64,000 nucleotides of DNA from Roseovarius albus (lineage in GTDB: Bacteria; Pseudomonadota; Alphaproteobacteria; Rhodobacterales; Rhodobacteraceae), in contig NZ_FWFX01000013.1 of the NCBI RefSeq assembly GCF_900172335.1, positions 1-64,000 of the forward strand. Direction: 5' to 3'. Each line of letters opens with the position of its first letter. Positions within the stretch are counted from its first letter, which is position 1. Below the pieces are notes generated by a model, which saw only the letters and a program-made list of their open reading frames with translations, had not been told where the DNA came from and did no database searches. Positions 1 to 64,000 of this stretch are shown one piece after another. A program made the translations under genes and the position numbers.

Positions 1-72
1 AAACAACGCGAAAGGATCAAACTGAAGACGCTCGAAGCGCGGCGCTTGCATCACCGCAAACACGCCGCATAA
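1..72 (+). pseudogene. C-terminal end of a transposase (partial)
   Basis: The first 72 bases read as an open frame entering from outside the window and ending at TAA (70-72). The short peptide is very basic (it ends RRLHHRKHAA). A degenerate copy of the same bases plus the following trailer lies at 9345-9440, where the frame is broken. This looks like the 3' end of an insertion-sequence transposase. The IS family cannot be assigned from so little sequence. Whether the gene is intact upstream cannot be seen. Confidence 0.45.
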
Positions 73-228
73 TCAAACCAACAAGATGAGCCAAACTCTC
101 ACTTAGTTTAGGCCCACATTGGTTCCAAAAACTCTGGTGACGGACAACTTGTTGTTGTGAAATGACCCATAGTTTGCCCATTTCGTTCTAACTCGTGTCC
201 ATTATCTACACATAGGTTGTACATTGAG

Positions 229-271
229 CGGCTTCACAACGATGCTTTCGGGGTGAAGCCGTCTCTATTTT
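229..271 (+). terminator. Possible rho-independent terminator
   Basis: A 9-bp perfect stem (CGGCTTCAC at 229-237 with GTGAAGCCG at 253-261) encloses a 15-base loop and is followed by TCTCTATTTT. It sits downstream of the transposase end and reads rightwards. The long loop and broken T-tract make it a moderate candidate. Nothing else is recognisable between 73 and 379. Confidence 0.4.
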
Positions 272-379
272 GAGTATGGTGTTTAGGGGGATATTTGGTC
301 GCGAATGTCATGCTTTGGTCACCCCCGAAGCAGCAATAACCATTTGTAATTTTCAATATAAATGATTTAAATCTGGGTA

Positions 380-637
380 TTAAAGCCGTTCACCCGGTGG
401 CACGGCCTTAACGACTACATCGAAAAAGTGTTCCTCAGGAACATCGAGCGCCCGCGCAATGATCACCAATTCTGGCACATCAATACGCCGCTGACCCGAC
501 TCGATCCGCGCGACGAACGATTGATGACATCTTAACCGCTCCGCCAAGGCTGCTTGTGAGAGATTTTGGGATTTACGGGCAGAAATGAGCGCTTCAATGA
601 GCGCCAAATGTCCGCTGGTGTGAAGTGTTTTGGTCAA
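380..637 (-). CDS. Small XRE-family HTH regulator
   Basis: The 85-residue protein is essentially one Cro/C1-type helix-turn-helix domain: residues about 14-70 hold the pattern LSQAALAERL followed by the recognition-helix segment SFVARIESGQRRIDVPEL. No effector or peptidase domain is present. It starts at ATG (637) and reads leftwards, away from a hypothetical gene pair. The intergenic region behind its start carries inverted and direct repeats (672-707) that could be its operator, so autoregulation is likely. It could be a stand-alone regulator or the antitoxin-like partner of an unrecognised gene. Confidence 0.8.
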   Translation of the reverse strand: MTKTLHTSGHLALIEALISARKSQNLSQAALAERLRCHQSFVARIESGQRRIDVPELVIIARALDVPEEHFFDVVVKAVPPGERL

Positions 638-641
638 GTGA

Positions 642-707
642 GTGTCCGTAAGATGCTTCGGACACTTCCAGTAATCTCATTTTCAGATTATCTAAAAATC
701 AGATTAT
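642..707. promoter_or_regulatory. Repeat-rich operator region of the XRE gene
   Basis: This spacer holds a 7-bp inverted repeat (GTGTCCG 642-648 / CGGACAC 659-665), then TAATCT (672-677) facing AGATTA (685-690), and a direct repeat TCAGATTAT at 683-691 and 699-707. The spacing of 16 bp between the direct repeats and the palindromic TAATCT-N7-AGATTA are typical of binding sites for small Cro-like dimers. Binding by the adjacent XRE protein is inferred. Confidence 0.45.
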
Positions 708-726
708 ACACATAAGGTGGGTAGTG

Positions 727-831
727 ATGCCAAATATACATATAACCCCTGCGGACCTGTTTTGCGCTTTGGGTGTTTCGCAAAGCGCTCTGGATTCAGC
801 CGCCATCAACGACATACAGGATGGGTGTTGA
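727..831 (+). CDS. Small ORF (34 aa), hypothetical
   Basis: An ATG at 727 opens a 34-codon frame (MPNIHITPADLFCALG... ending DIQDGC) that stops at 829-831, one base before the ATG of the next gene at 833. A purine-rich stretch (AAGGTGGG) lies just upstream. The tight junction suggests translational coupling to the 140-residue gene that follows. No family is recognised. It could also be the head of the downstream gene separated by a frameshift. Confidence 0.35.
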   Translation: MPNIHITPADLFCALGVSQSALDSAAINDIQDGC

Positions 832-832
832 G

Positions 833-1255
833 ATGACAGGCGTGAAAGCAGGCGATGTCTCAAACATCAAGGAAGCTATCCTATCGAAGTTTGCACCGGT
901 ACTGGCGCTAAAGTCGGCAGCACTGCAGCCCACTTCTAATTTTCAAACATTGAAAATACAGGAGCTACATCAGGCATGGGCTGTCTTTACGGACGTATTG
1001 CCGACAATCCTTGCTCAGTGTTCTGGCCTTTCAACGCATCCAAAGAGTGGAGAAGGTCCGTTTTCCGAGCTACTTTGGGATTTTCTAAACGGGCGTGAAA
1101 TTTGCATTTCCCTAAACAAATCTGGCGGCTTCGATCTAAGCATCAACGCTGAAAAAGTGCAGTGGATGGAAACGCAATTGCCTCTGGATCTGCTTTTTCT
1201 GAAATTATTGGCGCTGGATTACACACCGGAGGAATTTCGCGCTCTGGCGGGTTAA
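833..1255 (+). CDS. Hypothetical protein (140 aa)
   Basis: The frame is open from 773, but ATG 833 is preferred because it directly follows the stop of the small upstream ORF. The protein is soluble, with no signal peptide or membrane segment. The C-terminal half has alternating hydrophobic segments around LDLLFLKLLALDYTPEEFRAL. No domain is recognised. It lies 20 bases before a metallophosphoesterase gene on the same strand, so the two are probably cotranscribed. Confidence 0.5.
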   Translation: MTGVKAGDVSNIKEAILSKFAPVLALKSAALQPTSNFQTLKIQELHQAWAVFTDVLPTILAQCSGLSTHPKSGEGPFSELLWDFLNGREICISLNKSGGFDLSINAEKVQWMETQLPLDLLFLKLLALDYTPEEFRALAG

Positions 1256-1275
1256 CTGAACCGAGAGAACACTCA

Positions 1276-1845
1276 ATGACAATCTGGTATACAGCTGACA
1301 CGCATTTTGGCCATGAGAACATCATGCAATTTTGCAATCGCCCCTTCAAGTCGGCATCACAGATGGACGCGGCGCTGTTGGAAAGCATGTGGAAGGTGGT
1401 CGGCCCGGAAGACCAACTTTGGATTCTAGGAGACTTTGCTTTTGGCTCCAAAGCCAAGGACAGCGCTTATGTTGAGCAGATATTCAATCAGTTGCCGGGC
1501 GCTGAGCGTCATCTGGTCGTTGGCAACCATGATCACAAGCCAACACTGGAGTTACCTTGGGATTCCGTCTCCCACTTCGTTGAATTGCAGGATGGACTTC
1601 AGAACCAGCTAAATACGTTGTGCCACTACCCAATGATTACTTGGAACCACGCTCGCAAAGGCGCGCTACAATTCTTCGGCCATGTTCATGACAATTGGTA
1701 CGGGTCGCGGAATTCGGTGAATGTCGGCGTTGATGTGTGGGATTTCATGCCGGTCACCTTTTCCGATATTACACGTCGAGCGAAGAAGTTGCCACCGAAC
1801 AAGCATTGGGGCGATGTTGAGCATAGGGCGAAACTCAACACTTAG
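1276..1845 (+). CDS. Calcineurin-like metallophosphoesterase
   Basis: The 189-residue protein carries the metallophosphoesterase signature in order: D-x-H in TADTHFGHENI (near residue 8), GDFAFG (near 50), GNHDH (near 81) and GHVHDN (near 133). These residues bind the two catalytic metals. Proteins of this size usually hydrolyse small phosphodiesters or act as stand-alone phosphatases; the substrate is unknown. The start at ATG 1276 is chosen because the DxH motif begins a few residues later, as is usual for the family. The open frame extends back to 1162, inside the upstream gene. Confidence 0.8.
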   Translation: MTIWYTADTHFGHENIMQFCNRPFKSASQMDAALLESMWKVVGPEDQLWILGDFAFGSKAKDSAYVEQIFNQLPGAERHLVVGNHDHKPTLELPWDSVSHFVELQDGLQNQLNTLCHYPMITWNHARKGALQFFGHVHDNWYGSRNSVNVGVDVWDFMPVTFSDITRRAKKLPPNKHWGDVEHRAKLNT

Positions 1846-1864
1846 ACCGCTACGAGGGCAAGAT

Positions 1865-2074
1865 ATGAAGGTCTTTTCAACGACCCAATTGAGGCGCAAC
1901 ACATCTGAAATTCTGGAGGCGGTTCAATGTGAACCCGTTTTGATCACCAGGTACGGGAAATCTCTCTTTGCGATGATATCACGCGAACACTTCGATGCCA
2001 TCGCAACCACACTCATGCATTCGTTGTGGATGAATTTCATCCACGCTGGACATCTCATCTCTGAGTCTGAATAA
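1865..2074 (+). CDS. Phd/YefM-type antitoxin, apparently without toxin
   Basis: The 69-residue protein begins MKVFSTTQLRRNTSEIL and contains the Phd/YefM core (positions 5-45), in which the N-terminal half binds DNA and the tail wraps a toxin. The segment PVLITRYGKSLFAMISREHFDAI is the usual end of the DNA-binding fold. It starts 19 bases after the phosphoesterase stop. Downstream there is no RelE, Doc or PIN-type toxin gene, and the next real gene is on the opposite strand. It is either an orphan antitoxin or the remnant of a broken pair. Confidence 0.65.
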   Translation: MKVFSTTQLRRNTSEILEAVQCEPVLITRYGKSLFAMISREHFDAIATTLMHSLWMNFIHAGHLISESE

Positions 2075-2121
2075 CATTTGCACTCGATTCACGCTGGTTA
2101 CTTAAAGAGTTTACTCCAAAC

Positions 2122-2769
2122 CTACCCCTTCAATCCAGCCATAAGCTGCTGGAACTTCTCGCCTTGGACAGCCACGTGGCTACGCAAAATATTTGCGGCC
2201 TTTTCCGTGTCTCCTGCTCGTAATGCCTCAACAATCGCCTCATGCTCAGAAAGCGATTGTGCCATTCGGCCTCTGAAACGCAGCTGCATGCGTCTGTAAG
2301 GTTTTAACCTGTTTTGCAGTCGTAGGGCCTCATTTTGAAGGAAGGAATTTGCCGCGCCGCGATAGATTTCCTGATGGAATGCTTCGTTCTCGACATAATA
2401 TCTTTCGGCATCGCCCCGCTCAACCGCGTCGCGGCATTTATCATTTGCTTTGGCCAGCCGATCCAAGCCACCTTCTGACATTCGCACCGCTGCGAAACGC
2501 CCACAAGCAGCCTCCAATTCGGCCATTGTCTCGAACATTTCAATAAGCTCGACAGGGCCAGGCTGCCGGACAAAGACACCACGCCGCGGAATTTGTTCCG
2601 CCATTCCAGACATAACCAGCTTCTGGAGCGCCTCTCGAACCGGTGTGCGTGACACCCTGAAGTGCTCGGCAAGCTTTATTTCATCCAGACGTTCACCGTC
2701 AGCATATTCTCCTTTGAATACAAGCTGCTCCAGCTGTTCCGCAATCTGATCTGCACGTTTCAATTCCAT
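2122..2769 (-). CDS. matR: GntR-family (FCD) regulator of the malonate operon
   Basis: The 215-residue protein has an N-terminal winged helix (about 1-70, with SRTPVREALQKLVMSGM) and a C-terminal all-helical FCD ligand domain (about 80-205, with the histidines EAFHQEIYRGA, LSEHEAIVEAL and RSHVAVQ that usually hold a metal). It is divergent from a malonate uptake and activation operon, the same order as in rhizobial mat loci. A perfect palindrome in the shared spacer is a likely binding site. Malonate or malonyl-CoA as effector is inferred from context. The symbol is assigned by synteny. Confidence 0.75.
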   Translation of the reverse strand: MELKRADQIAEQLEQLVFKGEYADGERLDEIKLAEHFRVSRTPVREALQKLVMSGMAEQIPRRGVFVRQPGPVELIEMFETMAELEAACGRFAAVRMSEGGLDRLAKANDKCRDAVERGDAERYYVENEAFHQEIYRGAANSFLQNEALRLQNRLKPYRRMQLRFRGRMAQSLSEHEAIVEALRAGDTEKAANILRSHVAVQGEKFQQLMAGLKG

Positions 2770-2813
2770 AGAAAAAGAATACTATGGAAGGGCACTAATG
2801 CGCAATAACAATT

Positions 2814-2829
2814 ATCTTGTATACAAGAT
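2814..2829. promoter_or_regulatory. GntR-type operator palindrome
   Basis: ATCTTGTATACAAGAT is a perfect 16-bp palindrome containing the TTGTATACAA core seen in many FadR-subfamily GntR operators. It lies between the divergent matR and matP genes. A TTGACT hexamer (2832-2837), a possible -35 for matP, begins two bases after it, so a bound regulator would cover the promoter. Confidence 0.65.
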
Positions 2830-2907
2830 TGTTGACTTAGAATGCAGAATGAGCAATGCTGATTCATCACCACGTCATCTATGGCTCGTGATCTAAGGGA
2901 GGAAATA

Positions 2908-3897
2908 ATGAAAACGAAACTTCTGACAACCGTCGCAACGGTCGCGTCAATGGGTTTAGCATCTATGGTCAATGCGACCGAATTGCGCCTATCACACCAG
3001 TGGTCAAACAAAGACATCCGCCATCAAGTAGCACAGATGGTTGCCGATGAGGTTGCCGCTGCAGACGTTGATCTAAACATCAAAATCTTTGGTTCAAAGT
3101 CGCTTTTTAAACCACGAGAACAATATCGTCCGCTGAGCCGCGGGCAGTTGGATATGACAGTTCTGCCGCTCAGCTATGCGGGTGGCCAACAACCCGCCTT
3201 CAATCTGACGTTAATGCCGGGTCTTGTGAAGAACCACGACCATGCCGCACGTCTGAGCAATTCTCCGTATATGCAAGCTCTCGAAGAAAAAATGGCCGAA
3301 GATGATGTCATGGTGTTGGTCCACGGGTATCTGGCCGGGGGGTTTGTTGGCAAAGACAATTGCATCACTAAACCCGAAGACGTCGCGGGGCTGCAAACAC
3401 GCGCAGCTGGCAAAGCGTTTGAACAGATGTTGGCCGGTGCAGACGCGTCTATCACATCTATGGCCTCTTCAGAAATCTATAATGCGATGCAAACTGGCAT
3501 TCTAAATGCGGCGAACACGTCGTCGTCTTCATTTGTATCGTACCGTATCTACGAACAGGCGGCGTGCTACACGCCAGCCACCGAAGATGTGGCGTTGTGG
3601 TTTATGTATCAGCCACTCCTGATGAACAAATCTACCTTTGATGATCTTACTGCAGAACAGCAGGAAGCTCTGTTAGGGGCTGCTGCGAATGCTGAAGCTT
3701 TCTATCTTGAAGAAGCCAAAAAGCAAGATGCTGCTTCGGTCGAAGTCTTTGAAAAAGCCGGTGTGGAAATCGCTGAGATGTCGCCGGAGGATTTCGCAGC
3801 GTGGCGCGCACTCGCTCAGGAGACGTCCTATAAGCAATTTGTCACGGATGTTCCGGATGGTCAGGCGTTGTTGGATATGGCGCTCTCTGTCGAATAG
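2908..3897 (+). CDS. matP: TRAP transporter solute-binding protein (malonate)
   Basis: This is a DctP-family periplasmic binding protein of 329 residues. It has a signal peptide (MKTKLLTTVATVASMGLA, cleavage near VNA) and the DctP body, with the conserved arginine segment LQTRAAGKAFEQML that contacts the carboxylate of the ligand. The start at 2908 follows a strong GGAGG ribosome site (the frame is open back to 2881). It is the first gene of matPQM-decarboxylase-synthetase, so malonate is the likely ligand. A hairpin downstream may keep the binding protein more abundant than the permease. Confidence 0.85.
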   Translation: MKTKLLTTVATVASMGLASMVNATELRLSHQWSNKDIRHQVAQMVADEVAAADVDLNIKIFGSKSLFKPREQYRPLSRGQLDMTVLPLSYAGGQQPAFNLTLMPGLVKNHDHAARLSNSPYMQALEEKMAEDDVMVLVHGYLAGGFVGKDNCITKPEDVAGLQTRAAGKAFEQMLAGADASITSMASSEIYNAMQTGILNAANTSSSSFVSYRIYEQAACYTPATEDVALWFMYQPLLMNKSTFDDLTAEQQEALLGAAANAEAFYLEEAKKQDAASVEVFEKAGVEIAEMSPEDFAAWRALAQETSYKQFVTDVPDGQALLDMALSVE

Positions 3898-3907
3898 TTC
3901 TTTGCCG

Positions 3908-3934
3908 GGCGACCGCTGAAGAACGGTGGTCGCC
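3908..3934 (+). terminator. Intra-operon hairpin after matP
   Basis: GGCGACC (3908-3914) pairs perfectly with GGTCGCC (3928-3934), giving a 7-bp stem with no T-tract. It lies between the binding-protein gene and the permease genes. Such a hairpin is more likely an attenuator or mRNA 3'-end stabiliser than a full terminator, and fits the high binding-protein to permease ratio of TRAP systems. Confidence 0.45.
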
Positions 3935-3972
3935 TTACACCCAATTCAAGTTATGCTGAGAGGAAAGCTGAT

Positions 3973-4521
3973 ATGGCTAGCCAAAGTTCAGCTGTCACCT
4001 CGCGCACGGGCAACAATCCCTTTCTGCGCGCTGTTGCGGCAATTTCTACCCTCGCTGGATGGTGTTCTGCGGCCATGATCGTTGCCGCCGTGGCGATCAC
4101 CTGCCAAATGATTTTCGTCCGTTTCGTCCTGAACCAATCTACAGTCTGGCAGACTGAGGCGGTGGTTTACCTCGCGATTGGCTCGACATTGATCGGGCTG
4201 CCTTATGTCCAACGCCTGCGCGGACATGTGAATGTTGACCTCATTCCGCTTTCACTCTCTAAAACCGCGCGCTTCTATATGTATTTACTGACAATGTCGC
4301 TGTCGATCGTCATCGTCGCGATCGTACTTTTCTATGGATACGAACATTGGCACCTCGCCTATGAGCGGAATTGGAAGTCGGACACCATTTGGGGTGTTCG
4401 CTTGTGGATTCCTTACCTGTCTATCCCCATCGGATTTGGGCTTTTCCTACTTCAGCTCATTGCAGATCTGATTGCAGTTCTGATGAAAGTAGACGCCCCA
4501 TTTGGACTGGAGGACGTGTAA
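3973..4521 (+). CDS. matQ: TRAP transporter small permease (DctQ type)
   Basis: The 182-residue protein has four predicted membrane helices (about 25-50, 60-82, 98-120 and 140-165), the layout of DctQ small subunits. The segment QTEAVVYLAIGSTLIGLPY after the second helix is typical. It pairs with the large permease encoded immediately downstream, whose ATG shares a base with this stop codon (TAATG), which implies translational coupling. Confidence 0.85.
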   Translation: MASQSSAVTSRTGNNPFLRAVAAISTLAGWCSAAMIVAAVAITCQMIFVRFVLNQSTVWQTEAVVYLAIGSTLIGLPYVQRLRGHVNVDLIPLSLSKTARFYMYLLTMSLSIVIVAIVLFYGYEHWHLAYERNWKSDTIWGVRLWIPYLSIPIGFGLFLLQLIADLIAVLMKVDAPFGLEDV

Positions 4522-5837
4522 TGGACCCGATCCTGCTCGGCGCAATTGTCGCCATTGCTACCATTCTTGTACTATTTTCCGGCGTCTCTGTTGCGCTTGG
4601 ATTGCTCATCGTCTCATCAGCATTCCTGTTGATTTTTGATGGCATGCGCTCACTTGAACTTATTCCCGAAATTCTCTTTGGCAAACTTGATAACTTCGCG
4701 CTTTTGTCGATCCCGATGTTTATCATCATGGGCTCGGCTATCGCATCAACCCGGGCCGGTGCCGATCTCTATGAGGCGCTTGAACGCTGGTTGACCCGAG
4801 TGCCTGGCGGATTGGTTGTCTCCAACCTCGGGGCCTGTGCGCTCTTCGCCGCTATGTCCGGATCCAGTCCGGCAACCTGTGCGGCCATCGGAAAAATGGG
4901 CATTCCTGAAATGCGCAAACGTGGCTATCCCGACGGCGTTGCAGCTGGGTCCATTGCTGCGGGTGGAACGCTCGGCATTCTGATCCCGCCTTCGGTGACG
5001 ATGATCGTCTATGGGATTGCAACGGAAACTTCGATTGGTCGCTTGTTCCTCGCTGGTGTCATCCCAGGTCTAATGTTGGTGATGCTCTTCATGCTTTGGT
5101 CGCTCTATTCGACGTGGAAGTCAGGAGACAAAGCTTTGCTAACCGCAGGAAACTACACGTGGAAAGAGAAGTTTGAAATCTTGCCACGCGTATTGCCGTT
5201 TCTCGCAATTATTTTGGGCGTCCTTTATGCAATGTATGGTGGCATCGCCACGCCATCGGAAACCGCTGCCGTAGGCGCATTGCTCTGCCTGTTGATTGCA
5301 ATGATTATCTACAAGCTATGGAACCCAGCTGACCTGTGGGTGGTACTGCGAGACAGTACCAAGGAAAGCGTGATGATCATGTTCATCATCGCTGCTGCCG
5401 GCGTGTTTTCGTACATGCTGTCGAGCCTCTTCATTACACAAGCCATCGCCGAATGGATCGGCACGCTGGATGTAAACCGTTGGGTGCTCATGACCTTTGT
5501 CATGCTGTTTCTTTTGGTTGCGGGTTTCTTCTTGCCGCCGGTCGCGGTGATCCTGATGGCGGCCCCAATCTTGTTACCGATCATAACGACGGCGGGCTTC
5601 GATCCGATCTGGTTTGCTGTTGTCTTGACCATCAACATGGAGATTGGCCTGATTTCACCCCCGGTGGGTCTCAATCTCTATGTTATTAACGGCATTGCGC
5701 CTGATATCTCCCTCAAGACCATCCTCAAAGGATCGCTGCCTTTCGTGGCTTGCATGGTGATCGCCATCATCCTGCTCTGTTTCTTCCCCGGTCTTGCGAC
5801 CTGGCTTCCAGATGTGGTGATGGGAGAAGCGGTATGA
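4521..5837 (+). CDS. matM: TRAP transporter large permease (DctM type)
   Basis: The 438-residue protein is a DctM/SiaM-type sodium-coupled permease with about 12 hydrophobic segments. It keeps the family hallmarks AAMSGSSPATCAAIGKMGIPEM (near 115), GGTLGILIPPSV (near 155) and NMEIGLISPPVGLNLYV (near 375). The ATG at 4521 is taken because it overlaps the matQ stop and begins MDPILLGAIVAIA, a normal N-terminus. The next gene starts in an ATGA overlap, so transport and catabolism are one transcript. Confidence 0.88.
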   Translation: MDPILLGAIVAIATILVLFSGVSVALGLLIVSSAFLLIFDGMRSLELIPEILFGKLDNFALLSIPMFIIMGSAIASTRAGADLYEALERWLTRVPGGLVVSNLGACALFAAMSGSSPATCAAIGKMGIPEMRKRGYPDGVAAGSIAAGGTLGILIPPSVTMIVYGIATETSIGRLFLAGVIPGLMLVMLFMLWSLYSTWKSGDKALLTAGNYTWKEKFEILPRVLPFLAIILGVLYAMYGGIATPSETAAVGALLCLLIAMIIYKLWNPADLWVVLRDSTKESVMIMFIIAAAGVFSYMLSSLFITQAIAEWIGTLDVNRWVLMTFVMLFLLVAGFFLPPVAVILMAAPILLPIITTAGFDPIWFAVVLTINMEIGLISPPVGLNLYVINGIAPDISLKTILKGSLPFVACMVIAIILLCFFPGLATWLPDVVMGEAV

Positions 5838-7072
5838 GTTATTTCGGTGATCTGATCTCGACGGTCTTTGAAAGGCGATACCGCAAGGCCTTATCCGATG
5901 AAGTCGATGGAAGAACGACATCGGACCTGTGTGAAGCACTCTTGAGCAGTCATGGAGAGGTGTCAGGGGTTACTCTGGCACGCAATCTCCTGGACCGTTA
6001 CGCCAGCATGACAGGCGAAGAGAAGGCGACATATTTTGACTTCATGACCCACAAGCTTGAAATCAACTCGGATGATGTCATTGGGACGCTGCAAGCGTAC
6101 CAGAACAAACCCGGCAAAAGCACTTATCGTGCATTTGCCGCCGCCTGCGAACCCAAGAGACAGGAATTAGCGCGTCGTCTAAACCAGGTTCCCGGAGCCA
6201 CAGGGCAACTTGTTGGCATGCGCAAAGATCTGCTGGGCATGCTCAAAGAGCGACCTGATCTGGAACCGCTGGATGTTGACTTCAAACACCTGTTTTCATC
6301 TTGGTTCAATCGAGGCTTTTTGGTCCTACGCCCGATCAATTGGGAAAGCCCGGCTGACATCTTAGATAAAATCATCGCATACGAAGCGGTGCATGCAATC
6401 GATAGTTGGGATGATCTGCGGCGAAGGCTCAAGCCATCTGATCGACGTTGCTTTGGGTTCTTCCACCCCGCCATGGCCGATGAACCTTTGATATTTGTAG
6501 AAGTCGCTCTAACGAAAGGCATCCCGGACTCAGTGCAAGATCTTTTAGCAGATGATCGTACGGCGATTGATGCAGAAGATGCCGATACGGCAGTGTTCTA
6601 CTCAATTTCCAATTGTCAGGCAGGGCTCGCAGGCATTTCGTTCGGCAACTCACTTATCAAACAGGTTGTTACCGATCTATCCAAAGAGCTGCCCGTGCTT
6701 AAAACCTTCGTCACCTTATCGCCAATCCCCGGCATGAATCGCTGGCTTGCTGGCCATTATCCCGAATTGCAAAAAGCAACAGATGATCAGGCCCTCGCGG
6801 CGCGATATCTCCTCGAGGCGAAGCGGCCAGATGGTATGCCGCTTGACCCGGTCGCGCGTTTTCATTTGGGCAACGGTGCCTTGGTGCACGCGGTCCATGC
6901 GGATGCTGACATTTCAGAAAATGGCCGCCGCCAATCCAACGGAACCATGGTCAACTATTTGTATGACCTCAGCCAAATCTCCCAAAACCACGAACAATTC
7001 GTCGGTGAAAAAACAGTAGTTGCCTCAGACGCCGTGAAGACCTTGAGCGCGTCGGTAACCCTACAAGCTTAG
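5834..7072 (+). CDS. matA: Malonyl-CoA decarboxylase
   Basis: The 412-residue protein converts malonyl-CoA to acetyl-CoA and CO2. The N-terminal helical part (about 1-140) is followed by the GNAT-like catalytic part, with AVHAIDSWDDLRRRL (near 185), CFGFFHPAMADEPLIFVEVAL (near 215) and FVTLSPIPGMNRWL (near 297), all characteristic of the family. The start is ATG 5834 in an ATGA overlap with matM. It is somewhat shorter than rhizobial MatA. With the next gene it turns imported malonate into acetyl-CoA. Confidence 0.9.
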   Translation: MSYFGDLISTVFERRYRKALSDEVDGRTTSDLCEALLSSHGEVSGVTLARNLLDRYASMTGEEKATYFDFMTHKLEINSDDVIGTLQAYQNKPGKSTYRAFAAACEPKRQELARRLNQVPGATGQLVGMRKDLLGMLKERPDLEPLDVDFKHLFSSWFNRGFLVLRPINWESPADILDKIIAYEAVHAIDSWDDLRRRLKPSDRRCFGFFHPAMADEPLIFVEVALTKGIPDSVQDLLADDRTAIDAEDADTAVFYSISNCQAGLAGISFGNSLIKQVVTDLSKELPVLKTFVTLSPIPGMNRWLAGHYPELQKATDDQALAARYLLEAKRPDGMPLDPVARFHLGNGALVHAVHADADISENGRRQSNGTMVNYLYDLSQISQNHEQFVGEKTVVASDAVKTLSASVTLQA

Positions 7073-7082
7073 GAGCAAGACG

Positions 7083-8600
7083 ATGACCAACCCCCTTTAT
7101 GATACCCTCTTCGGACAACATAAAGGCAAGAATACCGTGTTCTTGCAGATGGCAAATGGATCGACCGTCACGCATGATGATTTCCTGCAGTTGGCGTCCC
7201 AATACGCTAACCTTTTCACGCAATTGGGTGTGCAGCCCGGTGATCGGGTGGCAGTTCAGATAGCTAAATCCCCTCAAGCACTCGCCATCTATGCGGCCTG
7301 CGTTCAGGCAGGTATCGTGTTTCTTCCCCTAAACACAGCATATACTGCGGATGAAGTTTCATATTTTGCGGAGAACAGTGGCGCGCGTCTGATCCTGTGC
7401 GATGATAAAAGGCACAATGAGTTGGAGCCCATCGCCAAAGCGTGTGGCGCCATACTTGAAACCATGAATGCAGATGGAAGCGGCAGCTTTACACTTCAGG
7501 CCGAAACTATGCCTGTTGGATTTCAGGCCGTGGACCGTACCGAAGATGATCTTGCGGCATTCTTGTATACTTCGGGCACGACGGGACGTTCAAAAGGGGC
7601 AATGCTGACACAGGGCAACCTGCTTTCAAATTGTCAGGCGCTTGCCAAAGAATGGGACTTCTCCGCAAAGGATGCGCTGCTCCATGCACTTCCAATTTTT
7701 CACACGCATGGTCTGTTCGTTGCCACCAATGTCACACTTTTGGCTAGCGGTCGGCTTCTATTCCTGCCCAGATTTAACTTGGACGAGATGATAGAACTGA
7801 TGCCGCAAGCAACTACGTTGATGGGCGTCCCAACCTTCTACACACGCCTTCTTGAAGATGAGCGGTTCACGCGCGATTTGGTCAGGCATATGCGTCTGTT
7901 CGTTTCAGGCAGCGCACCTCTTCTTGCCGAAACACACCTTCAATTCGAAGAGCGTACTGGCCATCGCATTCTGGAACGATATGGCATGACAGAAACCAAC
8001 ATGAACACCTCTAACCCGTATGACGGAGAGCGTCGGGCTGGAACTGTTGGTTTTCCACTACCGGGTGTCGAGATCAAGATCACCGACAGCAATACGGGCG
8101 AAACCCTGCCACAAGGAGAGATTGGTGAGATCGAGGTGCGCGGACCCAATGTATTTAAAGGGTATTGGCAGATGCCCGAAAAAACTGCTGAAGAACTCCG
8201 CGAGAATGGGTTCTTTATCACCGGAGATCTGGGGCAAATTGACGAGGACGGTTACCTGCACATCGTAGGGCGCAATAAGGACCTGATCATCTCGGGCGGA
8301 TACAACATTTATCCAAAAGAGATTGAATTGCTCCTTGATGAAGAGGTGGGTGTTCTTGAAAGCGCAGTCATAGGTGTCCCCCATCCAGACTTTGGCGAAA
8401 CAGTTGTGGGCATTTTGGTCTCCGATGGGAAAGCTGAACTGGACCTTGACGCAATCAAGCAGAGCATTGGCGGACCTCTGGCCCGCTTCAAGCATCCGCA
8501 GAAGCTTGTCATTCTGCCGGAATTGCCCCGCAACACCATGGGTAAAGTGCAAAAGAAAGAACTGCGTGAACAATACAAAGACATGTTCACGCCTGCTTAA
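7083..8600 (+). CDS. matB: Malonyl-CoA synthetase (malonate-CoA ligase)
   Basis: The 505-residue acyl-adenylate enzyme has the P-loop LYTSGTTGRSKGAMLTQ (near residue 160), the YGMTETNM motif (near 300), the hinge GDLGQIDEDGYLHIVGRNKD (near 380) and the C-terminal catalytic lysine in NTMGKVQKKEL (near 490). It would form malonyl-CoA from malonate, CoA and ATP in the cytosol. It starts 10 bases after the decarboxylase and ends the operon before a probable terminator. Substrate assignment rests mainly on the neighbouring decarboxylase and transporter. Confidence 0.9.
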   Translation: MTNPLYDTLFGQHKGKNTVFLQMANGSTVTHDDFLQLASQYANLFTQLGVQPGDRVAVQIAKSPQALAIYAACVQAGIVFLPLNTAYTADEVSYFAENSGARLILCDDKRHNELEPIAKACGAILETMNADGSGSFTLQAETMPVGFQAVDRTEDDLAAFLYTSGTTGRSKGAMLTQGNLLSNCQALAKEWDFSAKDALLHALPIFHTHGLFVATNVTLLASGRLLFLPRFNLDEMIELMPQATTLMGVPTFYTRLLEDERFTRDLVRHMRLFVSGSAPLLAETHLQFEERTGHRILERYGMTETNMNTSNPYDGERRAGTVGFPLPGVEIKITDSNTGETLPQGEIGEIEVRGPNVFKGYWQMPEKTAEELRENGFFITGDLGQIDEDGYLHIVGRNKDLIISGGYNIYPKEIELLLDEEVGVLESAVIGVPHPDFGETVVGILVSDGKAELDLDAIKQSIGGPLARFKHPQKLVILPELPRNTMGKVQKKELREQYKDMFTPA

Positions 8601-8617
8601 CCTCCCCGCCTGGCCCC

Positions 8618-8652
8618 GCAGCGTTCAGTACCAACGCTACGGGTTCCTTTTT
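8618..8652 (+). terminator. Probable terminator of the mat operon
   Basis: AGCGTT (8620-8625) pairs with AACGCT (8633-8638), extended by flanking G-C and wobble pairs. GGGTTCC and a run of five T follow (8648-8652). It lies between matB and the separately promoted uspA-like gene. Confidence 0.5.
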
Positions 8653-8658
8653 ACACGA

Positions 8659-8672
8659 TTGTGATCAATCAA
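8659..8672. promoter_or_regulatory. FnrL-like box upstream of the universal stress gene
   Basis: TTGTGATCAATCAA fits TTG-N8-CAA, and its right half ATCAA matches the FNR half-site exactly. The centre is only 41 bases before the ATG at 8707, close for a class II activator site when the gene also has a leader with GGAGG. Oxygen control is plausible because universal stress genes of this family are often FnrL targets; this is inference. Confidence 0.45.
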
Positions 8673-8706
8673 CGCACCCGCTCTGATACCCTTCTTGGAG
8701 GAAAAT

Positions 8707-9114
8707 ATGTATTCCAATATTCTAGTTCCAGTCTCTCTAGACGATGATCGAGACGTGATTTCTGCCTTACGCGTCGCTAAGGTGCTCAGCGGTAAAGATG
8801 GCAAGATTACGCTTTTACACGTGGTCGAGCATATGCCTCAATATTCTGAAAAGCTGCTCCCAGAAGATCACCTGGAGAGTGCAAAATCTGCCATCTCAAT
8901 GAAACTCCAGCCAATAGTCGATAAGGCTGAGGCAGCAACGCTTGAGATCGTCGAGGGGCATTCCGGACGTACCATAGTCGATTATGCAGTATCACATGAA
9001 GTGGATTGTATCGTTATCGCTAGCCACCGGCCAGGTTTGCAAGACTATCTGCTCGGCTCTACAGCGGCCCGCGTGGTCCGGCACGCCGCATGTGCTGTTC
9101 ACGTGGTTAGATGA
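8707..9114 (+). CDS. Universal stress protein (UspA family)
   Basis: The 135-residue single Usp domain begins MYSNILVPVSLDDD and ends with the nucleotide-binding signature IVIASHRPGLQDYLLGSTAARVVRHAACAVHVV, the G-2x-G-9x-G(S/T)-like loop of ATP-binding Usp proteins. The start at 8707 is chosen because GGAGG lies 6 bases before it; an ATG at 8695 is upstream of that site. It stands alone between the mat operon and an IS remnant. An FNR-like box lies just upstream. Confidence 0.85.
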   Translation: MYSNILVPVSLDDDRDVISALRVAKVLSGKDGKITLLHVVEHMPQYSEKLLPEDHLESAKSAISMKLQPIVDKAEAATLEIVEGHSGRTIVDYAVSHEVDCIVIASHRPGLQDYLLGSTAARVVRHAACAVHVVR

Positions 9115-9532
9115 AGCTTGTAGAGCCGGTCTTGAAGGTAAAATCATCATCAAGGCATATTCTCCGGGGTTGCTAGCACTCGCTAACTAAGCCCAAAGCA
9201 AAGTGGAAGCCCGTGCTGATGGCAACATATATCAAAAGGGCACGAGGCCAACCTCGGAGGCAGCGCATCCTCAGATTGACCTGCAGCGTTTTATCAGGCG
9301 AGGGCAGCCCATTTCGGACGTGACAGAACCATTCGTGAGCAATGAGAAAGGATCAAACGAAAGAATCTAAAAACGCGCCACTTGCATCACAGTCAAAGCG
9401 CCACATAATCAAACCCAACAGACGAGTTGAAACCTTTCTCAGCTCTAACCACGCCTGGTGCCAAAAACCGACTTTGGCTACAAGCAACGAAGATGCTTTG
9501 CGTTAATCGATAAAAGTGTGAAAGTCGTTGTC
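9115..9532. other. Spacer with IS remnant, otherwise empty
   Basis: No coding frame is supported between uspA and the exonuclease-like gene. The only recognisable content is the decayed transposase end at 9345-9440. Confidence 0.5.
9345..9440 (+). mobile_element. Decayed transposase 3' end, copy of 1-90
   Basis: From AGAAAGGATCAAAC to CATAATCAAACC this segment aligns with bases 8-80 of the window with scattered substitutions and small indels, and the similarity weakly continues into the trailer (GGTGCCAAAAAC against GGTTCCAAAAAC). The reading frame is broken. The two copies are direct repeats enclosing about 9.3 kb that includes the mat operon. Confidence 0.5.
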
Positions 9533-10150
9533 ATGGCCAATGCTGCACCTTTGTCTTTACCAACCTGTTTCAATCAGCTCGAACCGCTGAGCGACAATCT
9601 CAGATTCATAGCTGTAGATGTCGAGACTGCAGGATATGATATCGCCAGCATCTGTCAGATCGGCCTCGCTTTCGTTGGATTTGACGGCTCAATTGCGACT
9701 TATAGCGCTTATATCGACCCTCGTACGCCATTCGCCGCTGGCAATACGCGATTGCATGGGATCGATGCCACTACAGTTAAAAATGCCCCGTACTTCGAAG
9801 TGATACTACCAGATCTGCGTCAGCTTCTTGAAGCATATCCGCTTGTTCAACATAGTCGCTACGACGAAAAGGCATTTGGCGCTGCATGTCGGCTTGCCGG
9901 ACTACCAATGCTGAAGTCCGTATGGTCAGATAGCGTTGCGGTCGCCCGTCAAGCGTGGCCGGAGTTGCGGGGTAATGGAGGGCATGGCCTGGCCAATCTC
10001 AAAAAAGTGCTAGGGCTTTGCTTTCGACATCATGACGCAGGAGAGGATGCACGTGCGGCAGCTGAAGTTGTTTTGAAAGCGGAAGTTTCCATGGGGCGAA
10101 AAATCAGGATGCTGAATACCTCACAACAGCTGGTCTTTGATTTCCACTGA
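9533..10150 (+). CDS. DEDDh-type 3'-5' exonuclease (DnaQ/RNase T fold)
   Basis: The 205-residue protein has exonuclease motif I in FIAVDVETAGYD (D and E metal ligands, near residue 28), a second aspartate region around QHSRYDEKAFGAACRLAGLP (near 110) and motif III HHDAGEDARAAAEVV (H and D, near 172). This is the fold of the polymerase III epsilon subunit, but without its polymerase-binding tail. The ATG at 9533 is preferred over 9458 because the earlier stretch reads as IS trailer. It stands between two IS remnants, so acquisition with a mobile element is possible. The substrate is unknown. Confidence 0.7.
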   Translation: MANAAPLSLPTCFNQLEPLSDNLRFIAVDVETAGYDIASICQIGLAFVGFDGSIATYSAYIDPRTPFAAGNTRLHGIDATTVKNAPYFEVILPDLRQLLEAYPLVQHSRYDEKAFGAACRLAGLPMLKSVWSDSVAVARQAWPELRGNGGHGLANLKKVLGLCFRHHDAGEDARAAAEVVLKAEVSMGRKIRMLNTSQQLVFDFH

Positions 10151-10317
10151 TGCGAGAGGACGACTTCGTGGACCCTAAGGCATCAAAACAACCATCAGCG
10201 CAAACTGAGGGTTCAAATTTCATGAGAAATAGTACTTAGACCTAATGTACATGCTATGTGTATTTTATGGACGCCAAAGAGTAACATTAAAATATGGGTC
10301 ATAAAAAAACAATGGTT

Positions 10318-10482
10318 GTTATGAGATCAAATGAGCAAGAATTTTATCAGTTGCTCAGCTACACAGGTGACGTCGACCTCGAAGCCAAACTGAGCGAATG
10401 GGAACGCTTCTACAACTTCCACAGACCACACGGCGCACACAGCGGAAAAACGCCTTACGAGGCGCTCCGGGAAAAACTATAA
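10318..10482 (+). pseudogene. C-terminal fragment of an IS481/IS3-type integrase
   Basis: The fragment carries the end of an rve-type integrase core: SNEQEFYQLLSYTGDVDL, then SEWERFYNFHRPHGAHSGKT and PYEALREKL. The last catalytic-domain segment with the NFHRPHGAH motif is intact. The first two catalytic acidic residues and the HTH are absent. Nothing upstream restores a start codon in frame with an integrase. It is a dead end-piece left by deletion. Confidence 0.8.
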
Positions 10483-10742
10483 TCCACAAATCAGATGTCT
10501 CGAGAAAAACCGCGCCTCACAGAAGCAATGCAATGCGCGCTAAGCTCCGCCAACTCAAGTGAGGAGTCAAAAAATCCATGGTGAGGGGGAAGCCAACCTT
10601 CGCGGCATTACTCATCAGCGTTGGGAATGCGCTGATTACGGTCTTTGCAAAGCTTGGTGAGCAGCCCTAACGAGACACGTCTAAAGGCATTTTGAAAATC
10701 GTAGATCCGCACTTTACGCGAACGTTATTTTCGGACAAGACG
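10483..10742. other. Spacer with no recognisable gene
   Basis: These 260 bases between the IS fragment and the end of the carnitine dehydrogenase gene contain no supported ORF. They may be further IS-derived debris, but no terminal repeat is clear. Confidence 0.4.
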
Positions 10743-11678
10743 TTATCTGATCTCTGATTCAGCCAGTGCTTTTCGCAATTTAACAATTGCTGTATCGCGC
10801 TGAGCAGCCAAATTATTGATAGAGTTATCTCCAATCTCTTCCATAAGACCTTGCGTAAGCATTTCAGAAACCTCCGGGGTGAGCGTTGGCGTGCCCAAAT
10901 CATTCCACCAGCCATTGAATGTGTCGCTAAAGTGATCGCAAAATGCCGCCAACCCTCCTGCGCCTGCACCCAAGCTGAAAAGAGTAGTTGGTCCCATCAC
11001 CGCCCAGCGAAGTCCTGGCCCAGCGGACATTGCCTTGTCGACATCCCCGACACTGGCGACACCGGATTGCACCAAATGGATCGCCTCCCGCCAGACGGCA
11101 GCTTGTAAGCGATTAGCAACGTGACCGGGCACTTCTTTGTTCACCCTGATGGTGACCTTACCGATATCTTCGTAAAATGTTTCAGTCGCCTCGACGACGC
11201 CAACGCGGGTTTTGTCGTTGCCCATCACCTCGACCAGAGGAATCAGATGTGGTGGGTTAAAAGGATGTCCCAGAACAAAGTTGCTCGGGTTTTGCCAACC
11301 ATCTTGCATCTGCCCCAGAGTCAGGCCGGAGGCGGAGCTGGCAACAATTGAGCTGTCGCCAAGAACTGGTTCAATCTCGGCAAAGGTCGCTTGCTTGATC
11401 GGCAGGCGTTCGGGCACGTTTTCCTGTACAAAGCCAGCACCCTCAACAGCCGAAGCAGCAGAGGGATGAAAACTCACACGGTCAGGATTGCCGCGTTTGG
11501 TCAATCCCAGTTCGGACATGGTCTCCCAGGCTTGTTCGATGTAACTCCGCACAAGTATTTCGGCCTCGAGTGACGGATCATAAACGGCGACCGACCGGCC
11601 CGAGGCCAGAAACAAGGCCGTCCAACTGGCCCCGATGGTGCCTGCGCCCAAAACGGCGGTGTGAGAGGTATCAGTCAT
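10743..11678 (-). CDS. lcdH: L-carnitine dehydrogenase (3-hydroxyacyl-CoA dehydrogenase family)
   Basis: The 311-residue protein has an N-terminal NAD-binding Rossmann fold (AVLGAGTIGASWTALFLASG, residues 8-27) and a C-terminal helical domain. The segments GHPFNPPHLIPLVEVMG (near 140), EVPGHVANRLQAAVWREA (near 182) and GPGLRWAVMGPTTLFSL (near 220) are typical of carnitine dehydrogenases, which oxidise L-carnitine to 3-dehydrocarnitine. It is the last gene of the leftward operon and overlaps the preceding SDR in TAATG. The BKACE enzyme three genes upstream would cleave its product. A 3-hydroxybutyryl-CoA dehydrogenase is the main alternative. Confidence 0.8.
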   Translation of the reverse strand: MTDTSHTAVLGAGTIGASWTALFLASGRSVAVYDPSLEAEILVRSYIEQAWETMSELGLTKRGNPDRVSFHPSAASAVEGAGFVQENVPERLPIKQATFAEIEPVLGDSSIVASSASGLTLGQMQDGWQNPSNFVLGHPFNPPHLIPLVEVMGNDKTRVGVVEATETFYEDIGKVTIRVNKEVPGHVANRLQAAVWREAIHLVQSGVASVGDVDKAMSAGPGLRWAVMGPTTLFSLGAGAGGLAAFCDHFSDTFNGWWNDLGTPTLTPEVSEMLTQGLMEEIGDNSINNLAAQRDTAIVKLRKALAESEIR

Positions 11679-12418
11679 TAGAAAAGCCCCGTGTTGATCG
11701 GTGAGGCGGCGGTCATGCCACCGTCGATTGTGAAAAGCTGACCAGTGGCAAAACCAGCCTCGTCTGAAGCAAGCCAGACGGCCATGGCGGCAATGTCTGC
11801 GGGTTGCCCAAAACGCCCGGTGGCATGACGCGCCAATGCATCCTTACGGGCAGCGGCGGGATCATTCGAGAGCTCAAATCCCGCCTCCAGCATGCCGGTT
11901 TCAATCCAACCCGGGCATATCGCGTTGCATCGTATGTCTGGGCCGTGATCCACGGCTATGGACCTTGTAAGTCCGTGCACAAAGGATTTGGACGCGTTAT
12001 AAAGCGCCATGGACGGGTCAGAGACTTTACCCGAAATGGACCCGATGTTGATGATGGATGCGCCTTTGGTCATCTTCGGAATAAAGGCCCGACACATGTT
12101 GAACACGCCGCGACAGTTCGCACCGATCACCAGATCCCAATCGGCATCGGTGCTATCCACAACGGTTTTTTCCACCTGCACACCGGCATTATTGACCAGT
12201 ATATCGATAGCCCCCAAAGACTGCGCTAACTCGTTCACTTGCGCCGCGTCAGCGACATCGACGCTGTACCAGCTCACACCCTCTGGCAATCCATCAGGTT
12301 GCGGGCCACGGCCGCAAGTCGCGACGGTCGCGCCCTCCTTCAAAAATGCCTCGACAATGCCGCGCCCAATTCCCTGACGACCACCAGTGACCAGTGCTTT
12401 TTTCACCGCGAGCCGCAT
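11678..12418 (-). CDS. Short-chain dehydrogenase/reductase (SDR)
   Basis: The 246-residue protein is a classical SDR: cofactor loop TGGRQGIGRG (near residue 10), NNAG (near 83), catalytic Ser in NIGSISGK (near 132) and YNASK (near 147). The start ATG 12418 is in a TGATG overlap with the aldehyde dehydrogenase stop and begins MRLAVKKALVTGG. The frame is open further upstream, inside the neighbour. It probably oxidises or reduces a hydroxy intermediate of the quaternary-amine pathway; the exact substrate cannot be read from sequence. Confidence 0.8.
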   Translation of the reverse strand: MRLAVKKALVTGGRQGIGRGIVEAFLKEGATVATCGRGPQPDGLPEGVSWYSVDVADAAQVNELAQSLGAIDILVNNAGVQVEKTVVDSTDADWDLVIGANCRGVFNMCRAFIPKMTKGASIINIGSISGKVSDPSMALYNASKSFVHGLTRSIAVDHGPDIRCNAICPGWIETGMLEAGFELSNDPAAARKDALARHATGRFGQPADIAAMAVWLASDEAGFATGQLFTIDGGMTAASPINTGLF

Positions 12419-13836
12419 CAGTGGGCCACCATCACATGGCGAACAGCGGTATAGGCGTCTAGCGCGTAAACCGACATGTCGCAGCCTGTGCCCGAAGATT
12501 TCATTGCCGCCCAAGGCATTTCCGGCGTGGCAATGCCGTGTGTGTTCACCCAAGTAAATCCATATCTCATTCTTGATGACATCCTCATCGCGCGTCCTGT
12601 GTTGCTGGTCCAGACCGAGGAGGCCAGCCCAAACCGGCCCGTATTGGCGACCTTTAGCGCCTCTTCTTCATCAGAGAACCGAGAAATGGTCACCACTGGC
12701 CCAAAAATCTCATTACAGAAAACTTCCGCATCATGAGAGACATTGGCCAGAACTGTGGGTTCATAGAAGAAGCCCGGCCCATCGATCATCTTGCCGCCTG
12801 CAACGACCTCACAGGTCTCGCGCGCGCGATCGACAAATCCGGCAACCGTGTTGCGCTGAGCAGCGGAAATGATCGGCCCCATTTCGGTGCCTTCCGCCTT
12901 TGGCGCGCCAACTTTGATCTGGTTGACCTGATCAGTCACGGCGGCGACAATCTTGTCATAGATTGCATCGGCAACCATGACCCGACAAGGCTGGGCACAA
13001 TCCTGCCCGGCGTTGAAGAACGAACCATAGCGCACGGTTTCCGCTACTGCACCGATATCGGCATCCTCAAATACAATCACGGGGGCCTTGCCGCCCAGCT
13101 CCAGATGCACATGACGGATCTGACGGGCGGCAGCCTTCATCGCTTCTGCACCCGTCGCGTTTGATCCGGTGATCGAAATCGCTTCGGTACGGGGGTCGTT
13201 GATCATTTGATTGCCGATCTCACGGCCGGAGCCGTGCAGCACGTTGACTGCGCCTTTGGGAGCTATATCGGCGATCAGTTCTGCCGCCTTAAGTGTTGAT
13301 AATGGTGTCAGTTGCGACGGCTTCACCGTCACGGGACAACCGGCCGCCAGCGGGGCCGCTAATTTCCAAGCGGCCATCATCAGTGGATAATTCCAAGGTG
13401 CAATCGCTGCCACCGGACCAACCGGATCTTTACGGATCATCGATGTGTGACCAGCGACATATTCGCCGGCTGCGATGCCAGTCATTGTCCGGGCTGCGCC
13501 GGCAAAAAACCGGAAGGTGTCCAGAGTTAGTGGCGTTTCATCATTCAGGGCCGATGGCCAAGGCTTGCCTGCATCCAGACTTTCCAGCTCTGCCAGTTCT
13601 TTGACGTTATCTTCCAGAACGTTGGCGATGTCCGTCAATAGTTCCGAACGCTCAGCCGGGCAGGTTAGCCCATAAGTTTCAAACGCCTCATGCGCGGCGG
13701 CGGCGGCGGCATTGGCTTGCTCAGAAGTGGCGGACTTGATCGCGCAGATCTCTTCACCAGTGGCAGGGTTCAATACGGCGATTGGATCGCCGTCGCCCTC
13801 AACCATTTCGCCGTTGATCAACATTTTGGTTTGCAT
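12418..13836 (-). CDS. NAD-dependent aldehyde dehydrogenase (betaine-/aminobutyraldehyde type)
   Basis: The 472-residue ALDH has the active glutamate in HLELGGKAPVIVF (near 246) and the active cysteine in FFNAGQDCAQPCRVMV (near 280), plus the APWNYPLMMAAWKLAPLAAG-like cofactor region (near 147). The closest functional groups are gamma-aminobutyraldehyde and betaine aldehyde dehydrogenases. In this operon it could oxidise the malic semialdehyde made when a Rieske oxygenase cleaves carnitine, or trimethylaminobutyraldehyde. It lies between BKACE (11-base gap) and an overlapping SDR. Confidence 0.85.
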   Translation of the reverse strand: MQTKMLINGEMVEGDGDPIAVLNPATGEEICAIKSATSEQANAAAAAAHEAFETYGLTCPAERSELLTDIANVLEDNVKELAELESLDAGKPWPSALNDETPLTLDTFRFFAGAARTMTGIAAGEYVAGHTSMIRKDPVGPVAAIAPWNYPLMMAAWKLAAPLAAGCPVTVKPSQLTPLSTLKAAELIADIAPKGAVNVLHGSGREIGNQMINDPRTEAISITGSNATGAEAMKAAARQIRHVHLELGGKAPVIVFEDADIGAVAETVRYGSFFNAGQDCAQPCRVMVADAIYDKIVAAVTDQVNQIKVGAPKAEGTEMGPIISAAQRNTVAGFVDRARETCEVVAGGKMIDGPGFFYEPTVLANVSHDAEVFCNEIFGPVVTISRFSDEEEALKVANTGRFGLASSVWTSNTGRAMRMSSRMRYGFTWVNTHGIATPEMPWAAMKSSGTGCDMSVYALDAYTAVRHVMVAH

Positions 13837-13847
13837 GAGATCCTCCC

Positions 13848-14783
13848 TCAGAACGCGACCTGATCGCCACCCTTCAAACCAAGACGCGCGCGCGCCTCAG
13901 CCGGGGTGGCAACCGAAAGGCCGAGATTTTCGATGATGCCGCGGATTTTACTGACCTGCTGGGCGCTGGACACGGCCTTTTCACCCGGGCCAATGTAAAG
14001 GCTGTCCTCCATCCCGACCCGTACATTGCCACCCAACAACGCGCTTTGTGTCGTGAACGGCATTTGGTGGCGACCGGCGGCCAGAACCGACCACTCATAG
14101 TCATCCCCAAACAGCTTGTTGGCGATGGTGTGCATATGCATCAAATTATCCAGATCGGCGCCAACGCCGCCTAAAATTCCAAACACCATCTGCACAAAGA
14201 TCGGTCCCTTGATCCAGCCCTGATCGCGGATCCAGGCCAGGTTATAAAGATGGCCAAGGTCATAGCATTCAAACTCAAATCTTGTACCATGCCCTTCGCC
14301 CAGCTCTTTCAAGCAATATTCAATATCCGCAAAGGTATTGCGGAAGATGAAATCGCGGGTCATGTCCAGAAATTCCGGCTCCCACGCGTGTTTCCAATTT
14401 GAATACTTGTCCTTCATCGGGAAAATGCCGAAATTCATCGACCCGATGTTCATGCTCGCCATCTCGGGCGAGGCTTTGACCGCCGCACGCAGGCGTTCCT
14501 CGCGCGACATGCCCAGCCCCCCACCGGTTGAGACATTCATCACTGCGTCGGTGGCTTGTTTAATTCGCGGCAGAAATTCCATGAACAAGTCAGGATTCGC
14601 ATCGGGCTTGCCGGTTTCCGGGTCACGGGCGTGCAGGTGAATAATTGATGCCCCCGCCTCGGCAGCCTCGATTGAAGCTGTGGCGATTTCGCTTGGAGTG
14701 ATCGGAAGGTGTTCCGACATTGTGGGCGTATGAATGCCACCTGTCGGTGCACAGGTGATGATAACGGATTTTTGCTTGGTCAT
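13848..14783 (-). CDS. BKACE enzyme (DUF849), likely dehydrocarnitine cleavage
   Basis: The 311-residue protein is a beta-keto acid cleavage enzyme: IHLHARDPETGKP (near residue 48) gives the two zinc histidines and GMEDSLYIGPGE (near 255) the zinc glutamate. BKACE enzymes condense a beta-keto acid with acetyl-CoA, giving acetoacetyl-CoA and a new CoA ester or product. Together with the L-carnitine dehydrogenase of the same operon, 3-dehydrocarnitine is the expected substrate and glycine betaine the product. The family assignment is firm; the substrate is inferred from context. Confidence 0.88.
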   Translation of the reverse strand: MTKQKSVIITCAPTGGIHTPTMSEHLPITPSEIATASIEAAEAGASIIHLHARDPETGKPDANPDLFMEFLPRIKQATDAVMNVSTGGGLGMSREERLRAAVKASPEMASMNIGSMNFGIFPMKDKYSNWKHAWEPEFLDMTRDFIFRNTFADIEYCLKELGEGHGTRFEFECYDLGHLYNLAWIRDQGWIKGPIFVQMVFGILGGVGADLDNLMHMHTIANKLFGDDYEWSVLAAGRHQMPFTTQSALLGGNVRVGMEDSLYIGPGEKAVSSAQQVSKIRGIIENLGLSVATPAEARARLGLKGGDQVAF

Positions 14784-14793
14784 GATCGCACCC

Positions 14794-15594
14794 TCAGATC
14801 TTCATCTGTTGCACTTGGGCCGAAAGCCCCCCATCAAGCACCCAGAGCTGGCCCGAGGCATAGCGCGCCTCGTCTGACGCCAGCCAATTGACCAAGTTGG
14901 CGATGTCATCCGGCGTGCCATAGGTGCGCATCGGGTGCACATCACGCACGGCCTGCTGCAGCGATTCAATATCGCCGCCACCCCCACCGGAGCCATCTCC
15001 ATTGAAGAAGCTTTGCAGCATCGGTGTGTCGATGTAGCCAGGACAGATCGCGTTCACACGAATACCTTCGGGACCATGATCACAGGCCATTGCGCGCGTC
15101 AGTGCGTGCACCGCCCCCTTGGTCGCGCAATAGGCAGCCAGACCGGGATCCGCGATGAAGCCATCATATGAGCCAAAGTTGATGATCGACGCGCTGTTGC
15201 CGGATTGTGCCGACGCACGCATCAGGGGCAGTGCATATTTTGATGTCAAAAACGTGCCGGTGCAGTTCACTGCAAAGGACTTGTTCCACTCCTCCAACGT
15301 GGTGTCTTCGATGGTTTTTTCGATCTCGATCCCAGCGGCATTCACCAGAATGTCCAGCTTGCCCTGATCGGCCAATACCTGGTCCATTGCAGCGATGGCG
15401 TCTCCCTCTTGGGTCACATCCAGCTTTATAAAGACACTGCCATCATCGTCATGTGCAGCCAATGATCCTTGCGGGGTCAGATCCGCGGCATATACCGTTG
15501 CTCCTTCGCGCAGAAATCGGCTGACAATTGCACGGCCAATACCCCCGCGACCGCCAGTCACCAGCGCGGTTTTACCTTCAAGAATTCGTGTCAT
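14794..15594 (-). CDS. Short-chain dehydrogenase/reductase (SDR)
   Basis: The 266-residue classical SDR has TGGRGGIGRAIV (near 14), NAAG (near 88), a serine in NFGSYDG (near 140) and the catalytic YCATK (near 155). Its ATG lies 17 bases inside the end of the sulfatase gene, so the two are coupled. It differs clearly from the other SDR of the operon, so it is not a recent duplicate. The insertion GDGSGGGGGD near 200 lengthens the substrate-binding loop. The substrate is unknown. Confidence 0.78.
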   Translation of the reverse strand: MTRILEGKTALVTGGRGGIGRAIVSRFLREGATVYAADLTPQGSLAAHDDDGSVFIKLDVTQEGDAIAAMDQVLADQGKLDILVNAAGIEIEKTIEDTTLEEWNKSFAVNCTGTFLTSKYALPLMRASAQSGNSASIINFGSYDGFIADPGLAAYCATKGAVHALTRAMACDHGPEGIRVNAICPGYIDTPMLQSFFNGDGSGGGGGDIESLQQAVRDVHPMRTYGTPDDIANLVNWLASDEARYASGQLWVLDGGLSAQVQQMKI

Positions 15595-17119
15595 TGGTGT
15601 TCCTTGGGTTCAAACGATAATGTTCAGCAGCGACAGTCCAATCCATGTGGTTGCGCACATACTGTTGCGACGCATCAGCGGGTGGGTTGTAGTCCCAATG
15701 CTCTCCGGCTCCAGCCTCCATCGCGGCGTGCAGGGCGCGGCGGGATTTTTGCGTGCCGATAATGTTGTCGCGAAGTTTCTCACTGTCCCACCGCTCGGCC
15801 ACCTCGGCAGCAAAGGCTGCCGCCGCATTATGATAGGCCGGATCAGCGGCGACGTTTTGCTTTTCCAACGGATCTTTGACCAAGTCATAGAGCTGCGGTG
15901 GATCGGGATCACAGTGGATGTACTTCAGTGGCCCACGCCGGATCATGAAGACCGGATATGGCGTCATTTCTGCGCAATACTCCCCGATGGCCTCATCTGT
16001 CGGGTCCGTCTCTCCGCGCGCAAGCGGCAAGAGCGAGCGGCCGTCAAGCGGTTCGCCAATGATTGAATCGTCGCCCCCCGCGATATCGACAAAGGTCGGC
16101 AAAAGATCGAGCAAGGAACAAGCATTTGAGGCCACACCCTTTGCCACCCCGGCACCGGTCATAATCAACGGCACGCGGGCAGAGTGTTCAAAGAAGTTCA
16201 TCTTGTACCACAGGCCACGTTCACCCAGCATGTCGCCATGGTCGGCGGTCACGACAATGATAGTGTTGTCGCTTTCACCGATGTCTTCGATGGCTTTAAC
16301 AACTTCGCCGACCTTGCTATCGAAATAACTAACATTGGCCAAATAGGCGCGGCGGGCACGGCGCACTTCTTCTTCGGTCAAGGGTACAACGCTGGCTTCG
16401 ATTCCATCCATCAAACGGCGCGAGAATGGATCGTGATCCTCAAGCTCGGGGACATAAGTGGGCATGTCGATATCTTCATCCGCGTAAAGATCCCACCATT
16501 CCGGTTTGGCAACATAAGGGTCATGGGGATGGATGAAACTGGCCACCATGCAAAACGGAGTGTTGTCACCAGCGGCGCGTTCGCGTCCGCGATCAATAAG
16601 CCATCGACGCGCAGCAAAACCGACCTCGTCATCATAATCGGTCTGGAAGGTGGCAACGGCAACACCGCTTTCCTTGACCGTTTCCATATTGTGGTACCAC
16701 TTATCGATCCGCTCGTCCGGGGCTTCCCAATCGGGTGTCCAGGCAAAATCAGAAGGGTAAATGTCGGTGGTCACACGATCTTGAAAACCATGCTTTTGAT
16801 CGGGGCCGACAAAATGCATTTTGCCGGACAGACAGGTGCGATATCCAAGCGCCTTAAGATAATGCGCGAATGTCGGTACAGAGGCGCGAAATTCGCTGGC
16901 ATTATCGTAGGCCGCGATCCGGCTGATCAATTGCCCCGACATAAAGGCAAAACGTGACGGCGCACAAAGCGGCGAATTGCAGTATGCCGCATCAAACCGC
17001 ATACCGCGGGCGGCCAGTGCATCAATGTTGGGGGTTTTTGCAATCTCATGACCATAAGCCCCGGTCCAATGGGGTGCCAGTTGGTCGGCCATGATCACAA
17101 CGATATTTGGCTGCGTCAT
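15578..17119 (-). CDS. betC: Choline-sulfatase
   Basis: The 513-residue sulfatase begins MTQPNIVVIMADQLAPHWTG and contains the formylglycine motif C-A-P-S-R (in NSPLCAPSRFAFMSGQL, near residue 53), which needs oxidation of the cysteine. KMHFVGPDQKHGF and TADHGDMLGERGLWYKMNFFEHSARVP (near 295) supply metal and sulfate ligands. The length and C-terminal DWTVAAEHYRLNPR region fit choline-sulfatase, which releases choline from choline-O-sulfate. It overlaps the Rieske gene (ATGA) and the SDR. There is no betA/betB or betI next to it, so choline would be processed elsewhere. Confidence 0.85.
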   Translation of the reverse strand: MTQPNIVVIMADQLAPHWTGAYGHEIAKTPNIDALAARGMRFDAAYCNSPLCAPSRFAFMSGQLISRIAAYDNASEFRASVPTFAHYLKALGYRTCLSGKMHFVGPDQKHGFQDRVTTDIYPSDFAWTPDWEAPDERIDKWYHNMETVKESGVAVATFQTDYDDEVGFAARRWLIDRGRERAAGDNTPFCMVASFIHPHDPYVAKPEWWDLYADEDIDMPTYVPELEDHDPFSRRLMDGIEASVVPLTEEEVRRARRAYLANVSYFDSKVGEVVKAIEDIGESDNTIIVVTADHGDMLGERGLWYKMNFFEHSARVPLIMTGAGVAKGVASNACSLLDLLPTFVDIAGGDDSIIGEPLDGRSLLPLARGETDPTDEAIGEYCAEMTPYPVFMIRRGPLKYIHCDPDPPQLYDLVKDPLEKQNVAADPAYHNAAAAFAAEVAERWDSEKLRDNIIGTQKSRRALHAAMEAGAGEHWDYNPPADASQQYVRNHMDWTVAAEHYRLNPRNTNDTNS

Positions 17120-18255
17120 GTGGCACCTCGCGCATAGGCGTCCAGCACCAGCCCGTGAAAATGGTGCACTGCGTGTTCGGATTTGCCTGACCCGGATGGA
17201 TCATTCACAATCCGCCCTTGCGTAAACGCTGGTGTGCTCATCCCACGCTGAACGCTTTCGACAAGGCCGATGTCTTCGACCTGTAGAACCTCGTCCAGAT
17301 AGCGGATCGCGTCCAATTCGCCTTCATTTGGCTCAGGTGTTTCAAGGAAGAAATCATAGGTCTCCAGCGACCGGTCCGGTCCAATTGGGATGATGTTCAG
17401 CACGATCATGCTGGACCGACCCGGATAGCGCATGAGGCAAGTGGTCGGCCACAACCACCAAACGGCATGGGTTTTCACGGTTGCGTTTGACACGTCATAG
17501 GCCGAGTTGGTCGACTGGCCCGCATCCGCCATGTGGCTGGAGTAAATCCCATGCGTGGTAACCTTATAAGTGTCCATATCGACGAGATCGCAGAAGTCCT
17601 TATGCGCGGTCGGGCAGTGGTAGCATTCAAGAAAATTATCGACGACATTCTTCCAATTCGACTTGATGTCATAGGTCAGACGATGACCGAAAGTCAGCTG
17701 GTCAATATCCGGCGCCCAGTGGCGGATTTCGGTTTCCAGATTGCCGGATTGCTCTTTCAGCGACTGTGCGGTTGGATCAAGATTGACGTAGATGAATCCC
17801 GCAAACTCCTCGACCTGCACCTGATCAAGACAGATCTCCTTGGTGTTGAAGTTTTCCAGATGCTCGGTTTCCGGCGCACGCACCAATTGCCCGTCCAGCT
17901 TGTACACCCATGCGTGATAGGGGCACATAATGCGGGTGGTGTTGCCTTCCCCCTTCAGCAACTCATGCGCGCGGTGCTTGCAGACGTTGTAGAATGCGCG
18001 CAGCCCCCCCTCGCGATCGCGCACAACGGCGATCGGCTGCCCGGCGATCTCAACGGTGACAAAGGACCCAGATTCTCGCAACTTTTCGAGATGGCAAACC
18101 CATTGCCAGGATTTGGCGAGGATCTCGCGCTGATCGGCCCCGAACCATTCAGCTTGCGTATAGGCATCCGCCTTCAATGATTGCGAATTTCCTGCATCAG
18201 CTGAATAGCCATCACTGATCCGAGAAAACTGAGCTTGGGTTGGTAGGTCAGTCAC
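17116..18255 (-). CDS. Rieske oxygenase alpha subunit for a quaternary amine (CntA/GbcA type)
   Basis: The 379-residue protein has a Rieske [2Fe-2S] site (C-K-H near residue 92 and C-P-Y-H near 111) and a mononuclear iron site in VVDNFLECYHCPTAHKDF (near 205). The residue three places before the first iron histidine is glutamate, not the aspartate of ring-hydroxylating dioxygenases. That bridging glutamate is a mark of the quaternary-ammonium group (carnitine monooxygenase CntA, glycine betaine demethylase GbcA, stachydrine demethylase). No ferredoxin reductase partner is encoded in the operon. It is the first gene of seven. The exact substrate is open. Confidence 0.8.
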   Translation of the reverse strand: MTDLPTQAQFSRISDGYSADAGNSQSLKADAYTQAEWFGADQREILAKSWQWVCHLEKLRESGSFVTVEIAGQPIAVVRDREGGLRAFYNVCKHRAHELLKGEGNTTRIMCPYHAWVYKLDGQLVRAPETEHLENFNTKEICLDQVQVEEFAGFIYVNLDPTAQSLKEQSGNLETEIRHWAPDIDQLTFGHRLTYDIKSNWKNVVDNFLECYHCPTAHKDFCDLVDMDTYKVTTHGIYSSHMADAGQSTNSAYDVSNATVKTHAVWWLWPTTCLMRYPGRSSMIVLNIIPIGPDRSLETYDFFLETPEPNEGELDAIRYLDEVLQVEDIGLVESVQRGMSTPAFTQGRIVNDPSGSGKSEHAVHHFHGLVLDAYARGAT

Positions 18256-18327
18256 GCTGAACTCTCCTTTGCCTGCCTGTGGGTCACAAAGGTATGATCA
18301 GCGAATTTCTACATGATTTCAGGCACT

Positions 18328-18357
18328 CTATTCGCCCAAATATGAACCCTATTCGCC
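18328..18357. promoter_or_regulatory. 9-bp direct repeat, likely AraC/GlxA operator
   Basis: CTATTCGCC occurs at 18328-18336 and again at 18349-18357, exactly 21 bp apart (two helical turns). On the transcribed strand it reads GGCGAATAG-N12-GGCGAATAG, 73-102 bases upstream of the Rieske start. This geometry is standard for AraC-family activators. The distal copy overlaps the last codons of the regulator gene itself. Confidence 0.65.
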
Positions 18358-19374
18358 ATCCTGCTTCGATTTCATCGGTCGGTACATTGGCCAAGCACGA
18401 AATTCAAACGGAACCCGCCCATCGATTCTGTCCTGATTGGGGGGTACGCCAAAGCGCCTTTTATAGGCGCGGCTAAAGTAAACATGATTGGGAAAGCCGC
18501 AGGCCAAAGCAACCTCAGAAATCGGCAGTTCGGTTTGCGTGACCAAACCCCTCGCCCGGTCCAACCGGATGTCACGATAGTACAATCGCGGGCTGGTTTT
18601 TACATAGCCCTTGAACAACCGATCAAGATGGCGTTGCGACACGCCGATGAAATTGCAAAGCTCAGGAATGCTAAGCGGCGTTTCGAGATTTTGCTCCATC
18701 ATCTCGATCGCGCGACGCACCTTTGATGGCGCGGTGTTTCCCAAAGGTTCAAACCGTGCATCGGTTTGATGCGCCCCCTGCCCGCGCACGCGGCTATGGA
18801 AAATGTATTTCGCGCAGTCATTTGCCAGTGCATCCCCGACGATTTCACGCAGAAGTGTTAAGGCATAGTCACTAGCGGCAATGCCCCCGCAGCAGGTGCC
18901 AATAGTGCCATCATTCACAAACAGATCCTCGCAGACCTCAATCTGCGGATACTTTTCACCAAACCCGTCAATATGTTCGTAGTGCGCTGTGGCGCGCCGC
19001 CCGTCCAAAATACCCGCTGCGGCAAGCACAAAGGCGCCTGTATCAATGCCACCGACATAGCTGCCGGTGCGGAAGTAACGACGGATTGCTGACAACAGCG
19101 TATCGCTCGCAAAGGCATCCGGCGTCCAACTGCTGGACACCAGAACGATATCCGGAGTCTCCTCCTGGTGCGCCCTAAGCGCCTCGACACCGATTTCCAC
19201 ACCGTTGCTCGCACGGCACAGCCCACCCTGTTCGCTTACCAATGCCCAACAAAACAGCTGTCGGCCCGCAAGGTAATTCGCCGCTCGAAATGGATCCAGA
19301 AACGCCATCGTCGCCGCCAAATTGAAGTGTGGCGTGACTAGAGCCAATATCTCAGTAGGGCCTTTTTTACGCAT
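18349..19374 (-). CDS. GlxA-family AraC regulator of quaternary-amine catabolism
   Basis: The 341-residue protein has an N-terminal DJ-1/PfpI-like domain (about 5-190, with GGIDTGAFVLAAAGILDGRRATAHYEH) and a C-terminal AraC double HTH (about 225-320, with PLSIPELCNFIGVSQRHLDRLF and SEVALACGFPNHVYFSRAYKRRFG). This is the domain order of GbdR, CdhR and ArgR-type activators that sense betaine or carnitine. The ATG at 19374 is preferred (MRKKGPTEILALVTP); the frame is open to 19431. It is codirectional with and 94 bases upstream of the operon it probably activates. Confidence 0.85.
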   Translation of the reverse strand: MRKKGPTEILALVTPHFNLAATMAFLDPFRAANYLAGRQLFCWALVSEQGGLCRASNGVEIGVEALRAHQEETPDIVLVSSSWTPDAFASDTLLSAIRRYFRTGSYVGGIDTGAFVLAAAGILDGRRATAHYEHIDGFGEKYPQIEVCEDLFVNDGTIGTCCGGIAASDYALTLLREIVGDALANDCAKYIFHSRVRGQGAHQTDARFEPLGNTAPSKVRRAIEMMEQNLETPLSIPELCNFIGVSQRHLDRLFKGYVKTSPRLYYRDIRLDRARGLVTQTELPISEVALACGFPNHVYFSRAYKRRFGVPPNQDRIDGRVPFEFRAWPMYRPMKSKQDGE

Positions 19375-19780
19375 GGTTCTACTTCCTAGTTGCCAGAAGA
19401 GGCGAGGATTAAAACAAACGTGTCTATCCAAAGACAGTATGGCATCTATCGAACCTCATAGAGAAGGTTTTTGCGAGATATGAGCAAACTCAGCGAGCTA
19501 GAGTAAAACGCTTTGTAGTACTCCACTTATGCTCCTTTAACACGCAATTGACATGTCTCAAAAAGGTTGCCAAGAAAGTTTGATCTAATCGGAAGTGCCG
19601 ATTGGTTATATCCGCTTTGTGGCTGACAACAGCCATTTCTAGTGGCCCTTTTGAATCACAGTTATCGGCGGTGGTTTCAACGGATCGCCGCAACACGTTA
19701 GTCTTTTATGGAAAGATGACACCATGTTGGGCACAAACCGTGGAGGCATGATTTTGCGCAAGTCGTCTTTTGTCCGCGAA

Positions 19781-19810
19781 GAAAACCCGGGAGGCATTTG
19801 AGTGCCTCCC
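19781..19810 (-). terminator. Strong terminator behind the micro-ORF
   Basis: On the reverse strand GGGAGGCA pairs perfectly with TGCCTCCC across a 6-base loop and is followed by GGGTTTTCTTC. This 8-bp GC-rich stem begins 18 bases after the stop of the 22-codon ORF and reads the same way. Its presence is the best evidence that this is a discrete small transcription unit. Confidence 0.7.
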
Positions 19811-19827
19811 TCCTCCCAGATTGAAAG

Positions 19828-19896
19828 CTACAAATCTGCATTGCCCGTTTCCCAAGCCAAGGCGTAGTTGCGATAGATGTCACTGATTGTGTCCAT
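19828..19896 (-). CDS. 22-aa micro-ORF, unknown function
   Basis: A 22-codon frame begins MDTISDIYRN and ends ETGNADL. It has a ribosome site (AAAGGA) about 6 bases before its ATG, a 7-bp inverted repeat 43 to 62 bases upstream, and a strong terminator just after the stop. The sequence is acidic with several aromatic residues and has no signal peptide or membrane helix. It is not PqqA (it lacks the E-x3-Y crosslink pattern). It could be a small protein, a modified-peptide precursor or the leader of a small RNA. It lies between the amine-catabolism regulator and the nor operon. Confidence 0.5.
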   Translation of the reverse strand: MDTISDIYRNYALAWETGNADL

Positions 19897-19938
19897 AGAA
19901 AATCCTTTCGCTGTTCGTAAACTTGTTTATTGGGGTGA

Positions 19939-19958
19939 AATTACCCACAGCGGTAATT
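19939..19958. promoter_or_regulatory. Inverted repeat upstream of the micro-ORF
   Basis: AATTACC (19939-19945) and GGTAATT (19952-19958) form a perfect 7-bp inverted repeat with a 6-base spacer. It is 43-62 bases before the start of the 22-codon ORF, a normal position for an operator. The cognate regulator is unknown. Otherwise the stretch 19960-20178 shows no gene. Confidence 0.4.
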
Positions 19959-20178
19959 GGATTTAGCTATCAGACTCATGGAATCGAGGTTTGTCTGCTT
20001 CGGGCTCGTTGCCGATATCAGTCACTATCAGCATAGGCCTGAATGACGAAAAAGACCTGAAGAACAGACATTCAGAAACGATACCGCGAAGGTCAGCAAT
20101 GCGGATTTTTGATGTCGTTCACCATCTCCGATCCAATGGCCGCTCTGATCTAACCAAATGAGGACATAAATTTTGACA

Positions 20179-20412
20179 TCATGAATCCGTCTGCGATGAT
20201 TTAATCAATCGCTTGATATGGAGCGCAAATAGCCATGTTGCCGGCAACCCAAGTGGCAGGGCTATAAATATCGCCGTCACCGGCGTGATGGCAGGGAGGC
20301 CAAGCCAAGATAAAATGAGCGAGGAGAAGTAGACGTTGAGCGCCATTGCACCTGCTCCAAACGGATAGAGCACCGCAGTGATTTTTCGTGTGCTCCAACC
20401 TGCGTCGCTCAT
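20179..20412 (-). CDS. norF: NorF-like small membrane protein
   Basis: The 77-residue protein has two membrane helices (about 12-35 and 42-66) and a basic tail KRLIKSS. Its length and place at the end of norCBQD match NorF of Paracoccus. It starts in an ATGA overlap with a 58-residue gene. NorF supports assembly or activity of NO reductase, but its role is not well defined. The sequence itself is too short and divergent to prove homology, so the name rests on length, topology and position. Confidence 0.55.
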   Translation of the reverse strand: MSDAGWSTRKITAVLYPFGAGAMALNVYFSSLILSWLGLPAITPVTAIFIALPLGLPATWLFALHIKRLIKSSQTDS

Positions 20413-20585
20413 CTGCGAGACACCAGTTTTTGCACACCCCACAATGCGATAATCAGTGCGAACGATGCGATCATGAACCAAAACTCAGCTGTTGCAGATT
20501 GGGATTGAGGGACGGGGCGTTCATAGGCTTCTGCATTTGCAAAGAGTGGTGTGAGCAGAAAAGCGGTTAGTACGGTGTAGCGCAT
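20409..20585 (-). CDS. Small secreted or membrane-anchored protein in the nor operon (58 aa)
   Basis: This short gene fills the space between norD and the norF-like gene. The product begins MRYTVLTAFLLTPLFANA, a good signal peptide, followed by a short periplasmic segment and one C-terminal membrane helix (about 34-52, EFWFMIASFALIIALWGVQK). It starts 2 bases after the norD stop and overlaps norF in ATGA. It is probably an accessory subunit or assembly factor of NO reductase. No family is recognised. Confidence 0.6.
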   Translation of the reverse strand: MRYTVLTAFLLTPLFANAEAYERPVPQSQSATAEFWFMIASFALIIALWGVQKLVSRR

Positions 20586-20587
20586 GA

Positions 20588-22477
20588 TTAGGTCTCCTGT
20601 GTGAGAGATCGATAAATATCTGGAAGTGCGCGAAGCAGGCGCTCGGGCTGGGGGAGCAGAGTAAAACCACCACGCCCAAAAATGCGGGCGAACCAGTCTT
20701 GCCCGTCTTCATCCACAATGATGCCGTGCACAATCTGGCCAATGTTGCGGGCCTCACGCACGGCCATGTGGCTGTCTTCAATACCGTGCTGACCCTCATA
20801 ATGGTCAAGGTCGTTAGGTTTTCCGTCGGTCAGAACCAACAGAAGCTTACGACTGGAGGGTTCCTCCTGAAGCTGCGCGCTGACATATCGGATAGCAGCA
20901 CCCAGCCGCGTATAGTGCCCTGGCTGCAGGCTGCAGATCCGACCCTGTACTTCTGGAGAAAGCGGCGTCTCAAACGCCTTGCACCGACTGAGAAACACCC
21001 GGTCCCGGCGCAACGACGAAAACCCCCAAATACCCAACCGGTCGCCAGCCGCATCAATGCCCCCGGATAAGGCGGCAAGCGCATCCCGCGCCACGTCAAT
21101 CACACTGGTGTCGCCAACTGCCGCCTCGGTAGATCTTGAAGTGTCCAGCAAGATGGCCACCGACAGATCACGATCAATCTGGCGCAGGCTTTGGTAGATC
21201 CGGTCGCTACTTTGCCCAGTGGCTTGCAAGTCGATCTGCGCGGCAATCACCGCATCAAGATCAAGCTCTGTCCCGTCCAATTGGCGCGGGCGCAGGATGC
21301 GTCTAGGGTGCAGGGTTGCAAATTGGCGCCGAACCTCGCGCATACGACGCTCGTTAGGCACCAGTGCATTGTCGGGGTCTGGTACGACCTCAGCATCAAG
21401 CACGCGACAATGGTTGGGCATATAGCTGCGGCTGCGATGGTTCCATTCTGGATAGGTATATTCGCCAGCCAACCGTTCGTGGTCGGCATCCGCAGGGGAA
21501 AGGTCAAGGTGCAAGCGAAGGCGCGTCGCAGCCCGGCGATCAAGGCGCGACAGGGTGATGTTATCCTGATCGTCTGCTGCCTTTTTCGCGTTCTCGTCGT
21601 CGTCATCGTCCACACTGCGATTGAGGTTCATGCTTTCAACCCAGCTGAGGATCGCTTCAAATCGGTGAATGATGAAACTGTCTTTGCGCATTGCTTCGGA
21701 TGCGTCTTTGCGTAAACCAAGTTTTCTGGTTGTGGTGCTTGCCGCAGGAGGTTGGTTGGTGATCTCTTCTGGGTTTGCGTCAGCCAGACCGCCAGAGCCG
21801 GGGCTTTGGAATGACAGCCAAAACGGCACCGGTGCAAACGAATGGTACTTGTTTGATGCGACATTGGGTGCCGCTGCTGTGAAGGGTAGTCCAGCCAATA
21901 CATCGCAGATTGCGGCTTCCAAATCCGCCTCAGGCGCGGGGCGCTTTACATCCGGGCGCGCATTGAACGTTGCGATACGCATTTTTTCATAGCTGTGTCG
22001 AAGCCCCGGACAGCGAGCATAGACCGATTCAGCCGCCTTTGAATTGATCTGCACTTGCGTCCAATCCGCTAAGAGTGGATCTTCCGGGATTTCTCGCGGG
22101 TCACTCAATGCCGCTGAGGCCGCCAGCCACAGATAGGTCGCGCGGTTCAAGTCTGCGTCAGGAAAAATGGCGATGTCAGGGGGTAACAAAAGCTTCTCAC
22201 TGTCAAAACTAGCTTGATACTGACGGAGATCAGCGTTGCCCAGTTTTCGGCGCGCCCCGATCCGATGTTGTGATCGGGTGGCTGGGGCTGGCGCAATTTC
22301 GACTGCTCCCGATCCACCCAAAGCGCGAAACAGGAATAGCAAACTGGTGCTCATACTGCTTAGGGTAGACATCGCTTCTGGATAAGCCAGCGTACAATCG
22401 GGCTCTGACACAAGGCCGTGCCAGATATTCCCAACCGTTTCCTCGGGCTCCATCAGATCAAGGGGACGCAGTGCCAT
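20588..22477 (-). CDS. norD: NO reductase activation protein NorD
   Basis: The 629-residue cytosolic protein ends in a von Willebrand A domain (about 435-620) with the MIDAS motif D-T-S-R-S in VAILLDTSRSTEA and a later TDGKPNDLDHYEGQHG. The acidic stretch DDDDENAKK near 290 is typical of NorD linkers. NorD works with the MoxR-type ATPase NorQ to insert or activate the non-haem iron of NorB. It begins 4 bases after norQ ends. Full length for the family. Confidence 0.92.
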   Translation of the reverse strand: MALRPLDLMEPEETVGNIWHGLVSEPDCTLAYPEAMSTLSSMSTSLLFLFRALGGSGAVEIAPAPATRSQHRIGARRKLGNADLRQYQASFDSEKLLLPPDIAIFPDADLNRATYLWLAASAALSDPREIPEDPLLADWTQVQINSKAAESVYARCPGLRHSYEKMRIATFNARPDVKRPAPEADLEAAICDVLAGLPFTAAAPNVASNKYHSFAPVPFWLSFQSPGSGGLADANPEEITNQPPAASTTTRKLGLRKDASEAMRKDSFIIHRFEAILSWVESMNLNRSVDDDDDENAKKAADDQDNITLSRLDRRAATRLRLHLDLSPADADHERLAGEYTYPEWNHRSRSYMPNHCRVLDAEVVPDPDNALVPNERRMREVRRQFATLHPRRILRPRQLDGTELDLDAVIAAQIDLQATGQSSDRIYQSLRQIDRDLSVAILLDTSRSTEAAVGDTSVIDVARDALAALSGGIDAAGDRLGIWGFSSLRRDRVFLSRCKAFETPLSPEVQGRICSLQPGHYTRLGAAIRYVSAQLQEEPSSRKLLLVLTDGKPNDLDHYEGQHGIEDSHMAVREARNIGQIVHGIIVDEDGQDWFARIFGRGGFTLLPQPERLLRALPDIYRSLTQET

Positions 22478-22481
22478 TGTC

Positions 22482-23285
22482 TTAACCGTAGACCACGGTG
22501 ATCAGATCACGCAGGGCCGTTTTGATGTCATCGTCATCAGTCAATGGTTCAATAATAGCGGCCTCGAGCGCGCGGTTAACATTCATGCCGGTTTTCATCA
22601 ACATCGCCGCATAGATCAGCAGGCGGGTTGAAACACCTTCCTCTAAGTCCATACCTGACAGATTGCGAATATGCCCTGCAAGCCGCACCAGCGAAGTGAC
22701 TCGCGTATCATCAAGGCCGGTTTCCTGCGCGATGACAGCGATTTCCGTTGTCGGGTCGGGAAAGCCGAATGTGATCGACAAAAACCGCTGACGGGTCGAG
22801 GGTTTCATGCGTTTCAGGACGTTTTGGTAGCCGGGGTTGTAGCTGGCCACCAACATGAAACCGGAGGGGGCCTGCAGTTCTTCGCCAGTGCGGTCAATCA
22901 TCAGTGTTCGGCGGTTATCAGTCAGCGGGTGCAAAACAACCGTAACATCTTTACGGGCCTCGACCACCTCATCGAGGTAGCAAATCGCCCCTTCGCGCAC
23001 TGCCCGGGTCAGCGGGCCATCAACCCAATCGGTTTCTCCGCCGCGCAGCAGATAGCGCCCTATCAGATCAGCCGCAGAAAGATCATCATGGCACGCCACA
23101 GTATAAAGTTTGCGTCCAGTGCGAGCCGCCATGTGTTCGATATAGCGGGTTTTTCCGCAACCGGTTGGCCCCTTCAAAAGGAGGGGCAAGCCGCTATTTT
23201 GTGCCGTTTCAAACAAGGTGCATTCGTCACCTGTTGGTTGATAGAACGGCACGTGCAGGTCTCTGGCAGGCATATTCATGGTCAT
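22482..23285 (-). CDS. norQ: MoxR-type AAA+ ATPase NorQ
   Basis: The 267-residue ATPase has Walker A GPTGCGKTR (near residue 40), Walker B AICYLDEVVEARKD (near 98) and the sensor region SYNPGYQNVLKRMKPSTRQRF (near 150). It is the chaperone partner of NorD for NO reductase maturation. Its ATG lies within the norB stop (ATGA overlap). Length and motifs are normal. Confidence 0.93.
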   Translation of the reverse strand: MTMNMPARDLHVPFYQPTGDECTLFETAQNSGLPLLLKGPTGCGKTRYIEHMAARTGRKLYTVACHDDLSAADLIGRYLLRGGETDWVDGPLTRAVREGAICYLDEVVEARKDVTVVLHPLTDNRRTLMIDRTGEELQAPSGFMLVASYNPGYQNVLKRMKPSTRQRFLSITFGFPDPTTEIAVIAQETGLDDTRVTSLVRLAGHIRNLSGMDLEEGVSTRLLIYAAMLMKTGMNVNRALEAAIIEPLTDDDDIKTALRDLITVVYG

Positions 23286-24631
23286 TCACCTGCAACCTGT
23301 GTGGCGTCACCGGGAGTGATCACCTCTGACTTGCGGACAACCAGCATTGCGTAAATGAATACCAGCGCGCCAAGAACCACCGCAAAGCCTGCGCCAAACC
23401 GCATGACGTAGAACAAGGTCAGGGCATCCTGCACATCCATGTAGTAATCCCCAACGACGCGTTGCAGGTGAGTCTGGATGGTGCCCGCGAAGGTCAGAAC
23501 AAAGGTCATGAACGCCATGCCGCCCGTCATCAACCAGAATGACGCCATATTCAGCACCTGATTGTACGGCGCGCGGCCCCGCAACATTGGGAACGCATAA
23601 GAGAACATCGCAAGATTCAGCGCGACATAAGCCCCGTAGAACGACAAGTGGCCGTGTGCGGCAGTGATCTGGGTGCCGTGACTATAGAAGTTCACCCCGT
23701 GCAATGTGTGCAGGAAGCCCCAGACACCCGCGCCGAAGAATGCGACGGTGGATGACCCAAGCGACCACAATAATGCGGCCTTGTTTGGGTGGTTACGGCG
23801 ACCCTTCCAGACCATGACAAAGGCAAAGCTCATCATCAGGAAGAAGGGGATCACCTCGAAGGTTGAGAAGATCGAACCAACCCACTGCCAGTAGCCCGGC
23901 AAGCCAATCCAGTAGAAATGGTGCCCAGTGCCAAGAATGCCGGAAAATAATGCGGTGGCGACAATCACATAGAGCCATTTTTCGACCACTTCACGGTCTA
24001 CACCGGTCAACTTCAATAGCAAGAAGGCCAGGATCGATGCCATAACCAACTCCCATGTGGCCTCGACCCAAAGGTGCACGACAAACCACCAGTACATTTT
24101 ATCCAGCGACAAGTTATCCGGGTTGATGAAGGCAAAGACCCACAGCAGGCTGAGTAGCCAAAGCCCCATCAGCAAGACATTGGTGATCGCTGTTTTTCGC
24201 CCAGCCAAAACTGTCATTGAAATGTTGAACAGAAAGATCAGGGCGGCAACGAGGATGCCGAATTTCACCCAAAGCGGTTGTTCAAGGAATTCGCGCCCGC
24301 CGTGGATGCCGACAAGGTAGCTGCCAACCGCGCCCAACGTTCCCACCATCAGCAGGATTAACTGAATATAAGCCAGTTTGACCGAATAGATCTCGCGCTC
24401 GCTTTCCTCGGGAATCAGGAAATAGGCGGCGCCAAAAAAACCCAGCAAGAGCCAGACAATCAAGGCGTTGGTGTGGATCATGCGTATGATGTTGAAGGGC
24501 AGTAATTCCGACAGGAAATTTGGCGAGACGTAAATCCAGCCCGCCAGCAAACCGCCGGCAACCTGAATACCAAATAAGGCCATCGCACAAAGAAAATAGG
24601 CGTAGGCCACTTTTTGAGAAGCGTATTTCAT
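23282..24631 (-). CDS. norB: Nitric oxide reductase large subunit NorB
   Basis: The 449-residue protein has about 12 membrane helices and the haem-copper oxidase fold with a non-haem iron in place of copper. HLWVEATWELV (near 190), GHHFYWIGLPGYWQ (near 240) and HGHLSFYGAYVALNLAMFSY (near 325) carry the metal histidines and the NorB-specific glutamates. It reduces 2 NO to N2O with electrons from NorC. It lies 12 bases downstream of norC. It is the cytochrome c-dependent type: there is no quinol-oxidase extension at the N-terminus. Confidence 0.95.
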   Translation of the reverse strand: MKYASQKVAYAYFLCAMALFGIQVAGGLLAGWIYVSPNFLSELLPFNIIRMIHTNALIVWLLLGFFGAAYFLIPEESEREIYSVKLAYIQLILLMVGTLGAVGSYLVGIHGGREFLEQPLWVKFGILVAALIFLFNISMTVLAGRKTAITNVLLMGLWLLSLLWVFAFINPDNLSLDKMYWWFVVHLWVEATWELVMASILAFLLLKLTGVDREVVEKWLYVIVATALFSGILGTGHHFYWIGLPGYWQWVGSIFSTFEVIPFFLMMSFAFVMVWKGRRNHPNKAALLWSLGSSTVAFFGAGVWGFLHTLHGVNFYSHGTQITAAHGHLSFYGAYVALNLAMFSYAFPMLRGRAPYNQVLNMASFWLMTGGMAFMTFVLTFAGTIQTHLQRVVGDYYMDVQDALTLFYVMRFGAGFAVVLGALVFIYAMLVVRKSEVITPGDATQVAGE

Positions 24632-24643
24632 AGGAATCCCTCC

Positions 24644-25096
24644 TTATCCGGCATCATTGGGCGGCCAGCCCTGGGTGTCAGTTTGATCGGCCCAACGCAG
24701 GAATTCGGACAGGGCCCGCATTTCTTTGTCAGTGATTTCAAAACGCGGCATTTGGCGGCGACCCTCGACGCCACTTGGCTGGGCTTCCATCCATCCTTTG
24801 AGCACTTCAAAGGCTGCTTCCGGGTCGTCAAGTACGCCCCAACGGGTCATCACATTGCCCACCTCTGGTGCGAAATAGGCGCCTTCTCCGTGTAATGTGT
24901 GGCAGTTGATGCAGCTGTGCCGCTCCCAGACATGTTTACCCAAGGCAACTTCTTCGGTTAGCGGCATGCCAGCGGTTGATGTCGTGACGACATATCGGTG
25001 GCTTTGAATCGTCAGCACGACGAATATCACCACGAAGAATAGCGATCCTCCGTAGAAAATATTGCGCGCACGCGATTTGGTGAGGAATTCAGACAT
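24644..25096 (-). CDS. norC: Nitric oxide reductase cytochrome c subunit NorC
   Basis: The 150-residue protein has one N-terminal membrane anchor (about 12-32) and one haem c site, CINCHTLHGEG (near residue 58), with the axial methionine in GRRQMPRFE (near 115). It passes electrons from periplasmic donors such as pseudoazurin or cytochrome c to NorB. It is the first gene of norCBQD and a TTG-N8-CAA box lies 68 bases before its start. Confidence 0.95.
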   Translation of the reverse strand: MSEFLTKSRARNIFYGGSLFFVVIFVVLTIQSHRYVVTTSTAGMPLTEEVALGKHVWERHSCINCHTLHGEGAYFAPEVGNVMTRWGVLDDPEAAFEVLKGWMEAQPSGVEGRRQMPRFEITDKEMRALSEFLRWADQTDTQGWPPNDAG

Positions 25097-25157
25097 TTCC
25101 CGCGCCCTCTTGAAATTTCATTGTCTTCAGAAATAGCGCATCCGGGACACTGGGAAG

Positions 25158-25171
25158 TTGTGCCAGCACAA
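25158..25171. promoter_or_regulatory. Nnr/FNR-type box between norC and the DUF1858 gene
   Basis: TTGTGCCAGCACAA matches TTG-N8-CAA. Its centre is 68 bases before the norC ATG on the left and about 57 bases before the likely start of the divergent DUF1858 gene on the right. It could serve either or both promoters. The neighbouring Crp/Fnr-type regulator is the expected binder. Confidence 0.6.
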
Positions 25172-25197
25172 AGAAGGCGGCGAAAATTGATCTAGGA

Positions 25198-25437
25198 TTG
25201 GATCACGGAAAGGATCTGATTGTGGAACAGGCCGCCGAAATTGATGATCCAACTATGTTGCTATGCGACATCATGGAGATATGGCCACAAACCATTCCGG
25301 TCTTCATAAAATACAACATGCTATGTGTGGGATGTGCGATTTCGCCATATCACACTATTCAGGATGCTTGTTCAGAGCATAACGTGCCGGAACCGGAGTT
25401 TCGCGAGGATCTTCTCCAAGCGATCAGAGCGCATTAG
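25198..25437 (+). CDS. DUF1858-domain protein with CxxC
   Basis: The product (79 residues from ATG 25198) is one DUF1858 domain: MEIWPQTIPVFIKYNMLCVGCAISPYHTIQDACSEHNV-like, with the C-V-G-C pair near residue 43. An in-frame GTG at 25222 preceded by AAGGA is an equally good start. Such proteins are common next to NO-responsive and iron-sulfur genes and may take part in NO sensing or cluster repair; this is inference. It is divergent from norC and ends 4 bases into the end of the convergent nnr gene. Confidence 0.75.
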   Translation: MDHGKDLIVEQAAEIDDPTMLLCDIMEIWPQTIPVFIKYNMLCVGCAISPYHTIQDACSEHNVPEPEFREDLLQAIRAH

Positions 25438-26120
25438 CTGCTGTGCAAAACCAATTTATGTGGATCCGTGACAACAATCTTTTTGCGTGCGCTTTTGATT
25501 GTGCCTTCGCGCTCCCACGCGCTGAGCAATCGGCTGATGGTGTGCAAGGTGCTGCCCGTCATTTCCGAAATATCCTGCCGGGTGATTGGGAAGTCGATTT
25601 CAATGCCTTCGTCAGTTTGACGTCCGGTCTGATTGATCAGCCGTAGCAAAGCATTCGCAACTCGCTGTTCGACCTGTTGGGTTGCCAGTTCCAAAATACG
25701 ATTGTTCATATCGGCCACGCGCTTTCCAACCGTTTTATAAACGCCTTCTGAAAATCCGGCATAGGTTTCCAAGAACCCGGTCAAGTGTTGCATCGGCCAA
25801 CGCAAGCAGAGGCATTCTGCCGCCGCAACAGATGTTGCTGGATACTTACTGTGTCCAAGAGCCGCTGCAATGCCGAACAAATGCCCGCTGGGAATATGCA
25901 GCGTGATGATCTGCTCACCCTCTGGCGTCAGGCGGATGACCCTGATGTACCCGTCAAGCAGCAAGTAAAAATACTCGGCGACCTGGTCTTCTTCGAAAAC
26001 CGTTACACCGGGTTCGAAACGGCAGGTCGTAGCAAGATTAAGAATGTCTCGAATCTGCGCATGTTCCAATTGATTGAACAGTGGAAGACTGTCCAAAAGA
26101 CTTTCGTCGAGTTTGTTCAC
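25434..26120 (-). CDS. nnr: Crp/Fnr-family NO-responsive regulator (Nnr/Dnr type)
   Basis: The protein has a cyclic-nucleotide-like sensor fold (about 15-120 from this start), a long dimer helix and a C-terminal winged helix with [28 protein letters not shown]. It lacks the N-terminal cysteines of Fnr, as expected for a haem-based Nnr/Dnr regulator. GTG 26120 (VNKLDESLL) is chosen with GAGG upstream. The frame is open to ATG 26165, but that would place the 26136-26149 box inside the gene. It sits in the middle of the nor/nir cluster and should activate it when NO is present. Confidence 0.85.
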
Positions 26121-26135
26121 TTTCCGCCTCGCAGT

Positions 26136-26149
26136 TTGTCTTGGCACAA
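26136..26149. promoter_or_regulatory. Nnr/FNR-type box between nnr and pseudoazurin genes
   Basis: TTGTCTTGGCACAA matches TTG-N8-CAA and lies 77 bases (centre) before the pseudoazurin ATG and just upstream of the preferred nnr start. It could activate the pseudoazurin gene and act on nnr itself. Its position is an argument for the shorter nnr start. Confidence 0.55.
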
Positions 26150-26219
26150 AGAGTGCCAGACTCAAATCCTTCAGATTGCTGCCAATTCAAACACATCCAA
26201 CCTCGGAAAGGAAACTGTG

Positions 26220-26648
26220 ATGTTTGCGAAATCTTTAGCGATTGCCGCGGCAATTTGTATTGGTGGCAACGCGTTTGCCGAAACCATCGAAGTGAAGATG
26301 CTCAACAAAGGGGCCGAGGGTTCGATGGTTTTTGAACCCGCTTACATTGCGGCGCAACCCGGCGACGTCATCCGTTTCATTTCCACAGACAAAGGGCACA
26401 ACGTGGAATCCATCAAAGGCATGCTACCGGAGGGGGTTGAGAAATTCAAAAGCAAGCTGGGTGCAGATTATGATCTGCAGGTTGATGCCGAGGGTTTGTA
26501 TGGCGTCAAATGCACACCGCACTATGCCTTGGGAATGGTTGCCCTGATCCAGGTTGGCGGCGCAGTCAATTTGGAAGAGGCAAGTGCTGTAAAACAAAAG
26601 GGGAAAGCGAAGAAACGTTTTGAACCTTTGTTTGGTAGCGTTCAGTAG
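26220..26648 (+). CDS. Pseudoazurin (blue copper protein)
   Basis: The 142-residue precursor has a signal peptide ([20 protein letters not shown]) and a cupredoxin fold. The type 1 copper ligands are visible: His in DKGHNVES, and Cys-His-Met in CTPHYALGM. It is a periplasmic electron carrier, here the likely donor to the copper nitrite reductase NirK. The start at 26220 follows GGAAAGGA and a proper signal sequence (the upstream open frame belongs to the opposite strand). It has an unusual lysine-rich extension (KQKGKAKKR) before the C-terminus. Confidence 0.93.
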
Positions 26649-26668
26649 CCCCTCGAAAATCGCGTACC

Positions 26669-26682
26669 TTGGGCGGTTTCAA
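26669..26682. promoter_or_regulatory. Nnr/FNR-type box before nnrS
   Basis: TTGGGCGGTTTCAA fits TTG-N8-CAA. The centre is 44 bases before the nnrS ATG, which would give almost no leader if it worked as a -41.5 site. It is the weakest of the four boxes in this cluster. Confidence 0.4.
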
Positions 26683-26719
26683 CACGGGGCCGCCAACAAC
26701 TGTGTTCAGGTTGCCTCTG

Positions 26720-27883
26720 ATGAAAGAAACACGTCACTTTATCTTTTTCGACTCGGGCTTCAGGCCCTTTTTTCTGCTTGCAACGGGGTTTTCTATTGTT
26801 GCGGTCGTCTTATGGATGATGATCTGGTCGGGATTATGGACACTGAACAGCCCATTTAAACCGACTGATTGGCACATCCACGAAATGTTGTTTGGGTTTA
26901 GCTCAGCTGTCATCGCGGGCTTTTTGTTGACGGCAATTCCGAATTGGACTGGCCGGGCTCAAATTAGGGACAGATTTTTAGCATTTTTGGTGGCTTTGTG
27001 GATTGCAGGGCGAATTGCAGTACTTGGTGCAATCCCACTACCCATTTCTTGGGTCTTGGTTATCGATAACAGTTTTCTCGCCGTGTTATGTCTTGTTGCC
27101 GCCCATCAATTGCTTGTCTCTCATAACTGGCGCAACTTGACCGTCGTGGCGTTGGTTTGCCTGTTTCTGTGCGCGAATGTGGCTTTTCATCAGGAGGCAA
27201 TGATATCGGGGGCCGCTGATTATAGCCGCCGTGCAGGAATGGCAGTTTTGATCCTTCTGATCATGCTGATCGGTGGGCGCATCATCCCAAGTTTCACGAG
27301 GAATTGGCTAGTAAAACAGGGCGTAACATGCTTGCCAACTCAATTTAATCGATATGATGCCTTATCGCTGGGGATTGCTGTACTCTCCTTGGTTATGTGG
27401 GTTTCTAAAGCGCCGCCGACAATCACCGCCATTGCGTTGTCCGTCGCTGCCATCATCCATGTTATCAGGTTGCAGCGGTGGCAAGGTGGCCGTGCGTGGC
27501 GCTCTGCCATATTGTTGATGTTGCACTTGTCCTATTTGTGCATCCCTGTTGGTTTTGCATTTCTGGCTCTGGCATTGATCTGGAATGGCATGAGCGCCGC
27601 CGCCGGACTTCATGTGCTGGGAATGGGTGCGATTGGTGGCATGACCACTGCCGTAATGCTTCGGGCCAGTATGGGGCATACGGCGCGACCTTTGGCGGCA
27701 GGGGCAACACTTAGCTTGGCGTTTGCAGTAATCCTGCTGGCGGCCATCTTGCGGGCCATGTTGCCGGGCATGTGGATCTTTGGCCTGTCCGGTATACAGA
27801 TCTCAGCAATCCTTTGGGTCGGAGGCTTTGGAATAATCTGCATTCGTATATGGCCTTGGTTGGTTATGCCAAGGGTCGATTAA
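26720..27883 (+). CDS. nnrS: NnrS-family haem-copper membrane protein
   Basis: The 387-residue protein has about 12 membrane helices and the NnrS N-terminal motif FFDSGFRPFFLLATG followed by DWHIHEMLFGFSSAVIAGFLLTAIPNWTGR. GGRIIPSFTRNW (near 195) and GLHVLGMGAIGGMTTAVMLRASMGHTAR (near 310) are also typical. NnrS protects against NO and is usually under NO control. The start at ATG 26720 gives the usual N-terminus; an in-frame ATG at 26669 lies at the regulatory box. It ends 4 bases inside nirV, which is convergent. Confidence 0.92.
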   Translation: MKETRHFIFFDSGFRPFFLLATGFSIVAVVLWMMIWSGLWTLNSPFKPTDWHIHEMLFGFSSAVIAGFLLTAIPNWTGRAQIRDRFLAFLVALWIAGRIAVLGAIPLPISWVLVIDNSFLAVLCLVAAHQLLVSHNWRNLTVVALVCLFLCANVAFHQEAMISGAADYSRRAGMAVLILLIMLIGGRIIPSFTRNWLVKQGVTCLPTQFNRYDALSLGIAVLSLVMWVSKAPPTITAIALSVAAIIHVIRLQRWQGGRAWRSAILLMLHLSYLCIPVGFAFLALALIWNGMSAAAGLHVLGMGAIGGMTTAVMLRASMGHTARPLAAGATLSLAFAVILLAAILRAMLPGMWIFGLSGIQISAILWVGGFGIICIRIWPWLVMPRVD

Positions 27884-28698
27884 TTTTCACGAATTAGTCG
27901 TATGACCAGATGATCGGGAGGCAAACCAACGGCGCAGCCGCCAACACTGGCGTCGCGAACAAAGTCGATAATAAATGCCCGATGCACTCCTTGTGCCAGG
28001 CGCACACCGCAGTAATCTTCGCTTTGCTGGACTAACTCTCCATTCACATTCACCTCACCTTTTTTGAAACAGGTCGTGGTCCATTCCCATGTGTTGCCCC
28101 CCAAATACGCGATTCCAAAAGCGTTTTCACCGTAGGTGCCCAATGGCTTCAATGTAGGGTCCGCACTGTCTCGATTCTGAATATTTGCGCGGTAAGCATC
28201 AATCCACCGTTGCGCCGGATCATCGTATTCAGGCCCATCTGACACGAATTCGTCCTCATACCGCTCAGCGGCGGCATAAGCCCATTCAGGGCCTGTTGGC
28301 AAACGCCAGTTTTGTGCTGTCCTCTCAGATTGCCACGCAGCAAAATCCAATGCGTCGCGATAGTTTACCAACGTTTGCGGCAGAGTTTCTGAACCTGAGG
28401 AAGCGCTCTCAACACAACCACCTTCAGAAACACATTTGGAGTAAGCAGCTTGCGTAACAGGGTATCGCATAATCTCTAGGTTTCCGGGAATGTTAATGGT
28501 ACGTTTAGGGGCTGAAACAACACGCCTGCCGTTGCGAAACTCACCGGCGAGCTGATACTCAATCACACCTGCGGGCAACGCTCTTAACTCTAGTAACTCA
28601 TCTGCTAGGGGTTCTGCCCCATTTGAGAAACCCAAAAGATATACTGCGAGGACGGAAAACCCGCCAATGTCAGCAACTGTAAGAACCGGTCGCGCCAT
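27880..28698 (-). CDS. nirV: NirV, formylglycine-generating-enzyme-like protein
   Basis: The 272-residue protein has a membrane helix at the N-terminus (about 8-28) and an FGE-sulfatase fold (about 60-270) with MRYPVTQAAYSKCV, WRLPTGPEWAYAAAERYEDEF and GNTWEWTTTCF. NirV is regularly the downstream partner of copper nitrite reductase, though its role is not settled. The ATG at 28698 is chosen because GAGGG lies just upstream. It shares a promoter with nirK. Confidence 0.88.
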   Translation of the reverse strand: MARPVLTVADIGGFSVLAVYLLGFSNGAEPLADELLELRALPAGVIEYQLAGEFRNGRRVVSAPKRTINIPGNLEIMRYPVTQAAYSKCVSEGGCVESASSGSETLPQTLVNYRDALDFAAWQSERTAQNWRLPTGPEWAYAAAERYEDEFVSDGPEYDDPAQRWIDAYRANIQNRDSADPTLKPLGTYGENAFGIAYLGGNTWEWTTTCFKKGEVNVNGELVQQSEDYCGVRLAQGVHRAFIIDFVRDASVGGCAVGLPPDHLVIRLIREN

Positions 28699-28776
28699 GG
28701 GAAACCCTCTTGTTTTGAACAAAAAGGGGGGCCGCAGTTGCGCGCCCCAGTTAAATGTTGAACCGTAAACTTGCCA

Positions 28777-29925
28777 TTAAGGCAGAGCAGTACGACCTTC
28801 GTGCATCACATCGTATTCGGTAGGTGCAACAACCTGCGCCATAAGATCGTTATTCCATTCACCTTCGACTATAACGTGCGCAGTAGCGCCCAGATTCACC
28901 GCTTCGATTAGGTTGTGGTTTACATAGGCATAGACCCCGGGCTGCAAAAATTCATAAAGCGCCGCACCAGCTGAGCCACCACGAATAAACCATGTCTCAA
29001 GATCGCGTTCTGGAATGTTGTTAAATTTACCCGCTTCCCAAACCAGATCTCCATGCCCCCCAATCAGGTGAGGACGACTATCACGGTTGGCCTGACTGTG
29101 GACAAACAAGACATTTTCACCTTGCTTGGCCGTTAGGGCATTATCACCGGTCAAGGCGCCTACCTTGCCGTTGAATGTCACATGGGTTGGTATCAGCCCG
29201 TTCATGACCTCCAGCGTTTCGGGATAACTTTCACCGACATCTTCGTAACGCTTGTAATTTCCATCGGCATCTTTTGGGATATAGAAGTCATTTTCGCCGA
29301 TATAGAACACTTGATCATAGGAAACCGGGTTACCGTTGTGATCGCTCAGGCCATCTCGAGGCAGGATCATAATAGCACCGGACATGCCTGACACCACGTG
29401 CCATGGGATCATCGGTCCGCCGGGGGCACAGTGATAGACAAAAGTACCGGGTCGGGTGGCCTTGAACCGGAGTACAGTTTTTTCGCCCGGGTTCACCAGC
29501 GTCAAGGACCCACCACCAAGTGCACCTGTTGCTGAGTGAAAGTCGATATTGTGCTGCATCAGGTTTTCCGGCGGATTGTAGAGTGTAAGCTCAACATAGT
29601 CGCCCTCATGAACCACCATCAGCGGGCCGGGAACTGATCCGTTAAAAGTCATCGCCTGCAGATAGGCATCATCGTCAACCTGGATTTCTTTTTCGATGAT
29701 CTTCATTTCAAATTCATGGATAACCGGGTCTCCGGTTGCGATCTGCTCATGTGGATGTACAAACGGAGGCTTCACCAGCTTGTGTTTGACCCGTTTCAAG
29801 GCAGACAGATCAACCGGCTTTGCATCCGAGGTGTCCATGATTTCTTCTGCATTTGCTGTTTTTATCAGCGCTGGTGCCGATGCAAGAAACGCGGTTCCTA
29901 ATAATGCTGTTCTTCTTGTGATCAT
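28777..29925 (-). CDS. nirK: Copper-containing nitrite reductase NirK
   Basis: The 382-residue precursor has a twin-arginine signal ([18 protein letters not shown]) and two cupredoxin domains. Type 1 copper ligands appear in [19 protein letters not shown] (Cys, His, Met) with His in [12 protein letters not shown]. Type 2 ligands come from the second His of that segment, the HC pair and the C-terminal VNHNLIEA. The catalytic Asp and His are in FHSATG-side and [13 protein letters not shown] regions. It reduces nitrite to NO in the periplasm. A TTG-N8-CAA box is centred 70 bases upstream. Confidence 0.95.
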
Positions 29926-29988
29926 GGCTGTGGTCCTTTGTAAATCAGACAGTTGCCCACATTGTAATCTTGCGTTTGCCTTTAAACG

Positions 29989-30002
29989 TTGTGTCAGAAC
30001 AA
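29989..30002. promoter_or_regulatory. Nnr/FNR-type box before nirK
   Basis: TTGTGTCAGAACAA matches TTG-N8-CAA and is centred 70 bases upstream of the nirK ATG, almost the same spacing as the norC box (68). A class II promoter at this place would give a leader of about 28 bases. The rest of the 29926-30217 spacer shows no gene. Confidence 0.6.
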
Positions 30003-30217
30003 TGTTTACTCAATTGGTTTTGGTTCAACAGTTTCGTATGGAATTTTGGATTTACGTGTCCGGATTCGAGAGATAGCAATTACGCTAGATGTGGAGACAG
30101 GTTTTCATTTGAAGGTTTAGTGAGAATTTTGGCAGGTCTCCTATTCGTCACAACGAATGCCCCCCAACTAAATCAACCGGACTCTCGCAAAACTACTAAT
30201 TCTACAGCGAACAATTA

Positions 30218-31264
30218 TTATAGGCCTCTTACACATTTATTGTGTTGGAGTGCCGTCGAATTTCTTTCAATTATACGCAATTCACACTTCTCTTTAACCA
30301 GATCGGCGTGCTTATCAGCTATTTTATCCGTAATGTGTTTAGCGGCTAGCGAGCCAATGTTTTTGGCAGGAATCCGAATGGTCGAAAGAGAAGGTTCAAT
30401 TTCACCAGAACCTTTAAAATCGCCAATTCCCATAACCGAAAGATCTGCGGGAACATCTATAGATAGTTTCTGGGCGGCATACAGTGCACCTTGAGCGATG
30501 ATGTCATTGCCACACAAAATACCTGTGGGAATGTTGTCTGCTTTTAACAACGATAAGCAGGCGCGCTTCGCCTCAGCGATACTATATGGAGCCTCTAATA
30601 TCCAGTTTTCGGGGACATCAACATCTTTGCTTCGCAATTCATTTCGCGCACCATGAAATCTATCATAAGCGCGATCATTCCCTGCCGTGCTTGGGAACAC
30701 GAGGCTAATTTTTCGATGTCCAAGCGATAGAAGGTGACGGGCTGCCAAGCGACCGGCTTCGGCGTTTTCCACACCTACGCATGACATTTTTGTGGTCTCG
30801 CTATAGTTCCAAATCGCAACAATCGGTATACCTTGTTGTTCGATCAGATGATGTGTTGCATCTGAATGCTCAAGGCCAATCACGGCCAATCCGTCGACCC
30901 GATGCTCAAGCAGCTTGCGTAGCATTGCGTACTCACGGTTAAGATCGAATCCGTGTGACGCTATCAACATTGTGAAGCCACGAGCGTCGAGCTCGGTCGT
31001 GAACGATTGAATAAGTTCAGCAAAAATTGCGTTATCAATTGTTGGTACCACCAGACCAATTGTTCCACTTCTCTTGCCGTGCATCACTTGAGCGGCACGG
31101 TTACGAATGTACCCCAGTTTTTTGACGGCACGTTCGACCCTCCTTCGAGTCGTTGGGTTCACCAAGTCCGGGTGATTAAAGCTTCTCGAAACGGTTGAAA
31201 TAGAAACTCTTGCAGCCTTTGCTACATCCACAATATCTGGTTTATTATTATTAATTACAGTCAT
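30218..31264 (-). CDS. LacI-family regulator of the sulfoacetate-type operon
   Basis: The 348-residue protein has a LacI HTH (residues 10-55: DIVDVAKAARVSISTVSRSFN, then the hinge LGYIRNRAAQVMHGKRS) and a periplasmic-binding-protein-like sensor domain (about 65-335). It is divergent from a TctABC transporter and two CoA-pathway genes and faces a LacI-type operator in the shared 98-bp spacer. The effector is probably the transported acid or its CoA product; this is inferred from position. Confidence 0.85.
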   Translation of the reverse strand: MTVINNNKPDIVDVAKAARVSISTVSRSFNHPDLVNPTTRRRVERAVKKLGYIRNRAAQVMHGKRSGTIGLVVPTIDNAIFAELIQSFTTELDARGFTMLIASHGFDLNREYAMLRKLLEHRVDGLAVIGLEHSDATHHLIEQQGIPIVAIWNYSETTKMSCVGVENAEAGRLAARHLLSLGHRKISLVFPSTAGNDRAYDRFHGARNELRSKDVDVPENWILEAPYSIAEAKRACLSLLKADNIPTGILCGNDIIAQGALYAAQKLSIDVPADLSVMGIGDFKGSGEIEPSLSTIRIPAKNIGSLAAKHITDKIADKHADLVKEKCELRIIERNSTALQHNKCVRGL

Positions 31265-31289
31265 TTAGGATGCGCTTTTCCAAATTTCA

Positions 31290-31303
31290 TGAAAACGTTT
31301 GCA
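31290..31303. promoter_or_regulatory. LacI-type operator
   Basis: TGAAAACGTTTGCA is palindromic in 12 of 14 positions around a central CG, the standard form of LacI/GalR operators (half-site TGxAAACG). It lies between the divergent lacI-type gene and the transporter operon. Confidence 0.6.
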
Positions 31304-31362
31304 ATACTATTTTCATGACGTAACCTTTTCTGTCAATCAAAAGCTTTTGGCGGGATGAGAAC

Positions 31363-32874
31363 TTGGAATTTCTTTATTACTTCGGAGATGTCTTTGCCCC
31401 TGTGTCCTTTGGGCTCTTAATCTTGGGCACGGTTGGTGGTTTAATATTGGGGGCAACACCGGGGCTTTCTCCCACAATGGCAGTCGCCCTACTGATCCCA
31501 TTCACGTTTCATCTGCAACCCGTCCAAGGTTTGATATTGCTGGGAGCTGCCTATACCTCGACGGTTGCGGGGGGGGCTGTCAGCGCCATTTTGCTTAAAA
31601 TTCCGGGCGCGCCAGCGAATATCGCAACAACTTTGGATGGCCATACGATGGCCAAACAAGGCAAAGGGGCAAAGGCGCTTCAGCTAAGCTTTCTGGCGTC
31701 AGCTGTGGGCGGGGTGATCGGGGTTCTTTTGTTGATTTTCTTGACCCCAGTTTTGTCTAAGTGGGCCCTCGCTTTTGGCCCAAGTCATCTGTTTTGGTTG
31801 GCGATACTCGGCGTTACGGTGATTGGATCTTTGGATTCTTCATCTGTGGTAAAAGGGCTTTTATCCGGTTGTATCGGCCTTTGGCTTGCCACGATTGGAT
31901 TTGACGACATCATGGGTGCCCAGCGCTTTATCTTTCATCCTGCGCTTGGAGGTGGAATCAACATTATCGCCGCTTTGATTGGCCTGTTCGCGATCCCTCA
32001 AGTTCTGACCATGTTTGCAAAAGGGCGCAGCGACAAAGGTGCCGAAGTGATCGCCGTTGAAAAACATTCAGTGATCGACGCCGTGCGCGAAGTCGCTCGA
32101 CAACCACGCGCCCTTTCTATCGGAACTATAACAGGATCAGTCATTGGACTTATTCCCGGGGTCGGTGGACAGATCGCGGGTCTTGTTGCCTATGACCAAA
32201 CCAAAAAATTCAGCCCAAACCGGGATCAATTTGGCAAGGGGCACCCTGAAGGCGTCATTGCCGCAGAAGCAGCAAACAACGCCATGGTCGGTCCCAGCCT
32301 TGTGCCGTTGTTGACGTTGTCAATTCCCGGCTCTCCAACCGCCGCCGTCTTACTTGGCGGCTTACTGATACATGGAATTTTTCCGGGTACTGATCTTTTT
32401 GACAATCATCCAGACGTCGCTTGGACCTTCATCAACTCAATGCTGATCGGGCAAATTTTGATGTGTATTTTTGGCCTTTATGTTGCTGGGCTGGCGGCAC
32501 GGGTTGCGCAGGTTCCGCAGAGTGTGATGGCCGCCGTGGTTTTGGGCCTGGCAGTCTTTGGCAGCTATTCAGTCCAGTCATCAATGGGCGATGTCTATGT
32601 CATGGCTGCACTAGGTGTGATGATGTATTTCCTGGAGCGATTTGGGTTTTCCGCAGCCCCACTTGTATTGGGCTTGATCCTTGGCCCGATTGCCGAAGCG
32701 AATTTCATCCAAGGCAGCATGATTGCAGGGGCCACTGACGGGCTTGGTGCGTATTTCTTGAGTGGCGCTTTGAACATTGCGCTCATCGGAGCGGTGGTCG
32801 CATCGATTATTTATTCGTCATGGATGGAAATCAAATCTCGCCGCTACACGTCAAAAGAGGAGATCATGGGATGA
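31363..32874 (+). CDS. Tripartite tricarboxylate transporter large permease (TctA)
   Basis: The 503-residue protein has about 12 membrane helices with the TctA signature GATPGLSPTMAVALLIPFTF (near residue 35) and its inverted repeat GLIPGVGGQIAGLVAYDQTKKF (near 262). The start is TTG (31363), preceded by GGCGGGATGAG; no in-frame ATG gives the usual N-terminus. The next gene overlaps in ATGA. With the TctB and TctC genes it forms a complete uptake system. The ligand is probably the acid activated by the ligase at the end of the operon. Confidence 0.9.
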   Translation: MEFLYYFGDVFAPVSFGLLILGTVGGLILGATPGLSPTMAVALLIPFTFHLQPVQGLILLGAAYTSTVAGGAVSAILLKIPGAPANIATTLDGHTMAKQGKGAKALQLSFLASAVGGVIGVLLLIFLTPVLSKWALAFGPSHLFWLAILGVTVIGSLDSSSVVKGLLSGCIGLWLATIGFDDIMGAQRFIFHPALGGGINIIAALIGLFAIPQVLTMFAKGRSDKGAEVIAVEKHSVIDAVREVARQPRALSIGTITGSVIGLIPGVGGQIAGLVAYDQTKKFSPNRDQFGKGHPEGVIAAEAANNAMVGPSLVPLLTLSIPGSPTAAVLLGGLLIHGIFPGTDLFDNHPDVAWTFINSMLIGQILMCIFGLYVAGLAARVAQVPQSVMAAVVLGLAVFGSYSVQSSMGDVYVMAALGVMMYFLERFGFSAAPLVLGLILGPIAEANFIQGSMIAGATDGLGAYFLSGALNIALIGAVVASIIYSSWMEIKSRRYTSKEEIMG

Positions 32875-33341
32875 CGGTACCTTCTTTGCCCCGCGTACAG
32901 CACATTGTCGCATCTGGTGTTATTGCGGCAGTTGGATGCTGGGTTGCTTGGGTTAGCTATACGCAACAACCCGCAGAAGCTTTCTTGTTCCCAAGGCTGA
33001 TATCTACTGTCTTCGTCGTTCTTGCGCTATGGACATTTGCCAAGGCGCTTATGGGATGGACCAAAGTCGGACACGGGCTTGGCAGGATAGATGTCATCAA
33101 TCTTTTTCCGGGTTTGATCATCGCTTTGATTTATGTGTTCTGGCTTGCCAAAGCACTGGGGTTTTACACGGCAGGTGCGATCGTCTTTTTCATCCTGCTT
33201 GCAATTTACGATCCGGCACCTCATCGCGAGCTCAAAACCTGGATCAAACGCATCATCATTACAGCCTGCTATTTGGTCGTTATGTACGGCCTCTTTGCCA
33301 AACTGTTGAAAGTCTACACACCACGTGAGGTCTTTTTCTAA
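32871..33341 (+). CDS. Tripartite tricarboxylate transporter small permease (TctB)
   Basis: The 156-residue protein has four membrane helices (about 14-32, 42-62, 80-110 and 120-145), which is the TctB layout. Its ATG overlaps the tctA stop. The frame is open upstream, but that stretch lies in tctA. Sequence conservation in TctB is low, so the identification leans on topology and position between TctA and TctC. Confidence 0.85.
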   Translation: MTVPSLPRVQHIVASGVIAAVGCWVAWVSYTQQPAEAFLFPRLISTVFVVLALWTFAKALMGWTKVGHGLGRIDVINLFPGLIIALIYVFWLAKALGFYTAGAIVFFILLAIYDPAPHRELKTWIKRIIITACYLVVMYGLFAKLLKVYTPREVFF

Positions 33342-33388
33342 ACAAGTTGCGGAGAACGCAACTGGCCAACAATCCTAGGGAGGAAAAA

Positions 33389-34351
33389 ATGAAGAAACTA
33401 ATCTTAGGAGCAACTTTAGCTCTCACAACATTGGCTGGCGGTGCGGTTTTCGCAGACGATTATCCTGAACGCCCTGTCATGATGATGGTCAGTTATGGCG
33501 CTGGTGGCGCGACAGACTTCCAAGCGCGAATTGTGACAATGACAGCCGGGAACGAGGATGCTCTTGGCATGCCCATAGCCATCATCAACAAACCTGGTGC
33601 AGGTGGCCGTGTCGGCTGGAACTGGTTTGCGACACAAGCTGAGGCTGACGGTTACACCCTTGGAGCTTACAACGTTCCGCATTTCATTGCGCAATCAATA
33701 AAAGGCGGCGTCGAATACTCCACCGACAGTTTTGAGCCCATTGCGAATTGGGGTGCCGACCCCGCCGTTTTCGTAGTGGCGACAGACAGCCCGATGAATT
33801 CTATGGATGATGTTGTGGCCTTCGCCAATGAGAACCCTGGTAAGCTTACTTTTTCTGGTGCGGGTCTGTTCGTGGGGCACCACATTGCAGCGTTGCAGCT
33901 TGAAAAAGCAGCAGGTGTGAAAATGGCTTATATCCCCACCAAAGGTGGTGGTGCCGCAGCAATGAAGGCTGTGATCGCCGGTGAAGTCATGGGCGGGGTG
34001 AATAATCTGTCTGATGCCTTTCGCGCACAAGAGGCAGGGAATGTTAAAATTCTTGGCGTGTTCGATCTTGAGCGTAACGCATTCTTGCCGGATGTCCCAA
34101 CCCTGAAAGAGCAAGGCTACGATATCGACAATGCCAGCGTGAATTTTCGCGGCATCATGGTGCCCAAAGGGACGCCACCAGAAGTGATCGATACCTTGGC
34201 CGCAACAGTTCCAGAAATGTTCAAAAACGGCAAAGTTTCTAAAAAAATGGATGCAGGCGGATCCCCGATGCACATCATGACCCGCGATGAAGTCATCGAG
34301 ATGTGGGCCGCACGGGAAGAAACACTCAAAGAACTGCTGGCAGGACTTTAA
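33389..34351 (+). CDS. Tripartite tricarboxylate transporter binding protein (TctC)
   Basis: The 320-residue precursor has a signal peptide (MKKLILGATLALTTLAGGAVFA) and a Bug/TctC fold starting DDYPERPVMMMVSYGAGGATDFQARI, with the ligand loop PGAGGRVGWNWFA (near 68) and AYIPTKGGGAAAMKAVIAGEV-like region (near 190). It starts after a strong GGGAGG site. It has many charged residues for an organic anion ligand. It would catch the substrate in the periplasm for TctAB. Confidence 0.9.
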   Translation: MKKLILGATLALTTLAGGAVFADDYPERPVMMMVSYGAGGATDFQARIVTMTAGNEDALGMPIAIINKPGAGGRVGWNWFATQAEADGYTLGAYNVPHFIAQSIKGGVEYSTDSFEPIANWGADPAVFVVATDSPMNSMDDVVAFANENPGKLTFSGAGLFVGHHIAALQLEKAAGVKMAYIPTKGGGAAAMKAVIAGEVMGGVNNLSDAFRAQEAGNVKILGVFDLERNAFLPDVPTLKEQGYDIDNASVNFRGIMVPKGTPPEVIDTLAATVPEMFKNGKVSKKMDAGGSPMHIMTRDEVIEMWAAREETLKELLAGL

Positions 34352-34414
34352 ACCACAGCTCATCAAAGGACAGGGCCGTTTGTTGCCCTGTCTAAACCAA
34401 GGGAGATTTCCAAG

Positions 34415-35818
34415 ATGAACGCACATGATGACATCGCTCAGGTGGAGCTAATCATGGCGCGCGCTCGTGCCGCTCAGAAAAGCTACGAGTTCGAGGCGGC
34501 TCAGGATCGATATGATCGCGCTGCTGAAGCCGCTGCATGGGCCATCATGGAACCAACCCGCAACCAAGAACTGGCTGAACTTGCGGTAAAGACAACAGGT
34601 CTTGGGAACGTTCCAGACAAGATTACGAAAAACCACCGAAAAACACTCGGCCTGATGCGTGATATCAAGGGGGTTCAAACCTGTGGGATCTTGTCCGATG
34701 ATCCTGACACCGGAATTACAGAAATCGCCCGTCCTTTGGGTGTTGTGGGGGCTGTGGTGCCATCCACAAACCCTGCGGCAACGCCGGCTAACAATATCAT
34801 CAATGCTTTGAAATGCGGTAATGCCATTGTCGTGGCCCCTTCGCCTAAGGGGGTTGCGTGCTGTGAAGCGCTATTGGAATTTATCCATTCGGAATTTGCT
34901 AAGATCGGACTGGATCAGGATTTGGTTCAGATGTTGCCGGCCCCTGGTTCTAAGGCGAAGACGCAGGCGATGATGGAGTTGGCTGATCGGGTGATATGTA
35001 CCGGCAGCCAAAATAATGTGCATCGCGCGCAGACCTGTGGCACCCCGGCTGTTGCTGTTGGTGCAGGAAATGTCACTAGCATTGTAGATGAAACCGCTGA
35101 TCTGGTAGCAGCAGCGCAAAAGATTACGGCGTCTAAAACCTTTGATAATGCCACGTCTTGCTCATCTGAAAATTCAATTGTTGTTGTCGATGCCATTTAC
35201 AGCGACTTCGTAACAGCATTGGCTGCAGAAGGTGGTGCGCTTGTCACGGATGAGGCTGCGATTGTTGAAAAGCTCTGGCCAGATGGACACCTTAACCGAG
35301 AGGTCATCGCCCAAGACGCTGATAAGATGATCGCAGCGCTTGGCATGGCGAAAAAGGTGCCACCCAACACCAAGTTCCTTGCCGTTGAAACTTCGGGCAT
35401 TGGGGCAGATCATCCGCTGTCTGGTGAGAAATTAAGCCGAGTTGCCGCGGTGTACCGCGCTAGAGATTATGAAGAGGCCCGAAGCATCGCTGTGCGCATT
35501 TTGGAGTATCAAGGCGCGGGCCATTCGATTGGGATACACACCGCCGTAGACCAGCGCGCAATTGAACTGGCTCAACACATGCCAACCTGTCGGGTCATCG
35601 TAAATCAGGCCCATACCTTTGCCACGGGTGGGTCATTTACGAACGGTATGCCGTTCTCCCTCTCGATGGGATGTGGGAGCTGGGGCGGCAATTCGATAGA
35701 CGATAACCTGCATTGGAAACACTTTATCCAGACGACAAAGGTCATTCGAGAGATTGCTCCGAGGCAGCCTTCGCTTGAAGACATCTTCAGCACATATTGG
35801 GCGGCGTCGGGGCAATGA
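34415..35818 (+). CDS. sauS: Acylating aldehyde dehydrogenase, probably sulfoacetaldehyde dehydrogenase
   Basis: The 467-residue enzyme is of the CoA-acylating ALDH class (EutE/AdhE N-domain/SauS). The active cysteine is in KTFDNATSCSSENSIVV (near 248), and the C-terminal GCGSWGGNSIDDNLHWKHFIQTTKVI is typical. Length and pairing with a CoA ligase match SauS, which reduces sulfoacetyl-CoA to sulfoacetaldehyde. No xsc or pta gene follows in the window, so the next step must be elsewhere. Other short acyl-CoA substrates cannot be excluded. Confidence 0.65.
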   Translation: MNAHDDIAQVELIMARARAAQKSYEFEAAQDRYDRAAEAAAWAIMEPTRNQELAELAVKTTGLGNVPDKITKNHRKTLGLMRDIKGVQTCGILSDDPDTGITEIARPLGVVGAVVPSTNPAATPANNIINALKCGNAIVVAPSPKGVACCEALLEFIHSEFAKIGLDQDLVQMLPAPGSKAKTQAMMELADRVICTGSQNNVHRAQTCGTPAVAVGAGNVTSIVDETADLVAAAQKITASKTFDNATSCSSENSIVVVDAIYSDFVTALAAEGGALVTDEAAIVEKLWPDGHLNREVIAQDADKMIAALGMAKKVPPNTKFLAVETSGIGADHPLSGEKLSRVAAVYRARDYEEARSIAVRILEYQGAGHSIGIHTAVDQRAIELAQHMPTCRVIVNQAHTFATGGSFTNGMPFSLSMGCGSWGGNSIDDNLHWKHFIQTTKVIREIAPRQPSLEDIFSTYWAASGQ

Positions 35819-37323
35819 TGTTTGATCCTGAGACACCACCCCAAGGAACCGTTCGCGATTGGCTCGATCATCGAGCTGGAGCGTCCGAAAGCACAGTTGC
35901 ATATCGTTTTTTTGATGGATCCTCTTCGCTAAAATGGGCCGACCTTCAACGCAAGGCGCGCCATATCGCTGGGCAATTGACCTCGGCAGGATTGGAGAAA
36001 GGTGAATGCATCGCGATCCTTCAACCCAATGGTCGGAATGCGGTGGAATGCCTTTATGGCGTTTTATACGGTGGATTTTGTGCGACAATCATCAACCTTG
36101 TCGCCGGCGACGAGGCGATTGGCTACGCACTTGAACACTGCGGTGCTCGTGTTGCTCTTGTAGGCGATCAACAGATTGACCTTTTTGAACGTGTTCAACC
36201 AGATGGAATGAAACTTTGGGTGGATAAGGCACCACTCCAATCAGGTGTGCTACACGAGATTTCCTCAGAAGACGTTGCACTGCTCATGTACACTTCTGGC
36301 ACCACGGGACGACCTAAGGGTGTCGTTCACAGTCACTCCAGCTTACTTGCAGGAGGCTGGACCCCCACGGTGTCGCACAAACTGACATCCGAAGATTGCG
36401 GGCTATGCGTGCTTCCGATTTACCATATCAACGGTCTTTGCGTCACCATCCTCAGTGCCCTTCTCTCAGGCGGTTCTGTTGCCGTCGCCGAGAAGTTTTC
36501 CTCCCGGAATTTCTGGAAACAATGTGCTGAATCGAAAGCGACATGGTTCTCAGTCGTTCCAACAATCATTTCTCACTTGTTGCACTCGGATGTCACGCCC
36601 GATCAAGCAACGCGTGACAGATTGCGCTTCGGACGATCTGCCAGTTCACCTCTCGCGCCCGACGTTCAAAACAGCTTTGAAAATCGATTTGAAGTTCCCA
36701 TTGTCGAAACCATGGGATTGACCGAGACCGCCGCGCAAATTCTATCAAACCCTTTGCCACCCGGCATTCGCAAGATTGGCTCTCCTGGTAAAGCCTTCGG
36801 GAACGAAGCCTGTATTTTGTCGTCTGACTTCACTCCGCTGGGACCAAATATTCAGGGCGAAATTGCGGTACGCGGACCAAACGTGATGCGCGAATACCTT
36901 CACAACCCACAAGCAACAAAAGAGACCTTTACGCCCGACGGTTGGTTGCGCACCGGGGATCTGGGGCATGTTGATGAGGATGGGTATTTCTTTGTCACTG
37001 GCCGCCTGAAGGAACTTATTATCAAAGGAGGAGAAAATATCGCTCCGCGGGAAATTGATGAAGCCCTGTATTCGCACCCCGATGTAATCGAAGCCGCTGC
37101 TTTTGCGCGACCTTGCAAAATTTACGGCGAAAGGGTTGAAGCTGCTGTCAAACTAAAAGAAGGCTCCAAATTAGGATCAGACAGACTAATCAAAATATGC
37201 CATGATAAAGTAGGAAAATTTAAGTCCCCTGAGATAGTGCATGTCCTAGACGACCTGCCCAAAGGACCCTCTGGGAAAATTCAACGAAAGCTGCTGGTGG
37301 ATTTAACAAGAAACGACTCGTGA
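35815..37323 (+). CDS. sauT: AMP-forming acyl-CoA ligase, probably sulfoacetate-CoA ligase
   Basis: The protein of about 502 residues has the adenylation motifs LLMYTSGTTGRPKGVVHSH (near 160), TMGLTETAAQILS (near 300), GDLGHVDEDGYFFVTGRLKELI (near 383) and the catalytic lysine in GPSGKIQRKLL (near 490). It overlaps the preceding dehydrogenase (ATGA at 35815; the next codon is also ATG). The pair ligase plus acylating dehydrogenase is the SauT-SauS route for sulfoacetate. The substrate is inferred from this pairing only. Confidence 0.65.
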   Translation: MMFDPETPPQGTVRDWLDHRAGASESTVAYRFFDGSSSLKWADLQRKARHIAGQLTSAGLEKGECIAILQPNGRNAVECLYGVLYGGFCATIINLVAGDEAIGYALEHCGARVALVGDQQIDLFERVQPDGMKLWVDKAPLQSGVLHEISSEDVALLMYTSGTTGRPKGVVHSHSSLLAGGWTPTVSHKLTSEDCGLCVLPIYHINGLCVTILSALLSGGSVAVAEKFSSRNFWKQCAESKATWFSVVPTIISHLLHSDVTPDQATRDRLRFGRSASSPLAPDVQNSFENRFEVPIVETMGLTETAAQILSNPLPPGIRKIGSPGKAFGNEACILSSDFTPLGPNIQGEIAVRGPNVMREYLHNPQATKETFTPDGWLRTGDLGHVDEDGYFFVTGRLKELIIKGGENIAPREIDEALYSHPDVIEAAAFARPCKIYGERVEAAVKLKEGSKLGSDRLIKICHDKVGKFKSPEIVHVLDDLPKGPSGKIQRKLLVDLTRNDS

Positions 37324-37441
37324 TCGAACTGATTTACGATACAACGTACTTCCAAATAGTTTATATTTGCACCTGCGGCGAATGGCTGGTTCCCACCCAG
37401 TTCGTTGATTAAAGCCAAGGCAAGAGACATCAAATTGCAAA

Positions 37442-37585
37442 TCATCGCGGGCCGTCGCCATTGCGCAGATAGATCACCGGTAGCATAATTTTTCCGTAGG
37501 CCGGTCTATGGGTTGAGTGTGAAATTTCCAGATGGCCGAATTGCTTGCCATTGCGGTTAAGATCAATGCCGTTGAGAATTGCCAT
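37442..37585 (-). pseudogene. N-terminal fragment of an AstE/AspA-type deacylase
   Basis: A very good ribosome site (AAGGAGGTGA) precedes ATG 37585. The 47-residue frame begins MAILNGIDLNRNGKQFGHLE and ends in MLPVIYLRNGDGPR then TGA. Pattern and spacing (GHLEI...MLPVIYLRNGDGP) match the start of succinylglutamate desuccinylase/aspartoacylase-family deacylases such as DoeB, which continue with a zinc-binding GNHGDE loop. That loop and the rest are missing. It follows the frameshifted racemase by 50 bases on the same strand, so it was the last gene of that operon. No other gene is supported between 37324 and 37635. Confidence 0.6.
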
Positions 37586-37635
37586 AGTCAGAACTCACCT
37601 CCTTGTTGCAATCCTCTTCGGCCAATAAATTCCGG

Positions 37636-38633
37636 CTAAACTACAAACCCACCTGCCAGTGGATCACCGTCGGTTGCGACCAGATTGTTGTAGCCGGTCA
37701 GGTATCCGCGTGCCCAAATGTCTGATGTGACAGTTGTGCGCTCGGTGCCTTCGTCTATCGCGACAATTTTGGATTGAAAATGCTCGCCAGGTGCGCTTTC
37801 TGCATAGATTGGCTCGTCCGGTCCGATAATGCCCTTGTTGTAGAAATTGGCCAATGTTGCACAAGTGCCCGTCCGCAAGGACTTCGGTCCAATGTGCCAC
37901 CGGAAAAGATGCTGTCCGCCCGCCAGGCCAGTTTGAACCCGGGCTTGTCCATCATGGTGATGAAATGCACGCCATCAATATCGCGGATCGAGGGTTGATC
38001 TGCCAATACCACAGTGCCTGTCGCATCCAGTTTGGCCTTAATCTCCGCATAAAGCCGAAGAAACGTGGCGCGGTCAGGGGGTTCGAGCCCGAATTGAGCG
38101 GTGTCGATGATGGCAAAGAATACCCCGCCAAAGGCAATGTCCAGCTTGACCGGGCCACTGCTGGTTTCGACCGGCACGTCCCGTTCGTGTACAAAACTGG
38201 GCACCCCGCGATAGACGGCTTTCACAACCTCGCCATTTTCAACATAGGTTTTCATCTCGATCTGCCCGACCGGGATGTCAAAAAGAATGGAGTTTTCGCC
38301 CTCGACCGGTGTGACCCAACCCTGTTCCACGGCCGCAGTTGCCAACACGATAGAGCCATGCCCGCAAGCTGCGTTAAAGATCGTGGTATCAAAAAACAGG
38401 ACGCCAAACAGGCTGCCTTCGTTCACAGGTTCTGTCAGGATGCAGCCCATAATTGCACTGTGACCGCGCGGCTCATGGGCCATGAAGCAGCGCAAATCAT
38501 CGAGGTGCTGGCAGGCGTAGTCATACTTGTCCATCATCGTTGTACCCGGCACCCGGACCACCGTGGGATAGATCCGCATCGGCTCTCCTGTTGCGTGGTA
38601 GTCGATAACCTGAAGTGTCTTCGTGATTTTCAT
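37636..38633 (-). pseudogene. Proline racemase/hydroxyproline epimerase family, frameshifted
   Basis: From ATG 38633 (MKITKTLQVIDYHATGEPMR) the frame holds the first catalytic cysteine in NAACGHGSIVLATAA (near 90) and runs to DRSPCG, where a one-base deletion near 37876-37880 shifts it. The other frame continues TGTCATLANFYNKG and ends GDPLAGGFVV at 37636. Restoring one base gives SPCGTGTCA, the second catalytic cysteine, and a normal length of about 332. Both cysteines point to a racemase or epimerase, not a dehydratase. The lesion may be real or a sequencing error. Confidence 0.8.
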
Positions 38634-38673
38634 CTGCCAGCTCCCTCTTTTTCTTTTCGCTCGATCTACTGTG

Positions 38674-39825
38674 TCAGAGCGCTGCTTTGATTGCGGCCAG
38701 TCCCTGATCAATATCGTCGATGTTGTTGTAGTAGTGTGGAGAGAAGCGAATGAAATCTCGGCGCAGCGAGGCGATCACATTGGCCTCTTTCAATGTCTTG
38801 GCAAAGTCACGGCTGTTTTTGCCGGGAAAACGCGCAGCAACCGTGGCAGAGCGATCGGCGTCGGTTTTGGGTCCTAGTACCTCGGCGCCAAGGTCGTTCA
38901 ATCCGGCAATCAGATGTTTTGACACCCGGCGATTGTGTTCAACGATCTTGTCCATGCCTGTATCCAGCAAATGACGCACGGATTCTGTTGCCCCAAAGGC
39001 CGTCCCATAGGCCATTGTGCCAAATTCATACCGTTTGGCATTGTCCACCAGTTCCAGACGATCAGCCTGGAAATCCCACATATCCTTGTGGCTGCGCCAA
39101 CCTAGAATCCCCGGGTTTAACTTCTGCATTGCAGGTGAAACATACATCATGCCGGTGCCAAACGGGCCACACAGCCATTTATAGGTGGACGTCGCAACGG
39201 CATCGACGCCACAGCTTGCATCAATCGGTACCTGACCGGCGGATTGGGTGGCATCGACCACCAGGATCGCGCCATGAGCGTGCGCCTTATCGGCATAGCG
39301 TTTCAGATCATATTGCTGGCCAGTGCCATACTCACACTGGCTCAGACAAACGACTGACGTGTTGTCGTCAATGCTGGCTTCCAACTCATCCGGATCAATA
39401 GTTTGGCTTGCATCAGCGCGCACCCAATGCACCTCTGCGCCGGTGTGGTCGCACAGTCGCATCCATGGATAGACCGTAGACGGATGGGTGATGTCCGTTG
39501 CTACAATTTTGGTTCCTTTTTCGGGCATCACGGCCCAGGCCAGTGATTGCATCAGGACCGTTTCGCTAGAGGCAACCGCGATGTCGTCGGTTGTCGCATT
39601 AAACAACCGCGCCGTGGCCTCATTGAGGTTGTCCAGGCATTCCACTTCGGCCTGCTCGTCAAAGGCAATCGTGCCTTCCTCGGCCAGTGCGTTCTGCCAA
39701 GCAGAAATTGCTGCGGCTCCACCCTTGTGACTGAGTCCGACCGAGGCCGCATCGAGATATACATGCCGCTCTGCTGGTGGGAAAACTTCTGGGCTTCCAA
39801 GGCGGAATGAATTGCTGACGGACAT
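38674..39825 (-). CDS. PLP-dependent class V aminotransferase-like protein
   Basis: The 383-residue protein (from ATG 39825; the frame is open to 39855) has the fold of cysteine desulfurases and kynureninases: VASSETVLMQSLAWAV (cofactor phosphate region, near 82), ILVVDATQSAGQVPID (near 185) and the PLP lysine in TSTYKWLCGPFGTGMMYV (near 212). A catalytic Cys loop typical of SufS is not evident, so it is more likely a lyase or aminotransferase. It lies between the racemase-family pseudogene and a SelA-like gene and appears intact. Confidence 0.75.
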   Translation of the reverse strand: MSVSNSFRLGSPEVFPPAERHVYLDAASVGLSHKGGAAAISAWQNALAEEGTIAFDEQAEVECLDNLNEATARLFNATTDDIAVASSETVLMQSLAWAVMPEKGTKIVATDITHPSTVYPWMRLCDHTGAEVHWVRADASQTIDPDELEASIDDNTSVVCLSQCEYGTGQQYDLKRYADKAHAHGAILVVDATQSAGQVPIDASCGVDAVATSTYKWLCGPFGTGMMYVSPAMQKLNPGILGWRSHKDMWDFQADRLELVDNAKRYEFGTMAYGTAFGATESVRHLLDTGMDKIVEHNRRVSKHLIAGLNDLGAEVLGPKTDADRSATVAARFPGKNSRDFAKTLKEANVIASLRRDFIRFSPHYYNNIDDIDQGLAAIKAAL

Positions 39826-39987
39826 AGTTAGACCCCTTTGGCTGAATTCCTGCACGGTGATTGGCAGATTAGTGAGAGATTTTCAGATTTCTCCGGAGTC
39901 TTCGATACGAGAATGAGAAACCTGACATGACCGTTGGGAAACTTATCCGGCATCCTTAACTATTGCGGCGATCGAAGCAGATTACGA

Positions 39988-40013
39988 TGACACGCCACTG
40001 ATGCGGCGTGTCA
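39988..40013 (+). terminator. Hairpin between the two PLP-enzyme genes
   Basis: TGACACGCC (39988-39996) and GGCGTGTCA (40005-40013) form a perfect 9-bp stem with an 8-base loop, followed by CGTCTTTT on the plus strand. It lies downstream of the leftward SelA-like gene and upstream of the next leftward gene. On that strand no T-tract follows, so it may rather be an attenuator or mRNA-end structure. Confidence 0.45.
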
Positions 40014-40046
40014 CGTCTTTTGTCCGTTGCCCGATTGAAACCGGGA

Positions 40047-41183
40047 TCAAAGGGCGTTTCTGATAGCTTCACCGATCTTAATGACTTCGGAATCTGTCAG
40101 GACTTCCACAACAACGCCGATCTTGTCATCTTCTTGGATAACGGCAATGCAAGGCTGTTGATCGAACAAGGCGTCAGCCATCGCCTGCGCCGATTTGCCT
40201 GTTTTCGCCGCGTCAACGGTGATCAACAGGGCGTTTACCGGCTCATCAATAAATCGCTCGTCCATGGTGAAGCACTTTGGCTCGCTGGAAAGCCCGGTAA
40301 TGCCTGCGATGTCCTGTTTGAGCACCTGAACTTGCCGGTCGTAGTGGCGATGGCGCGCATCATGATCGAGGTTCAGCCATTCTTCCAGTGCAACACAGAC
40401 GGCGACGATGGTGTGACGATCCATTTTCAGTGGCCGGCCATATTTCAGGGTTGTGCCGGATTCGTATGCGGTGAAATGCACGTTCGATACCGCTTTCACC
40501 AGATCGGCGCGGCCCATGATAAAGCCACCGGCATTCGGGCCACCGTAGTATTTCGAACTGATGGCCACAAGATCAGCCCCGCGTTCGATATAAGTAGCCA
40601 TCAAATTGGTCGGAAAGACCATATAGGCCGCATCCACGAACACGGGCACGCCGTGGGGTCGTGCGATTTTAACGACGTCTTCCAGCCGCAGTGATCCTTC
40701 GACTTCGTCAAGATGTATCGGATGCAGGATCATCGCCGCATCATTCGCTGCCAGCGCCTCTTCAAGTTGGGCAGTCGAATTGCCCTGCGCGCCCCCATAT
40801 TCGGTTAACTTTGCACCAGACATCGTGGCCTGACGGTCATACTTGTAGCGATGGACGGACTGGATCAGAACACGGCTCTTCATACATGTCAGATCCGGAA
40901 GTTGCTCTGATTTATTGCCATCCTGACCTGCCAGACAGGCCGCGGTTCCCAGCATAATTGCAGCGGCAGCACCCGGGGTCACACGAGCCGCTTCAGCGCC
41001 AAATTGGCTGGCAATCCACGCACCACTGCCGTCCAACAAGGGTTTGAGCTGCACGAAATCTTTGTTCACATCCAGCATGGCGTGGACAACTGTCTCTGAC
41101 AGGCGGGAGCCACCCAAATCTGTATAAATACCGCATCCGTTTATTGTTCTGCGAATGTCTAACTGATCTAAAAACGTGTTCAC
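40047..41183 (-). CDS. SelA-like PLP-dependent enzyme
   Basis: The 378-residue protein resembles the SelA/DgaE group (L-seryl-tRNA(Sec) selenium transferase-related), with PVFVDAAYMVFPTNL (near 178) and the PLP lysine in VAISSKYYGGPNAGGFIMG (near 208). It starts with GTG at 41183 after GAAGGAGC. It lacks the N-terminal tRNA-binding part of true SelA, so it is probably an ammonia lyase or racemase acting on an amino acid or amino sugar acid. It heads a leftward operon in which later genes are broken. Confidence 0.7.
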   Translation of the reverse strand: MNTFLDQLDIRRTINGCGIYTDLGGSRLSETVVHAMLDVNKDFVQLKPLLDGSGAWIASQFGAEAARVTPGAAAAIMLGTAACLAGQDGNKSEQLPDLTCMKSRVLIQSVHRYKYDRQATMSGAKLTEYGGAQGNSTAQLEEALAANDAAMILHPIHLDEVEGSLRLEDVVKIARPHGVPVFVDAAYMVFPTNLMATYIERGADLVAISSKYYGGPNAGGFIMGRADLVKAVSNVHFTAYESGTTLKYGRPLKMDRHTIVAVCVALEEWLNLDHDARHRHYDRQVQVLKQDIAGITGLSSEPKCFTMDERFIDEPVNALLITVDAAKTGKSAQAMADALFDQQPCIAVIQEDDKIGVVVEVLTDSEVIKIGEAIRNAL

Positions 41184-41207
41184 GTTCGTGCTCCTTCAAT
41201 AGCAGTC

Positions 41208-41906
41208 TTGCCCACTTGGGACTGGGTGAGTAGTGTTTATTTCCACTACCTTACCGGGGGATCATCGGAACTTATCGGTATCTATTCGCAACCATACTTT
41301 CTCAATTTGGAAAGTGGTGTGTTTGTAAAGAGCCAGCGATCTGAATTCCAACACGAACAATGGTTGGGTTTGGATGACGTTACGATTGGAGCGGAAATTG
41401 ATCAGCGTGTTGCCGACGGTGGCTTGCAAATCGGCATTTCGACAGACAGGGGTAAAATTAAGGCCGTCCGATTTCTGCCGTTGTACCAAGAGTATGGGTG
41501 CCTTTATTGTGGAGCGTCACATCCGTTGTTCGGCCTTGAAGACGTCGACATTACGCTGGAGTTAGTGAACCAGCAACGATTTGCGCAACACGCCTATTCC
41601 GAAGCTGAAATTCGTGATGAACAACTAGTTGGCTTTAGTCCAGTCGCAAGCGGTCAGTTCACCGAAGGGATTGCGCTACTCATTCTGTCAGGCAACTTTA
41701 TAGGTTTTTTACCGGAACACTATGCGCGTAATTGGGTGGAGTCTGGTCAAATGCGCCAACTGCTGCCAGCACACGTTCGGAAGACAACAAAAATCAGACT
41801 TCTCTATGGTGCAGGAGCATCGGAAACTCCGCTTGTGTCTGCCTTTGTGGGAACAGCCAAGAAGGTGAATGACGCACTAGGTCAAAGCAGCTCTGTTTCT
41901 GATTAA
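41208..41906 (+). pseudogene. LysR-type regulator, effector domain only
   Basis: The frame from about 41270 matches a LysR substrate-binding domain: DQRVADGGLQIGISTDRGK, LPLYQEYGCLYCGASHPLFG, and FTEGIALLILSGNFIGFLPEHYA. The N-terminal winged helix is absent. Upstream sequence reaches the start of the SelA-like gene within 25 bases, so the DNA-binding half has been deleted. Its position, divergent from the PLP-enzyme operon, suggests it once regulated it. Confidence 0.65.
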
Positions 41907-42429
41907 GTGATTTGAGGCGAAGCAATGCATAGCAGTCCTTTTTAGTGTGCAGCGATTGTAAGGCTTGTTTCAACGCATTCGAATGACTGGTCTGATGAAT
42001 TCCACTGTGTAGCTGCAACCGCGTTGCTGAAAGCGTGGCCGTTTTCTGCGTCAACATTAGCCGTGCCAGCATAAGTCCACTTTGTGCGCATTCTTTGAGT
42101 TCCGTATACTTCGAGTATTGCGCGTGCAGCGAACGTCGGCGATGCAGGCCGCAACTGCAGCATTGAGGTGCTGAGTTGAGTGTCTGGTATGGGCCATCCG
42201 CGTAGCCTAGCCCAACCGGGATCACGGCTATGCTGCGCTACTTCCAAGGTCAGGAACGAACGCAAATTGCGTATTGCTGCAATAAGCGCAAATGTCCGTT
42301 TTAAAACTTGTGGCCTAATTCGGCGCCTGACCTGCGCTCCAAGTTTCCTCCTTCGCGCGGAGAGTTCTTGGGGGTGATTTGATGGCGCCACACGGCCAAT
42401 TTGTCCATCGTTTGTTTCTCAGAAAATTC
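41907..42429. other. Unassigned stretch next to IS3 remnant
   Basis: A leftward open frame of 149 codons (42391-41942) occupies this stretch, but no domain, ribosome site or codon bias supports it, and both neighbours are decayed. I treat the region as debris associated with the IS3 remnant. It could contain a degraded gene. Confidence 0.3.
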
Positions 42430-42990
42430 TCAGGACGTTAGGTTTCCGAGCGCCGAATGTGGTCTTTGGGTGTTAAAGTCCTCCAGCCATGCTTGCAGCT
42501 TGGCACGGGCTTCCTTCAAGGAACCGAAGAGCGTTTGGTTAAGGCATTCGCCACGATGCTTACCGTTGAAGTTTGCTACCGACGCGTGTTGTTGTGGCTT
42601 ACTTGGCGCGATGTTGTGCCAACCGATGCCGGTTTCCGGCACCCATCTGAGCATTGCCATACCAGTGAACTCAGTGTCGTTATGGGGCACCATGGTGCTC
42701 GGCATGCCCTATTCGGCAATCAGATGCTCCAGTTCATGAATAACCCGCAGGCCCGATAATGAGGTGTCTGCCCTCAACGCGATGTTCTCACAGGTATGGT
42801 CATCGGTTACAGCCAAAAAAACGGAACCGCCGGCCATTCGTCAGAGCGTTGGATACAGATTCGAGCGATCACCGCTGGTTCAAGCCATCCGGTACGACCA
42901 ACGGCCTACGTGCACCCAGAGCCCGCATCCTGCCACCCCGCCGGTGCACTTGCCGCGTCTCTTCGCGATATGTGAGGTCGAAATTTAGGC
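42430..42990 (-). pseudogene. IS3-family orfB (integrase) remnant
   Basis: On the reverse strand the integrase core is readable in pieces: REETRQVHRRGGRMRALG, then LESVSNALTNGRRFRF, a frame change at a seven-base homopolymer, DDHTCENIALRADTSLSGLR, an in-frame TAG near 42717, then the D-x-E region [13 protein letters not shown] and [19 protein letters not shown] and the end [14 protein letters not shown]. These are the DDE-core motifs of IS3-type OrfB. Two stops or shifts and a missing N-terminus show it is dead. Confidence 0.85.
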
Positions 42991-43411
42991 CTTTTTTATC
43001 CGAAAAGCTGCAAGCTAGATGTCGTTACAATCTCCAAACCCTTTAAACATGAGGTCTAGAACGCGTTCTAGTGTCACCATATGTGTCGTTACGCAGCGCT
43101 CTAGAAACTTCCAAAGTTTTTTCATCGCCAGCGCATTCGTTCTGCGCGGTCGACGTACATATACGTCCACGTTTTTTCACCATTTACTGGAAAGACAACA
43201 GGCCTGAACTTCGTGGATACGCTGTATCAAAACTGAAACACGAAGTTACAAACGCCGAAATCAGGTTGAAACATTCATCCCCCAAAAAGTTTGCATTCGG
43301 GATCGTTGAAGACCCGGCTACTCCAATGCAACCAAACAGGTGCACCACAAAATCAATGGAAGTTCGGCACAGCCGAACATCAGTGCATCACAGACGGAAA
43401 AGGTTACGACT
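42991..43411. other. Long leader region of the OsmC operon
   Basis: No real gene is seen here; open frames in this part have no domain or ribosome-site support. The notable content is the perfect palindrome at 43056-43071, about 340 bases before osmC. A long leader or a distant promoter is implied. Confidence 0.4.
43056..43071. promoter_or_regulatory. Perfect 16-bp palindrome, probable operator
   Basis: CTAGAACGCGTTCTAG is identical to its reverse complement. Such sequences (TAGAACGCGTTCTA core) are typical operators for TetR- or MarR-type repressors. A partial second copy (GCGCTCTAGAA) follows about 30 bases downstream. No regulator gene of those types is adjacent. Confidence 0.5.
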
Positions 43412-43978
43412 ATGAATGTTCAGACAGAAATAAATACCGCAGACAATGGCGTTAACGTAGAGGCCTTGATGGGCGCGCGTGCAGCGCTGACTGATGCTCC
43501 AGCCGCCGCACAATTTACCTGGCGCGCCGACTGCGAATGGATGGGTGGCGTTCACAGCCGCTCTACCGTGAATGGCTTTTTCGGCCTCGGCGAAGAGCAA
43601 AACCACACGACAGACTTTACCATTGACGCGGACCATCCGCCACAATTTGCCGCCTCTGACAAGGGTGCAACACCAGTCGAAATCATCCTGTCGGCGCTTG
43701 CTAGCTGCCTGACAGCAGGTGTGGCGTCCGTGGCACAAAACCGTGGTATTCAGATCCATTCGGTGAAGGCCCATGTCGAGGGTGACATGGATCTGGCCGG
43801 TATTCTTGGGATTGATGCAGACGTGCGGAACGGCTTTAACGCAATCCGCATCAGGTTTGAGATCGATGCTGACGCCAGCCCTGAGGACATCAAAGCTGTC
43901 GTCGCCCAATCGCAAAGGCGTTCTGCTGTCTTCGATATCATCACCAACCCGGGCAATGTCCATGTGACGGTAGCTTAA
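43412..43978 (+). CDS. OsmC/Ohr-family protein
   Basis: The 188-residue protein has the OsmC fold with GATPVEIILSALASCLTAGVASVAQNRGI (near 90), including the first, redox-active cysteine. The position of the second cysteine reads SAVFDIITNPG, without Cys, so a classical peroxidatic pair is not present. Such single-Cys members act on other thiol or organic hydroperoxide chemistry or bind small molecules. The ATG at 43412 begins MNVQTEINTADN. It is followed by two flavoproteins on the same strand, which suggests a shared oxidative or detoxification pathway. Confidence 0.78.
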   Translation: MNVQTEINTADNGVNVEALMGARAALTDAPAAAQFTWRADCEWMGGVHSRSTVNGFFGLGEEQNHTTDFTIDADHPPQFAASDKGATPVEIILSALASCLTAGVASVAQNRGIQIHSVKAHVEGDMDLAGILGIDADVRNGFNAIRIRFEIDADASPEDIKAVVAQSQRRSAVFDIITNPGNVHVTVA

Positions 43979-43998
43979 GGGCAAATCATAATTCAGGT

Positions 43999-44030
43999 GA
44001 TCACGCAGATCGCAAGTGATCTGCGTGATC
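43999..44030 (+). terminator. Perfect 13-bp hairpin between osmC and the flavoprotein gene
   Basis: GATCACGCAGATC (43999-44011) and GATCTGCGTGATC (44018-44030) pair perfectly around a 6-base loop. No T-run follows directly, although TATTTTCCCC occurs 11 bases later. It may attenuate expression of the two downstream flavoproteins relative to osmC, or be a protein-binding site. Confidence 0.5.
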
Positions 44031-44071
44031 CAAAGCGGGGTATTTTCCCCTCTATCCACCGGAGCCACCCC

Positions 44072-45304
44072 ATGAAACATGTAAACACAATCATCATTGG
44101 TGCCGGGCAATCTGGCCTGGCGATGAGCGCGCAACTCATCACTCGCGGCATTGATCATGTGATCCTTGAACGTGGCCAAATTGCCAACAGCTGGCGTTCG
44201 GAGCGATGGGATAGTTTATACTTACTATCGCCGAACTGGATGAACGGGCTGGCCGGAAAAGCTTATGACGGCCCGAACTGTGACGGTTTCATGCATGTGT
44301 CTGAGCTGGTCTTCCGCTTCGACCAGACCGCCGCCGCTATGTCCGCACCTATTCAGACCGAAACCACCGTCCTTTCCGTCAACACATCGCCAACGGGATA
44401 CGTCGTGCAGACGGATCAGGGGGCGATGACCTGCACCAATGTCGTCATGGCAAACGGGGCCTGCGCCCGATCCAACGTACCGGGGTTCGCAACCAATTTG
44501 CCCCAGACCATGCACCAGTTCACACCACAAAATTACAAACGCCCCGACGACCTGCCCGATGGCAAAGTTTTGGTGATCGGGGCCTCGGCATCGGGCCAGC
44601 AGCTCGCACGTGAAATTCAGGCCTCCGGTCGCCAAACAACCTTGGCTGTTGGCACACATCTGCGCTTTCCCCGCACCTATCGCGGCAAAGACATCATGAT
44701 GTGGCTTGATGTAATCGGCGCGACATCGGTCTCCCACACTGAGGTTGATGATATTGCTCGCGTGCGCCGTACGCCGTCTTTGACCTTGGTTGCCGACGAC
44801 ACAATCGATCTGAACACCCTGCAAAACGAAGGTGTTGAAATCACGGGCCGTTTGGCCGCAGTTCAGGATGGTACCGCTCTTTTTTCCGGATCGCTGTCAA
44901 ACCTGTGCGAAGTTGCTGATCTGAAGATGAACCGGCTACTGACGTCAGTTGATGAATGGATCGAAGACAATGGACTTGGCACTTTGGTTCCTGCCTCAGA
45001 ACGGTTTGAGGCCACGCGCGTTCCGACTGCCCCGAAATTGAAACTCGATTTGGCGCGCGAAGGATTCAAAGCCGTACTATGGGCCACAGGGTATGAGCCC
45101 GATTTCCACTGGCTCAACCTTCCGGTTTTCGACCGCAAAGGACGGCTAATTCACGACGGCGGCGTTGTCAGCGACGGCCTATATGCAATGGGCCTGCCAT
45201 ACATGCGTCAACGCCAATCCACATTCTTAAACGGTGCCCAGAGCGATGCCGCTGCACTTGCTGCGCATTTAGGCGCACGAATCGGGCAGCCTCTGGCGGC
45301 CTGA
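44072..45304 (+). CDS. Flavin-dependent monooxygenase-like oxidoreductase
   Basis: The 410-residue protein has an FAD dinucleotide fold at the N-terminus (IIIGAGQSGLAMSAQLI, near residue 8), a second NADPH-type fold (VLVIGASASGQQLAREI, near 170) and an ATGYEPDF motif near the C-terminus, the arrangement of CzcO/FMO-like single-component monooxygenases. ATG 44072 is chosen for the immediate Rossmann start and the upstream GGAG. It follows the OsmC gene and precedes a second flavoprotein by 15 bases. The substrate is unknown. Confidence 0.78.
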   Translation: MKHVNTIIIGAGQSGLAMSAQLITRGIDHVILERGQIANSWRSERWDSLYLLSPNWMNGLAGKAYDGPNCDGFMHVSELVFRFDQTAAAMSAPIQTETTVLSVNTSPTGYVVQTDQGAMTCTNVVMANGACARSNVPGFATNLPQTMHQFTPQNYKRPDDLPDGKVLVIGASASGQQLAREIQASGRQTTLAVGTHLRFPRTYRGKDIMMWLDVIGATSVSHTEVDDIARVRRTPSLTLVADDTIDLNTLQNEGVEITGRLAAVQDGTALFSGSLSNLCEVADLKMNRLLTSVDEWIEDNGLGTLVPASERFEATRVPTAPKLKLDLAREGFKAVLWATGYEPDFHWLNLPVFDRKGRLIHDGGVVSDGLYAMGLPYMRQRQSTFLNGAQSDAAALAAHLGARIGQPLAA

Positions 45305-45319
45305 GTTGAAAAGGAGAAG

Positions 45320-46489
45320 ATGATGACCATCCAGTTTGAACATCAGACCTATGACGCGCTTATCATTGGCGCGCGCTGCGCCGGGGCGGCCACCGGGATG
45401 TTGCTCTCTCGCCAAGGCGCACGGGTTTTGATCATCGATCGCGATCCTGAAGTGACAGATACCCTCTCCACGCACGCCCTGATGCGACCAGCCGTTACAT
45501 TGCTGAGCAGATGGGGGCTATTAAACAAATTGGTTGCTGCTGGCACGCCATGCGTGCACCAGACGCAATTTGTCTATGGTCGTGAACGGCTCAACATCCC
45601 TATCAAAGGCAATGCGGAAATACGAGGGCTTTATGCACCGCGGCGTTGGTTACTCGATCGCGCCCTTGTTGATGCGGCGTGCGATGCAGGTGCCGAAGTG
45701 CATCACGGTACACACTTGCTCGCACTGACCCGATCTGAAAGTGGTCGGGTGACAGGCGCAGTTCTACGCCAGCGCGATGGTACTGCGTGTCAAATCAATG
45801 CAGGGCTAGTGATCGGCGCTGATGGCCGCAACTCAATGGTGGCAAAGATGGCCGGCGCGAAAGCCTTGGTGCACTCAAACGCACGCTCCGCCACTGTCTA
45901 TACCTATGTGAATGGCATTAAAAACGAAGGCTATCGCTGGTATTTTGGCAAGGGTATGGCCGCTGGGCTCATCCCCGTCGCAGGCGGTGCACATTGTCTC
46001 TTTGCATCCTGCAGACCCGAGACCTTTGGCAATTGGTTTGGAAAAGATGCCTTTTTAGGGGCCACCAAGATGTTCGCTACATGGGAGCCTAAGCTGGCGT
46101 CTATGGCGTCAACCGATGGTCCAGCTGAACGTCTGCGCCGTTTCCCTGGTGCCCCCGGTCACATTCGTGACTGTTCCGGGCCGGGCTGGGCCTTGGTTGG
46201 AGACGCGGGGTATTTCAAGGACCCCGCAACAGCGCATGGCATCACGGATGCATTTTTGGATGCGAATCGCTTGGCGCTGGCATTCACCCAATCGCCGGGA
46301 AATGTGAAAGCCTATCAGATTGCGCGAGATCTCTTTGCACCTAAATTCTTTGCAATCACCCAGAAAATTGCCTCGCACGATTGGGATTTTGATCGCCTAA
46401 AGAGACTACACATGGCGTTGAACGATTGCATGAAAGAAGAGCAACTTTCTCTTGGACACCCTCCCATATCTATGGGAATTGCGGCTTAA
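45320..46489 (+). CDS. FAD-dependent oxidoreductase (PHBH/geranylgeranyl reductase-like)
   Basis: The 389-residue protein has an FAD fold IIGARCAGAATGMLLSRQGARVLIIDRD (near 12), the DG-type motif VIGADGRNSMVAKMAG (near 163) and the GD motif WALVGDAGYFKDPATAHGI (near 288). These three motifs define the aromatic-hydroxylase/tryptophan-halogenase superfamily. It starts with a double ATG after AAAAGGAG. It is the last gene of the OsmC unit. It likely hydroxylates or reduces a hydrophobic compound; the substrate is unknown. Confidence 0.78.
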   Translation: MMTIQFEHQTYDALIIGARCAGAATGMLLSRQGARVLIIDRDPEVTDTLSTHALMRPAVTLLSRWGLLNKLVAAGTPCVHQTQFVYGRERLNIPIKGNAEIRGLYAPRRWLLDRALVDAACDAGAEVHHGTHLLALTRSESGRVTGAVLRQRDGTACQINAGLVIGADGRNSMVAKMAGAKALVHSNARSATVYTYVNGIKNEGYRWYFGKGMAAGLIPVAGGAHCLFASCRPETFGNWFGKDAFLGATKMFATWEPKLASMASTDGPAERLRRFPGAPGHIRDCSGPGWALVGDAGYFKDPATAHGITDAFLDANRLALAFTQSPGNVKAYQIARDLFAPKFFAITQKIASHDWDFDRLKRLHMALNDCMKEEQLSLGHPPISMGIAA

Positions 46490-46915
46490 GAATATTGTGA
46501 TCGGGGCAGGCGAGGAGCTGTTCGGTTGCAATAGGTTGTTGCGACCCAATCTGGATTCAGCGACTTCAATTTAAAGATATTCCCCGTACAAAGCGTGAAA
46601 GCGGATTCTGGCGCAGTTTGGCAGACGATTTGCACGAGCTACAGTCCTTGAAAGATCATAATAGCGGCCAACTCGGTGAGGTTTATTCGACCAGACGTCA
46701 CATTCTCGATCCTAGCAAAAGGCCAGTAGGGCGTATCCCCTGAATCGCACAATTTTGGGCTGAACTTCATGACATTTTTTTAACAGCACTAAAAAATCAG
46801 TTATCAATCTTTAGGCGTAATTGCCCTAAGCAATAACACGCTTTAGTTAGGCACATTATTGGGCCAAATTTATCCAAAATTCATTATATTAGCTGGCCCA
46901 CACAATCGACAGAAG
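46490..46915. other. Non-coding stretch, possibly a degraded gene
   Basis: A rightward frame around 46545-46742 (with RTKRESGFWRSLADDL, ending GRIP and TGA) looks faintly protein-like, but it has no start or recognisable domain. The AT-rich part 46760-46860 with TTTTTTTAACAG may hold the promoter of the next gene. Nothing more can be supported. Confidence 0.3.
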
Positions 46916-48872
46916 ATGAAATGGAGTAGGCTGGTGCGCGTTGTAATTAGTGTGGGCTGGGTTCTTGCATGGGCTGCACCCTCCTTTGCCATTGGGCTGT
47001 TGTTATCTCCACCGCTTCTGCTGATCTGGGCAACTTCCGGCATTTTATTCGGAGTATTTCTACTTGCCGCATACCGGGGAATGAGAACAAACACCGTGCT
47101 TGCATTGATTTCGCTCGTTTATCTTGCGACATCTCTGTCCGGTGCAAGCAGCGTCTACATGCAGGGCACAATGCCCGACGCACGTTTTTTCGCCCACTTG
47201 GACTTGTCGACAATGTTTGTCGCACTCCAAGCGTATTTTTGGCCAACGTTAGCGGCTGTCTTGTATTTTTTGCATTGATCCTGTCTGTGATGACGTTGCA
47301 CCTATGGCAACCAAGCCGTCCACCGATGCGCAGATTGATCACTCCGGTGACACTCGTTACCGCAGTTGTGTTCTTAACACCGGGTCATGCCATCGGTTAT
47401 GCCATTTATTCGGTGAGCCACTACAACGACTACAACGCTCGCATTCAAGCTGAGCTTCAAAACTCACTCCAACACCCGGAAACATCTGGTCTGAAAGAGG
47501 GGCTCGAACCTAAGAATCTCATTGTTATTTATGCCGAGTCGCTCGAACAGACCTACTTCGACAAAGAACTCTTTGGCGACGTCATGCCTGAACTACGGGC
47601 CTTGAGGGAAGATGCCCTGAGTTTTACCGACATCCAACAATACCCCGGCACGAGCTGGACCGTTGCAGGCATCGTGTCATCCCAGTGTGGCTTGCCACTC
47701 ATCTCGCGCACACCTGCCAACCAAATTCTTGCCTCTTTCGACGACCCTTTTCGCGATATCACCTGCTTTGCCGAATTCCTCAAGGAACAAGGCTACGCCA
47801 CATTCTACATGGGCGGATCTTCGTTGGAATTTGCAGGCAAAGGCACATTTCTTCAAAAGAATGGCTTTGACGTGACAATGGGACATGAAGCCTACCCGGA
47901 TTTTTTCCCGCAAAGTGGGTGGGGTATCTACGATGCTAAGCTATTCGAAGAAGACAGTAATATTCGTAACAGCCTTGCTGAAAGCCAAGCGCCGTACCTT
48001 CTTACTTTTTTAACACTCGACACACACCATCCTTACGGCCACCCATCGGCCGAATGTCGAACCAGCGCTGGCATGGAAAAAGACATTCTAGGTGCCGTTT
48101 CTTGCTCAGATCAACTGATAGCGAAGTTCATCAAAGATACCCTTGCGGGCCCCGAAGGTGAAAATACTGTCATCGCGGTTGTGTCGGATCATCTGGCAAT
48201 GCGAAATTCGGCAACTGACACCCTGAAAAAAGGCGATCGAAAGCTTCTTTTTTTATAGCGAACTCTGACCTGCCAAAACAGGAAATCAAAGCAAGCGGCA
48301 CGCATTTTGATATCGCTCCGACACTTCTAGACGCGATTGGTTTTACAGATCGCAAAATGGGCTTTGGTCATTCACTCCTGTCCAATCAAGAAGGAGGCGT
48401 TTTCGCCAAAGGGATCTCACGCAAAGAGATGAAAGCGCTGGAGTTGACGAAGATTTTCCCATCAATCTCGTTGCCTCAGGATATTTCGGCGGATGGGGAT
48501 CATATCACAGTTGGCGATGCTCAATTCGTGATCAGGAAAGGCAAAGTAAAAAATAAAGAGCACATCCCTGACATCGGACAGGGGCGATTCTTAGCCATCG
48601 GAGCGAGTGGAGGAAGCGAGGCGCAGGTCCAGATTATCTCCGAGATTGATGACTTTGTTGAAGCCGTGAATAAAAATGCCAATGAATTCTGGGTAGTTTA
48701 TAATGATGGCCATCTCGATTGTCAGGTTATCCCGAGCTGTGCCGGCACGCCAAAACTGTTCGTGTTGGGGGAACATAACGAGCCGGTTGCTGTACGCACC
48801 GGAAATGGAACCTTAAACATCAAGTCTGCAGAGCTGACCGAAAAACTGACATTGATGGCTAGCAAGAACTGA
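46916..48872 (+). pseudogene. opgB: Phosphoglycerol transferase I-like gene (OpgB/MdoB), two frameshifts
   Basis: Three successive frames together encode one membrane-anchored LTA-synthase-type transferase. Frame one (46916-47278) gives four membrane helices. The second begins after a T6 tract at about 47266 and holds KNLIVIYAESLEQTYFDKEL, GTSWTVAGIVSSQCGLPL, DTHHPYGHP and VVSDHLAMRN, the metal and nucleophile regions. It stops at 48258 after a T7 tract. The third continues ANSDLPKQEIKASGTHFDIAPTLLDAIG to 48872. One extra T in each tract would restore a single protein of about 650 residues. OpgB adds phosphoglycerol to periplasmic glucans. Confidence 0.75.
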
Positions 48873-49743
48873 TAGCGAACGTGTCCTGTACAAAGAGTTC
48901 AACAGCGCTTCGGTGAACTTGCGTGCGGCGCGTTGCAATAAAGAAGGTGGAATTCCAACGCAAATTCTCGTTCTGTAATTCACTGATCTTTCCTTGTCGC
49001 ACCAGACTTTCGGCAAAGTGCACGGGTAATGCGCCCAGAAAATGCCCAGTCTCGATCAGTATGGCCATGGCTTCCATGTTGGCGACAATGGCTTTGGGGT
49101 CTGGGGTGCCAAGATCAAGAGACACCATCATGTCATAGGATCTCTGGCACAGTGGATAAGTAGTGAGTACGCTCTCGTCGATGTCTGTTCTCTCATCAAA
49201 GAGCGGGTGCTGCCTTCCACAATAAAGCCTGTGTTCTTCGTGGCATAGCTCCGTGTAACTCAGCTCCGGCAACTGATTCCGAAACGGAGCAATGGCCACA
49301 TCCAACTCGCCGGTGATCAGCCATTGCGTAAGTTGGGTCGGAGAGCCTATCTGCATTTCCAAACGGATGTCATGTCGGCGCCCGAGGAAGCGGCACAATG
49401 TCTCGGTGAGACTAAAATCTGGCAGCGTGCTGACGGCATCGACGATGCCGATGCGCAGGTCCCCGGTTATGGCATCGCGCAGCTCCAGAAGTTCAGCGTC
49501 AAAATCACGTGCACTCCGTAATATGTCTCGTGCCTTGTTGTAGGCAATCTCGCCGCGCTCTGTCAGACGAAATCCACTGCGCCCTCGCTCGCAAACTTTG
49601 TAACCCAGCGAGGTTTCAAGGTCTCTGATGCGGATGCTGATAGCGGATTGTGTGATGCCCAACGCAAACTGAGCATCTGAAAACCCACCGCATTCCGCCA
49701 CCGTGACAAAGGTTTCTAACAGAGTGTTTTGCAGCAGTTTCAT
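48859..49743 (-). CDS. LysR-family regulator of the TRAP/ureohydrolase operon
   Basis: The 294-residue protein has a LysR winged helix (residues 5-64: LLETFVTVAECGGFSDAQFALGITQSAISIRI) and a two-lobed effector domain (about 95-290). It is divergent from a TRAP transporter operon with a LysR-type inverted repeat in the shared spacer. Its end overlaps the opgB-like gene by 14 bases in a convergent arrangement. The effector is probably the guanidino compound handled by the operon; this is inferred. Confidence 0.85.
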   Translation of the reverse strand: MKLLQNTLLETFVTVAECGGFSDAQFALGITQSAISIRIRDLETSLGYKVCERGRSGFRLTERGEIAYNKARDILRSARDFDAELLELRDAITGDLRIGIVDAVSTLPDFSLTETLCRFLGRRHDIRLEMQIGSPTQLTQWLITGELDVAIAPFRNQLPELSYTELCHEEHRLYCGRQHPLFDERTDIDESVLTTYPLCQRSYDMMVSLDLGTPDPKAIVANMEAMAILIETGHFLGALPVHFAESLVRQGKISELQNENLRWNSTFFIATRRTQVHRSAVELFVQDTFAISSC

Positions 49744-49774
49744 TGATGGCTCTCCTCAAGAATCGAGTCTATTG

Positions 49775-49791
49775 CATTAAATAATTTAATG
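49775..49791. promoter_or_regulatory. LysR-type inverted repeat
   Basis: CATTAAAT-A-ATTTAATG is a perfect 8-bp inverted repeat with a one-base centre and contains several T-N11-A matches. It lies 32 bases upstream of the LysR start and about 95 bases before the TRAP binding-protein gene, the usual recognition-site position for an autoregulated, divergent LysR gene. Confidence 0.6.
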
Positions 49792-49884
49792 TAAGCGTTT
49801 TGTGAATGATATTTTCTCACATAAATTCTTGTGCTGTCCTGTCTCCGACATTCATCATCAACATCAAATTGGGAGGAGACTTGA

Positions 49885-50901
49885 ATGGTCTTTAATTTGA
49901 AAACACTGAAAACCACCGCGGCAATAGCCCTGCTCGGACTGGCACCAGTTGGCGCCTTTGCCGAGGACTGGAAATTCGCCATCGAAGAAATTCCGGGCTC
50001 AATCATGGATGCCTATGCACAGGAATTCAAAAGCCGCATCGAAGCGGCGACCGATGGTGAGGTCACTGTCACGGTCTATCCAATGGGCACTCTGGGCACG
50101 CCAACCGAAACCGTGGAACAGGCGGCTGACGGAATCATCCAACTGACCAACGTGTCAATTGGCAACCTGGGTACGATCGTTCCGGAAAGCCAAGCCTTCT
50201 TGCTGCCCTACCTGCTTCCATCAGACCCAGCAAAAATCTCAAACATTCTGAGCGCATCTGAGACCATCTATGGCCCATTGAACGAAGATTTCCAAAAACG
50301 CGGTCTGGAAATCATGACTATGTATTCCGAGGGGCCACAGGTCTGGACCACCAACCGCGAAATCCGTACCCCGGAAGACTTTGAAAACTTCAAGATGCGA
50401 GTAATGGTTTCCCCGATTCTACTGGAAACCTACAAAAACATGGGTGCCAGCCCGACACCGCTGCCGTTTGGCGAGGTATTCGGAGCACTGCAACTGGGTG
50501 CTGTTGATGGTCAGGTCAACCCGATCCCAACCATCGAAGAGATGAAGTTCTACGAGGTCACCAGCCACCTGATCTGGGCCGGTGAACAGGAGCTGGTCAC
50601 CACAGTTGTTGCCGGTTCCGATTGGTTTGCAACCCTGAGCCCGGAGCGTCAGCAACTCGTGCGTGACACAATGGCAGACATGACAGGTTTCATCGACGGC
50701 GTGGTCAGCGATTTCAACCAAAAGCGCCTGGACATAATCAAGGACGCCAAGCCCGAGATCGGTATCGTTGTGCTGACCGAGGAAGAGCGCGACGCCTTCC
50801 GCGCGCGTAGTGGCGACACCGCAGGAGCCTATGTTGAGACCGCCGGTGCCCGTGGTCAGGAGCTTCTGGACGCATTGCAAGCCGAGCTATCAGCCAACTG
50901 A
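49885..50901 (+). CDS. TRAP transporter solute-binding protein (DctP family)
   Basis: The 338-residue precursor has a signal peptide (KTTAAIALLGLAPVGAFA) and a DctP body, with the ligand-contacting segment FENFKMRVMVSPILLETYKNMG (near 170) and the later GEVFGALQLGAVDGQVNP (near 200). It starts after GGGAGGAG. A 67-base gap with an imperfect GC-rich hairpin separates it from the small permease. The neighbours suggest a guanidino or amino-acid-like ligand with a carboxylate. Confidence 0.88.
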   Translation: MVFNLKTLKTTAAIALLGLAPVGAFAEDWKFAIEEIPGSIMDAYAQEFKSRIEAATDGEVTVTVYPMGTLGTPTETVEQAADGIIQLTNVSIGNLGTIVPESQAFLLPYLLPSDPAKISNILSASETIYGPLNEDFQKRGLEIMTMYSEGPQVWTTNREIRTPEDFENFKMRVMVSPILLETYKNMGASPTPLPFGEVFGALQLGAVDGQVNPIPTIEEMKFYEVTSHLIWAGEQELVTTVVAGSDWFATLSPERQQLVRDTMADMTGFIDGVVSDFNQKRLDIIKDAKPEIGIVVLTEEERDAFRARSGDTAGAYVETAGARGQELLDALQAELSAN

Positions 50902-50968
50902 TCGATACCTCTAAAAACCGGCCTCGCGCAATGACGCGCGGGGCTAATCGAGTGAGGGAGGAGAACCA

Positions 50969-51580
50969 ATGCAGGACGGCAAAACTGTCCCCTTCGGCTT
51001 TCTGGGTAAGATTGATGCCGGCGTCGGGCGCATTGAGGTCTTGATTCTGGGCAGCGGGATTATCTTGATGGCTATCAACACAATTGCCAACGTCTTTGGC
51101 CGCTACGTGTTCAATCAGTCGATCTACTTTTCAGAAGAACTCAATGAGTTTTTGATCGTTATCGTGACATTCATGGGCCTGGGCTATGCCACACGCAAGG
51201 GCATCCATATCCGGATGTCAGCGATCTATGACGCGCTTCCTACCAAGGTACGCAAAGCGTTCATGATCGTGATTGCGGCCACAACATCCGTGATGATGGC
51301 GATTCTGGCGTGGTACGCGCTGGAGTATGTGCAAAAGGTCGCCAGCCGCGGCCGGATTACACCAGCGCTGCAGCTGCCGCTCTATCTGACGTATGTCTGG
51401 GTTGTGGTGGGGCTGGCGCTGACATCTTTTCAATACGCGCTGACCGCCTTGCGAAATCTGAATTTCGCGGAAGAGGAAATCTACGTCTCGTACCTAGAGA
51501 TTGACAGCTACGAAGACCCCGAAACAGCCGCAGCTATCCAACGCTATGAAGAAAACGCCAATGAGGAGAACAAGTCATGA
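50969..51580 (+). CDS. TRAP transporter small permease (DctQ type)
   Basis: The 203-residue protein has four membrane helices (about 22-45, 55-75, 92-115 and 135-158) and the DctQ segment YFSEELNEFLIVIVTFMGLGYATRKGIHIRM. It has an acidic C-terminal tail (ENANEENKS), longer than in matQ. Its stop overlaps the start of the large permease in ATGA. Confidence 0.87.
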   Translation: MQDGKTVPFGFLGKIDAGVGRIEVLILGSGIILMAINTIANVFGRYVFNQSIYFSEELNEFLIVIVTFMGLGYATRKGIHIRMSAIYDALPTKVRKAFMIVIAATTSVMMAILAWYALEYVQKVASRGRITPALQLPLYLTYVWVVVGLALTSFQYALTALRNLNFAEEEIYVSYLEIDSYEDPETAAAIQRYEENANEENKS

Positions 51581-52857
51581 CCGAACTCATGCTGATCGTT
51601 ATGATCGTGCTGCTACTGGCAGGTTTTCCAATGAAAATGCCGCTGATATCGGCGGCGGTACTTGGGTTTTTCATCTACTTTCCGGACATGAGCCTGCAGA
51701 TTTTGATTCAACAGATGATTGGTGGGGTAAAACCTTCGGCCTTGATTGCTGTGCCAATGTTTATTCTGGCGGCGGATATCATCACACGCGGGCATTCCGC
51801 CAATCGATTGATCGATGTGGTGATGAGCTTCATGGGGCATATCAAGGGAGGCTTGGCGATCTCGGTCACCTCGGCTTGTGCTTTGTTCGGTGCCGTATGT
51901 GGTTCCACGCAGGCCACCGTGGTGGCCATTGGCGGCGCGATGCGCCCCCGGATGTTGAAATCCGGATACTCGGATTCGTTCAGCATCGGATTGATCGTGA
52001 ACGCAGCGGATCTTGCCTACTTGATCCCCCCTTCGATTGGGATGATTATCTACGGTGTGGTTTCAGGAACATCGATCTCTCAGCTTTTCATTGCTGGCAT
52101 TGTGCCGGGGCTACTAATCGTTGCGCTGTTCTCAGCCTATTGCATGTTCTACGCCTATCGCCATGATATCCCAGTTCTGCCTCGCGAAGGCTGGGGACAG
52201 CGGTTCACGGCGATGCGCCGGGCACTTTGGCCAATGGGCTTTCCTGCGATCATCGTGGGCGGAATCTATGGCGGGGTGTTCTCTCCAACCGAGGCCGCGG
52301 CGATCTGCGTGCTCTACGCGGCAGTGCTGGAACTGGTGATCTTTCGCTCCGTCAAACTGCGCGATCTGTGGGACATCGCCCTCTCAACAGGGGCCATCAC
52401 ATCCGTGGTCTTTATCCTGATCGCGGCAGGTGCGGCGTTCAGTTGGACACTCAGCTTTGCGCAGGTACCGCAACAAATCATCGCCTCGCTCGGTTTGGCT
52501 GATGCCAGCCCATTGATGACGTTGCTGGCCATCAACATCGCCTTTTTCGTCGGCTGTATGTTCGTGGATTCAATCGTGGTCATCCTGATCCTCGTGCCGA
52601 TCTTTGCGCCAATGATAAAAGCTGCCGGTCTGGACCCGGTGCTAGTCGGCGTGCTGATCACTCTTCAGGTGGCCATCGGAGCTGCGACCCCCCCGTTTGG
52701 CTGTAACCTCTTCACCGCCATTGCGGTGTTCCGCAGGCCGTTCATTGAGGTTGTGCGCGGCGTGCCGCCATTTCTGTTCATTCTTTTAATCGTCACCGGC
52801 CTCTTGGTGGCCTTCCCGCAAATCGCCCTGTTCCTGCCGGAACTGGCCTATCGTTAA
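51577..52857 (+). CDS. TRAP transporter large permease (DctM type)
   Basis: The 426-residue permease has about 12 hydrophobic segments and the DctM motifs FGAVCGSTQATVVAIGGAMRPRM (near 105), NAADLAYLIPPSIGMIIYG (near 140) and QVAIGAATPPFGCNLF (near 365). It is clearly different in sequence from matM of the malonate locus, so the two systems are not recent copies. It is 22 bases upstream of the ureohydrolase gene. Confidence 0.9.
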   Translation: MTELMLIVMIVLLLAGFPMKMPLISAAVLGFFIYFPDMSLQILIQQMIGGVKPSALIAVPMFILAADIITRGHSANRLIDVVMSFMGHIKGGLAISVTSACALFGAVCGSTQATVVAIGGAMRPRMLKSGYSDSFSIGLIVNAADLAYLIPPSIGMIIYGVVSGTSISQLFIAGIVPGLLIVALFSAYCMFYAYRHDIPVLPREGWGQRFTAMRRALWPMGFPAIIVGGIYGGVFSPTEAAAICVLYAAVLELVIFRSVKLRDLWDIALSTGAITSVVFILIAAGAAFSWTLSFAQVPQQIIASLGLADASPLMTLLAINIAFFVGCMFVDSIVVILILVPIFAPMIKAAGLDPVLVGVLITLQVAIGAATPPFGCNLFTAIAVFRRPFIEVVRGVPPFLFILLIVTGLLVAFPQIALFLPELAYR

Positions 52858-52879
52858 AACGAAAAGAAACGGAGAAAAC

Positions 52880-53842
52880 ATGTCAGGACATGGATACGAA
52901 ACTGGTCGACTGAACCTGCCATTTGTTGGCATTTCGACCTTTGGCAAGAAGCCGTACGTTGAAAACTGGGACGAGATTAACGCCGATGTTGCCATCTTGG
53001 GGGCGCCTTTTGATTGCGGCTGCCAGTTCCGGCCCGGGGCGCGGTTTGGTCCGCGTTCGGTGCGCGAAGCCTCAACCCTCTTCAGCTTTGGCCATGCCGG
53101 GGCCTATGATCACGAGGACGATGCTACCTACTTAGGTGAAGATGTGCGCATCGTCGATATGGGGGATGCCGATATCATCCACACTAAGACCGAGGAAAGC
53201 CACGCCAACATCGAATTCGGTGTAAAGAAGGCGCTTGATTCAGGTGCCATCCCGGTCACCATCGGTGGCGATCATTCGATCAATATCCCTTGCATTCGTG
53301 CCTATGAGGAAGACTGCGCCAAGAATGGGCCGATCCATGTGGTGCAAATTGATGCGCATCTGGATTTTGTCGATAACCGCAAGGGCATCACCGAGGGACA
53401 CGGCAACCCGATGCGCCGTGCGATTGAGAAAGACTATGTCTCGGGCATGACGCAACTGGGCATTCGCAATGTCTCTTCGACCGCAAAGGAAGGCTATGAT
53501 GATGCAAGAGCACGCGGTTCGGACATTCTATCTGTCCGGCAGGTGCGCAAGCTGGGCACGCAAGGGGTTTTGGACCGCATTCCAGAGGGTGTGCGTTACT
53601 ACGTGACTATCGATATCGACGCCTTCTGCCCCTCCATCGCGCCGGGCACCGGCACGCCAAGCCATGGCGGTTTCCAATACTACGACGTGCTGGAAATCGT
53701 TCAGGGGCTGACCAAGCGCGGCGATGTTGTCGGAATCGACCTGGTTGAGGTGGCCCCCGCCTATGACCCCACCGAGAGCACACAGGTTCTGGCGGCGCAG
53801 TTGCTTCTGAACTTCATCGGTTTTATCTTCCACAACAAATAA
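52880..53842 (+). CDS. Ureohydrolase (agmatinase/guanidino-acid hydrolase family)
   Basis: The 320-residue protein has the binuclear manganese motifs of the arginase-agmatinase superfamily: GGDHSINIP (near 134), QIDAHLDFVDN (near 157) and TIDIDAFCPSIAPGTGTPSHGG (near 238). It would cleave a guanidino group to urea. The TRAP transporter in front implies an imported carboxylated guanidino compound such as guanidinobutyrate or guanidinopropionate rather than agmatine. No urease or amine oxidase follows in the operon. Confidence 0.85.
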   Translation: MSGHGYETGRLNLPFVGISTFGKKPYVENWDEINADVAILGAPFDCGCQFRPGARFGPRSVREASTLFSFGHAGAYDHEDDATYLGEDVRIVDMGDADIIHTKTEESHANIEFGVKKALDSGAIPVTIGGDHSINIPCIRAYEEDCAKNGPIHVVQIDAHLDFVDNRKGITEGHGNPMRRAIEKDYVSGMTQLGIRNVSSTAKEGYDDARARGSDILSVRQVRKLGTQGVLDRIPEGVRYYVTIDIDAFCPSIAPGTGTPSHGGFQYYDVLEIVQGLTKRGDVVGIDLVEVAPAYDPTESTQVLAAQLLLNFIGFIFHNK

Positions 53843-53854
53843 AATTCCCTCCTT

Positions 53855-53880
53855 CGGGTGCCTGTAAATACGGGCACCCG
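53855..53880 (+). terminator. Terminator of the TRAP/ureohydrolase operon
   Basis: CGGGTGCC (53855-53862) pairs with GGCACCCG (53873-53880) and is followed by GTTCTTTGG. It starts 13 bases after the ureohydrolase stop, and may also serve the convergent rtcR gene that ends at 53922. Confidence 0.6.
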
Positions 53881-53921
53881 GTTCTTTGGCTCCGTAGATC
53901 TTGTCATTGGGCAATCGCGAT

Positions 53922-55511
53922 TTAGCGAGGCCGATATGAACCTTCCGGCACCAACGCCTCCCAATCCAGCTCAAACTTCTGCAAATACTTCCGTAACCTA
54001 TCTGCATCGTTCTGGGTTTTGCGCTTGCTGCGCGAGATTGCGAACAAGCTACGCCCTGCGGCGCTGAGGTTTGCTGAAGTTCGGCAAGTCCGGATCACTG
54101 TGGCAAGTTGGACCATATCAAACGGATCAACATCCGCAGCACGAGCGCCCAACACCTCTTCGATCAATTGAAAATCACTGTCCGCGCTGGCAGCATTCCA
54201 GTCGGCATGCAGGTTTTGAACCTCCTCATCCACCATGGCGCGGGTGATCCGGCCACGCGGGGCCAGTGTACACAGGCGGCGGATGGAGCCGCTGAAATCA
54301 CGGAAATTACCGGGCCAGAGCGTTGCGGGATCTTTTGCAAAGCGCAGGTATTTATCGCGTGCCTCTATATTGAAGCCCACCTGCGTTCCAATTTCCCGCT
54401 CCGCGCGGGCAAGTTCAAACACCAGATTGGCTTCGATATCCTCACGACGTTCGCGAAGCGCAGGCAGGCGAAAGCTCCACATGTTCAGGCGCGCCAATAG
54501 ATCGGGGCGGAATTTCCCCGCAGCCGTCAGCGCCCGCAGGTCGCGATTGGCCCCGGCGATCACCTGAAACCGGCTGCTCATTTCGTGATCAGAGCCCAAA
54601 GGGTAGAATCGCCCCGTCTCAATCGCGTGAAGCAGAACAGATTGCTCATTCCAGCCCAACTCGTCAACTTCGTCCAGAAACAACACGCCGCCGTCAGCCT
54701 CCCTCAGCAAGCCGCTACGTTCTGATCCTGCCTGCCCGGTGTAACTACGCCGTTGCCCAAAGAGCGACGCCAACGCATCCGGGCCATTCAATGTGGCGCA
54801 ATTGACATGTACCAACCGGCCTTTGACTCGGCGGCGATCCAGTTTGAGGTTATAAATCCGCTCGGCCAGTTCAGTCTTGCCGGTGCCTGTTTCTCCTAAC
54901 AATAGGATTGGCGCATCCGAATTGCTGGCCACCAGTTCAACCCGATCTATCAGCGCATTATAGGTGGCGTTCTTGGTTTCTATACCTCCTTTGAGCTGGT
55001 CACTGTATTCACGTGACATCTGGTCGAAACGCTGCTGTAGCGCATTGTAACGGCTCAGATCCAGATCAATGATGTCGAACTTGGGCGTGTCATCCTCGGC
55101 CCCCGGTGGACCGGTCTGAATCAGGCGTGCCGGGATGTGGCGGCTTTCGGTCAGCAAGAACCAACAGATCTGCGCCACATGGGTACCGGTGGTCAGGTGC
55201 ACATGATAGCGCTCGCGATCTTCGTCAAAGCCATAGCTGCGCGCGAAATCGAACAGCTTGCCGTAGACCTCCTGAAAATCCCACGGATCGTTGAGATCTA
55301 AAGTATGCAACAGCACTTCGGTATCAGGGGAGACCGTTTCGATCTCTTGCTTCACCTGATGGGCAAGGCGGTTGAACTTCTGATCATGCAGGATTTCCAA
55401 CCGGTCCAGTTCGAAATGATCATGAGAGGCGAGACTGACCGTGGGTTTCCAGCGTCGTTTTTTGCCCATGTCCAGTTGAGTACCAAGGAATCCAATCGCC
55501 ACGTTTCTCAT
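53922..55511 (-). CDS. rtcR: RtcR-type sigma-54 activator with CARF-like sensor
   Basis: The 529-residue protein starts MRNVAIGFLGTQLDMGKK (ATG 55511, the usual RtcR N-terminus; the frame is open to 55565). Residues about 1-170 are the CARF-like ligand domain, about 185-420 an AAA+ domain with GETGTGKTELAE and GGVLFLDEVDELG, and the tail carries the DNA-binding helices. In the place of the usual GAFTGA loop it reads RRSYTGQ, keeping TG but not the flanking residues. It is divergent from the Ro60-Y RNA-RtcB operon, which it is expected to induce on sensing RNA ends. Confidence 0.9.
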   Translation of the reverse strand: MRNVAIGFLGTQLDMGKKRRWKPTVSLASHDHFELDRLEILHDQKFNRLAHQVKQEIETVSPDTEVLLHTLDLNDPWDFQEVYGKLFDFARSYGFDEDRERYHVHLTTGTHVAQICWFLLTESRHIPARLIQTGPPGAEDDTPKFDIIDLDLSRYNALQQRFDQMSREYSDQLKGGIETKNATYNALIDRVELVASNSDAPILLLGETGTGKTELAERIYNLKLDRRRVKGRLVHVNCATLNGPDALASLFGQRRSYTGQAGSERSGLLREADGGVLFLDEVDELGWNEQSVLLHAIETGRFYPLGSDHEMSSRFQVIAGANRDLRALTAAGKFRPDLLARLNMWSFRLPALRERREDIEANLVFELARAEREIGTQVGFNIEARDKYLRFAKDPATLWPGNFRDFSGSIRRLCTLAPRGRITRAMVDEEVQNLHADWNAASADSDFQLIEEVLGARAADVDPFDMVQLATVIRTCRTSANLSAAGRSLFAISRSKRKTQNDADRLRKYLQKFELDWEALVPEGSYRPR

Positions 55512-55535
55512 ATTGATATCTATTTTTATAATTTC

Positions 55536-55551
55536 CGATACATTTGTATCG
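55536..55551. promoter_or_regulatory. Palindrome in the rtcR-ro60 spacer
   Basis: CGATACA-TT-TGTATCG is a perfect 7-bp inverted repeat with a two-base centre. It lies 25 bases upstream of rtcR and about 136 bases upstream of the Ro60 gene, at the distance of an upstream activator site. I found no clear -24/-12 (TGGCAC-N5-TTGC) element between it and the Ro60 ATG on the plus strand. Confidence 0.5.
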
Positions 55552-55686
55552 TACATATGAATCACAACACATGCAATTTCGTATATTTTGATTATATATC
55601 AGATACTTAAGTTAATTTTCATTTCTCCTCTGCAGCCATCAAGAACCATGTCAAAACATCCTCACAAATGAATAAGGAACGAAACA

Positions 55687-57243
55687 ATGGCGAACAAATC
55701 CGTGTTTGCATCGATCAAAGGCCGGTTGCTGCCAAAGGCATCTGCTAAGAACGCCCACGGCGCACCGGCTTACGCATATTCCGATGCCCATGCCCTGGCT
55801 CAGGTCGCTGTCACTGGCACCTTTGGCGGCATGTTCTATCAATCGCCACAGGACGAACTGGAATACGTTCTGGATGTGGCGGAATCCGTTGATCCGCGTT
55901 TTCTGGCGCAGGCGGCGATATATGCCCGCCAGTCGGGATACATGAAGGATATGCCAGCGGTCTTGTTGGCGGTTCTGGCACGGCGCGATCCGGTCCTGTT
56001 CCGGGCGGCCTTTGGTCGTGTGGTTACGCACGGCAAGATGCTGCGCACCTTTGTGCAGGTTGTGCGCTCCGGCCAGACCGGCCGTAAATCGCTGGGCTCT
56101 GCACCCAAGGCAATGGTGCAGAATTGGCTGAACACTGCCTCGGACCGGGCGCTGATCAATGCCAATATCGGTAACGACCCGTCGCTGGCGGATGTGATCA
56201 AGATGGTGCACCCGAAACCGGCCTCGGCCGAGCGGGAGGCGCTGTTTGCCTGGATCGTCGGGCGGCCGTGCAATCTGGCACGGTTGCCACAGGCTTTGCA
56301 GGACTGGATCGCATTCAAGGAAACCGGCAAAGGTCCGGTGCCTGACGTACCGTTCCAGATGCTGACGCAGCTGGAATTGTCTTCGGCACATTGGGCGCGG
56401 ATCGCGCGTCAGGGCTCATGGCAGATGGTGCGCCAGAACCTGAACACGTTCCAACGTCACGGCGTTTTCGGCGTGGCCAAGAACGTGGATCATGTGGCCG
56501 CCTTGCTGCGCGACCCCGAGGCGATCGCCAAGGCGCGTGCGTTTCCGTACCAGTTGATGGTGGCGGCGCAAAACGTGAATTGCGATATGCCAGCCGAGAT
56601 CGTGGACGCCTTGCATGATGCGATGGAGATCGCAGTGCAGAACGTGCCGCAGGTTGCGGGTCAGGTTGTGGTCTGCCCGGACGTATCGGGTTCGATGACT
56701 TGGTCGGTGACCGGTTACCGCCCGGGGGCAACCTCGGCCGTACGTCACGTGGATGTGGCTGCGCTGGTAGCAGCGTCCTTCCAACGCGTGAATCGCGGGT
56801 GTCAGGTGTTGCCGTTCGACTTTGACGTACGTGATGTCCGTCTGCAGCCGCGCGACACAATCCTGACCAATGCCGAGCGTCTGGCCGCATTGGCGGGTGG
56901 TGGGACAAACTGTTCTGCGCCACTGGCCTGGCTGAACGAGCGCGGTCGTGCGCCGGATCTAGTGGTTTTCGTGTCTGATAACCAATCGTGGGTCGATGCC
57001 CGGGGTGGAGGTCAGGGCACGGCGATGTTGAAAGAATGGGAGGTGATCAAGCGTCACAACCCAAAGGCCAAACTGGTCTGTATCGACATCGCACCGTACG
57101 GGACGACACAGGCCCAGACACGTGAAGACGTGTTGAACGTCGGCGGCTTCTCGGACGCGGTCTTTGACCAGATCGCACGGTTCACCGCAGGTCAAATCGG
57201 CCCGGATCACTGGGTTGGTGAGATCGAAAAAATCGATATCTGA
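55687..57243 (+). CDS. rsr: Ro60/Rsr TROVE-domain RNA-binding protein
   Basis: The 518-residue protein is a bacterial Ro60 orthologue. The TROVE HEAT-repeat ring (about 20-330) has DELEYVLDVAESVDPRFLAQ, AIYARQSGYMKDMPAVLLAV and QNVNCDMPAEIVDAL, and the C-terminal von Willebrand A domain (about 345-510) has the MIDAS motif D-V-S-G-S (VVVCPDVSGSMTW). Ro60 binds Y RNAs on its outer surface and misfolded RNA ends in its pore. Directly downstream lies an array of Y-RNA-like elements, then RtcB. It is the first gene of this unit. Confidence 0.95.
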   Translation: MANKSVFASIKGRLLPKASAKNAHGAPAYAYSDAHALAQVAVTGTFGGMFYQSPQDELEYVLDVAESVDPRFLAQAAIYARQSGYMKDMPAVLLAVLARRDPVLFRAAFGRVVTHGKMLRTFVQVVRSGQTGRKSLGSAPKAMVQNWLNTASDRALINANIGNDPSLADVIKMVHPKPASAEREALFAWIVGRPCNLARLPQALQDWIAFKETGKGPVPDVPFQMLTQLELSSAHWARIARQGSWQMVRQNLNTFQRHGVFGVAKNVDHVAALLRDPEAIAKARAFPYQLMVAAQNVNCDMPAEIVDALHDAMEIAVQNVPQVAGQVVVCPDVSGSMTWSVTGYRPGATSAVRHVDVAALVAASFQRVNRGCQVLPFDFDVRDVRLQPRDTILTNAERLAALAGGGTNCSAPLAWLNERGRAPDLVVFVSDNQSWVDARGGGQGTAMLKEWEVIKRHNPKAKLVCIDIAPYGTTQAQTREDVLNVGGFSDAVFDQIARFTAGQIGPDHWVGEIEKIDI

Positions 57244-57248
57244 AACCG

Positions 57249-57272
57249 CCCCGGGCGGGCAATCGCCCGGGG
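57249..57272 (+). terminator. GC-rich hairpin between rsr and the RNA array
   Basis: CCCCGGGCG (57249-57257) and CGCCCGGGG (57264-57272) pair perfectly over a 6-base loop, 6 bases after the rsr stop. A weak T-stretch (TTAATTTT) follows at distance. It may partly terminate or protect the rsr mRNA end while the structured RNAs are released downstream. Confidence 0.55.
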
Positions 57273-57288
57273 CATCAAGAGATTAATT

Positions 57289-57413
57289 TTCGGCGAATGC
57301 CGGTGAAACTACAGGGAGAGCGCTGATCAAAAGATCAGAGGTCGCGGGTTCAATCCCCGCCGCGCACAAGCGACGTAGCTCAGAATATTGTTTCATCAAT
57401 CGTTGTCGTCGAA
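57289..57413 (+). ncRNA. Y-RNA-like element 1 (with permuted tRNA module)
   Basis: TTCGGCGA (57289-57296) pairs with TCGTCGAA (57406-57413), closing a 125-base RNA. Inside, the conserved ATGCCGGTGAAACTACA is followed by a T-arm (GCGGG-TTCAATC-CCCGC), a short acceptor-like hairpin and GTAGCTCAG of a D-arm; the D-arm is incomplete. GGTGAAA pairs with TTTCATC as the second stem of the Ro-binding helix. The order T-arm before D-arm is that of a circularly permuted tRNA, as in bacterial YrlA-type Y RNAs. Confidence 0.75.
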
Positions 57414-57425
57414 CCCGAAATAAAC

Positions 57426-57514
57426 ATCAGGCAGAATGCCGGTGGGACTACATCGCTATCCCCGATACGCGCCCGAAGTGGGCCGTAGGTCTCACCCTCT
57501 CTTGTCTGCTTGAT
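57426..57514 (+). ncRNA. Y-RNA-like element 2 (short form)
   Basis: ATCAGGCAG (57426-57434) pairs with CTGCTTGAT (57506-57514), including one G-U pair. The shared core ATGCCGGTGGGACTACA and CTCACCCTCTCTTGT flank a small hairpin (GCCC-GAAGT-GGGC). No T-arm or D-arm is present, so the RNA is only the Ro-binding stem with a minimal loop, 89 bases long. Confidence 0.65.
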
Positions 57515-57532
57515 CCGAATAAAAAGGAATAA

Positions 57533-57660
57533 TCTCGGCGAATGCTGGTGGAACTACAGGAATCCAATCCCCGAGTCGCGGGTTCGAATCCCGCCATCGC
57601 TTGCGATGTAGCTCAGTCTGGTAGAGCAGGTCATATTTCACCCTCCCCTTGTCGCTGGGA
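57533..57660 (+). ncRNA. Y-RNA-like element 3 (complete permuted tRNA module)
   Basis: TCTCGGCGA (57533-57541) pairs with TCGCTGGGA (57652-57660) with two wobble pairs. The core AATGCTGGTGGAACTACA is followed by a perfect T-arm (GCGGG-TTCGAAT-CCCGC), CATCGC-TT-GCGATG as a closed acceptor mini-stem, and a D-arm GCTC-AGTCTGGTA-GAGC. TTTCACC closes the second stem. All tRNA elbow parts are present but in permuted order, with ends where the anticodon arm would be. Confidence 0.8.
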
Positions 57661-57679
57661 CTTTGATGCAAAGGATAGT

Positions 57680-57754
57680 GCGCCCGTAGCTCAGTGGCAG
57701 AGCACCCGCCTTTTAAGCGGTAGGCCGTGGGTTCGACCCCCACCGGGCACTCCA
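57680..57754 (+). tRNA. tRNA-Lys(UUU)-like gene with mismatches
   Basis: A 75-base cloverleaf with encoded CCA: acceptor GCGCCCG/CGGGCAC, D-arm GCTC-AGTGGCA-GAGC, anticodon loop CTTTTAA (UUU at 57712-57714) and T-arm GTGGG-TTCGACC-CCCAC. Two pairs are lost: C2-A71 in the acceptor and C27-U43 at the top of the anticodon stem. It stands between Y-RNA elements 3 and 4 in an RNA-repair operon. It may be a functional minor tRNA-Lys, a decaying copy or a decoy substrate. Confidence 0.7.
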
Positions 57755-57772
57755 GAATAAGTTGGTAAAGCA

Positions 57773-58117
57773 ATGAAAACCGTAACGATGAAACGACAAA
57801 ATAAATTTCTCAGCTTCGTACTGCGCCACAACCCGGATGAAATCGGGATCACACTGGATGCACAGGGCTGGACCGATGTGGAGCGCCTGCTGGTGCAGGC
57901 CACAAAGCATGGCCTGCCGATCACGCGGGAAGAGCTGGACGCCATTGTCGCGCAAAACGACAAGATGCGGTTCACGTTCTCGGCGGATGGTACCCGCATC
58001 CGCGCTGACGGACTATCTGGCGGATCTTTAAACCTAATTATCAGGGGGAGTGCCCGTGGGACTACATCGCTTGAAACGGTCGCCGAAAGGCGTCTCACGA
58101 ACGCCTTGTCCCCCTGA
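57773..58117 (+). pseudogene. kptA: Truncated KptA/Tpt1 (RNA 2'-phosphotransferase), N-terminal half
   Basis: The first 80 residues match the KptA winged-helix part: KFLSFVLRHNPDEIGITLDA with the catalytic Arg-His pair, GWTDVERLL, and AQNDKMRFTFSADGTRIRA with the second arginine. Homologues continue with QGHS and an ADP-ribosyltransferase-like domain of about 90 residues. Here the frame runs into Y-RNA element 4 and stops at 58117, whose TGA is part of that RNA stem. Without the NAD-binding half it cannot be active as a full transferase. It starts 18 bases after the tRNA-Lys-like gene. Confidence 0.75.
58041..58117 (+). ncRNA. Y-RNA-like element 4 (short form, overlaps kptA end)
   Basis: TCAGGGGGA (58041-58049) pairs perfectly with TCCCCCTGA (58109-58117). 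The second stem CGTGGGA pairs with TCTCACG. The shared motifs GTGCCCGTGGGACTACA and GCCTTGTCCCC are present, and the loop carries one small hairpin (CGCC-GAAA-GGCG). There is no tRNA module. The element occupies the place where the second half of kptA should be. Confidence 0.7.
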
Positions 58118-58133
58118 CCCACAATAAAGGACA

Positions 58134-58293
58134 CCCCCGGCGAATGCCGAAGGAACTACATGCACCAACCAAAGTCCGGATCAGACCGATGGGGTTCAAT
58201 TCCCCTCCTCGCATGCGCCCATACGGCAAACGCATCTGCCCATTCAGATGCGGGGCGGGTCCCGGGTTGTTTCTTCTCCCTTGTTGCCGGGGG
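58134..58293 (+). ncRNA. Y-RNA-like element 5 (T-arm only, extra hairpin)
   Basis: CCCCCGGC (58134-58141) pairs with GCCGGGGG (58286-58293), then AATGCCGAAGGAACTACA follows on the 5' side and TTTCTTCTCCCTTGT on the 3' side, with GAAGGA facing TTCTTC. The loop holds a T-arm-like GGGG-TTCAATT-CCCC (58191-58205) and a separate 8-bp hairpin CGCATCTG/CAGATGCG. A canonical D-arm is not seen. At 160 bases it is the longest of the seven. Confidence 0.65.
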
Positions 58294-58301
58294 CCAAATT
58301 T

Positions 58302-58377
58302 TCGGCTGTAGCTCAGTTGGTAGAGCGCCTGATTGTTAATCAGGATGTCACAGGTTCGAACCCTGTCAGCCGAGCCA
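58302..58377 (+). tRNA. tRNA-Asn(GUU)
   Basis: A canonical 76-base tRNA with encoded CCA: acceptor TCGGCTG/CAGCCGA, D-arm GCTC/GAGC, anticodon arm CCTGA-TTGTTAA-TCAGG (GUU) and T-arm ACAGG-TTCGAAC-CCTGT. All stems pair perfectly. It begins 8 bases after the closing stem of Y-RNA element 5, so it is probably processed from the same transcript. Confidence 0.95.
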
Positions 58378-58395
58378 GAAATGAAAGGATCACAT

Positions 58396-58532
58396 CGCGG
58401 GGAATGCCCGCAGGACTACAGGTAGACGCACCCGGATACGGGTGGCATGGGACACCATGCCGTGCTGGTTCAAGTCCAGCCCGGGGCAACCCGGTGGCGG
58501 AATAAACGTCCTGCGAACCCCTTGTCCCCCGG
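58396..58532 (+). ncRNA. Y-RNA-like element 6 (T-arm and two hairpins)
   Basis: GGGGA (58399-58403) pairs with TCCCC (58525-58529), and the second stem CGCAGGAC (58409-58416) pairs perfectly with GTCCTGCG (58508-58515). The core ATGCCCGCAGGACTACA matches the other elements. The loop has GGCATGG-GACA-CCATGCC (an anticodon-arm-like hairpin) and GCTGG-TTCAAGT-CCAGC (T-arm-like, 58464-58480). A canonical D-arm is missing. Confidence 0.65.
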
Positions 58533-58541
58533 TCAACATTT

Positions 58542-58669
58542 CACGGCGAATGCCGATGGAACTACAGGAATCAACAGGTCGCGGGTTCGAATCCCGCCAT
58601 CGCACTCAGCGATGTAGCTCAGTTGGATAGAGCCGTTGGCAAATGTTTCATCACCCCCTTGTCGCCGTG
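58542..58669 (+). ncRNA. Y-RNA-like element 7 (complete permuted tRNA module)
   Basis: CACGGCGA (58542-58549) pairs perfectly with TCGCCGTG (58662-58669). After ATGCCGATGGAACTACA come a T-arm (GCGGG-TTCGAAT-CCCGC, 58581-58597), an acceptor mini-stem CATCGC-ACTCA-GCGATG (58598-58614), and a D-arm GCTC-AGTTGGATA-GAGC; then TTTCATC closes the second stem. It is nearly the same design as element 3 but with different stem bases, so the pairing is supported by compensating changes. RtcB starts 25 bases later. Confidence 0.8.
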
Positions 58670-58694
58670 CCCGTTATTAGAGTGAGATAAAAAG

Positions 58695-60110
58695 ATGAGT
58701 AACGAAAACACATATGACCCCGTGACCGGAGAGCATCTGAAAGACTGGGGCCACCGGCCCGGCAAGCAATTCCCGAACCTGCTGGCACGGGCCAATGAAA
58801 TGCGGGCCGAGGGTTTTGGTCTGGTGCGGATCCGACAAGAGCTGGACAGCGAGATTGTCCCTGCCCCGCCTACAATGGATCTGCGGACGCCGGGAGAGGT
58901 CGCGTTTCACGAAAACATTGATGTCGCACACCCAGATGAGGAAGACAACGTCATCAAAGTGCGCGAAACGATGACTGCATTGATGCGGACTCCAACCATT
59001 GAATCCGGCGCGATCATGCCAGACGCCTGCCCTGCGGGTCCGGTTGGTACGATTCCGGTCGGTGGTGTGGCGGCGGCACGCAATGCGATCCATCCGGGGA
59101 TGCACTCGGCTGATATCTGCTGCTCTGTCATGATCACCGATCTGGGTCATGCTGACCCAAAGACGGTACTGGATGCCGCGCAGTCGGTGACGCATTTCGG
59201 CCCGGGTGGTCGGCCGCAGGGCAAACGTTTCACCACATCACTGAAACTGTTGGATGCCTTTCGGGAAAACCCGTTTCTGGACAACCCCAAGTCCCTGCGC
59301 ATGGCGCAAGAACATATGGGCACGCAAGGCGATGGCAACCATTTCCTATTTGTCGGCCGCTCGCGCAAGACCGGGAGAACAGCGATTGTGACTCATCACG
59401 GATCGCGGGGCCCGGGGGCAGTTCTGTATAAAAACGGCATGACCGTGGCCGAACGGTTCCGCAAGGAATTGTCGCCGCAAACCGCCAAGCAGAACGCGTG
59501 GATTCCGGCGGATTCGCCGGAAGGCCGCGACTATTGGGCGGCGCTACAGCTGATCCGGAAATGGACCAAGGCCAACCACAATTCGATTCATCAGGCGACG
59601 ATTGAAGCTGCCAAAGTGTCCGATGTGGGAGATCGGTACTGGAACGAGCATAACTTCGTTTTCAAACGGGGTGATCTGTATTTCCACGGCAAGGGGGCGA
59701 CCCCCGCCTGGGGGGATTACGCTGCTGATGCAACGGGGCTGACATTAATCCCGCTGAACATGTCCGAACCGGTTCTGATTGTGCGTGGCAAAGATGCCGC
59801 CCAAGGTCTGGGCTTCAGTCCGCACGGTGCTGGTCGGAACTATTCACGCTCCGAACATAAGCGCCGGATGGGCTCGGTCACGCCAGAACAAATGCTGAAG
59901 ATTGAGACTGAAGGGCTGGACATCCGGTTCCATGCTGGTGGCGTTGATGCCTCAGAGCTGCCTTCGAGCTACAAGAGCGCAGAGAGCGTTGTGGCGCAAA
60001 TCAAGTCTTACGACCTGGCTGAGATCGAAGACTATATCGATCCATACGGCTGCATCATGGCCGGGGATGTACCGCCATTCTGGAAGGCAAAAAAGAAAGG
60101 AAGGCGCTGA
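58695..60110 (+). CDS. rtcB: RtcB-type RNA ligase
   Basis: The 471-residue protein has the RtcB manganese and GMP sites: GMHSADICCSVM (near 134), GTQGDGNHFLFVG (near 207), THHGSRGPG (near 234), HNSIHQATIEAAK-like region (near 297) and the guanylated histidine in FSPHGAGRNYSR (near 374). It joins 2',3'-cyclic phosphate or 3'-phosphate ends to 5'-OH ends. It has about 80 extra N-terminal residues before the core compared with the shortest RtcB proteins. RtcA is absent. It ends the Ro60-Y RNA unit before a hairpin. Confidence 0.93.
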   Translation: MSNENTYDPVTGEHLKDWGHRPGKQFPNLLARANEMRAEGFGLVRIRQELDSEIVPAPPTMDLRTPGEVAFHENIDVAHPDEEDNVIKVRETMTALMRTPTIESGAIMPDACPAGPVGTIPVGGVAAARNAIHPGMHSADICCSVMITDLGHADPKTVLDAAQSVTHFGPGGRPQGKRFTTSLKLLDAFRENPFLDNPKSLRMAQEHMGTQGDGNHFLFVGRSRKTGRTAIVTHHGSRGPGAVLYKNGMTVAERFRKELSPQTAKQNAWIPADSPEGRDYWAALQLIRKWTKANHNSIHQATIEAAKVSDVGDRYWNEHNFVFKRGDLYFHGKGATPAWGDYAADATGLTLIPLNMSEPVLIVRGKDAAQGLGFSPHGAGRNYSRSEHKRRMGSVTPEQMLKIETEGLDIRFHAGGVDASELPSSYKSAESVVAQIKSYDLAEIEDYIDPYGCIMAGDVPPFWKAKKKGRR

Positions 60111-60131
60111 GCGGCGATCGCTGAGCGCCTT
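60101..60131 (+). terminator. Terminator-like hairpin at the end of rtcB
   Basis: AAGGCGCT (60101-60108) pairs with AGCGCCTT (60124-60131), and AGCG with CGCT further in, separated by a G-G mismatch. The stem starts within the last codons of rtcB. Only a short A/T stretch (CATATTT) follows, so termination may be partial. Confidence 0.5.
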
Positions 60132-60161
60132 CGGGCATATTTAACGCTGAGAAAGGATGTC

Positions 60162-60647
60162 TCAGGGCATCAGGTCCGATACTTTGGAAAATCCGCTCAG
60201 GTCAAAACCAAATGAGATCGGGTCATCGCTTTGGTTTTCCCCGGTCAGTGTTAGCTCTGCTCCGCCGCGCATTGCCGATAGCCAATCGCTTGACACCGGA
60301 GACACCACGAAACATCCCTGCGCTTCACAGGTCAGAAATTCCAGCGTGGCAACATCGTTCTTGTCAACGGACGCTGTCAGACCGCTGACAAGCTTCAATC
60401 CGAACGGCAGGGTAAAGCGTGCCTCAACCTCATCCGAGCCTCCCGTTTTGACGAAGGCAGCGGTTGCCAGCCTTTGGTTGCTGTCTGCCAAGACAATGCT
60501 TTGCGACATCTCGCAGATCAGCACCGCAGTATCGACCTGATTGTTGCAGTTCACCAGCCACGGCGCACGTGTCTCTTCTTGCGCATTTACGGGTTGCGCC
60601 AGGCTCAAAGTCGCTGCCGCGATATAGGCCCATTGTTTCATATTCAT
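60162..60647 (-). CDS. Invasion-associated locus B (IalB) family protein
   Basis: The 161-residue precursor has a signal peptide (KQWAYIAAATLSLAQPVNA) and an IalB-type beta-rich domain with WLVNCNNQ...LICEMSQSI near the start and LTCEAQGCFVVSP near residue 105, giving four cysteines that probably form two disulfides. It is a periplasmic or outer-membrane-associated protein of unknown function in free-living Rhodobacteraceae. It lies 12 bases downstream of the autotransporter gene on the same strand, so it may be cotranscribed. Confidence 0.8.
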   Translation of the reverse strand: MNMKQWAYIAAATLSLAQPVNAQEETRAPWLVNCNNQVDTAVLICEMSQSIVLADSNQRLATAAFVKTGGSDEVEARFTLPFGLKLVSGLTASVDKNDVATLEFLTCEAQGCFVVSPVSSDWLSAMRGGAELTLTGENQSDDPISFGFDLSGFSKVSDLMP

Positions 60648-60659
60648 TGTCCCTCGTTT

Positions 60660-63600
60660 TTAGAATTGCAGACCGAAGCCGAAACGGAACTGGAGGCTGT
60701 CGCTCAACTCGCCAAACATACCGTCAACACCAAGCTCGATAAAGCCGCTCTCGTCTGGTTCATATAAGCCAAGATCAAGCGATACCAGTCCGAGTGTATC
60801 ATCGATGTAGCTGACGTTCTCGAACCCGCCATCCAGTGCACTGGCTCCGGAGAACCCGGCGGCGACTGATATCGTGTCAGAGGATGACAACATTGCCCCG
60901 GCGCGCATGCTGGCGCGGAAATCATAGGTCGCGTTCATGCGTCTCTGGGTACCCACCTCAACCGATGGTGTGAATGAGAAAATCATCTGCTCATGGTCTT
61001 GCAACACAATGCCCGACGACAGCGCCTGCCCGTTCGCGCGGGTTTTGAGCATAGTAGTATCAAATGCCAGCGTCGGTTTGACATAGCTTTGGCTACCTTC
61101 GATCTGGTGATCATAAGCAAAGCTCAGCCGGATATTCTGATGCCGCGTTTTGTGGCTAATGTTGCTGACGGCCGTGGTATCGACAACCGCACCGCCCGGC
61201 AACGCGCCAACGAAACCACCACCACGCTCGGTATCATATCGCGTGCGGCCACCTGACCAGCTGCCGGCGATTTCCCAAGGGCCGGAATATTTTGTGACAG
61301 AAACACCAAAGTTCAAACGCTCTCCAGAGGAATTGAACAACGGCCCGTTGGTCAGGCTGCTCTGATCATATCCCAACGCGAACCCGGCATAGAGGTCTTC
61401 GCCAATCGGATAGCTCAAGCCGCCCGACAGGCTGCTTCCATTGATGCTCAGATCATTATCAAGCGCGGTTTCTGACCGATCAAACCGCGAACCTGACAGC
61501 GCCAACCAGAAACAGCGTCGCGGATCCCAACCTTCTGATTGTGGTGTCAGATCCTGACAGCCATGCATCGCGTCGGCAAAGCGCAGGGCACCGTAATAGT
61601 TATCAATCACATCGGCAGCGTAATCGCCGATGGTGAAACTGTCGATTGCAGCGATCACGTCCGCCTCGGAAGTCATGTTGCCAATCAGGGCAAACAGCTG
61701 TCCCTGCTCAGCCGAGCCCTGCCCGGTCAAAACCCGATTAATGTAATCGCCCACCGCCGCCTGATTTCGGTTCATGTTCTGGGTTGAAAAGTCCGGATTG
61801 ACGACCAGCGTCACGGCGCCCCCGCTTGCAGCTGCAGCACTCAGCGCGCTGGCGGAGCTAAATGCGGCTAGAGCAGGAGCACTGGCTGCGGGTGTCTGAG
61901 CACCTTCAAGCGCGATGGAATAATCCAACACAACCGTGTCCTGAATTTCCGTTCCGTTGTCTGCAACGGTTCCCTCAGCATTGATTAACACCAGGGGCAG
62001 CGCCCGTTCCAATGTGTTCAAAACCGGGGTCATGGTGCCGCCCATGGTCGCATTGCCCGTGGCATTGATCAGATCACTGTCGCCACCCGCCGCGCCGCTA
62101 GTCAGGAAGTAGACATCAAAGGTCGATTGTGCCGTTTCGCCAAAGGCAATACTGCCGTTTAACGCGGTCGTTTGGCTGACATTGCCAGCAAAGGTGAAGT
62201 CGCTAGCCTTTACATCTCCCGAAAGCGGGGCTGTCATGCCTGCTGTCGCACCAAGGATCAGATTGCCATCGACTTGCATCATACCTGACGCGCCCAGATC
62301 AATGATATCTTGCGTATAGAAAGTACCGCCCTGTTCGACATCCAGCTCGTTGATCCCACCGCCAAGGTTAAGATTGCCAAACGCCTGACCGGCAAGGGCA
62401 ATGTTTTCATTCCCGGTGCTGCCCAGAACCAGTTGGGTGTTCGCGGCCATCAACAGGCTATCGCTTGAGAAGGTCAACGCATTATCTGTACCGCCATCCA
62501 CGATGACCGAAGCTACTTCGGACATCTCGCCGGTGCCGCCCATGACCACACCGTCAAAGCCAAGGGTGATCGCATCTGCCCCATCACGGCCCTCGGATTG
62601 TGCCAGAACCGCGATACCGCCATTCCCCACCGAGAGCATGTTGCCTTCCAGATCCAGATCAATGGGGCCGCCCGAACCTGCGCCGCCTGCGCTACCGCGG
62701 AACATCGCGTCCACCGCGCCACCGCCACCGCCTAGCGACTGCGCCAAAACACCAATGGCATTGTCGCCATTGGTCACAACATTCCCGGTCTGAGTGAAAT
62801 CGATCGCACCACCGTCGCCACCATTCGCATCTGACAGCGTCAGGGTCAGTTTTTCTGCTGCCATGTCGGTGGTCACCAGACCGCCCCCACCACCGATACT
62901 TTGCAAGACAAAGCCGTGCGATCCAGCCCCATTTGTGGTCATGCCGCCCGCGTTGGACATGATGATTGCACCGCCGTCGCCCGTTGAATTGTCCTGCGCG
63001 CCGAGCGTAACGCTGGCGGCACCTAGTCCCGCGATCACCGCCTCACCGCCGCCTGCGCCGATGCTCTGAACTACTTGTCCAAAGGCATTGTCGCCGGTTG
63101 TGGAAACATCACCGTCAAGTGTCAGAGTCACGTCACCTCCGTTATTGGTGAAGCTCGGGTCAGCGCCCAAAATGACGCTGGCGCTTTGTGTTTCATCTGC
63201 TGCGCCTTCGCTGGCATTTTGCAAGACCAGCTTCCCGCCGCCGCCGCCAATGGATTGTGCAGAACCGGCCGAGGAGAAAGCTCCAGCCGTAGTGACGTCG
63301 CCGGTACGTTCACCGGTGACATTGCCTCCACCTGCATTGTCCGTGTCAATCGCCCCAAGGCGTGCAGTCAAATCAATGCCTTCGCCCTCGTCCACGCTGA
63401 TAGTGGTGGTCGCCATGCCGCCGCCGCCGCCAACACTTTGCAGCATCATGCCAGTGGATTGGCCCTGAGCGGTTACGATATTGCCGCTGTGGCTTTGGTC
63501 AACATCATTGCCTGCCATGCCAGACACATCGGTACCGCCCAAGGAAACGTCGCTGGAAATGACAGTGCCTGTTCCCGTTGCCGCGCTGGTCACGGCTGAA

Positions 63601-64000
63601 GCCGTAGTAGAAAGACTTGCTACAACTGGGGTCGTTGAAACCGGCGCTTTGAAGTCAACGAAAGTATCAACATTCCCGCCGCCGCCGTTGACCGACTGAG
63701 CAAAGACCGCTTCGCTACCTGCGCCATTCACAAAAATGTCGCCCGTGGTGTTAACCGTCACGGTGCCCGAGGTTCCGGTAGAGCCCTCGCGCGCACCCAT
63801 TACCTGCGAGATCACAAAATCCGCCGCAGAAACCAAAGGAGACGAGATCGAGTATCCGGCATTGCCGCCGCCACCGCCAACCGATTGGGCGTAGATGCCA
63901 TAGGCGTTGTCACCATTGACCACGATGGTGCCGCTGTGAGTGACATCAACGTCACCGCCGTTTGCCCCATCCCCTCCCGCACCACCGATGGCGATCTTGG
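60660..64000 (-). CDS. Large autotransporter (5' end outside the window)
   Basis: At least 1112 codons are visible and the frame is open to the right edge. The N-terminal part seen here consists of glycine-rich passenger repeats of the type GDNAxGIxAQSxGGGGG, recurring about every 55-65 residues. A GLGASVTLGAQ-like linker region follows, then a C-terminal 12-strand beta-barrel (about the last 270 residues) ending in the phenylalanine of RFGFGLQF, the outer-membrane insertion signal. It is a type V secreted surface protein. Codon usage is strongly GC-rich in the repeats. Confidence 0.88.
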   Translation of the reverse strand, partial: KIAIGGAGGDGANGGDVDVTHSGTIVVNGDNAYGIYAQSVGGGGGNAGYSISSPLVSAADFVISQVMGAREGSTGTSGTVTVNTTGDIFVNGAGSEAVFAQSVNGGGGNVDTFVDFKAPVSTTPVVASLSTTASAVTSAATGTGTVISSDVSLGGTDVSGMAGNDVDQSHSGNIVTAQGQSTGMMLQSVGGGGGMATTTISVDEGEGIDLTARLGAIDTDNAGGGNVTGERTGDVTTAGAFSSAGSAQSIGGGGGKLVLQNASEGAADETQSASVILGADPSFTNNGGDVTLTLDGDVSTTGDNAFGQVVQSIGAGGGEAVIAGLGAASVTLGAQDNSTGDGGAIIMSNAGGMTTNGAGSHGFVLQSIGGGGGLVTTDMAAEKLTLTLSDANGGDGGAIDFTQTGNVVTNGDNAIGVLAQSLGGGGGAVDAMFRGSAGGAGSGGPIDLDLEGNMLSVGNGGIAVLAQSEGRDGADAITLGFDGVVMGGTGEMSEVASVIVDGGTDNALTFSSDSLLMAANTQLVLGSTGNENIALAGQAFGNLNLGGGINELDVEQGGTFYTQDIIDLGASGMMQVDGNLILGATAGMTAPLSGDVKASDFTFAGNVSQTTALNGSIAFGETAQSTFDVYFLTSGAAGGDSDLINATGNATMGGTMTPVLNTLERALPLVLINAEGTVADNGTEIQDTVVLDYSIALEGAQTPAASAPALAAFSSASALSAAAASGGAVTLVVNPDFSTQNMNRNQAAVGDYINRVLTGQGSAEQGQLFALIGNMTSEADVIAAIDSFTIGDYAADVIDNYYGALRFADAMHGCQDLTPQSEGWDPRRCFWLALSGSRFDRSETALDNDLSINGSSLSGGLSYPIGEDLYAGFALGYDQSSLTNGPLFNSSGERLNFGVSVTKYSGPWEIAGSWSGGRTRYDTERGGGFVGALPGGAVVDTTAVSNISHKTRHQNIRLSFAYDHQIEGSQSYVKPTLAFDTTMLKTRANGQALSSGIVLQDHEQMIFSFTPSVEVGTQRRMNATYDFRASMRAGAMLSSSDTISVAAGFSGASALDGGFENVSYIDDTLGLVSLDLGLYEPDESGFIELGVDGMFGELSDSLQFRFGFGLQF

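Follow-up and report, generated by a model that had tools for sequence, protein, structure and literature searches.

YrlA is the closest described relative of the RNAs considered here. The Y RNA 6CU1 is described as a circular permutation of tRNA (PMC11472068), and YrlA is described as having D, T and acceptor arms and as a substrate of DusA and TruB (PMC8394870). In Salmonella, such RNAs belong to the RNA repair operon rsr-yrlBA-rtcBA with its regulator gene rtcR (PMC7790460). Two further systems share the permuted design: the permuted tRNA genes of algae and archaea, in which the 3' half precedes the 5' half, the acceptor ends are joined by a short intervening loop, and an origin from tandem copies has been proposed, and the permuted two-piece tmRNA, in which the gene of a tRNA-like RNA is itself circularly permuted (both PMC3978253).

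That YrlA mimics a tRNA by circular permutation is therefore already published. What the present analysis appears to add is a whole tRNA including its anticodon arm, a CCA in some elements, and a second permutation opened in the D-loop. A literature search by title and abstract found no anticodon-bearing or D-loop-opened Y RNAs; prior publication is possible.

The RNA repair locus and its Y RNA array

Judged by its genes and their order, the locus in the window, the 64-kb stretch of Roseovarius albus DNA analysed here, is an RtcR-type RNA repair locus of an alphaproteobacterium, comprising rtcR, rsr, an array of Y RNAs and rtcB. The regulator gene rtcR (53922–55565, minus strand; RtcR domain PF06956, E 4.1e-74; sigma-54 activator domain PF00158, E 5.9e-37) is divergent from the unit that contains rtcB. 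All other features lie on the plus strand. The rsr gene for the bacterial Ro60 (55687–57243) encodes TROVE and Ro60 vWA domains (PF25045, E 1.6e-15; PF05731, E 2.4e-7) and the RNA ligase gene rtcB (58695–60110) matches PF01139 (E 7.5e-36). Between them lies the array (57289–58671), which begins close to the end of rsr at 57243, in keeping with the position of YrlA genes near rsr. No plus-strand sigma-54 site was found before rsr at up to two mismatches, and a shorter pattern, at up to one mismatch, occurred upstream of rsr in 9 of 85 related loci, compared with 3 of the 85 after shuffling. As no sigma-54 site could be recognized there, control of the unit by RtcR rests on gene order.

Compared with the Salmonella operon, this locus has seven Y RNAs, which we number E1 to E7, two embedded tRNA genes and a truncated kptA. 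The Salmonella operon includes rtcA, whereas no rtcA-like reading frame was seen in the list of open reading frames between rtcR and rtcB. The kptA/tpt1 reading frame (57773–58117) encodes the N-terminal part only, with residues 10–79 covering positions 7–78 of the 177 in profile PF01885, and it continues into E4 (58042–58116), a short Y RNA assigned to class B by the Y RNA element search. E2 (57428–57512) is likewise a short class B element, with the Y motif and a closing stem and without a tRNA module. The conserved E5 (58136–58291), of about 150 nt, belongs to class C, in which 57 elements were filed, and contains a T-arm-like hairpin; a candidate crossing helix in class C was noticed by eye. 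The embedded genes are those for tRNA-Lys (TTT; 57680–57754), which has a C2·A71 mismatch and U73, and tRNA-Asn (GTT; 58302–58377), each being one of two such genes in the genome.

The array does not appear as a unit in plasmid records, of which 684 match it and none covers 80% of it; among the 15 matches listed, 14 span a tRNA-sized piece and one spans 119 nt of E7. A phage origin of the embedded tRNA-Lys was considered and rejected. Although 575 phage records match this gene, 11 of them at 90–95%, the 15 matches listed show 77–84% identity and include several isotypes, which we read as general tRNA similarity.

Permuted tRNAs in E3, E7 and other class A elements

Four of the seven Y RNAs (E1, E3, E6 and E7) carry a module that is well supported, from its predicted helices, as a circularly permuted tRNA. 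E3 (57534–57659) and E7 (58542–58669) are YrlA RNAs: a cmscan search of the 64-kb window with RF02553 gave 80.0 bits for E3 (E 6.8e-17) and 76.9 bits for E7 (E 5.3e-16), both above the gathering score of 69 bits. The two share with YrlA a Ro-binding stem, T-arm, closed acceptor, D-arm and adjoining rsr. Each has a 5-bp T-arm with the loop TTCGAAT, followed by CATCGC..GCGATG and a D-arm of GCTC/GAGC. This order of arms, and the comparison with YrlA, had been put forward in a sequence-only reading of the same DNA and are confirmed here, except that the acceptor stem of E3 is predicted to have 5 bp and not 6; six pairs would leave a 2-nt loop, and the predicted fold has five closed by CUUG.

The sequence-only reading had described the modules as a tRNA elbow rebuilt on a Ro-binding stem, as in YrlA. 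The Rfam scores uphold this description, which is incomplete in that an anticodon arm is often present and, in other loci, also a CCA. In E3, the upper anticodon arm GGA-ATCCAA-TCC (57559–57570) is followed by CC (57571–57572), which pairs with GG (57629–57630) on the far side of the T-arm (57578–57594), acceptor (57595–57608) and D-arm (57611–57627). The Y stem thus enters between nucleotides 28 and 29 of a tRNA. The anticodon arm falls in an insertion that the Rfam consensus leaves unmodelled, and its upper hairpin is present in the predicted fold. When E3 is re-ordered, ARAGORN calls it a tRNA of unclear isotype. In E7, GTTGG pairs with TCAAC (5 pairs, one G·U), and the cut lies higher up, within the anticodon loop. 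The folding results count against these two elements in different ways. Energy by itself does not set E3 apart (z-score -0.39, with 69 of 200 shuffles equally stable), and in E7 (z-score -1.92) the D-arm is absent from the minimum-energy fold.

To place these elements among their relatives, 309 Y RNA elements from 85 loci, close relatives among them, were classed by crude regular expressions; 41 were left unclassified, at least one of which (L098 at 8383) lies outside its array. The 107 filed as class A, the class of E3 and E7, include two that are of the D-loop-opened D1 type by model (L144 6146 and L157 5809), two that begin like the related type D2 (L102 6174 and L072 4068) and two that appear over-extended (L109 6372 and L134 6341); all are still counted in the denominator. 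Absence of the module from related loci would have told against the sequence-only reading, and class A elements were found in 74 of the 85 loci. A grammar of T-arm, closed acceptor and D-arm is matched by 91 of the 107, compared with 2 of 2140 dinucleotide shuffles. In a class A tree of 14 of the 85 loci, branch supports not being considered, E3 and E7 fall into two groups, each common to other loci. They are therefore related copies and not independent inventions, as had been assumed when selection was proposed from two independent modules in one array; what does point to selection is covariation across loci. The same tree lends no support to a recent duplication of E3 and E7.

Of the 85 class A elements usable for this comparison, 51 have a split anticodon arm (reshuffled mean 8.3, maximum 18), and 56 of the 107 are without a complete one (22 not usable, 34 failed), which counts against it as a general feature. 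Among the 39 seven-nucleotide anticodon loops, read in a fixed frame, T33 occurs in 33, R37 in 36 and both in 30. After re-ordering, ARAGORN recognized a tRNA in 51 of 51 split-arm elements, compared with none of the 51 in native order and none of 1020 mononucleotide shuffles; these 51, E3 among them, had been chosen from the 107 for a paired upper anticodon stem and form 22 clusters at 85% identity. Thus, as in the permuted tRNA genes of algae and archaea, the re-ordered sequence is recognizable as a tRNA. Unlike those genes, the present elements are bacterial, have an Rsr-binding stem on their open ends and bear anticodons that drift. The anticodon varies even among 13 elements directly upstream of tRNA-Lys, and since it is not conserved, a role as decoding tRNA is unlikely.

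Y RNAs opened in the D-loop

E1 and E6 were kept apart from YrlA as Y RNAs permuted in a different way, since on their predicted helices they lack the arm order of YrlA with its anticodon-side cut. E1 (57289–57413) appears to hold a class I cloverleaf, the assignment resting on its predicted fold, helices, covariance model and covariation. Its parts are the 3' half of the D-arm (GAGC, 57318–57321), an anticodon-arm stub with the loop AAAA (57323–57338), the T-arm (57344–57360), a short and bulged closed acceptor (57361–57375) and the 5' half of the D-arm (GCTC, 57378–57381), so that the opening point is in the D-loop, immediately 5' of G18-G19. The predicted fold recovers this permuted cloverleaf (z-score -2.58; 4 of 200 shuffles as stable). 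The sequence-only reading had located E1 within 57533–58669, which does not contain it, and had given it a T-arm and a partial D-arm; the D-arm is in fact split, its other half lying at the 5' end of the module. That reading held for E3 and E7; E1 represents a different permutation, and E6, which the reading did not name, is another such case.

E6 (58396–58532) is predicted to hold a permuted class II tRNA resembling tRNA-Leu, as judged from its fold and the helices of the D2 elements. It consists of the 3' part of the D-arm (58421–58429), an anticodon-arm stub (58429–58444), a variable arm (58445–58460), the T-arm (58464–58480), the closed acceptor (58481–58494) and the 5' part of the D-arm, TGGCGGAAT (58495–58503). 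None of 200 shuffles is as stable (z-score -3.05), and the D-loop halves match those of tRNA-Leu in the same genome. Against the YrlA model, E1 scores 31.4 bits, under the gathering score, and E2, E4, E5 and E6 have no RF02553 match even at E values up to 1. After re-ordering, neither E1 nor E6 is called a tRNA by ARAGORN, which counts against them, as the short, bulged acceptor does against E1, and 8 of 21 re-ordered D-loop-opened elements are called, a 22nd having been left out of the run.

Elements opened in the D-loop also occur in other genera, e.g., Paracoccus, Salipiger, Labrys and Asaia. In an alignment of 24 of them fitted to a covariance model, 98.1% of cells are paired and two-sided changes occur in 27 of 32 pairs, with 143 two-sided cells against 41.2 ± 5.4 in shuffles and at most 25 when the pairing is slid. 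An unfitted alignment of 10 rows (A3) gave 36 two-sided cells (shuffles 14.1 ± 2.8) and 14 pairs (shuffles 8.6), although further pair types showed no excess (26 against 26.8), which counts against the case. As covariation in the 24 elements extends to the split D-arm, the anticodon stub and the acceptor, E1 is not a decayed YrlA. All 12 D1 elements and 9 of the 10 D2 elements satisfy the D-opened grammar, but so do 50 of the 107 class A elements, and this grammar is therefore not decisive between the two kinds; the anticodon-opened grammar fits none of the 12 D1 and one of the 10 D2. The D1 covariance model separates the two permutations better than this loose grammar, at a threshold set by inspection (lowest accepted element 66.4 bits, next element 64.0). 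When three Labrys elements were joined by hand to the 12 D1 elements for the helix listing, all 5 T-stem pairs were present in ten of the 15, 4 in two and 2 in the three from Labrys. In the D2 listing, the variable arm of L115 was mistaken for the T-arm, and no anticodon or variable arm was found in L140.

As far as predicted structure shows, the Ro-binding stem thus enters the tRNA circle at three places, namely nucleotides 28/29 (E3), the anticodon loop (E7) and the D-loop 5' of G18-G19 (E1 and E6), and all four modules have a short loop that closes off the acceptor. Chance or an inverted-repeat artefact is ruled out by the Rfam scores, the covariation and the shuffle controls for grammar, split arm and ARAGORN calls.

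Function and origin of the modules

The best overall explanation, to which we assign a probability of roughly 0.6, is that these are Y RNAs with permuted tRNAs that work as Rsr-tethered tRNA mimics and derive from tandem tRNAs. Head-to-tail tRNA genes could have supplied the 3' half and CCA of one tRNA and the 5' half of the next, and an Rsr-binding stem would have been built onto this module; ten hand-chosen matches to the YrlA model below the cut-off were all tandem tRNA pairs. The Y stem would be held by Rsr while the tRNA face docks tRNA-reading proteins, candidates being nucleases such as PNPase, enzymes of tRNA modification, RNase P and enzymes that cleave in the anticodon loop. Should RtcR respond to cleaved tRNAs here as it does in Salmonella, the mimics would be produced while tRNAs are under attack and may direct Rsr, or the nuclease that works with it, towards substrates resembling tRNA, or absorb the attacker. 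Elements with differing entry points would present differing faces of the tRNA. We infer a function as tethered mimic, perhaps as nuclease bait.

A more specific form of the latter idea is considerably less likely, yet the strongest of the alternatives. Those class A Y RNAs that have an anticodon arm could act as decoys for anticodon nucleases and spare the real tRNAs, their cut ends (2',3'-cyclic phosphate) being sensed by RtcR and sealed by RtcB, with the adjoining tRNA genes replacing losses. The largely kept loop shape (T33, R37), combined with an anticodon that differs upstream of tRNA-Lys, would suit such a role, as would the restriction of 68 of 69 embedded tRNAs to Asn, Gln, Lys or Pro, and a competitive inhibitor is suggested in PMC7790460. 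However, the same source reports no detected fragments of Salmonella YrlA, which its authors conclude is not a nuclease substrate, albeit that YrlA is described with D, T and acceptor arms only (PMC8394870). The anticodon loop has 6 nt in E3 and in 11 of the 51 split-arm elements overall, and 4 nt in one, and the D-loop-opened elements have short caps, often tetraloops, in place of anticodon loops.

It is doubtful that RNase P and 3' processing cut out the acceptor loop of elements with N73-CCA, leaving a real tRNA acceptor end whose halves are joined by the Y stem, by analogy with two-piece tmRNA. A CCA at position 74–76 (offset 8, inside the acceptor loop) occurs in 39 of the 107 class A elements, whereas no other offset between 0 and 24 has a CCA in more than 7. 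At least seven contiguous acceptor pairs are present in 34 of the CCA elements, compared with 15 of the 64 measured elements that lack CCA. Of the 25 CCA-bearing elements that were re-ordered, 24 form a complete acceptor (7 of 7 pairs), and a purine stands at 73 in 24. However, the other 68 class A elements and the window's own Y RNAs have no CCA at this position, and the CCA could be a relic of origin. ARAGORN found no tmRNA in the window.

About equally improbable is that the embedded tRNAs serve as punctuation, marking RNase P cuts of a polycistron that free the 3' ends of Y RNAs. Where the upstream neighbour is a Y RNA (63 cases), the tRNA begins 2–15 nt past it in 53 (two of the ten other spacings are negative gaps from mis-extended Y ends), as would be expected for such a role. 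However, 108 of 154 neighbouring Y RNA pairs lie at most 36 nt from each other and have no tRNA between them, and embedded tRNA genes are found in 46 of the 85 loci, leaving 39 with no tRNA in the interval, which was ended at 3000 nt or the locus end in the ten loci for which rtcB was not found downstream (75 had it). Punctuation would also leave the mimic modules unexplained. Very improbable, finally, are bacterial permuted tRNA genes proper, from which, under RNA damage, the Y stem would be excised at 28/29, RtcB would seal the anticodon stem, and RNase P with 3' trimming would open the acceptor loop, yielding spare or specialized tRNAs or two-piece tRNA-Y hybrids with a CCA end.

With the Rsr-tethered mimic as the preferred reading, the array unites RNA repair, tRNA genes and tRNA mimics in one locus, and whether Y RNAs are tethers, nuclease baits or tRNA precursors becomes testable. 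The three entry points also form natural pairs for comparison, from which one could learn what side of the tRNA is important to Rsr and the proteins it works with. Together with the tandem tRNA pairs, the presence of the Y stem at three points of the tRNA circle suggests a concrete origin from tandem tRNA genes, and the findings suggest that RNA damage control has repeatedly enlisted tRNAs, either as adaptors or as baits.

The rsr-rtcB interval and its Y RNA array

The genome (4.29 Mb in 39 contigs, with the window on contig 29) carries rtcR, rsr, a noncoding array and rtcB at 53.9-60.1 kb of the window, as read from the ORF list and Pfam. A search of both strands of the whole 64 kb with a Y start motif (GARTGC, 6-8 nt, ACTAC) located seven Y RNA starts, every one on the plus strand and in the interval from rsr, the gene for bacterial Ro60 (Rsr), to rtcB. 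A closing stem beginning after TTG is possible in each of these elements (E1 to E7), with eight consecutive pairs in six and five in E6. The same motif is present in 23 of 24 rsr loci retrieved from the genus and family; 272 kb of sequence shuffled by mononucleotides gave one match. Interspersed in the array are tRNA-Lys-TTT (57680-57754) and tRNA-Asn-GTT (58302-58377), each with one other, quite different copy in the genome, and a truncated kptA/tpt1 (57773-58117; profile positions 7-78 of 177 matched) whose ORF continues into E4. Matches to kptA also lie elsewhere in the unit at other loci, e.g., L109 (6515-6748), L127, and L133. Farther along, a minus-strand ORF (60660-63923, 1087 aa) whose N-terminal half has glycine-rich repeats presumably resembles an autotransporter passenger.

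An Rsr alignment scan of 84,980 species, one genome each, gave 498 relatives. The best 80 of these, the window and four further non-duplicate loci of the family form a comparison set of 85 loci, in which locus counts include related species. Their 309 Y elements were sorted by crude patterns into classes A (YrlA-like, 107, at least four of which are really D kinds), B (short, 82), C (57), D1 (the E1 kind, 12) and D2 (the E6 kind, 10), with 41 unclassified; class A was found in 74 of the 85 loci. Class C, comprising the window element at 58136-58291 and 56 others, is a conserved, roughly 150-nt Y RNA; it includes a T-arm-like hairpin and, noticed by eye, a possible crossing helix (TGCA/TGCA against CCGGG/CCCGG). 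In 46 of the 85 loci the rsr-rtcB interval contains tRNA genes, 69 in total and all encoded on the same strand (25 Asn, 16 Gln, 14 Lys, 13 Pro, and one unclear), and where a Y RNA is the upstream neighbour the tRNA starts 2-15 nt 3' of it in 53 of 63 cases. On sequence reading, a C2.A71 mismatch is common to 13 of the 14 operon tRNA-Lys.

Rsr is an accessory gene: it occurs in 2 of 100 close relatives, 25 of 394 family genomes (one a weak match) and 9 of 385 class genomes, the window genome included in each count, and the genus mates gave one match. In metagenome bins labelled Erythrobacter and Desulfuromonas, Y arrays accompany rsr genes that share 91% and 60% identity with that of the window, which may reflect gene transfer or mis-binning.

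Whole permuted tRNAs in YrlA-like elements

E3 (57534-57659) and E7 (58542-58669) score 80.0 and 76.9 bits with the Rfam YrlA model, above its gathering score of 69. The sequence-only reading had described in both a T-arm, a closed 6-bp acceptor and a D-arm; these were confirmed apart from the acceptor length of E3, in which six pairs over two nucleotides are impossible and the predicted fold has five pairs and a CUUG loop. Its core idea, that bacterial Y RNAs are permuted tRNA mimics, is right and was already known. Superposition of a bacterial Y RNA on tRNA through a circular permutation is published (PMC11472068), as are the D, T and acceptor arms of YrlA and the fact that DusA and TruB modify it (PMC8394870).

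Many class A elements have, from ACTAC to the variable loop, a 3-nt stem, a loop, a 3-nt stem and CC, and 3' of the D-arm an A or G followed by GG. By its sequence pattern, this split stem is an anticodon arm opened between nucleotides 28 and 29. Scored in a fixed frame, 51 of the 85 usable elements have all five anticodon-arm pairs (another 22 of the 107 were set aside for lacking the D-arm pattern or having too short an insert); over 500 reshufflings the count averaged 8.3 and never exceeded 18. Among the split arms there are 13 upper-stem types; 39 have seven-nt loops, of which 33 carry T33 and 36 carry R37. E3 is among the 51 with a six-nt loop (GG/GGA-ATCCAA-TCC/CC), and the Rfam YrlA alignment has an unmodelled insertion at the place of its anticodon arm; the E7 group (11 of the 85) has four or five contiguous stem pairs and a cut inside the loop.

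When the 51 elements (22 clusters at 85% identity) were re-ordered as 1-28 then 29-76, bases unchanged, ARAGORN called a tRNA in all 51, a rate conditional on their selection for upper-stem pairing; 25 calls included CCA, and 11 were without clear isotype. It called none of the 51 in native order and none of 1020 mononucleotide shuffles. In 39 of the 107 class A elements a CCA follows the T-stem at a distance of exactly eight nucleotides, which corresponds to tRNA positions 74-76; at any other offset from 0 to 24, at most seven elements have one. At least seven contiguous acceptor pairs are found in 34 of the 39 elements with CCA vs 15 of the 64 measured without, and there are 20 distinct acceptor strands. 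With CCA at this position, the acceptor-closing loop is N73-CCA plus a spacer. Class A often holds a whole tRNA in permuted order. By eye, L184 and L185, loci of the same phylum outside the window's taxonomic class, also have YrlA-type elements in which the anticodon arm looks complete.

The simplest origin of YrlA-type modules would be the junction of two head-to-tail tRNA genes, by analogy with the tandem-copy origin put forward for permuted genes of tRNA and tmRNA (PMC3978253). All ten hand-picked loci with sub-threshold YrlA-model matches (L188-L190, L192, L193, L197, L199, L200, L203, and L206) carry at least two neighbouring tRNA genes, and tandem tRNA genes are absent at four loci with higher scores (66.0-92.5 bits). 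Tandem tRNA pairs are a possible source of false YrlA calls with the Rfam model.

A second permutation, opened in the D-loop

E1 (57289-57413) and E6 (58396-58532) are, by sequence and covariance modelling, a second permutation, in which the tRNA is opened in the D-loop. After the Y motif, E1 reads GG-GA-GAGC, a hairpin in the anticodon-arm place, AGGTC (a standard variable loop), T-arm, closed acceptor, TA (U8 and A9) and GCTC. The T-arm first noticed in E1 stands; the D-arm, taken then as partial, is split, with its 3' half (GAGC) at the 5' end and its 5' half (GCTC) at the 3' end of the module. Fold prediction recovered the permuted arms unaided (z -2.58; 4 of 200 shuffles equally stable). 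E6 is its Leu-like equivalent. In three of the five tRNA-Leu genes of this genome TGGCGGAAT and GGTAGACGC are neighbours; in E6 the Y stem stands between them, and variable arm, T-arm and closed acceptor follow in tRNA order (z -3.05; 0 of 200 shuffles as stable). Both cuts fall immediately 5' of G18-G19, so that the elbow nucleotides are retained. By eye, L185 also has a Leu-like D-loop-opened element.

A loose grammar for this order also matches 50 of the 107 class A elements, and the case for the D-loop-opened kind therefore rests on the model and covariation. The D-stem is paired at four of four positions in all 15 E1-type elements, including GAAC/GTTC, GAGC/GCTT and GAGT/GCTC. In an unfitted 10-row alignment, 98.1% of cells are paired and two-sided changes occur in 36 cells vs 14.1 +/- 2.8 in shuffles, further pair types not exceeding shuffles. 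A covariance model built from the ten E1-type elements found 20 elements at 66.4 bits or more in the 85 loci, the next scoring 64.0. Across 17 genomes picked for rsr or YrlA hits it gave seven matches above 86 bits, namely E1, one (L072) that had gone into building the model, and five from two further families of the same taxonomic class, spread over four genomes. A 24-row alignment that includes four of these five and was fitted to the model has two-sided changes in 27 of 32 pairs (143 cells vs 41.2 +/- 5.4 shuffled, and at most 25 with slid partners). Among the re-ordered D-loop-opened elements ARAGORN called 8 of 21 as tRNA, E1 and E6 not among them; many have loops of 3-4 nt at the anticodon-loop place.

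Possible roles of the permuted modules

The likeliest role of the modules is that of adaptors. The shared Y stem would be expected to bind Rsr, as reported for YrlA, the module would thereby be a tRNA mimic held on Rsr, and it could bring Rsr and a partner onto tRNA-like targets. The main rival is that the modules are bait for anticodon nucleases. In Salmonella, RtcR responds to cut tRNAs, and the authors of that work suggest that YrlA competitively inhibits the nuclease (PMC7790460). In elements upstream of tRNA-Lys the anticodon varies and the loop shape is mostly retained, a pattern more in keeping with a mimic or bait than with a decoder. Much less probably, the permuted elements are matured into tRNA with the aid of RtcB, which, if true, would be the most striking outcome.
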